Shown here: positions 1 to 22,251 of the stretch, piece after piece
Position numbering within the stretch: position 1 is the first letter of the stretch
How the letters are laid out: each line of letters opens with the position of its first letter
Virus record (IMG/VR): IMGVR_UViG_3300006641_000203
Span: 1-22,251 of that record
Length of the DNA: 22,251 bases
Reading direction: 5' to 3' (one strand)
Source of the DNA: a virus
Made by a program: the position numbers and the translations under genes
Notes under the pieces: model-generated
What the model was told of the DNA's origin: nothing
Database searches by the model: none
The model's input: only the letters and a program-made list of their open reading frames with translations

Positions 1-4
1 GAAG

Positions 5-14
5 TGTGGCCACA
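5..14. promoter_or_regulatory. Palindromic operator-like site 1 (TGTGGCCACA)
   Basis: A perfect 10-base palindrome TGTGGCCACA followed by AA. The 12-base string TGTGGCCACAAA recurs at 55-66, exactly 50 bases away, or about five helical turns. The same core recurs in the promoter at 1109-1136. Repetition plus dyad symmetry suggests a binding site for a dimeric regulator; the protein is not known. Confidence 0.5.
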
Positions 15-53
15 AACCCTGGGGCTGTCAACTCTGTGGTGGAAGGGTAAAAA

Positions 54-65
54 TTGTGGCCACAA
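54..65. promoter_or_regulatory. Palindromic operator-like site 2 (TTGTGGCCACAA)
   Basis: A perfect 12-base palindrome TTGTGGCCACAA. It is the best-conserved of three related sites, at 5-14, 54-65 and 1111-1128. The exact 50-base offset from site 1 puts both on the same face of the helix, which would suit cooperative binding. Confidence 0.5.
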
Positions 66-192
66 AGCTGGGAGGTTTTCAAATTGCTCGCGGAGCTACT
101 ACGTACACGTATCCGTGTCGGCGCAGCCCCACCGCCAGGGGTCGCCGCGCCACGCTCCGAGCTTTGTGCTGCACTGCGATGGGGTACGAGCC

Positions 193-207
193 TACCCCCA
201 TTCGGGT
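193..207. repeat. 15-base repeat, copy 1
   Basis: TACCCCCATTCGGGT is identical to 3202-3216. Both copies are in gene-free DNA. The second copy lies next to a hairpin region at the end of the early operon. The function is unknown and chance is not fully excluded. Confidence 0.4.
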
Positions 208-392
208 GTGTTGCTCGGGTCTAGTTCGCAGAACGGGTGTTATGTCAAATGGGAGAGCGATGCAGCATGAAGGGTGAAGGGGCGAACATGCCGGCGAACG
301 GCGCATCGCTGTGCGGCTCGTGCGTGTAGGGCAGAGGCCGGAGCGCAGCGAGATTCAACCTTTGACCTTTGCCCGGAATGGCCGTGACCACA

Positions 393-419
393 GAGTCGAT
401 AGCTATTGACTATCGACTC
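393..419. terminator. Hairpin after the minus-strand terminase-like frame
   Basis: A perfect 10-base inverted repeat, GAGTCGATAG and CTATCGACTC, with a 7-base loop. It lies 15 bases beyond the stop of the minus-strand gene ending at 434. Neither strand has a T-run after the stem, so it is not a classical intrinsic terminator. It could be a processing or pausing hairpin, or a protein site. Confidence 0.4.
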
Positions 420-433
420 GAGCGCTTCGATAG

Positions 434-919
434 CTACATGAGATCCTCGACTGTCGGCTCACGGAACTCGGCGTCGACCGTGACCGCAGGACGCTTGCGG
501 TCCACCAGCGTATCGAGTTTGCCGTCTATCGCTTCGAGCCGCTGTAGCAGCTCAGAATCGCTTAGCTTGCCGATACTGGCGAATGGGTGCGTCAAGCTAG
601 CGCCATCCTCCGGTCGTTCGCTGTAGCCCGCCAACCTGGCCATCGTGGCGACCATCGCTGCCCAGCGGTCCGGGTTGCGAGCGGCATATGCCTTGATGTC
701 ATCAACCGTCGGCGCCCCGAGCATCGCCCGAATCAGCTCCGGGCGGAATGCTGCGCGGTCCAGACTCTGGATCTGCAGTAGCAGTGCTCGCCCCTCCGCG
801 GACCTTTCCACTGCGGCGACCATGTTGCCGCACTGCTCTGGATACGATCCATTTGTCGATAAGTCCGGGACTGGTGACGTATTCGCCGCCGGGAAGCTTG
901 CAGGCCGGGAATCCGTCAT
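434..919 (-). CDS. Terminase small subunit-like protein (C-terminal part in this frame)
   Basis: The frame encodes up to 161 residues. The part from about residue 33 onward reads like a real soluble protein. It contains a segment around NPDRWAAMVATMARLAGY followed by KLSDSELLQRLEAIDGKLD, a helix and leucine pattern I associate with phage small terminase-type proteins. The first 32 residues are Pro/Ser/Asn-rich and look like an out-of-frame reading of the overlapping helix-turn-helix frame. The true start could therefore be the ATG at 823 (130 residues), or the protein could be a frameshifted continuation of the 702-1025 frame. There is no strong ribosome binding site at either ATG. Because it is on the same strand as the late genes at the right end, it may be the first gene of the late operon in a circular map. 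Terminase identity is inference. Confidence 0.5.
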   Translation of the reverse strand: MTDSRPASFPAANTSPVPDLSTNGSYPEQCGNMVAAVERSAEGRALLLQIQSLDRAAFRPELIRAMLGAPTVDDIKAYAARNPDRWAAMVATMARLAGYSERPEDGASLTHPFASIGKLSDSELLQRLEAIDGKLDTLVDRKRPAVTVDAEFREPTVEDLM

Positions 920-1025
920 GTTCGATCCACCTTGTCAGTGTGTGCGGGTGGCAACCAACCTTCGCCGCGATCTTGCTTATCGTGACCACAAGATCGCCAT
1001 TACCCGCAATGTGCCGCCTACTCAT
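702..1025 (-). CDS. Nu1/excisionase-like helix-turn-helix frame
   Basis: Residues 15 to about 63 form a clear winged helix-turn-helix of the excisionase/lambda gpNu1 type: a helix with SKIAAKVGCHPHTLTRWIE, then GFPACKLPGGEYV and a final helix LIDKWIVSRA. After about residue 66 the translation becomes Arg/Gly-rich and looks like an off-frame reading of the overlapping 161-residue frame. The likely options are a single roughly 190-residue small terminase split by a one-base indel near 823-850, or a short regulator whose tail overlaps the next gene. The ATG at 1025 has no clear Shine-Dalgarno sequence; a GTG a few codons downstream is an alternative. It is divergent from the early operon. Confidence 0.5.
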   Translation of the reverse strand: MSRRHIAGNGDLVVTISKIAAKVGCHPHTLTRWIEHDGFPACKLPGGEYVTSPGLIDKWIVSRAVRQHGRRSGKVRGGASTATADPESGPRSIPPGADSGDARGADG

Positions 1026-1108
1026 GCGCCGAGACTAGGCTGCATCGCATCGGAATATCAAGCCCCGGCGATATGAAAAACGGATCTATGCGATTTTCCG
1101 CAAGCGCC

Positions 1109-1136
1109 TTGCATTGTGGCCACGATGCATCATACT
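1109..1136 (+). promoter_or_regulatory. Probable early promoter with operator in its spacer
   Basis: TTGCAT at 1109-1114 and CATACT at 1131-1136 are separated by 16 bases and lie about 40 bases before the first early gene. The spacer is almost filled by the palindrome at 1111-1128, so a bound regulator would block RNA polymerase. The -35 and -10 matches are moderate. Confidence 0.5.
1111..1128. promoter_or_regulatory. Palindromic operator-like site 3
   Basis: GCATTGTGGCCACGATGC is an 18-base palindrome broken only at one symmetric pair. Its core, TGTGGCCAC, matches the sites at 5-14 and 54-65. It sits between the -35 and -10 of the proposed early promoter, in the divergent region between the minus-strand helix-turn-helix frame and the plus-strand early genes. 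Confidence 0.55.
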
Positions 1137-1155
1137 GATACACACCAACTAGCAG

Positions 1156-1177
1156 CGAACGAGGAACCGAGACATGA
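1156..1177 (+). repeat. Repeated translation leader, type A copy 1
   Basis: A 22-base block containing GAGGAA (ribosome binding site) and the ATGA start is identical to 1432-1453. The copies precede two unrelated small genes, so the leader seems to have been duplicated as a unit. Confidence 0.7.
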
Positions 1178-1374
1178 CCAAGAGCGAATCCCGCGAGATC
1201 TTCAAGGCCCGCATCGTGGCACCCACCATGCCGGAGCTCGCCGCAATGGCCCTTGCCACCGTGCACCGCAGCGCGCGCCGCGCCGACACCAAAGCCGCCT
1301 GCGAACTCGCGCTGACCGAGTGCGGACTGTGGCACTACGTGACCGAGCGCAACGGCGCAATCGTCCCCCGCTGA
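1174..1374 (+). CDS. Small early protein, unknown function (66 aa)
   Basis: First gene of the rightward early operon, starting at an ATG behind GAGGAACCGAGAC. The protein is short, basic at its N-terminus (MTKSESREIFKARI), and then helical and alanine-rich with CELALTECGLWHY near the end. No family is recognised. The identical 22-base leader before the next gene and the position just after a probable promoter support expression. It is followed by a perfect hairpin at 1389-1410. By position it may be a host-takeover or regulatory protein, but nothing in the sequence shows that. Confidence 0.7.
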   Translation: MTKSESREIFKARIVAPTMPELAAMALATVHRSARRADTKAACELALTECGLWHYVTERNGAIVPR

Positions 1375-1388
1375 CAGCCGATTAGCCT

Positions 1389-1410
1389 AAGCGCTCCGAG
1401 CGGAGCGCTT
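1389..1410. terminator. Intergenic hairpin 1 of the early operon
   Basis: AAGCGCTCCG, AG, CGGAGCGCTT is a perfect 10-base inverted repeat. No T-run follows. It lies 40 bases before the next start codon and is the first of several such hairpins between early genes, so attenuation, RNA processing or stability control are alternatives to termination. Confidence 0.45.
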
Positions 1411-1431
1411 ACACGAATCGACCGACAACAA

Positions 1432-1453
1432 CGAACGAGGAACCGAGACATGA
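1432..1453 (+). repeat. Repeated translation leader, type A copy 2
   Basis: Identical over 22 bases to 1156-1177, including the ribosome binding site and start codon of the following 52-residue gene. Confidence 0.7.
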
Positions 1454-1608
1454 ACTACTCCACCTTGTCGACCGCCAAACTGATCGCATTGGTCACGGCC
1501 GCGCAGGAAATTCAAAAGCGCAACCATCCGCACACGGATGTGTGGCAATCGGCCAGCGTCACGATCAATACCCTTGCACCCATCATCGCGCAGCGGGCCG
1601 ACAAGTGA
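1450..1608 (+). CDS. Small early protein, unknown function (52 aa)
   Basis: A 52-residue frame (begins MNYSTLSTAKLIALVTAAQE, ends AQRADK) whose start sits in the duplicated leader with GAGGAA 8 bases upstream. It is predicted mostly helical, with no membrane segment and no recognised domain. Its stop overlaps the GTG of the next tiny frame (GTGA), which suggests translational coupling. Confidence 0.65.
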   Translation: MNYSTLSTAKLIALVTAAQEIQKRNHPHTDVWQSASVTINTLAPIIAQRADK

Positions 1609-1706
1609 CCACCATCACCCTACTAGCTATCGGCCGCCACCTGTACGCACTAGAGCGCATCGGCGACCGCACGATCATCACACTGCTAACTGTCAACGAG
1701 GATTGA
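1605..1706 (+). CDS. Tiny early protein (33 aa), possible
   Basis: A GTG-start frame overlapping the previous stop by 4 bases. It encodes a 33-residue, rather hydrophobic peptide (TITLLAIGRHLYALERIG in its first half) ending in NED. Its last codons (AACGAGGATTGA) also supply the ribosome binding site of the next gene. The same arrangement, an NED-stop doubling as Shine-Dalgarno, occurs before the primase gene on the other strand. The overlap pattern supports it, but the length makes it uncertain. Confidence 0.45.
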   Translation: MTTITLLAIGRHLYALERIGDRTIITLLTVNED

Positions 1707-1710
1707 ACCG

Positions 1711-1938
1711 ATGACCCGCAAACCGACTATCTACGAAGCCTTGACCGCCAAGCTAGGCCGCGAGCCTACCAATGCGGAATGCAGCGCCGAATGCCGCCGC
1801 ATCATCGTCAGCGTAGGCAGCGACGCCCCCGCGCAGCGCTACCGTGTGGAGCGCCGCACCTTCGACACGATGCAGGAGGCGCAGGCATACGCCAATCGAT
1901 TCCTGCCGCGCATCGTCGCCATTACACACGCCGTGTAG
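1711..1938 (+). CDS. Small early protein, unknown function (75 aa)
   Basis: Starts at an ATG 7 bases after GAGGAT. It begins MTRKPTIYEALTAKLGREPT, then a cysteine pair (AECSAECRRI), then RYRVERRTFDTMQEAQAYA, and ends at ITHAV. The N-terminal segment resembles short phage proteins with a helix plus a basic strand, but I do not recognise the family. It shares a type B leader (GAGGATTGAACC) with the gene at 2029. Confidence 0.7.
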   Translation: MTRKPTIYEALTAKLGREPTNAECSAECRRIIVSVGSDAPAQRYRVERRTFDTMQEAQAYANRFLPRIVAITHAV

Positions 1939-1948
1939 CCGCCACCCC

Positions 1949-1979
1949 TATGCCGCATAGCTCCACGCTATGCGGCATA
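1949..1979. terminator. Intergenic hairpin 2 of the early operon
   Basis: A perfect 12-base inverted repeat: TATGCCGCATAG at 1949-1960 pairs with CTATGCGGCATA at 1968-1979 across a 7-base loop. No T-run follows. It lies between the 75-residue and 207-residue genes. Confidence 0.5.
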
Positions 1980-2028
1980 CAGGTGCCGACTACTGCACCG
2001 CACAACAAAACGACTGAGGATTGAACCA

Positions 2029-2652
2029 ATGAACGCACCGATTACCACCGCGCCCGTTATGCCTGACCGCGATCGCATTCTCGCGCTCCTGCGCGAATTC
2101 GCCGAGCAGCGTCCCGGCCTCGAATTCGGCAACTATGGCGACGTGGCCGCCTACCGCGCGGAGTCGCGCAGCATTACCCGCGATCTGCACCACGCGCGTG
2201 AATTGCTGGCCTACGTGCAGCGCTCGCGCATGAGCGCGGAAACGCTCCGCGCTTCGTTCGATGCGTACAGCGGCCGCCTGTCCCTGACCGAGCACGACGG
2301 CACGTGGCGCCTTGACTACTGCACCGGCCAGTACTTCCCCACCGAATACCGCCGCGCCGTGTGCGCCGTGCTCGCCGCCGCGTGCTGGTCGTATTGGCGC
2401 GACGAATGCATGCCGGCGCCGGACGCCTACCGCGTGGAATCGTGGGGCGCGTGGGACGGCTCGCGCTTCAACCATGCGCGGCACACCGCCGTGCAGAATC
2501 GCGAAGCCGCAGAGGCGCAGCTCGCAGACTTCGGCGGCCAGGCATATGGCCATGTGGTCGAATTGTTCAACGGCGAGAGCGCCGGCGACTACTTGCGCGC
2601 CTGCGCCCGTCGCGAGCTCGGCGCCACCATCGCGCGCCGTTGGTTCCGCTGA
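2029..2652 (+). CDS. Conserved-looking early protein, unknown function (207 aa)
   Basis: The largest early gene, with a good start (GAGGATTGAACCA before the ATG). The protein is soluble and charged. Its N-terminal part holds RILALLREFAEQRPGLEFGN and YRAESRSITRDLHHARELL, and a tryptophan/tyrosine-rich middle holds GTWRLDYCTGQYFPTEYRRA. Similar sequences are, as I recall, found in phages and plasmids, but I cannot name a function. No nuclease or methylase motif is visible. Its position among small early genes would fit a host-interaction role; this is inference. A G+C-rich hairpin follows the stop. Confidence 0.75.
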   Translation: MNAPITTAPVMPDRDRILALLREFAEQRPGLEFGNYGDVAAYRAESRSITRDLHHARELLAYVQRSRMSAETLRASFDAYSGRLSLTEHDGTWRLDYCTGQYFPTEYRRAVCAVLAAACWSYWRDECMPAPDAYRVESWGAWDGSRFNHARHTAVQNREAAEAQLADFGGQAYGHVVELFNGESAGDYLRACARRELGATIARRWFR

Positions 2653-2661
2653 CACCTACAC

Positions 2662-2686
2662 GCCCCGCGCTTCAACCGCGCGGGGC
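2662..2686. terminator. Intergenic hairpin 3 of the early operon
   Basis: GCCCCGCGC at 2662-2670 pairs with GCGCGGGGC at 2678-2686 across a 7-base loop. No T-run follows; instead the ribosome binding site (TTGGAGGG) of the next gene begins 8 bases later. Partial termination or translational control is possible. Confidence 0.5.
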
Positions 2687-2709
2687 TCGAAACTTGGAGG
2701 GATGACGAT

Positions 2710-2913
2710 ATGAAAATCACGATTGCTAGCCGCTACTGGTCGCAGAATTGCCCCGTGTTCTACGTGGAATCCGTGAAAGGAAAAATCGGCGACTGGGGAT
2801 ATACCACCGACTACCACAAGGCCGCCGCGCTTACCCCGTATTGGCAGCGCCGTTTTGCGGCCGATTGCCGGTGCGTCGGCGTGGAAGCGCGGTTTACGGA
2901 GTTGGATCGATGA
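2710..2913 (+). CDS. Small early protein, unknown function (67 aa)
   Basis: The start is set by GGAGG 9 bases upstream; an ATG at 2702 stops after three codons. The protein is aromatic-rich (SRYWSQNCPVFYVESVKG, GDWGYTTDYHKAA, TPYWQRRFAADCRC) and probably a small alpha/beta domain. No family is recognised. Its stop overlaps the start of the XRE regulator by 4 bases (ATGA). Confidence 0.7.
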   Translation: MKITIASRYWSQNCPVFYVESVKGKIGDWGYTTDYHKAAALTPYWQRRFAADCRCVGVEARFTELDR

Positions 2914-3191
2914 TCCGCCCCACCCCCTCAGAGCTCCGTACCGCGCGCGTAGGCGCGCGACTGAGCCAAGCCGCGGCCGGTGCCCTGCTCGGCGTCTCGC
3001 GCGTGTCCTGGTCGCGCTGGGAGAGCGAGACGAGCGGCTTCACCATGCCGCCGGGATTGTGGATCGCTTTCCGCGCCGTGCTCGAGTCCGGCGAAGCCGC
3101 GCGCTGGGCCGCCACCTTGGCCGACTTGAAAAGCTCAGCGGCGCGCACCCGCGCGCGTGAGCGCCTGGCCGCAAACCGCACTGAAGCATAG
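2910..3191 (+). CDS. XRE/Cro-family transcriptional regulator (93 aa)
   Basis: Residues about 7-50 match a Cro/C1-type helix-turn-helix: ELRTARVGARLSQAAAGALL then GVSRVSWSRWESE, with the recognition helix in VSRVSWSRWE, followed by a helical tail. The ATG at 2910 overlaps the previous stop. A longer in-frame start at 2748 would run through the upstream gene and gives an arginine-rich, implausible extension. As the last gene of the early operon it may repress or retime that operon. The palindromes at 5-14, 54-65 and 1111-1128 are candidate targets, but the link is inference. Confidence 0.8.
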   Translation: MIRPTPSELRTARVGARLSQAAAGALLGVSRVSWSRWESETSGFTMPPGLWIAFRAVLESGEAARWAATLADLKSSAARTRARERLAANRTEA

Positions 3192-3201
3192 CCCTTTCAG
3201 G

Positions 3202-3235
3202 TACCCCCATTCGGGTAGGGGTGGCTGCGGCCACC
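3202..3235. terminator. Hairpin cluster and 15-base repeat copy 2 at the early operon end
   Basis: TACCCCCATTCGGGT at 3202-3216 is identical to 193-207. ACCCC at 3203-3207 can pair with GGGGT at 3218-3222. GGTGGC at 3220-3225 can pair with GCCACC at 3230-3235. The two stems compete for the same bases. It lies 10 bases after the last early gene, so termination is plausible, but there is no T-run. Confidence 0.35.
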
Positions 3236-3276
3236 ACTGCCCCCGCGCGGCCCGCGAAAGCGCAAAAAATCACGCG

Positions 3277-3370
3277 GTTAAGATGTTAAGATAATACCCC
3301 CTTTTTTAAAAAGTCCTCATGAAAAAACATAGGGAAAACTTTTAAAATAGGCCTGTTTTCTTAACATCTT
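3277..3370. other. Candidate replication origin: AT-rich dyad with GTTAAGAT repeats
   Basis: GTTAAGAT is tandemly repeated at 3277-3292. AAGATGTTAAGA at 3280-3291 is perfectly inverted at 3359-3370. An inner pair, TTTTAAAAAGT at 3304-3314 and ACTTTTAAAA at 3338-3347, shares the same centre near 3325. The block is strikingly AT-rich in a G+C-rich genome, lies between convergent operons, and is just past the 3' end of the primase-helicase gene. P4-type primase-helicases recognise short repeats near AT-rich DNA, so an origin is a reasonable inference. A two-way terminator is the main alternative. Confidence 0.45.
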
Positions 3371-3392
3371 CACCGCTGCACCGCAGCAAAAC

Positions 3393-5687
3393 CTATTCTA
3401 CGTCCGAAAGCGATGTTATTTGCAGATTCAACCCGCAAAAAACAGCGCCTTTCTTTGCGTATTCTTTTGCAAAGCCGCGGTCCTGCAATCTTTTGCTAAG
3501 TGCCTTCGCGCTCGACACAAAACGCAATTCTCCGCGCGCTCGCGCCCATGCTTCCCAGTCCCCCCACAAGCTAGACAGACTACACTTTTGGGTAGGTTCC
3601 AATACACACCGTTCGCGCAGCCAGTCCGCCAGCAAGTCCATATCTGACCGGTATTCGCGCCGCGCCGCCTGTACCGGTGGCGGAAACACGAGTCCTTTTT
3701 GGCGCAGGTAATCGAGGTGGCCGCGCACGATCCAAGCCAATATCCCGCGCGCCTCCGCGCGCAGCCGCGCCTGCCGCTGGGGATCTTTGGCGGGGTCATT
3801 CTCGAACGAGCGTTCGCACTTGAGGGTGCAGAGGCGCCGCCAGATACCGAGATCATCGCCGCGGATGAGCGGCTTGTGATTGGTGGACATCCAAGCGGTC
3901 CACGTGGGTTGGATCTGAACAATGGTGCCCGAGTACAGCGCTCGCGCGGGAATTTTGTCACCGCCGGCCATAGCCTTGATCACGTCCTCGCGCAGCTCGG
4001 CGTCCTTTGGCGGTTCGGACACCAGTACCAGCCGCGCGCCGATGAGGTCAAGTAGGTCAGGCCGCGCCAGGCCAGCGTTGCCGGGGTTGGCGGGGTCGCG
4101 GACGAACGACGACGAGTGCGCGCTGAGCGCATGCGCGCCGAGTGGATGCACGATTGAGTTCAGCAGCGTGCTTTTACCGTTGCCGCCGCCGCCGTAGGGG
4201 ATCACCAGAATGTCCTCGACGGGATCGCCGCTGACCGAGTAGCCGATCAGCCGCTGGAAAAATCGCACCATTTCCATGTCGCCCTGCATGACATCGAATA
4301 GCGTTTCCTCGAACAGCGGACACTGCGCCGCGGCGTCATAGTCCACAGCGGCGACGCGCGTTATCCGATGCGCGCGGTCAGGCGGCAGGAGCGCGCCGGT
4401 CATGAGGTCGACTACGCCGTTTCGCACGCCCAGGTATCGCGCCTGCGCGTCGATCTCACTGGCGCGCACCCATAGGGACGGCTCGAGCGTGGCGATCTTC
4501 ACCATGTGCTCATACATCGACCACCGCTGCGACGCGGCGCACCATTTGAGCAGATCGGCTTTTTCCTTGTCCGAGTCGCAGGCGTCCACGTCCGCGCGCA
4601 TGCTGTCCACAATCGACTTCGCGAGCTGTTGCGGATACGTCAGCGACACTTTGTCCCACCAGCCGCCGTTGAAGTGGTAGAACTGCCCTGTCTCCGGGCA
4701 GAACATAAGGTCACGCCCGAACGCATCCACGAGCCGCTGAGCGTTACCCGCCTCGGTGCGCGCGTAACCGCCGCCCCTCGCCCTCAGACTCTCCCCGCGG
4801 AGCGCCACCAGCCACTTCAGCGTGATCGGCCGCCCGCTGCGCTTGCCGAATGACTCCCACTTCGCCACGAGCACATCCGCGTCATAGTTGTCCGCGCCAC
4901 TGCTCCACGTCTCCCACACGTCCCGCCATTCCGCGGTCCCGCCCCCCTCGTGGTGGAGCGCCATCCCGACGCGCAGCCACCCATCGTAGTCCGCGGGGTC
5001 TCCGGCAAACTCGAGCAGCGCCCGCGCCTCATCGATTGACAGCCCCAGTGGTGGGACGTAATCTGACATTGGGTCGCCGGTCTCCCCCCTCGTGTCCGGC
5101 GCCCGGTTCTCGTTCAGTCCTCTATCCCCTGTTTGAGGGGGCGCAGTCGCAAGGCTCGCCCCCTCTTCTTTTTCCGCCTCGCACGCAGCGAGCCACCCTT
5201 CGACCGCCGACCAATCCGTCAGCGGCGCATCGCTCGGCGCCCATTCGATGAGCCCGCCGTACAAGTCGGTCCACTCGTAGTCCTTGCCCGTCACCGGGTG
5301 CGTGCCGTAGACCACGCACTGTTGCCCCGTGGCCAAGACCTCGAGCGCTCCGCGCTTCGCCTTCGGGTGCGGTCCGCTGAGCCGATAGAGCAGCAGCCGC
5401 TTCGGTGGTAGCCCGACGCGCGTCGGCGCATAGCCAAGCAGCTCGTAGGCCAACTGCTCGCAGCGCGCGGCGAACACCTCATCGGATGAGTCGATGTCCA
5501 GCGCCACGAAGTACCAAGGCGCAACGCCCAACACCAGGCCGACGTTGCACTCGGCGTGCTTGGTGAACACGTCGGGGGGTGAGGCGTAGCGGGGATCTGA
5601 CCAGCGTGGCAGAAACGCAGCCTTGCCGCGCGTAGGGGTGACGGTGTAGCCCGCCGCTTGAAGCGCGGCGCCGAGTGTGCTGAACAT
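3393..5687 (-). CDS. Primase-helicase: Prim-Pol domain plus SF3 (P4/D5-type) helicase
   Basis: A 764-residue protein of the P4-alpha/D5 class that makes primers and unwinds DNA at the origin. Residues 1 to about 150 are a bifunctional primase/polymerase (Prim-Pol) domain, with acidic LDIDSSD at 63-69 and CVVYGTHPVTGKDYEW near 124-139. Residues about 215-297 fit a PriCT-2 linker (LLEFAGDPADYDGWLRVGMA). A D5-N-like region with FYHFNGGWW follows. The SF3 ATPase has Walker A GGGGNGKST at 499-507, a Walker B region LVLVSEPPKDAE, and motif C TAWMSTNHKPL near 597-606, with an arginine-finger-like DLGIWRRL. The gene starts 3 bases after the Cro-like gene, whose stop region supplies GAGGAT as ribosome binding site. 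It is transcribed opposite to the main replication operon and ends beside the candidate origin. Confidence 0.93.
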   Translation of the reverse strand: MFSTLGAALQAAGYTVTPTRGKAAFLPRWSDPRYASPPDVFTKHAECNVGLVLGVAPWYFVALDIDSSDEVFAARCEQLAYELLGYAPTRVGLPPKRLLLYRLSGPHPKAKRGALEVLATGQQCVVYGTHPVTGKDYEWTDLYGGLIEWAPSDAPLTDWSAVEGWLAACEAEKEEGASLATAPPQTGDRGLNENRAPDTRGETGDPMSDYVPPLGLSIDEARALLEFAGDPADYDGWLRVGMALHHEGGGTAEWRDVWETWSSGADNYDADVLVAKWESFGKRSGRPITLKWLVALRGESLRARGGGYARTEAGNAQRLVDAFGRDLMFCPETGQFYHFNGGWWDKVSLTYPQQLAKSIVDSMRADVDACDSDKEKADLLKWCAASQRWSMYEHMVKIATLEPSLWVRASEIDAQARYLGVRNGVVDLMTGALLPPDRAHRITRVAAVDYDAAAQCPLFEETLFDVMQGDMEMVRFFQRLIGYSVSGDPVEDILVIPYGGGGNGKSTLLNSIVHPLGAHALSAHSSSFVRDPANPGNAGLARPDLLDLIGARLVLVSEPPKDAELREDVIKAMAGGDKIPARALYSGTIVQIQPTWTAWMSTNHKPLIRGDDLGIWRRLCTLKCERSFENDPAKDPQRQARLRAEARGILAWIVRGHLDYLRQKGLVFPPPVQAARREYRSDMDLLADWLRERCVLEPTQKCSLSSLWGDWEAWARARGELRFVSSAKALSKRLQDRGFAKEYAKKGAVFCGLNLQITSLSDVE

Positions 5688-5690
5688 GAG

Positions 5691-5921
5691 TCAATCCTCG
5701 TTTTTCTGGTAGTGCGGGCAGCGCCGGCAAGCATCGCACAACTCGCCCCGTCCGATCCCCGTGGCCGCTTCGAGTCGGCCAGCCAAATCGGCGGACGCCG
5801 CCCGCTGCCCGTACACCACATGGCGCAGCGCGTCGACGCTACTCTTGACAGCGCGGGCCAGCGCGCGTTTATCATCAGGCTCGGCGTCGCGCCACCATTG
5901 TTTGAGAGCGGTTAAGCGCAT
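5691..5921 (-). CDS. Cro/YdaS-like small DNA-binding protein (76 aa)
   Basis: The protein begins with an acidic helical lead, then SVDALRHVVYGQRAASADLA and GRLEAATGIGRGELC, the pattern of phage Cro/YdaS-type helix-turn-helix proteins. It ends in a cysteine-rich tail, CDACRRCPHYQKNED, that could hold a metal. It overlaps the end of the upstream GNAT-like gene, and its final codons (AACGAGGATTGA) provide the ribosome binding site for the primase gene 3 bases later, so the two are probably coupled. It may regulate the divergent promoters near 6.4 kb. The target is unknown. Confidence 0.75.
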   Translation of the reverse strand: MRLTALKQWWRDAEPDDKRALARAVKSSVDALRHVVYGQRAASADLAGRLEAATGIGRGELCDACRRCPHYQKNED

Positions 5922-6385
5922 CGCGCGGCCTCCGGTTGCGGCATTTCTGCCGGTAGTAGTTGAAGCGCGTACAGGCCGCCTTTGGTGAAGCCCACGTGCT
6001 TAAATCCGGCCCGGCGGTAGCAGCGACCGGGGTCACGCTTGCGGCGTGTCTTGCTGGCGTCTACGAAAGTAATCATGCCGAGTTCAGGCGCCGGCCCGTA
6101 GAACGCCAGCGTGGCCGCGACGGCTTCGCGGATGAGATCGCTGCTGCGATACAACAGCGATTCATTGCGGAAGGCGCTGCACACCCATGCGCCGGCCCAT
6201 GCGTGGCGCACGTATTCAGCGAACGGCCACGAGGTGATCCAGAAAGCGTCGCAGTCTTCGGTTTTCAGCACAAGGCAACGCCCCGGTGGTGCGAACTGCG
6301 GGGACCCGATTTTCTGACGGTTGTAATGCCGGTCCGCCAGCGGTACAACTTGCGCGTCGGCGCGATGGGATTTCAACCAGTCCAT
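5912..6385 (-). CDS. GNAT-fold-like phage protein, possibly Mom-like
   Basis: A 157-residue protein from the ATG at 6385; an upstream ATG at 6439 would add 18 residues but lies inside a strong divergent promoter, so the shorter start is preferred. Features include ADRHYNRQKIGSPQF, an aromatic stretch EYVRHAWAGAWVCSAFRNE, SSDLIREAVAATLAFY, then LGMITFVDAS, and DPGRCYRRAGFKHVGFT followed by YALQLLP. The order strand (ITFVD), a GxCYRxAGFxxVG loop-helix, then a final strand is typical of GNAT folds and recalls phage Mu Mom, which modifies adenine. I recognise it as a recurrent phage family without a settled function. The Mom comparison is inference from motif layout only. Confidence 0.7.
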   Translation of the reverse strand: MDWLKSHRADAQVVPLADRHYNRQKIGSPQFAPPGRCLVLKTEDCDAFWITSWPFAEYVRHAWAGAWVCSAFRNESLLYRSSDLIREAVAATLAFYGPAPELGMITFVDASKTRRKRDPGRCYRRAGFKHVGFTKGGLYALQLLPAEMPQPEAARCA

Positions 6386-6410
6386 TTCGCAAATTCTTTC
6401 GGCTTCATGC

Positions 6411-6440
6411 TTGACAGCACCTTGGACCATCTGGTACACA
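6411..6440 (+). promoter_or_regulatory. Strong sigma70-type promoter for the replication operon
   Basis: A consensus -35, TTGACA, lies at 6411-6416. After 18 bases comes TACACA at 6435-6440, preceded by TGG, which forms an extended -10. Transcription would start near 6447, about 40 bases before the first gene. The promoter overlaps the possible N-terminal extension of the minus-strand GNAT-like gene. Confidence 0.6.
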
Positions 6441-6487
6441 TAGCTTCAAGCAACCGAGAACCGAAGTCAACCTGAGAGGAACAACTG

Positions 6488-6853
6488 ATGAGCTTGGAAT
6501 CTGAAATCAAAGCGCTGACCGCCGCGGTGCAGCAACTGACGGAGATGCTGCGCAACCAGGCGCAGATGCCGTTGCCCGAGCCGGTGAACGGCCCGGAGAC
6601 GCAACCGGAAGTCGTTGAGCAGAAAGCCGTGCTCGAGGTGGCCGCGGACAATACCGGCACGGTCACCGTGACGCCCGTAGCGGCGACGCTCGAAGACTGC
6701 AAGGCGGCGTTCCGCGTCTATGCCAAGCAGTTCGAGACGCCGAGCGACGCGCACAAGGCCGGCGCGGCGCTGCTGGCGAAGTTCGGCGCGGCGAAGTTGC
6801 CGGAACTCAAGGCGGACGACTACGCGGCGTTCGTGGCTGCCTGTCAGCCATGA
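6488..6853 (+). CDS. Coiled-coil protein heading the replication operon (121 aa)
   Basis: The gene starts behind GAGAGGAACAACTG. Residues about 3-26 form a heptad-type helix (SEIKALTAAVQQLTEMLRNQ), followed by a Pro/Glu-rich linker and a compact C-terminal region, CKAAFRVYAKQFETPSDAHK and LLAKFGAAKLPELKADDYAA. Such a C-terminal motif recurs in small proteins beside phage recombination genes, but the function is unknown to me. Its stop overlaps the nuclease start by 4 bases, so it may be a partner of that enzyme; this is inference. Confidence 0.8.
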   Translation: MSLESEIKALTAAVQQLTEMLRNQAQMPLPEPVNGPETQPEVVEQKAVLEVAADNTGTVTVTPVAATLEDCKAAFRVYAKQFETPSDAHKAGAALLAKFGAAKLPELKADDYAAFVAACQP

Positions 6854-8100
6854 CCACACACTCCAAACTCTTCAGCCCCAGCGCCGCGCCGCGCTGGATG
6901 CGCTGCCCGGGGAGCGTCGCGCTGACGCAAGACATGCCCGACGAGACAAGCAAGTTCGCCGAGGAAGGCACGCTGGCGCACTGGTTGGGCGCGTTGGTGT
7001 TGACGGCGGGCGAGGACAGCCCTGCGAAGTTCTACATGGAGTATTACCCGGACGGTGATCATACCTGCGAGGAAGTGCCCAACACGCTGCGCGTGACGCA
7101 CGAAATGCAGGACTTCATCCGTACCTATACGGATTACGTCAACGCCGAAGTCGAGCGCACCGGCGGCACGCTCCTGGTGGAGCAGCAGGTGGACTTCTCG
7201 GCCACGCTCGGTGTTCAGCCCGGCGAGGCGACGGGTACGGCCGACGCGATCATCGTGTCGGATGATGAGATCGTCGTCATCGACCTCAAGTACGGTCGCG
7301 GCGTGCAGGTGTTCGCCGAGTCCGAACAGTTGAAGCTCTACGCGCTGGGCGCGATGGAGCAGCACGATCCGCTGGGTCTGGTCGAGAAGTACAAGTTGGT
7401 CATCGTTCAGCCGCGGCTCGACCACATCGACGAGTTGGTCATGACGAACGTCGAGCTTTCAGCGTTCGGCGATGAGGCGAAGATACGCGCGAAACTGGTC
7501 CTCGACGCCGTGGAGACGTACGAGCAAGGCGGACAAATCAGCGACTTCATGGCGCCTTCGGAGAAAGCATGCCAGTGGTGCAAGGCGAAGGCGACGTGCC
7601 CGGCGCTGAGCCGCGACGTGGCGCAGACCGTTCAGCCGAACGCCGACGACATGGAGGACATCGCAGCGACGCTCACGCCGGACGGCGCCAACTGGCTCGG
7701 CATCGCCATGTCCAAGGTCGGCATGATCGAGGACTGGTGCAAAGCCGTGCGCGCAGCGGTCGAGGGCGAACTCATTGCCGGCCGCGCGGTGCCCGGCTAC
7801 AAGCTGGTCGAAGGTCGCCGGGGTGCCCGCAGTTGGTCCGACGAGACGGCCGCAGAGGAACTGCTGCGCAAGACGTTCCGGCTCAAGGTCGAAGAAGCCT
7901 ACGACCTCAAGCTCATTTCTCCGACCAAAGCCGAGAAGGTGCTGGCGGATTCACCGCGGCGCTGGAACAAGGCCAAGGCGCTCATCACCCAAGGCCAGGG
8001 CAAGCCCAGCGTGGCGCCGGAGAGCGATAAGCGGCCGGCGATCAGCGTGGCGCCCGATGCGTCGGGGATGGAAGATTTATCAACCGAAGTGGAGATGTGA
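6850..8100 (+). CDS. DUF2800 PD-(D/E)XK nuclease (RecB/Cas4-like)
   Basis: A 416-residue protein of the phage DUF2800 family, placed in the RecB/Cas4 nuclease group. The visible active-site pattern is GTADAII with D132, VIDLKYG with D145 and K147, and a following EQLKLYALGA helix (QxxxY motif). Four cysteines, C19 in the N-terminal RWMRCPGS and C241, C244 and C250 in CQWCKAKATC, have the spacing of an iron-sulphur cluster clamp as in Cas4/AddB. It probably resects or trims DNA ends in replication-linked recombination with the SSB made two genes downstream. It starts in a 4-base overlap with the upstream gene. The C-terminal third, with KAEKVLADSPRRWNKAKALI, is typical of the family. Confidence 0.9.
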   Translation: MTTHSKLFSPSAAPRWMRCPGSVALTQDMPDETSKFAEEGTLAHWLGALVLTAGEDSPAKFYMEYYPDGDHTCEEVPNTLRVTHEMQDFIRTYTDYVNAEVERTGGTLLVEQQVDFSATLGVQPGEATGTADAIIVSDDEIVVIDLKYGRGVQVFAESEQLKLYALGAMEQHDPLGLVEKYKLVIVQPRLDHIDELVMTNVELSAFGDEAKIRAKLVLDAVETYEQGGQISDFMAPSEKACQWCKAKATCPALSRDVAQTVQPNADDMEDIAATLTPDGANWLGIAMSKVGMIEDWCKAVRAAVEGELIAGRAVPGYKLVEGRRGARSWSDETAAEELLRKTFRLKVEEAYDLKLISPTKAEKVLADSPRRWNKAKALITQGQGKPSVAPESDKRPAISVAPDASGMEDLSTEVEM

Positions 8101-8101
8101 G

Positions 8102-8314
8102 ATGAATGAAATGTTAGCAGGGCGGAGTCAGTACGACATGCAAAACTCCCTGATGAACGCCCCCGTGCGCGCGCCATCGGTGCTCGAACGTCTGACCAGT
8201 GAAAAGGAACGGCTCGAGTATCGGCTGAAGCAGGTCAACGAAGCGTTGGCGCTGCTCGACGCCCAACCCGCAGTCAAGGACGTGCTCGAAGCGCTGTCCA
8301 AAATCGGTTTTTAA
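8102..8314 (+). CDS. Small coiled-coil protein (70 aa)
   Basis: The ATG at 8102 is preceded by GGAGATGTGAG. A longer in-frame start at 7775 would overlap the nuclease and is rejected. The protein begins MNEMLAGRSQYDMQ and then has a charged helix (LERLTSEKERLEYRLKQVNE) ending VLEALSKIGF. It is of the type of short phage proteins found between nuclease and SSB genes. The function is unknown; a dimeric partner of one neighbour is possible. Confidence 0.75.
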   Translation: MNEMLAGRSQYDMQNSLMNAPVRAPSVLERLTSEKERLEYRLKQVNEALALLDAQPAVKDVLEALSKIGF

Positions 8315-8325
8315 GGAGCAACAAC

Positions 8326-8895
8326 GTGGAAATCATTCTCAAGAACGTGCGACTCGCATTCTTCAACGGCTACGAGCCCGGCAGCTACGAGGGCAAGCTC
8401 TCGTACGGCGCGCAGTTGATCATCGACCCGGCCGACGAGGCCCAGGTCAAGAAGCTGGACGACGCCATTCAGGCGTGCGCCATCGAGAAGTGGGGCGCGA
8501 AGGCCGGCGCTTTCCTCAAGGAGATGAAGGCGAAAGATCGCGTCTGCTTCCGCCACGGGCCGAAGATGGCCGCCAGTGGCGAGCCGTACGACGGTTTCGC
8601 CGACCGCTTCTACCTGTCGTGCTCGAGCCGCGAGAACCAGGCGCCGCTGTGCATCAAGCGGGACAAGTCCATCAGCACGCCGCGCGACGGCGACCTCTAC
8701 GCGGGGTGCTACGCGGACGTGAAGCTGAGCCTGTGGGCGCAGGACAACCAGTACGGCAAGCGCATCAACGCTCAGTGCCTGGTGTTCCAGCACCGCGCGC
8801 ACGGCGACGCCTTCGCGGGCGGTCCGCCGCCGAGCGTCGACGGCATGGACGACCTGAGCGACACCGGCGAAGAGCTGGCGGATCTCATGGGTTGA
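8326..8895 (+). CDS. DUF2815 single-stranded DNA-binding protein
   Basis: A 189-residue protein of the DUF2815 (Enc34-like phage SSB) family, an OB-fold that coats single-stranded DNA during replication. The match rests on ILKNVRLAFFNGYEP, LSYGAQLIIDP, the RFYLSCSSRENQAP and DLYAGCYADVKLSLWAQDN strands, and INAQCLVFQ. The acidic C-terminal tail, DGMDDLSDTGEELADLMG, is as expected for an SSB that recruits partners. The start is GTG with an ideal AAGGAG 7 bases upstream. It lies between the nuclease and polymerase genes and is followed by a strong hairpin. Confidence 0.9.
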   Translation: MEIILKNVRLAFFNGYEPGSYEGKLSYGAQLIIDPADEAQVKKLDDAIQACAIEKWGAKAGAFLKEMKAKDRVCFRHGPKMAASGEPYDGFADRFYLSCSSRENQAPLCIKRDKSISTPRDGDLYAGCYADVKLSLWAQDNQYGKRINAQCLVFQHRAHGDAFAGGPPPSVDGMDDLSDTGEELADLMG

Positions 8896-8900
8896 TCTCC

Positions 8901-8943
8901 GAGCGCCCCGCCGTAAACCGCAACACCACGCGGCGGGGCGCTC
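8901..8943. terminator. Strong hairpin after the SSB gene
   Basis: GAGCGCCCCGCCG at 8901-8913 pairs perfectly with CGGCGGGGCGCTC at 8931-8943 across a 17-base loop. No T-run follows; the next ribosome binding site starts about 12 bases later. It would suit partial termination or RNA processing that leaves SSB message in excess over polymerase message, which is inference. Confidence 0.55.
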
Positions 8944-8965
8944 AACTTCAAACGTAGGAGGGGCT

Positions 8966-9181
8966 ATGTCTGAGTTGAGCGTTGAAGCATTGAGCGCCGC
9001 GGCTAAGCGCCGGATGGCTGAGTACCACATCACGCCGCGCGACGAGCGGTTGCCGGTGCCGCTCTGGTGCGACCGCGACATCGGCATGGAGCAACTGCAC
9101 GCGGCGCTATCGGCTGCGGGCTTGGAGCTCGTGGCCGATATTCGGAGCCCTTGGCGTTTGGTGATCAGGCGCAGGACATGA
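8966..9181 (+). CDS. Small protein, unknown function (71 aa)
   Basis: A strong ribosome binding site (GTAGGAGGGGCT) sits directly before the ATG. The sequence holds ALSAAAKRRMAEYHITPRDE and QLHAALSAAGLELVADI, and ends WRLVIRRRT. It is probably a small alpha/beta protein. No family is recognised. The stop overlaps the next start (ATGA). Confidence 0.75.
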   Translation: MSELSVEALSAAAKRRMAEYHITPRDERLPVPLWCDRDIGMEQLHAALSAAGLELVADIRSPWRLVIRRRT

Positions 9182-9405
9182 TCCGCTGCACTCTCCACCT
9201 GACGCACTTGGAGCCGTTCAAGGAATGGCTCACACAGCGCGGCGTTGCCTTTCGTCCCGGTAAAGGTGACTGGCAGGTGCTGCAGGTTGAAACGCCGAAG
9301 CATGGCTGGCAGGTCATCTTCCGCCGCGCTGATATGCCCGAGCACTACTCGATCAACGCAAAGCTGCTGCCGCTTGTGCAGAGCTTCATCGACTCCCGCA
9401 AATGA
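9178..9405 (+). CDS. Small protein, unknown function (75 aa)
   Basis: The ATG at 9178 overlaps the upstream stop by 4 bases; the earlier in-frame ATG at 9067 lies inside the neighbour and is not used. The protein has LHLTHLEPFKEWLTQRGVAF, then WQVLQVETPKHGWQVIFRR, and a C-terminal helix. This strand-rich pattern resembles small phage domains beside polymerases, without a known role. Its stop overlaps the polymerase start (ATGA). Confidence 0.75.
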   Translation: MIRCTLHLTHLEPFKEWLTQRGVAFRPGKGDWQVLQVETPKHGWQVIFRRADMPEHYSINAKLLPLVQSFIDSRK

Positions 9406-11363
9406 CCACCCTCTACGTCGACATCGAATCATTTTGCGAACTGCCCATCACGGTCGGCACGGCGCGCTATTGGGAAGCGGCTGAGGTGCTGCTGGTGTCG
9501 TGGGCGGTCGATGATGGGCCGGTGGAGGTGATCGACTGGCAGCGCATCGGCGTCGACCGTTCGCGCTTCGTGGCCGCATGGAACGCCGCCGACGTGCGCT
9601 GCGCTCATAACGCCAGTTTTGACCGCACAGGTCTGCGCACGATTGGCTTCACCGCGCCGCTCGAGCAGTGGCATTGCACGAGCGCCCAGGCGCTGCAGCA
9701 CTCGCTGCCGGGTAGCTTGGGGCCGCTGAGCGAAATCTACCAGCTCGGCGATCAGGGCAAGGACAAGCGCGGGAAACAGTTGATCCAACTGTTCTGCAAG
9801 CCCCGACCGAAGACCTCTCACTGTCGCAGAGCGACAGCAATTACGCACCCCACTGAGTGGGCCGAGTTCATCGAATACGCGCGCCAGGACGTGGTGGCGA
9901 TGCGAGAGCTGCACCGCAAGCTGCCGAAGTGGAATTTGACGCCCGTCGAACGGCAGGCATGGATACAGCACCAAGAGATCAGCGAGCGAGGCTTCCACGT
10001 CGACCTCGACCTTGCCCGCGAAGCCGTGGCGCTCGGCGCGAGGACGAAGGAGGCGCTTCAGGAGCGCACCGCGGAGATCACTGGCACCGACCTTGCGGTC
10101 AGCCAGCGCGATGCGCTCTTGAAGCTGCTCCTTGAGGACTACGGCGTATCCCTGCCGGATATGCAGGCCGCCACGCTTGAGCGGCGCATTCAGGACGAAT
10201 CGCTGCCGGAGCCGGTGCGGGAGTTGTTGGAGATCAGGTTGTGGTCCTCCAAGGGCAGCAACGCGAAGTGGCAAGTGCTGCTGAACTCCGTGAGCGTCGA
10301 CCAGCGCCTGCGTTTCACGGCCAAGTTCTGCGGGGCGAACCGCGCCGGCCGGATCAGCGGCTCGGGCTTCCAGCCGCTCAACCTCCCGCGCCCGCCGAAG
10401 AAGTTGAAAAAGCACATCCCCGAAGGCGTCGAGTTCATCAAGGCCGGCGTGGCTGACCTTGTGTACGACGCCCCGATGGACATGGCCAGCGCGGCGCTCC
10501 GCGGTGCCATCATCGCGCCGCCCGGAAAGAAGTTGGTGGTGGCGGACATCAACGGCGTGCAGGACCGTGAGACGGCCTGGTACGCAGGCGAAGAGTGGGT
10601 GCTTCAAGCGTATCGCGACTACGACGCGGGCGTCGGTCCCGACGTGTACATGACCACGTACGCGCGCCTGTTCAACGTCACGCTCGAGCGTGTGATCGCC
10701 GAGAACGAAGCGGGCGGCAACTGGCGGAACGTCGGCAAGGTCATACGTCTGGCCGGTGGCTTCGGCGGCGGGGTGAATGCCGTCGACCGGATGGCGACGC
10801 TCTACGGTGTCGTGCTGACCGACGCCGAGAAGAAAGAGATCATCGACAAGTACCGCGCGCAGAGCCCCCACATCAAAGCGTTCTGGTACGAACTGGAAGA
10901 GGCGTGCAAGGGTGTCATCACGTCGCCGAGCGGCACGCGCCGCCAGTTGGACAAGCTGGAAATCGTGCGCTCTGGCTCGTGGTTGAGGATCGTGCTGCCG
11001 AGCGGTCGGTCGCTTAGCTACGCGCAGGCGCGCGTAGAGCCGGGCAAGTACGGCAACGGGGAGATCACCTACGCCGGCACGAACGAGTACACCAAGCAGT
11101 GGGGCCGTGCCAAGACCTGGGGCGGAAAGCTAACGCAGAACATTGCGCTCGGCACAGAGCGCGACATTCTGGTGGCGAACCTGCAACTGATGCGGGACAG
11201 CGAATATGTGCCGGTGTCGACGTGCTATGACGAGGTGATCGCCGAGTGCGCCGAAGATGCGCCGCTCGATCCGTTCGTCGCCATGCTCGCCACCGTTCCG
11301 CCCTGGGCACCGGGCTTGCCGCTGAAAGCTGAAGGCTTCGAGACACAGAGGTATCGGAAATGA
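9402..11363 (+). CDS. Family A DNA polymerase with 3'-5' exonuclease (phage type)
   Basis: A 653-residue replicative polymerase. The N-terminal DnaQ-like exonuclease has motif I DIES (D7, E9), motif II NASFD (D74) and motif III YARQDV (D163), so proofreading looks intact. The polymerase domain shows the phage-type signature FQPLNLPRP, motif A VADINGVQDR with D382, motif B RNVGKVIRLAGGFGGG with R442 and K446, and motif C CYDEVIAE with D610 and E611. Two features are unusual. The motif A glutamate that acts as steric gate against ribonucleotides (Glu710 in E. coli Pol I) is replaced by Gln387, and the motif C His is Tyr609. There is no 5' nuclease domain. It overlaps both neighbours by 4 bases. 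Confidence 0.95.
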   Translation: MTTLYVDIESFCELPITVGTARYWEAAEVLLVSWAVDDGPVEVIDWQRIGVDRSRFVAAWNAADVRCAHNASFDRTGLRTIGFTAPLEQWHCTSAQALQHSLPGSLGPLSEIYQLGDQGKDKRGKQLIQLFCKPRPKTSHCRRATAITHPTEWAEFIEYARQDVVAMRELHRKLPKWNLTPVERQAWIQHQEISERGFHVDLDLAREAVALGARTKEALQERTAEITGTDLAVSQRDALLKLLLEDYGVSLPDMQAATLERRIQDESLPEPVRELLEIRLWSSKGSNAKWQVLLNSVSVDQRLRFTAKFCGANRAGRISGSGFQPLNLPRPPKKLKKHIPEGVEFIKAGVADLVYDAPMDMASAALRGAIIAPPGKKLVVADINGVQDRETAWYAGEEWVLQAYRDYDAGVGPDVYMTTYARLFNVTLERVIAENEAGGNWRNVGKVIRLAGGFGGGVNAVDRMATLYGVVLTDAEKKEIIDKYRAQSPHIKAFWYELEEACKGVITSPSGTRRQLDKLEIVRSGSWLRIVLPSGRSLSYAQARVEPGKYGNGEITYAGTNEYTKQWGRAKTWGGKLTQNIALGTERDILVANLQLMRDSEYVPVSTCYDEVIAECAEDAPLDPFVAMLATVPPWAPGLPLKAEGFETQRYRK

Positions 11364-11587
11364 GCGCACCACGCAAAATCGAATACGTCGCGGACGGTGT
11401 GAAGTACGAACAGGGCCCACCGTGCAAGTACGGCCACCCCGGCATTCGATACATCAAGCGCCGCGGCCGACCGCGCGGTGGTTGCGTGCACTGCCACACG
11501 GCGCGGAACCGCGGCGAGAAGCCCGAGCAGGAAGTGGTGCTGAGGTATGTGCTCAAAGCTGATTGGACAGTGGAGATCAGGGCATGA
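11360..11587 (+). CDS. Small zinc-ribbon-like protein (75 aa)
   Basis: Starts in a 4-base overlap with the polymerase stop. The core, CKYGHPGIRYIKRRGRPRGG then CVHCHTARN, pairs a CxxGH with a CxxCH, giving four candidate metal ligands around a basic loop. Similar mini-ribbons occur as free proteins or fused to HNH nucleases in phages. It is likely nucleic-acid binding. The exact role is unknown. Confidence 0.75.
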   Translation: MSAPRKIEYVADGVKYEQGPPCKYGHPGIRYIKRRGRPRGGCVHCHTARNRGEKPEQEVVLRYVLKADWTVEIRA

Positions 11588-11760
11588 GACTTTCAACCTG
11601 CAAGCGTTGCGGCGAAGACACGGTGCTTCGCCAGGCTCAAGTTCAGGGCCAGGAGCAGTGGCTCGAGTATGATGACGCCAACCGCGAGCGGCTGCACAAG
11701 TATTCGTGCAAGCGATCTGCGTGGCGCGGTGTGCAGTTAGAACGGAGGGTGGCGAGATGA
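11584..11760 (+). CDS. Small cysteine-pair protein (58 aa)
   Basis: The ATG at 11584 overlaps the upstream stop (ATGA); the earlier ATG at 11563 is inside the neighbour. It has CKRCGEDTVL near the N-terminus and a single later YSCKRSAW, so it may be a partial or atypical zinc ribbon. The middle is polar (AQVQGQEQWLEYDDANRERL). No function is recognised. Its end overlaps the start of the HNH gene. Confidence 0.65.
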   Translation: MRLSTCKRCGEDTVLRQAQVQGQEQWLEYDDANRERLHKYSCKRSAWRGVQLERRVAR

Positions 11761-12251
11761 ACGTCAAGCACATGCCCTTCACTCAGGAATACCTTCGTTC
11801 CGTTTTCAGCTACGATGAAAAAACAGGACTGCTGCATCGCATAAAGGGCGGCAATTCCCGCTACACAGGGACGCCGGGGAAAAGCGGTTACCTTTGGCGC
11901 GGCGTTAAGATGAAAAAATATGCAGTGCATCGTCTTATCTACTTATATGTGCATGGTGTTCAGCCCGAACAGATAGACCATGTAGACGGAGACCCCGCGA
12001 ACAACCGGATTGAAAATCTGAGAGCCTGCACCAGCGCGCAAAATCAGTTCAATATTCCGCGCCAGAAAAATAACACTACGGGATTTAGGGGCGTATACCG
12101 CATAAAAATAAAAACGTGCAATCCTTACGTAGCATCCATAAAGATAAAAGGAAAGCAGACACACTTAGGGTGCTTTCCTACTGCAGAAGAGGCGGCGGAA
12201 AGGTATAGAAAAGCCGCTTTAGCGTACGCAGGAGAATTTGTGAGGCGTTAG
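11757..12251 (+). CDS. HNH endonuclease with AP2 DNA-binding domain (homing type)
   Basis: A 164-residue protein. An N-terminal lead (RSVFSYDEKTGLLHRIKGG) is followed by an HNH nuclease core: the YAVHRLIYLYVHG helix with H58, QIDHVDGDPANNRIENLR with D74, H75, N82/N83 and N87, then an AP2 domain from TGFRGVYRI to AALAYAGEF (about 107-160). This is the usual make-up of free-standing phage homing endonucleases. The gene is visibly AT-richer than its neighbours, with many AAA and ATA codons, which suggests recent acquisition. GGAGGG 10 bases upstream and a 4-base overlap (ATGA) fit it neatly into the operon. Confidence 0.92.
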   Translation: MNVKHMPFTQEYLRSVFSYDEKTGLLHRIKGGNSRYTGTPGKSGYLWRGVKMKKYAVHRLIYLYVHGVQPEQIDHVDGDPANNRIENLRACTSAQNQFNIPRQKNNTTGFRGVYRIKIKTCNPYVASIKIKGKQTHLGCFPTAEEAAERYRKAALAYAGEFVRR

Positions 12252-12252
12252 C

Positions 12253-12531
12253 ATGCGCGAGTCGGCGATAGAAAAACACTTGTGCAAAGTTGTGTCGGAA
12301 CTAAAGGGGGAATGCCTCAAGTTCGTCAGCCCTGGGCGCCGGGGCGTGACGGACAGGGTGGTGATGCTCCCTGGCGGCTTCGTGGCGTTCGTGGAGTTGA
12401 AGGCGCCAGGGGAGAAGCCGCGCGCAGAGCAAGTGCGCTTTCACCAGCGGTGCTTCGATCTCGGGGCGACGTGCCTGGTGTTCGACAACCGAGAAGCTAT
12501 TAACGATTGGGTTCGGAGGATAAAGCGATGA
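12253..12531 (+). CDS. VRR-NUC domain nuclease (92 aa)
   Basis: A stand-alone virus-type replication-repair nuclease of the PD-(D/E)XK group. It shows an N-terminal ESAIEKHL helix, GRRGVTDRVVMLPGG with D34, VAFVELKAPG with E48 and K50, then EQVRFHQRCFDLG, and it ends with VFDNREAINDWV. All expected catalytic residues are present at the usual family length of about 90. It probably resolves or nicks branched DNA during replication. It starts one base after the HNH stop with GAGG 8 bases upstream, and overlaps the next gene by 4 bases. Confidence 0.92.
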   Translation: MRESAIEKHLCKVVSELKGECLKFVSPGRRGVTDRVVMLPGGFVAFVELKAPGEKPRAEQVRFHQRCFDLGATCLVFDNREAINDWVRRIKR

Positions 12532-12947
12532 ACGAGTGGATTAAGCACAACGGCGGCCCCTGCCCGGTGGCGGCGAATGTCAATTATGTAGTTCAGTTTC
12601 GCGATGGTGCCGTTGCCACAATCCCAGCCGACACGATGCGCGGAGAAACAAACTGGCAGCACAGGGGCGATCTCGATGACATCGTGGCCTACCGCCTCGC
12701 CAGCCCGCCCAATGCGGATAAACGGCGCGAATACACCGCAGACGAATTGCCACGGCAATTGGCAGGACCACCACCCGCCCGCCTCGCCCGCGACATGACG
12801 GTGCGCGAGCGGATGGCGATGGCGGCGATGCAAGGGATCCTTGCAGCGTGGCCGGTTAATGAAACGTGGGACACCGATGAAAAGGCGCGGTGGGCTGTGG
12901 ATTTTGCCGATTCATTGATCGCGGCGCTGGGGAAAGGCGATGAGTGA
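12528..12947 (+). CDS. Phage accessory protein, unknown function (139 aa)
   Basis: The ATG at 12528 overlaps the VRR-NUC stop. The N-terminal part, WIKHNGGPCPV through YVVQFRDG to DDIVAYRLA, is a small beta domain common in phage accessory proteins. The C-terminal part, MTVRERMAMAAMQGILAAWP then WAVDFADSLIAAL, is a second module seen at the ends of many short phage proteins. The two-module make-up suggests mosaic assembly. The molecular function is unknown. Confidence 0.75.
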   Translation: MNEWIKHNGGPCPVAANVNYVVQFRDGAVATIPADTMRGETNWQHRGDLDDIVAYRLASPPNADKRREYTADELPRQLAGPPPARLARDMTVRERMAMAAMQGILAAWPVNETWDTDEKARWAVDFADSLIAALGKGDE

Positions 12948-13284
12948 CATGGTATGCGCCCACGGGCAACTGAGCCGGCAGTGCGAACTGTGCGAGGCAA
13001 TGAACACCATCGCCGAACTCACGGCGACGGTCGAGCGGCTGCGGGACGAAGTACACGTCGCGAATAACAGCTATGCGACGTTAGCCGGCGAGCACGAAGC
13101 CCTGCGCCAGCAGCTTGCCGCCGCGCAGGCTGATGCGGGGCGATTGGAACGACTGAATGATTTCGTGAAAGAACTCGCGGAAGAAGATTGCGGCTATGGC
13201 GACGACTGCCCGGAATTCGGGTCTCGTCACTACCGATGCCTGCGCTGCAAGGCGCTTTCAGCCATGCAGAAGCCCCAGCCATGA
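12940..13284 (+). CDS. Zinc-binding and coiled-coil protein (114 aa)
   Basis: Begins with CAHGQLSRQCELCE, a CxH...CxxC metal-binding head, followed by a long helix (TIAELTATVERLRDEV, LRQQLAAAQADAGRLERL). It ends with a second cysteine cluster, EEDCGYGDDCPEF and YRCLRCKAL. This suggests an elongated dimer capped by metal sites. No family name is known to me. It overlaps neighbours on both sides. Confidence 0.7.
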   Translation: MSDMVCAHGQLSRQCELCEAMNTIAELTATVERLRDEVHVANNSYATLAGEHEALRQQLAAAQADAGRLERLNDFVKELAEEDCGYGDDCPEFGSRHYRCLRCKALSAMQKPQP

Positions 13285-13541
13285 GCGCCGAGCGCGAGGC
13301 CGTGGCGCGGGCTATCAGGGCCATCAGGATGTTCCGCCCGTCGTCCGAAGAATTAGCAGACGTCGCCATAGCCGCGCTCGACGCGCATCGGGCGGGGCAG
13401 GCTGGTCGTCATGGCTTCCTTTGTGGGAAATGCGGTTTCGTTAAATACAGTTCTCCACCGAGACAGCAATGCCCAAATGGCTGCGGCGATATTTTCTATC
13501 ACGACGACTGCGGCAAGCGAGTGGAGGTGAAGCATGACTGA
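13281..13541 (+). CDS. Small protein with C-terminal zinc ribbon (86 aa)
   Basis: The ATG at 13281 overlaps the previous stop (ATGA); the 13188 start lies inside the neighbour. A helical N-terminal half (REAVARAIRAIRMF, ELADVAIAALDAHR) recalls short phage modules. It leads to a ribbon with CGKCGFVKYSS, CPNGCGD and YHDDCGK. It is possibly nucleic-acid or protein binding. The function is unknown. Confidence 0.7.
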   Translation: MSAEREAVARAIRAIRMFRPSSEELADVAIAALDAHRAGQAGRHGFLCGKCGFVKYSSPPRQQCPNGCGDIFYHDDCGKRVEVKHD

Positions 13542-13818
13542 CGAGGAACTGATCGAGGCGATGGTTCATGAAGCTGACAGGTGGGTGACGCAGAAAAGCG
13601 GCATGCGCGCAGCCCTGGCCGTCGTGCGCGAGGCGTGGGGGAAGGATGCGGAGCGGTGGCAGGAATTCTTGAGGCGCGCTCGCGTGACGCAGACAGAGGA
13701 ACGTTTGTTTTCTGGTGACGTTCGCCAGTGCTGGTCGGCTTGGTTCGATGGGGACCACAAGCACGTCAATCATGCAGTTGACGCAGCCATCGCCGCCCGC
13801 GCGCAGGAGAAGCAGTGA
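13534..13818 (+). CDS. Small helical protein, unknown function (94 aa)
   Basis: An acidic, helical protein starting MTDEELIEAMVHEADRWV, with AALAVVREAWGKDAERWQEF and a tryptophan-rich middle (CWSAWFDGDHKHV), ending in an alanine-rich helix. The start lies 8 bases before the upstream stop, behind GGAGG. No family is recognised. Confidence 0.7.
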   Translation: MTDEELIEAMVHEADRWVTQKSGMRAALAVVREAWGKDAERWQEFLRRARVTQTEERLFSGDVRQCWSAWFDGDHKHVNHAVDAAIAARAQEKQ

Positions 13819-14072
13819 TGGACACCGATTTCAGTGACGCCATGGGAGAAGCGCACGACAGGTTCATGCGCCAGCGCAACTTGGAAGAAGCCCTCACCGC
13901 CTCTCGCTCCGAGAATGCGCGGCTGCGGGAGGCGATAGAGCGGGCGCCGCATGACAGTTTGTGCGACAGCCATATAGTCGAAAACATTCTGGACGGCATG
14001 GTGGGTCTGGACACGATAGATGAAAGCAAATGTGACTGCTGGAAGCGCGACGCGCCGGGAGGCGACAAGTGA
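13818..14072 (+). CDS. Small coiled-coil/cysteine protein (84 aa)
   Basis: The ATG at 13818 overlaps the upstream TGA; a GTG at 13815 would add one residue. A charged helix (LEEALTASRSENARLREAIE) leads into APHDSLC and then CDCWKRDAP. Paired APHxxxC and CDCWKR motifs recur in short phage proteins of unknown function. It resembles the helix-plus-cysteine plan of the 12940 gene. Confidence 0.65.
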   Translation: MDTDFSDAMGEAHDRFMRQRNLEEALTASRSENARLREAIERAPHDSLCDSHIVENILDGMVGLDTIDESKCDCWKRDAPGGDK

Positions 14073-14674
14073 GCGAGAAAGACGAAATCATGGCGCTGGT
14101 GGATGATTACGGCATCGCGCGGTGGCACGACGATTCAGGCGAGACTGAGCGCGCCGCCATTGAGGCCCGCGTGGCCGCGCTGGTGGCTGAGAGGGATGAG
14201 GCGAAGTCGCCAGATGCCAATGTGGAGTCTGTGCGAGCAATGCTTTTGGAACGCAGTAAGGTTGGGATCCTGAAATACGGCGTCACGACTGAGCGCGGTG
14301 ATTTGAGTATCAAAGACTGGTTGAGACACATGCAGCAGGAGATGCTGGATGGCGCGGTTTACGCGGAAGCGGCCATTGCAGGCGTCAAAGAAGCGGATGC
14401 TGTGCGGGATGAGTGGAAAACAGTCGGTGAACTTGCGATAGATGAGGCGGTGAAGCGCATCGCCGCCCTCGACGCCGAGAACCGTGCGCTGCGGGAGGCA
14501 GTTAACGTGTATGCGTTCCCGCTAGGCCGCAACGCAGACTTGGTTGAGACGGCACAAGCGTTATTTGAAGGCCAGCCCGCGCGCTCGCGGCTTGGCAGGC
14601 ACGGGAGGTGGAGTGATGGATTTCTACATCGTGTGGATTGTGTTCTTTTTGGCGTTCCTGCCAATCGTGGATAG
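14069..14674 (+). CDS. Phage accessory protein with KYG...WLRH module (201 aa)
   Basis: The GTG start is in a 4-base overlap (GTGA). After a helical lead, residues about 55-103 hold LLERSKVGILKYGVTTERGD and WLRHMQQEMLDGAVYAEAAI, a module common in phage proteins and sometimes joined to MazG- or deoxyribosyltransferase-like domains. A second helix (IAALDAENRALREAVNVYA) follows. The last 20 or so residues are read over a separate tiny frame with its own ribosome binding site, so the tail may be poorly constrained. The function is unknown. Confidence 0.7.
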   Translation: MSEKDEIMALVDDYGIARWHDDSGETERAAIEARVAALVAERDEAKSPDANVESVRAMLLERSKVGILKYGVTTERGDLSIKDWLRHMQQEMLDGAVYAEAAIAGVKEADAVRDEWKTVGELAIDEAVKRIAALDAENRALREAVNVYAFPLGRNADLVETAQALFEGQPARSRLGRHGRWSDGFLHRVDCVLFGVPANRG

Positions 14675-14681
14675 GCCATGA
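14616..14681 (+). CDS. Tiny membrane peptide (21 aa)
   Basis: GGGAGGTGGAGTG directly precedes this ATG. The peptide is almost all one hydrophobic segment (YIVWIVFFLAFLPIV) with charged ends. It overlaps the end of the 201-residue gene in another frame and the start of the next small frame (ATGA). Ribosome binding site, overlap and hydrophobicity all fit a real membrane micropeptide, but nothing identifies its role. Confidence 0.5.
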   Translation: MDFYIVWIVFFLAFLPIVDRP

Positions 14682-14818
14682 AGCGCCGCGCGCGGTCGAG
14701 GCGGGTGCGGCTTTGCCCGATTAAATATGGCGAACTGGGGCCGCCTTGGAGCCCTAATCAAGGATGGGCGTTGCGTCCTTTCAACAGGGTAAGGCGCTGG
14801 GCAGGCGCGGGGCGGTGA
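14678..14818 (+). CDS. Small basic protein (46 aa), possible
   Basis: The ATG overlaps the stop of the preceding membrane peptide (ATGA), and the stop overlaps the next ATG (TGATG). The protein is very basic (KRRARSRRVRL) with GPPWSPNQGWALRPFNRV, and could bind nucleic acid. Evidence is limited to coupling and lack of any competing frame in this gap. Confidence 0.45.
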   Translation: MKRRARSRRVRLCPIKYGELGPPWSPNQGWALRPFNRVRRWAGAGR

Positions 14819-14895
14819 TGGAGATCATCGGTGCCATCTTGATTGTTTGGGTCATTGTCGTTTTGGGTATTCTGGTTCTTATGGGTGGATCGTGA
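14818..14895 (+). CDS. Tiny membrane peptide (25 aa)
   Basis: A 25-residue frame whose start overlaps the previous stop (TGATG) and whose stop overlaps the helicase GTG (GTGA). After MEIIGA it is one continuous hydrophobic helix (ILIVWVIVVLGILVLM) with a short GGS end. Its fit between two overlaps, with no spare base, supports translation. The role is unknown. Confidence 0.5.
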   Translation: MEIIGAILIVWVIVVLGILVLMGGS

Positions 14896-16259
14896 AGTTC
14901 AACCCTCGCCCCTACCAGCGCGACATTGTGAACTACACGTTCGAGCACGAACGGTGTAGTACCAGCTCGTTCATGGGTAGTGGCAAGACCGTCTCCGTGT
15001 TTACGATGCTCGACACCCTCTACCGCTTCGGCTACGAGTCGCGACCGACACTCGTCCTGGCACCCTTGCGGGTGGCAAGAAGCGTGTGGCCCGCGGAGGC
15101 GAAGAAGTGGGACCACCTCGATCTCGACGTGTCGCCCATCGTCGGCACCGAAGCTGAGCGCTTGGCTGCGTTGAAGCGCGATGTTCAGATCTACACCATC
15201 AACTACGAGAACCTGCCATGGCTGATTTCCCGTACCTCAAAGAATTGGGCGTTTGCAAATATTGTGGCGGACGAGTCTACAAAGTTGAAGAACCATCGCT
15301 TGAATTCTGGTGGCATCCGCGCGGCGATGCTGGCAAAAGTTGCGCACAGCGCTTCTACCAAGCGTTGGATCAACTTAACCGGCACCCCGGCGCCCAACGG
15401 GCTGATCGACCTGTGGGGTCAGCAGTGGTTCGTTGATCGCGGCGCGCGCCTGGGCCTCACCTTCACAGCATTCCAGAACCGGTGGTTCCGCCCACACCCG
15501 AGCGGGTATGGCGTGGTGCCGACTGAATGGGCGCAGGAACAAATTCAGGAAGCGCTAGCAGATTGCTGGTTGGCGGTTGATGCCAAGGACTACTTCGACC
15601 TGGAAGAGCCCATCGTGACCGATGTGACGGTCGACCTGCCACCGAAGGCCATGAAGCTCTACCGCCAGATGGAGCAGGAGATGTACATCGAACTCAACGG
15701 CGCGGGGGTCGAAGCGTTCAACTCCGCGAGCATGACCATGAAGTGCCTACAGCTCGCGAATGGCGCGATCTACAATCAGGACGCCTCGCGCTGGGACGAG
15801 GTGCACGACGCGAAGCTAGATGCGCTCGGAGAGATCATCGAAGAGGCCGCGGGCGAACCGCTCATCGTCTGCTACCAGTTCAAACACGACCTGGCGCGCA
15901 TCAAGGCGCGATTCAAGAAGGCGCGCGAACTGCGCACAGCGGGAGACGAAGCCGCATGGAACCGTGGCGAGATCCCCCTGCTGGTACTGCACCCTGAATC
16001 CGCCGGCCACGGGCTCAACCTCCAGGATGGCGGGAATCGGATCGTGTTCTTCGGCCATTGGTGGAGCCTCGAGCCGTATCAGCAGGTCATCGAACGCATT
16101 GGGCCGGTCCGGCAGATGCAGTCTGGCCACCAGCGCAACGTGTTCGTCTACCACATTCTGGCACGTGGTACGCTCGACCGTGAAGTGATGCTCCGACGCA
16201 AGACCAAGGCCAGCGTGCAAGACTTGTTGCTTGCCGCCATGAAGGAGAAAGCAGCGTGA
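14892..16259 (+). CDS. SNF2-type DEAD/H helicase (phage)
   Basis: A 455-residue superfamily 2 helicase/translocase. Motifs in order are PRPYQRDIV (Q-like), Walker A GSGKT at 29-33, LVLAPLRVA (Ia), VADESTKLK in place of DExH (II), LTGTPAPNGLIDLW (III), VCYQF (IV), AGHGLNLQDGGN (V) and QQVIERIGPVRQ (VI). It probably remodels replication or recombination intermediates. The GTG start at 14892 overlaps the upstream micropeptide stop; a 14847 ATG in this frame would add residues read out of frame through that peptide. It belongs to the same operon as the polymerase and VRR-NUC. Confidence 0.92.
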   Translation: MKFNPRPYQRDIVNYTFEHERCSTSSFMGSGKTVSVFTMLDTLYRFGYESRPTLVLAPLRVARSVWPAEAKKWDHLDLDVSPIVGTEAERLAALKRDVQIYTINYENLPWLISRTSKNWAFANIVADESTKLKNHRLNSGGIRAAMLAKVAHSASTKRWINLTGTPAPNGLIDLWGQQWFVDRGARLGLTFTAFQNRWFRPHPSGYGVVPTEWAQEQIQEALADCWLAVDAKDYFDLEEPIVTDVTVDLPPKAMKLYRQMEQEMYIELNGAGVEAFNSASMTMKCLQLANGAIYNQDASRWDEVHDAKLDALGEIIEEAAGEPLIVCYQFKHDLARIKARFKKARELRTAGDEAAWNRGEIPLLVLHPESAGHGLNLQDGGNRIVFFGHWWSLEPYQQVIERIGPVRQMQSGHQRNVFVYHILARGTLDREVMLRRKTKASVQDLLLAAMKEKAA

Positions 16260-16453
16260 CGAAATTAGGCCCTATCTGGCAGTGCGCGGCGTGCAGCCGC
16301 AGTGTTTTTGCGACCTGGGATAACGACGCTAAGTGCTTTGTCCCGGAGTCGAAGTATTGGGAGGGTGGCCGCTGGGGGCCTTTTCACAAAGTGTTCTGCG
16401 GTGCGGAGCACGCAACCATGTACCACAATCAGCAGACAGTGGCGCAATCATGA
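16256..16453 (+). CDS. Small zinc-binding protein (65 aa)
   Basis: The GTG start overlaps the helicase stop (GTGA). It has WQCAACSRSVF near the N-terminus and VFCGAEHATMYH near the end, giving a probable treble of Cys and His metal ligands around an aromatic middle (KYWEGGRWGPFH). No family is recognised. The stop overlaps the next start. Confidence 0.7.
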   Translation: MTKLGPIWQCAACSRSVFATWDNDAKCFVPESKYWEGGRWGPFHKVFCGAEHATMYHNQQTVAQS

Positions 16454-16590
16454 CCTTCGTAGCAGGACTCGTCGCAGGTTTCGTTATCGGGGCTCTGTCG
16501 GTTGGGCTACTTGCACCGCCCACTCCTGCAAAGCCTCGAGTTGCGCCGCCGTCAGGTGATAGCGACCGTAGTTCGTCGTCACCGTCATAG
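16450..16590 (+). CDS. Small membrane protein (46 aa), last gene of the rightward operon
   Basis: The ATG overlaps the previous stop (ATGA); the earlier 16333 start is out of keeping. It has one hydrophobic segment (FVAGLVAGFVIGALSVGLL) followed by a Pro- then Ser-rich tail. From 16484 onward it is antisense to the end of the minus-strand outer spanin gene, so the two operons overlap tail to tail by about 107 bases. The tail may be constrained mainly by the spanin. The role is unknown. Confidence 0.55.
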   Translation: MTFVAGLVAGFVIGALSVGLLAPPTPAKPRVAPPSGDSDRSSSSPS

Positions 16591-16759
16591 CCACGTCACT
16601 GAGCGTGGCGTGCTCCGGGAAGAGATCCAGCAATGGTGGCGGGCTCAGCAGCGCTGGTGGTGCCTGCGGGCTCGGGCACGTCACCTTGAGCGGCGGCGTT
16701 GAGCAGGCGGATAAAGCCATCAGGGATGACGCAGCGAGAATCGTCAATCTGCGTGACAT
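16484..16759 (-). CDS. Rz1: Outer-membrane spanin lipoprotein (Rz1-like)
   Basis: A 91-residue protein with a lipoprotein signal (MSRRLTILAASSLMALSAC; lipobox LSAC, lipidated C19) and a proline-rich stretch (CPSPQAPPALLSPPPLL) typical of Rz1. The start lies inside the inner spanin gene in another frame, so about 164 bases encode both, the lambda-type nested layout. With the inner spanin it would fuse inner and outer membranes at the final step of lysis. It is longer than lambda Rz1 because a C-terminal part (LTAAQLEALQEWAVQ) follows the proline region. Confidence 0.88.
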   Translation of the reverse strand: MSRRLTILAASSLMALSACSTPPLKVTCPSPQAPPALLSPPPLLDLFPEHATLSDVAMTVTTNYGRYHLTAAQLEALQEWAVQVAQPTEPR

Positions 16760-17042
16760 ACTTCGGCACCTCTTTGACGATGGCCTGCGCCTTGGCCTGG
16801 ACGACGCGAACGCGGTCCATGTAGCGCACTTCGACTTTGCGGTTCACGGCTTCGAGCCGTTCGACTTCGGCGGTGTACTTGGCCTGGAGTTCGGCCTTCT
16901 CTTTGTCCCACAGCGCCTGCGTATGCGCTTCGCCCTTAGAGTACACCCACCACTCGAATGCGATGAGCGCCAGTACGGCGGCCACCGCGGCCCAAACCTT
17001 CGGGTTGAGCCACGGTGGGGTGGCGAAGTCCAGCAGGCCCAT
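16596..17042 (-). CDS. Rz: Inner-membrane spanin (Rz-like)
   Basis: A 148-residue protein with a single N-terminal membrane anchor (about residues 16-34, VWAAVAAVLALIAFEWWV). It has a long periplasmic coiled coil (EKAELQAKYTAEVERLEAVN to VRVVQAKAQAIVKEV), then the usual Rz-type end with CVIPDGFIRLLNAA. Its 3' third contains the out-of-frame outer spanin gene. It starts one base into the stop of the upstream 63-residue gene (TAATG). Confidence 0.88.
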   Translation of the reverse strand: MGLLDFATPPWLNPKVWAAVAAVLALIAFEWWVYSKGEAHTQALWDKEKAELQAKYTAEVERLEAVNRKVEVRYMDRVRVVQAKAQAIVKEVPKYVTQIDDSRCVIPDGFIRLLNAAAQGDVPEPAGTTSAAEPATIAGSLPGARHAQ

Positions 17043-17233
17043 TACGCTTTGCGGCGCTCGGCGATGGGGATGACGATGTTGGGATGGCCGCGACGGCCAA
17101 AGATGGTTGTGACATCCTCGACCGTGCCTACCAATCGCTCACTCAAGTCTTTCGACAGCTGCTCGTTCTGCTCGAGCAGCTTCTCAGCTTCGCACCCTGG
17201 CAGTAGTCGACGTAGGAGTTCTGGCATTTTCAT
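17042..17233 (-). CDS. Small lysis-region protein, unknown function (63 aa)
   Basis: A soluble 63-residue protein between the holin-like gene and the inner spanin. It has LLPGCEAEKLLEQNEQLSKD and LVGTVEDVTTIFGRRGHPNI, and ends IPIAERRKA. It has no membrane segment. Similar short proteins next to phage lysis genes are familiar but I know no function. It starts within a 4-base overlap of the holin-like gene's stop. Confidence 0.7.
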   Translation of the reverse strand: MKMPELLRRLLPGCEAEKLLEQNEQLSKDLSERLVGTVEDVTTIFGRRGHPNIVIPIAERRKA

Positions 17234-17439
17234 TTACCATTCTCGATAAATTTCTCCACGACGTCCTTGAGATTTCCGAGCGTGTTGACCAGGTTCGCTT
17301 TGTACTCTGTGTCTGCGATGAACGCGGCCATGATCTTGTCTTGGAGCGCTACGATCCGCAGGTAAAAGTATCCGGCCGCGATTGCAAAAACCGCACCGAC
17401 AGGTCCAATCGCCTTGGCTAACTGGTCGAAAAACTCCAT
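17230..17439 (-). CDS. Holin-like single-span membrane protein (69 aa)
   Basis: The start at 17439 is preceded by GGAGTGTCGTCC; the longer start at 17523 would add 28 polar residues overlapping the endolysin end and is unlikely. The protein has MEFFDQLAKAIGPVG, then one membrane helix (AVFAIAAGYFYLRIVALQD), then a charged helical tail. Size, topology and place directly after the endolysin fit a holin, needed because the endolysin lacks a signal peptide. The assignment is by context. Confidence 0.65.
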   Translation of the reverse strand: MEFFDQLAKAIGPVGAVFAIAAGYFYLRIVALQDKIMAAFIADTEYKANLVNTLGNLKDVVEKFIENGK

Positions 17440-17477
17440 GGACGACACTCCGACATGTTTTTCATTCTTGGTTGTAG

Positions 17478-17939
17478 TCAGGCGATAGCTTCGTTCCCCA
17501 ACATCGTGCAAGTTTCCTCGCATCGTGCGGGGGTCTGTTTGTGCCAGTCGGAGTCCAGTGCGTGAACTCGCGCCGCGGCGTAGTCGCCACTCTTGAGCGC
17601 GAGCAGCATCTTCGGAAAGCCCCGGACGCCTGCTACTCCCAACTGAAAAGCCATGTCAATTAAGCCGCGGCGGGGCCATTCCGGTAACCCGCCGAACCAC
17701 CCAAACGCCGCCGTGAGCTGCCTCACCTTGTCCTCGATGTCTGAGTCGAGAAGACGGTCGCATTCATCGTCGCTCAGCGGCGCACCGCAGAGCGCCCGCG
17801 CCTGGTCAGCGGTCAGCGACTTGTCCGTGCTGACGAGATGCCCTACGCCGACGGTCCAGAACCCTTCACTGTCCCGGTACACGTCCAAGCGCCGCCCTTC
17901 CTGGCGCGCGAGGATGGCGCGGAGGATGGGATCAGCCAC
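17478..17939 (-). CDS. Endolysin, GH24 muramidase (T4 lysozyme-like)
   Basis: A 153-residue lysozyme that cuts the peptidoglycan sugar backbone. The catalytic triad is visible in EGRRLDVYRD and FWTVGVGH: E14, D23 and T29, with the family's spacing. The middle (WPRRGLIDMAFQLGVAGVRG) and AARVHALDSDWHKQTPAR match the C-terminal lobe. There is no signal sequence, so release should need a holin. The start is GTG at 17939 with no clear Shine-Dalgarno, and it lies 8 bases inside the end of an upstream 25-residue membrane frame, so initiation may depend on coupling to that frame. Confidence 0.93.
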   Translation of the reverse strand: MADPILRAILARQEGRRLDVYRDSEGFWTVGVGHLVSTDKSLTADQARALCGAPLSDDECDRLLDSDIEDKVRQLTAAFGWFGGLPEWPRRGLIDMAFQLGVAGVRGFPKMLLALKSGDYAAARVHALDSDWHKQTPARCEETCTMLGNEAIA

Positions 17940-18009
17940 GGCGGCGCGTGTGCTCGTCGTACAACGCGAGAACGGTCAGCACGAGAACGGCAGAGCCGAG
18001 CAGAATCAT
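17932..18009 (-). CDS. Tiny membrane peptide upstream of endolysin (25 aa)
   Basis: The ATG at 18009 overlaps the stop of the large virion gene (ATGA) and has GCGAGGTGCGCA in front. The peptide is a hydrophobic helix (ILLGSAVLVLTVLALY) with a charged end DEHTRRRG. It overlaps the endolysin GTG by 8 bases. It may be a leader that controls endolysin translation, or a second holin or antiholin. Both are inference. Confidence 0.55.
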   Translation of the reverse strand: MILLGSAVLVLTVLALYDEHTRRRG

Positions 18010-19910
18010 TGCGCACCTCGCGTTACGATGTCGGAAAGTAAACCGCTTGGCGCTTTCGGATAGCTGGCCGACGCGCCGCCCAATGTATCCTGGTAGAGCT
18101 TTGAGAGAATGAACGAGCGCGTCAGCGGCCGCGCGAACACCGCCGCGGCGGCGCCGTAGTTCTGTGTGGCGGCAGCAGAGCCCACGCCGAGCGCGGCGTC
18201 CCACAGGCTGAACTGCGGCACGGCGCCAGTGTTGCGCACCGGTCCCATGACGTGTTTGAACGAATTGGCGGTCTGCGCGACGATCTCAAGCCCACCGCCG
18301 AGCGGCACCGGGTTGTTCGGCCGCGCGGCCATGCGGCCGAGTTGCAGTGCATCCACGTGGCCGTCGCCGGTCAAGGCGCGGTCGATGTTGAGTGAACGGG
18401 CGATCAGCGAACGGCCTTTCTGGAATTCCGCCATTTTGGCCGCCCAGGCCGCTGCTTGTTCGGGCTGCCCTGTCTGTGCATACGTGCCGGCGACGCGCTT
18501 GGCGTTCAGGTCGATGAACTGCTCGAGCGCATCGGCAATCTGCAGGTACGCCGATGCGACGTGAAAGTCTTCCTTTGAGCCTTCTGGACCGCGCGCCTTG
18601 GTGAACAGATTCTTCGCGTCCGAGCGGTAATCGGAGATCAAGTCCACTGCGTCATTGATGTTCAACACCGTCGGCTTGCCGCGGGTGGGGGAATCGTTGT
18701 TCCACAGCGGCGGTTCGGCTTTCGGCGCCATCAGCCGGTAGTCCGGCATAGGAGAGCCGTTGTCGACGGCGCGCGGCGTCTGGATCGGGCCGCCCGTCAC
18801 GTCCGAAATGGCGGCGTTGACCCGCTCGGCTGCAGCCTTATATCGGCTGAACTTCATCCCCAGCGCGCGGACTCGAACGCCTACACCTGCCATGAGATCG
18901 TCCAAGGGGCCGTTCGGGCCACCGGTCGGCATGTCTCCGAGTTCATCTAGCGGTCGATAGTATTTCTGCACCACCTGTTTGCGGTAGGCGTCGAGCGCGT
19001 CGTGGGTCAGCGCTTCCTCCTGCTGGAACCCTGGCAGCGACGACTTCGCAATGCTGTCGGACACCTCCTGGTTGTGCAATTGCGCGGTCTGCCGCGTCAG
19101 GAATTTGCCGCTGAACCCTTCCGCCGCGCTGTTCGTCACGGTCGGGTTGGCCTCCGTCGGGGAGAGCTTGTAGCCGACCTGCAGCGCCTGCTTGGCGGCG
19201 TTATCCCGCACCTGGTTGGCCACCTGGTCGACCGCGCCCTGCTGCGCCCGAAGCTCAAGCACGCGCTGCAATCCGCTCAGCGTGCCACCCACTGCGGCGC
19301 CGCCCGCTGCGCCGAGCCCGACGTTCGTTGCGCGGCTCTCCCCTTCGCTCGTCGGCAGCATGGCACCGCCCACAGCGCCCTGTGCGCCGCCTACGAGCGC
19401 ACCACCTGCCGCCGCGGCCAGTCGGCCACCGCCGAGTGCCGCCGTCGCCGCAGCGCCCACAGGCGCCGCCACAACAGCCACGGGTGCTGTCGCCGCAGCG
19501 CCGCCGGCCATGCCGCCGATGAATCCCGCGGGGTTCGCCAGTGCGCCCACGGATTCGTCTTTGAACTGATCGACTTCGGACTGCGGCGTGACGCCGAGCA
19601 TCTGCCCGCCGGCCAGCTTCGCGCCCTGAAAGAACGCGCCGACACCTTCGGCAAAGCGCGCGACGCTGGCACCGGGCCGTTCGTCAGGCTTCGCGTACTC
19701 CTTCTGGTCGGCCATGCGCTGGTCGAACTTCTTGCGCGCGAGCGCCTGTGCGGCGTTGGGCTCCGAGGCGCCACCGTCGATGTGCGTTACGTCCTTGCCG
19801 AAGTCATGCGACGCGCGGGCTTCGATGCGGTCGGGCGCAACGTCATCCGGCACGTTCTGGTAGACATGCGACGAACCGTCATCGAAGGTGATGGTGACAT
19901 TGCGCGGCAT
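18006..19910 (-). CDS. Large virion protein with glycine-zipper region, probable DNA-ejection protein
   Basis: A 634-residue late protein. The N-terminus, VTITFDDGSSHVYQNVPDDV then RASHDFGKDVTHIDGG, is a short domain seen at the front of phage virion proteins. Residues about 125-215 form a long Gly/Ala-rich hydrophobic region (FIGGMAGGAAATAP, GGALVGGAQGAVGGAMLP) suited to membrane insertion. The rest is helical, with QKYYRPLDELGDM and a conserved-looking VASAYLQIADALEQFIDL. Size, place just upstream of the lysis genes, and the membrane-active segment suggest an internal virion/ejection protein. No lytic transglycosylase motif was seen. The start overlaps the upstream stop (TAATG). Confidence 0.75.
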   Translation of the reverse strand: MPRNVTITFDDGSSHVYQNVPDDVAPDRIEARASHDFGKDVTHIDGGASEPNAAQALARKKFDQRMADQKEYAKPDERPGASVARFAEGVGAFFQGAKLAGGQMLGVTPQSEVDQFKDESVGALANPAGFIGGMAGGAAATAPVAVVAAPVGAAATAALGGGRLAAAAGGALVGGAQGAVGGAMLPTSEGESRATNVGLGAAGGAAVGGTLSGLQRVLELRAQQGAVDQVANQVRDNAAKQALQVGYKLSPTEANPTVTNSAAEGFSGKFLTRQTAQLHNQEVSDSIAKSSLPGFQQEEALTHDALDAYRKQVVQKYYRPLDELGDMPTGGPNGPLDDLMAGVGVRVRALGMKFSRYKAAAERVNAAISDVTGGPIQTPRAVDNGSPMPDYRLMAPKAEPPLWNNDSPTRGKPTVLNINDAVDLISDYRSDAKNLFTKARGPEGSKEDFHVASAYLQIADALEQFIDLNAKRVAGTYAQTGQPEQAAAWAAKMAEFQKGRSLIARSLNIDRALTGDGHVDALQLGRMAARPNNPVPLGGGLEIVAQTANSFKHVMGPVRNTGAVPQFSLWDAALGVGSAAATQNYGAAAAVFARPLTRSFILSKLYQDTLGGASASYPKAPSGLLSDIVTRGAQ

Positions 19911-21961
19911 TACCAGTTGCTCACGGTAGCTCCGCTCTTGGTCTTCGCCACAGGGGCGGAAGACGAGTCAACATTCTTCGGAAACACCAATTTCGAGTTC
20001 GGTTCGTACTTCGCAAAATAGCTGCGAAGCTCTTGCGGGGAATGGTAGCGGAGATTGGTGGCGCCTACAGTGAACGTCCACTTCCCATCGGAGTCCTGTG
20101 ACCATTTTCCCGCGCCGGGGTCGTTTTTGGCGTAGATGCTGCCGTCACTGAACGTAATGTGGTTGGGCTTCTTGTAGGTGTCTGCCAGGTGCCCCCGGTC
20201 ATCGGGTTTAATCTTGCCGGACTCAACGTCTTTCCATGCGCCGCGCAAGTCATACGTCGCCAACTCGTCGTCGGTATGCCCGTTGCTGCGCTTGTCTGCC
20301 CACTCCCTAAAGCGTTTTTCTTCTTCAGGCGACAGTTTGGTGTACTGGTTATTATCGACGGGCGGCGCTGCGGGCGTTGCCGCTGTGGGGCTGTCACCGC
20401 CGCCTTTCTTCAGGTTCAGGAACTTCGCCCGCACTTCTTGGCGCGAGTCCTCGAAGCCCTGGAGGCGGTTGTCCATTTCCTGCTTGGCCGCGGAGATCGC
20501 CGCTTTGAAAGCGTCGGGCGCCTGGGCGGTGTTGATGATCTTGTCGAACTCCGCACGTGCCGTGTCGGTTGTCACGCCGCCACCGGTGGCAGTCGTCACA
20601 ATGCGCGCGTACTCGTTGCGGAAACCGTTCACGTACGTGTTGAACGCGGCCAGGTCGGGGTCGTCCGTGCCGGCCGTTTTCCCCGCGTTGACCCAGCGGT
20701 TGAAAATCGGTACGCCGGTATTGTCGACCTTGCCGGCGAACTCCAGTGCCTTGTCCGCATTCATCTTGGCAGTTTTCTCGAACGCGGAGATCTTCTGGCC
20801 CTGCGCTTCGAGCTGACGGTAGCCGCTCAACACCGCCTTGTTCATGGTGGCGCGGGCGGCGGCTTCGGCCGACGTATCGCCAGCATCCGCAGCCTGCTGC
20901 GTGGCTTCCTCGATGATGTCGAGCCGTGCCTTGACGCCCTTCGCCCCGCGGCCGAGTGCCGGCAGCGAGCCGTCGATGTTGTACTGCGCCGCGGCGCGCG
21001 ACAGGGCTTCGGGCGACAAGTCCGGTGTGGCGGCGTCGGCCACGTCCTGGCGAGCCTGCGCGCCTGCTTGCGCCTTGGCACCGGCAATGCGGATCTGCTG
21101 CGCCTCCACGTCTGGCGGTAGCAGTTTCGAGGCGTCCGGCGCCTGGTAGAGCACCTGCCCTGTCGGCGTCACTAACGCGCCACCATGCCCGATGGTTTTC
21201 GGCGCGTTCTGCGTGTTGAGCGTATTCAACTGCCCGTTCAGCGTCTGGATGCGCTGGTCGCTGGCGTTCAGCAGCGTTGTGAACTTCTCCAGCCCAGCCT
21301 GTGTAGTAATGCGGCTGGCCGCTTCGGCGAGGTTCTGCCGCTTCTGGTTTTCGAGGTCAAGCAAGCGCTGCGTCTGCGCGATCTGAGTCTGAACCATCGT
21401 GCTTGGCCCGCTGTCGCCCAGTGGGTCGCCCAGTGGGTCGCCCGCGGCAGCTTGGAGCTTCGCAGTACGGTTGGCGATGAGCGCCGCAGAGCGCGCGGGA
21501 TCTGTGAACGCGGGGATGGCCGCGGCGCTACCACCGCGCGCCATCTGCACCGTGGCTGAGTCGATCAGCGGCACGAGCGTTTCGCTCGGCGCTTTGCCGA
21601 TGAACTCCTGCATGTTCGGCGCAATGTCCTGGCCCGTCGCCTTTTTGAACTGCGCGAACATGACGGGAAGCTGCGTTTTGCGGGTCTGCGGATCCATGCC
21701 AGCAGCGTCGCGCAGCAAAGCCATGAACTCCAGGCCCTGCGCGTCCTGCTTGGTGGCATCAGCCGCGGGGGCCAGCGCTGCGCTGATGGCTTTGGAATCG
21801 GCCATCGCGCCTTGGATCTGCTGAAGCGCGATGTCCTGCTTCTGCCTCTCGAGGTCGATGGTCTGTTGGTGCTGCTCCAGCGCAAGATCTTGCTGCCGCA
21901 AACGGCGACCGGCCTGCAGACCTTCTGCCAACCCGCCGAATAGTGAGCCGATGCCAGCCAT
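19910..21961 (-). CDS. Internal virion protein, coiled-coil type (683 aa)
   Basis: The ATG at 21961 overlaps the upstream TGA (TGATG); the earlier start at 22099 gives an arginine-rich shadow of the neighbour. It begins MAGIGSLFGGLAEGLQAGRR and continues in a Gln-rich coiled coil (LALEQHQQTIDLERQKQDIA). The long helical centre includes a small GDPLGDPLGD repeat. A distinct C-terminal domain of about 120 residues from YTKLSPEEEKRFREWADK through LADTYKKPNHITFSDGSIY to LRSYFAKYEP is a module I associate with phage structural proteins. It is probably ejected with the DNA or sits in the portal vertex; this is by position and composition. Confidence 0.75.
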   Translation of the reverse strand: MAGIGSLFGGLAEGLQAGRRLRQQDLALEQHQQTIDLERQKQDIALQQIQGAMADSKAISAALAPAADATKQDAQGLEFMALLRDAAGMDPQTRKTQLPVMFAQFKKATGQDIAPNMQEFIGKAPSETLVPLIDSATVQMARGGSAAAIPAFTDPARSAALIANRTAKLQAAAGDPLGDPLGDSGPSTMVQTQIAQTQRLLDLENQKRQNLAEAASRITTQAGLEKFTTLLNASDQRIQTLNGQLNTLNTQNAPKTIGHGGALVTPTGQVLYQAPDASKLLPPDVEAQQIRIAGAKAQAGAQARQDVADAATPDLSPEALSRAAAQYNIDGSLPALGRGAKGVKARLDIIEEATQQAADAGDTSAEAAARATMNKAVLSGYRQLEAQGQKISAFEKTAKMNADKALEFAGKVDNTGVPIFNRWVNAGKTAGTDDPDLAAFNTYVNGFRNEYARIVTTATGGGVTTDTARAEFDKIINTAQAPDAFKAAISAAKQEMDNRLQGFEDSRQEVRAKFLNLKKGGGDSPTAATPAAPPVDNNQYTKLSPEEEKRFREWADKRSNGHTDDELATYDLRGAWKDVESGKIKPDDRGHLADTYKKPNHITFSDGSIYAKNDPGAGKWSQDSDGKWTFTVGATNLRYHSPQELRSYFAKYEPNSKLVFPKNVDSSSAPVAKTKSGATVSNW
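21413..21443. repeat. 12-base tandem repeat inside the internal virion gene
   Basis: GTCGCCCAGTGG occurs twice head to tail (21413-21424, 21425-21436), followed by a partial third unit. It codes for GDPL-GDPL-GD on the minus strand, in frame, so copy number can vary without breaking the gene. Confidence 0.8.
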
Positions 21962-22251
21962 CAGAAATACCCGTACTGGTCGCCTTGCGACTGCCAGTAA
22001 CTGCCGCCGCCCCCGCCGCCGCCGAACAAATTGCCGACGCCTTTGCCGAAGTTCGAGCCGCCGATGATTGTTCCCGCCAAATTGCCAATGCCGCCCCAAA
22101 AGGCGTTGTTGCTTTGGACTTCGGCCTGGTACTGCTGACTGCGCATCTGGTTGTCACCCTGCACAATCGCGTTGTAGCCCCCAGCGTTCATGAACAACTG
22201 GCCGATGCCGGGCAGCGGTGCCTGCGAAATGCCGAGCGCGGTCTGGATGCC
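21961..22251 (-). CDS. Internal virion protein, C-terminal part (partial)
   Basis: The frame is open to the window edge, so this is the last 96 residues of a protein that starts beyond 22251. It has GIQTALGISQAPLPGIGQ, AIVQGDNQMRSQQYQAEVQ, a Gly-rich hydrophobic stretch (NLAGTIIGGSNFGKGVGNL) and a glycine run before YWQSQGDQYGYF. The Gln-rich helix plus Gly-rich tail recalls small internal core proteins in the place of T7 gp14. Its stop overlaps the next start, so the three virion genes are translationally linked. Confidence 0.65.
   Translation of the reverse strand, partial: GIQTALGISQAPLPGIGQLFMNAGGYNAIVQGDNQMRSQQYQAEVQSNNAFWGGIGNLAGTIIGGSNFGKGVGNLFGGGGGGGSYWQSQGDQYGYF

Follow-up and report, generated by a model that had tools for sequence, protein, structure and literature searches.

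What becomes of a DNA polymerase when the residue that guards its sugar gate is replaced? The question is raised by a 22,251-base virus record in IMG/VR (analysed over its whole length and called the window here; Table 1), which encodes a family A polymerase with a glutamine, Q387, in place of the gate glutamate. An initial annotation, made from the letters of this DNA, proposed altered sugar selection as a possible consequence of Q387.

The enzyme belongs to a known group of phage replication proteins. It matches PHROG 17 (DNA polymerase, 3.1e-88) and is ∼41-47% identical, over nearly the full length, to the polymerases of BPP-1 (Bbp42), APSE (P45), BcepC6B (gp32) and Acinetobacter phage 4316; these BPP-1-type relatives share its domain order and the Leu at 762 (Klenow numbering). 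The score against Pfam DNA_pol_A (PF00476; 1.5e-6, 27.8 bits) falls under the gathering cut-off of 34.3, which is best read as divergence rather than non-membership, because of the PHROG 17 match and the identity to BPP-1-type polymerases. Among the residues that mark PF00476, the catalytic Asps of motifs A and C and the O-helix Arg and Lys are present (D382, D610, R442, K446), and the gate Glu, Q849 and the His of the motif C HDE are all absent (Q387, L583 and Y609 instead). An AlphaFold2 model has high confidence along its whole length (mean pLDDT 92.3, pTM 0.89); Foldseek matched it to Klenow with probability 1.00 (TM 0.64-0.70), the best PDB folds being Klenow-type Pol I and DpoZ (7pbk), and the model indicates a full Pol I fold.

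The genomic setting is equally familiar. BPP-1-type phages share the DUF2800 exonuclease, the DUF2815 SSB, the small nuclease and the SNF2 helicase as neighbours of the polymerase, and the window carries both L450, at the Klenow F762 position, and the DUF2800-SSB-PolA-nuclease-SNF2 order of the BPP-1 / Leu762-type module. The Leu762-type viral PolA groups of Nasko et al. 2018 (PMC6302109) likewise have Leu at 762 and an adjoining SNF2-like helicase; that study groups polymerases by position 762, and a term search of its text gave no mention of positions 710 or 881.

Table 1. Features of the window and of its polymerase, in window coordinates
Feature	Position	Strand	Basis
PrimPol / D5-type primase-helicase	3393..5687	-	Pfam Prim-Pol, PriCT_2, D5_N
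DUF2800 / PD-(D/E)XK exonuclease, replication module of the polymerase	6850..8100	+	Pfam PF10926, 2e-85
Enc34-type (DUF2815) ssDNA-binding protein	8326..8895	+	Pfam PF10991, 3.9e-24; gene order as in BPP-1
Family A DNA polymerase with N-terminal 3'-5' exonuclease, 653 aa, BPP-1 / Leu762 type	9402..11363	+	ORF and translation
3'-5' exonuclease domain, residues 1-180	9402..9941	+	D7, E9, D74, Y159, D163 intact
R317 (Klenow R668), retained 'fidelity switch' member, invariant	10350..10352	+	
Motif A, DINGVQDR: D382 (Klenow D705), Q387 (E710, gate), R389 (R712)	10545..10568	+	
Motif B / O helix, RNVGKVIRLAGGFG: R442 (R754) and K446 (K758) kept	10725..10766	+	
Q579-N580-I-A-L583: L583 (Klenow Q849)	11136..11150	+	
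Motif C (CYDE), Y609-D610-E611: Y609 (Klenow H881), D610 (D882), E611 (E883)	11226..11234	+	
Small nuclease (VRR-NUC position), same module as polymerase	12253..12531	+	PHROG 93 endonuclease, 1.1e-27
SNF2-type helicase, same module as polymerase	14847..16259	+	Pfam PF00176, 6.8e-14

Active-site residues were mapped by aligning a profile built from 36 relatives with Klenow and Taq, and by aligning the relatives among themselves. Motif A aligns with the relatives, Klenow and Taq without gaps, Q387 falling on E710 and Y609 on H881 as the initial annotation had it, and the correspondence to Klenow at E710, Q849 and H881 appears unambiguous. The codons concerned are D382 (10545-10547), Q387 (CAG, 10560-10562), L583 (CTC, 11148-11150) and Y609 (TAT, 11226-11228). 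Where BPP-1-type relatives read DLSNIEGR, Gln849 and HDE, the window lineage reads DINGVQDR, Leu and YDE. R317, D382, R389, R442, K446, D610 and E611 are intact in the polymerase domain, and the Klenow proofreading residues D355, E357, D424, Y497 and D501 all have their counterparts in the predicted exonuclease, which bears out the earlier statement that the exonuclease triad is preserved. The companion statement, that every other catalytic residue is intact, does not hold: the equivalent of Klenow Q849, a Gln in 115/115 relatives, is L583, and 16 of 70 near-invariant polymerase-domain sites are changed, so the gate substitution cannot be read alone. Two of the O-helix differences, Q443N and E449R, are specific to the window lineage. 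No nearby Glu takes the place of the gate; the neighbouring E390 was rejected as a substitute gate, being Leu in the sister phage described below. A separate departure in motif A was seen in the PolA of Proteus, Ruegeria and Alteromonas phages (L283, L285, L288), where Val replaces the usually fixed Arg (Klenow R712).

The three substitutions are confined to a very small group of phages. Among 118 relatives from IMG/VR and phage genomes, where the region is present, the gate is Glu in 117/117, the 849 position Gln in 115/115 and the 881 position His in 115/115; a broader family A set (10 diverse phages, 30 bacterial Pol I, 2 DpoZ and one truncated MAG relative) gives 43/43, 42/42 and 42/42, respectively. 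When 2.9 million viral contigs were searched by exact match for codings of DINGVQDR, just three contigs turned up besides the window, two of them near-identical to it (∼100%) and one from a sister phage with a 90% identical polymerase and DNA identity outside that gene of mostly 73-93%. Q387, L583 and Y609 are fixed across these four, the window and the sister phage have all 16-20 polymerase deviations in common, and a sequencing or assembly error is rejected by identical residues in three other independently assembled IMG/VR contigs. The check put forward in the initial annotation, whether Q387 is clade-wide, comes out positive for this lineage, which comprises only two distinct phage genotypes, and negative for the 118 relatives. 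Exact IMG/VR searches for codings of DLSNIQGR and D[FY]SAIQAR (TCN serine codons only) gave 18 matches, none a polymerase. Two relatives were recovered from GTDB genomes, one of them a Gallionellaceae fragment that reads DLSNIEGR. A wider alignment contained no further bearer of the substitution, with Glu in all 178 sequences, some of which had been fetched by a pattern requiring that Glu; the same applies to some relatives in the partner-gene test below, and the cleaner counts are those of the 118 relatives and the broader set. As one retrieval pattern requires Glu at 579, the comparison at position 579 was excluded as functional evidence.

Several features of the lineage lie outside the polymerase active site. 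Just 3' of the polymerase gene, as homing endonucleases often are, is an HNH endonuclease with a weak AP2 match (11706-12248, +). The minus strand at 5912-6439 encodes a 175-aa protein (phrog_24928) whose relatives in Micromonospora, Salinibacter and Paenibacillus phages reach 64% identity; a search of the sister phage's contig for a counterpart gave no match, and identity as a Mu Mom-type DNA modifier was rejected when BLASTP found no similarity to Mu Mom. The large terminase of a near-identical contig (L141:11319-13928, -) holds an intein with a LAGLIDADG domain, and that of the sister phage (L143:593-2926, -) a different insertion at a different site. Genes for NeuB, UDP-GlcNAc 2-epimerase and a cytidylyltransferase near the terminase end (L141:14131-15054, -; L143:5129-7019, -) suggest a phage-borne nonulosonic (sialic-type) acid pathway. 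Within the polymerase gene itself, the first ∼100 exonuclease residues diverge strongly between window and sister phage (9402-9700 vs. L004:6001-6290; dN 0.48, dS saturated), the remaining residues being far more alike, which suggests recombination within the gene.

Our preferred account, held tentatively and given a little under an even chance, is that this is a functional phage replicative polymerase whose active site has been rebuilt, with altered sensing of the primer terminus and of mispairs, backed by intact proofreading. Along the stem that leads to this narrow lineage, the gate E710 became Gln, Q849 Leu and H881 Tyr, with about a dozen other normally fixed polymerase-domain residues changing alongside them; both catalytic Asps, R668, the Arg and Lys of the O helix and the proofreading site were retained. 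Such an enzyme should still polymerise; the Gln would still occupy the 2' position, and ribonucleotide exclusion is expected to be largely kept by bulk because Gln is about as large as Glu. A literature search found no published account of Gln at the family A gate. The main effect would lie in how the minor groove of the primer-terminal pair is sensed, either more weakly or in another way; catalysis might be slowed, mispair extension altered or unusual termini tolerated, and the proofreading domain may compensate for the changed sensing.

This account draws on what is known of the lost residues elsewhere. The 'fidelity switch' of Pol gamma consists of Arg853, Gln1102 and His1134, which contact the nascent pair and position the catalytic Asp, and by the alignment in the same paper the Klenow counterparts are R668, Q849 and H881 (PMC11122685); at these homologous positions the window enzyme keeps the Arg and loses the Gln and His. 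A mutation at the equivalent of Klenow His881 cuts kcat roughly 10-fold (PMC11122685). In Klenow, R668 and Q849 form hydrogen bonds with the terminal pair, to its primer and template bases, and Q849A alone, according to the same review, leaves DNA substrate recognition unaffected (PMC3347538), so L583 may be a mild change.

Could the changes instead be compensated drift in an old, divergent lineage, leaving an equivalent active site and unchanged function? We regard this as unlikely. In a FastTree phylogeny the lineage is indeed an early branch with a long stem (0.75), and several of its changes exchange similar aromatics (F404Y, W484Y, Y573W). However, branches of similar length (L049, L100, L041) retain all three residues, and the stem is ∼3 times longer for the polymerase than for the exonuclease domain (0.92 vs. 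0.32), a pattern absent on the other long branches. The same imbalance appears in window and sister phage when sites that are near-invariant with each sequence's close kin left out are counted: residues 181-653 are changed at 16/70 and the exonuclease domain at 0/26 (Fisher p = 0.005). The median for the other relatives is one such changed site, and the sole relative with a similar count, L042, which is very distant (mean identity 32%), still has all three key residues. Neither testable partner gene has comparable changes: among near-invariant sites, DUF2800 is changed at 0/23 and the SNF2 helicase at 0/60, vs. 11/64 in PolA (rank 1 of 175), which argues against lineage-wide sloppiness; the SSB, nuclease and primase alignments have too few invariant sites to inform this test. 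The contrast between domains, the clean DUF2800 and SNF2 genes and the unequal stem confine the rebuilding to the polymerase domain of this single gene, to the extent that partner genes are testable.

That confinement fits a second alternative, in which the polymerase domain is weak or specialised, the protein serves mainly as an exonuclease or in repair and gap-filling, and genome copying falls to the host replicase or the phage PrimPol. Every change at a near-invariant site lies outside the exonuclease domain, the phage encodes a PrimPol-D5 protein, and the PrimPol of phage S-2L is reported to be its sole possible polymerase (PMC8065100). We nevertheless judge this improbable. The catalytic Asps and the equivalents of R668, R754 and K758 are all kept, an ordinary relative also has an annotated primase adjoining its polymerase module, and purifying selection is strongest in the non-exonuclease part: between window and sister phage, dN/dS is 0.04 for residues 181-340, 0.12 for 341-500 and 0.17 for 501-653 (dS near 0.3), values within or below those of neighbouring genes (0.08-0.33). 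The polymerase domain has thus been under strong purifying selection since it was rebuilt, and the gene is not decaying; a dead gene, already dismissed in the initial annotation, is rejected by the intact catalytic residues, the full open frame in four contigs and these low ratios.

A functional polymerase with a rebuilt site might also differ from ours in its emphasis: loss of the gate Glu could relax sugar selection, so that ribonucleotides or some other 2'-modified sugar enter the phage DNA. With the gate residue replaced, and L450 and F454 (Klenow Y766) beside it, the sugar pocket has three non-canonical residues together; the authors of a T7 PolA preprint call rNTP incorporation by Leu762-type polymerases open (PMC13228545). 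Given this unusual pocket, with Leu at 762 and Phe at 766, sugar discrimination could be weakened too. As the principal explanation, however, relaxed sugar selection has in our view a low probability. Gln is near-isosteric with Glu, whereas engineered family A enzymes that accept rNTPs usually carry a small gate residue, such as the E615G of Taq/Stoffel at the same position (PMC4215692, PMC9738464); the window combines a bulky Gln with the Q849 and H881 changes. L450, common to the whole clade, and F454, present in roughly a quarter to a third of clade members, show no tie to the Gln because 44 relatives with a Glu gate have both. In the gene lists examined, no relevant sugar-nucleotide or ribonucleotide-repair gene stood out.

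Less probable again is a joint rebuilding of the sugar gate and the minor-groove fidelity switch for non-canonical nucleotides (ribo-, 2'-modified or minor-groove-modified), possibly to evade host defences that target DNA or the dNTP pool. For adaptation to a modified base or minor-groove lesion in the phage DNA or dNTP pool, the obvious model is DpoZ (phiVC8, SH-Ab 15497), likewise a family A phage polymerase that departs from conserved motifs, here serving 2-aminoadenine, with Phe at the Tyr766 position and its gene near adenylosuccinate synthetase-like (purZ) and phosphohydrolase (datZ) genes. This we consider less likely still: the lost residues do read the minor groove of the terminal pair, and F454 is the Tyr-to-Phe change common to both DpoZ clades (PMC8599892), but F454 is also common among ordinary relatives, DpoZ retain E710, Q849 and H881, all three of which the window lineage lacks, the NCBIfam DpoZ model scores 21.2 bits against a cut-off of 500, and the ORF lists of the window and of the additional parts of the sister contigs (20-32 kb, incomplete genomes) showed no recognisable purZ, datZ or other nucleotide-modifying gene. 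The unusual dNTP use raised in the initial annotation is a possible reading made less likely by the gate Glu of DpoZ and by gene lists, from incomplete contigs, in which no aminoadenine genes were recognised.

We thus return to the re-tuned but working enzyme. Family A polymerases are generally taken to carry the gate Glu, Gln849 and His881 almost without exception, and the motif C HD has been called universally conserved (PMC8599892). The enzyme described here combines the known Leu762 type of phage PolA with an active site that has been rebuilt. A natural, selected lineage that does without all three residues would show that the family A core can be rewired, would serve directly to test which residues really govern sugar choice and fidelity, and would be a natural point of departure for developing enzymes that tolerate unusual substrates. 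Judged from its sequence, this rare environmental phage lineage probably possesses a working copying enzyme in which the checks on the incoming nucleotide and on the growing DNA end have been re-tuned.
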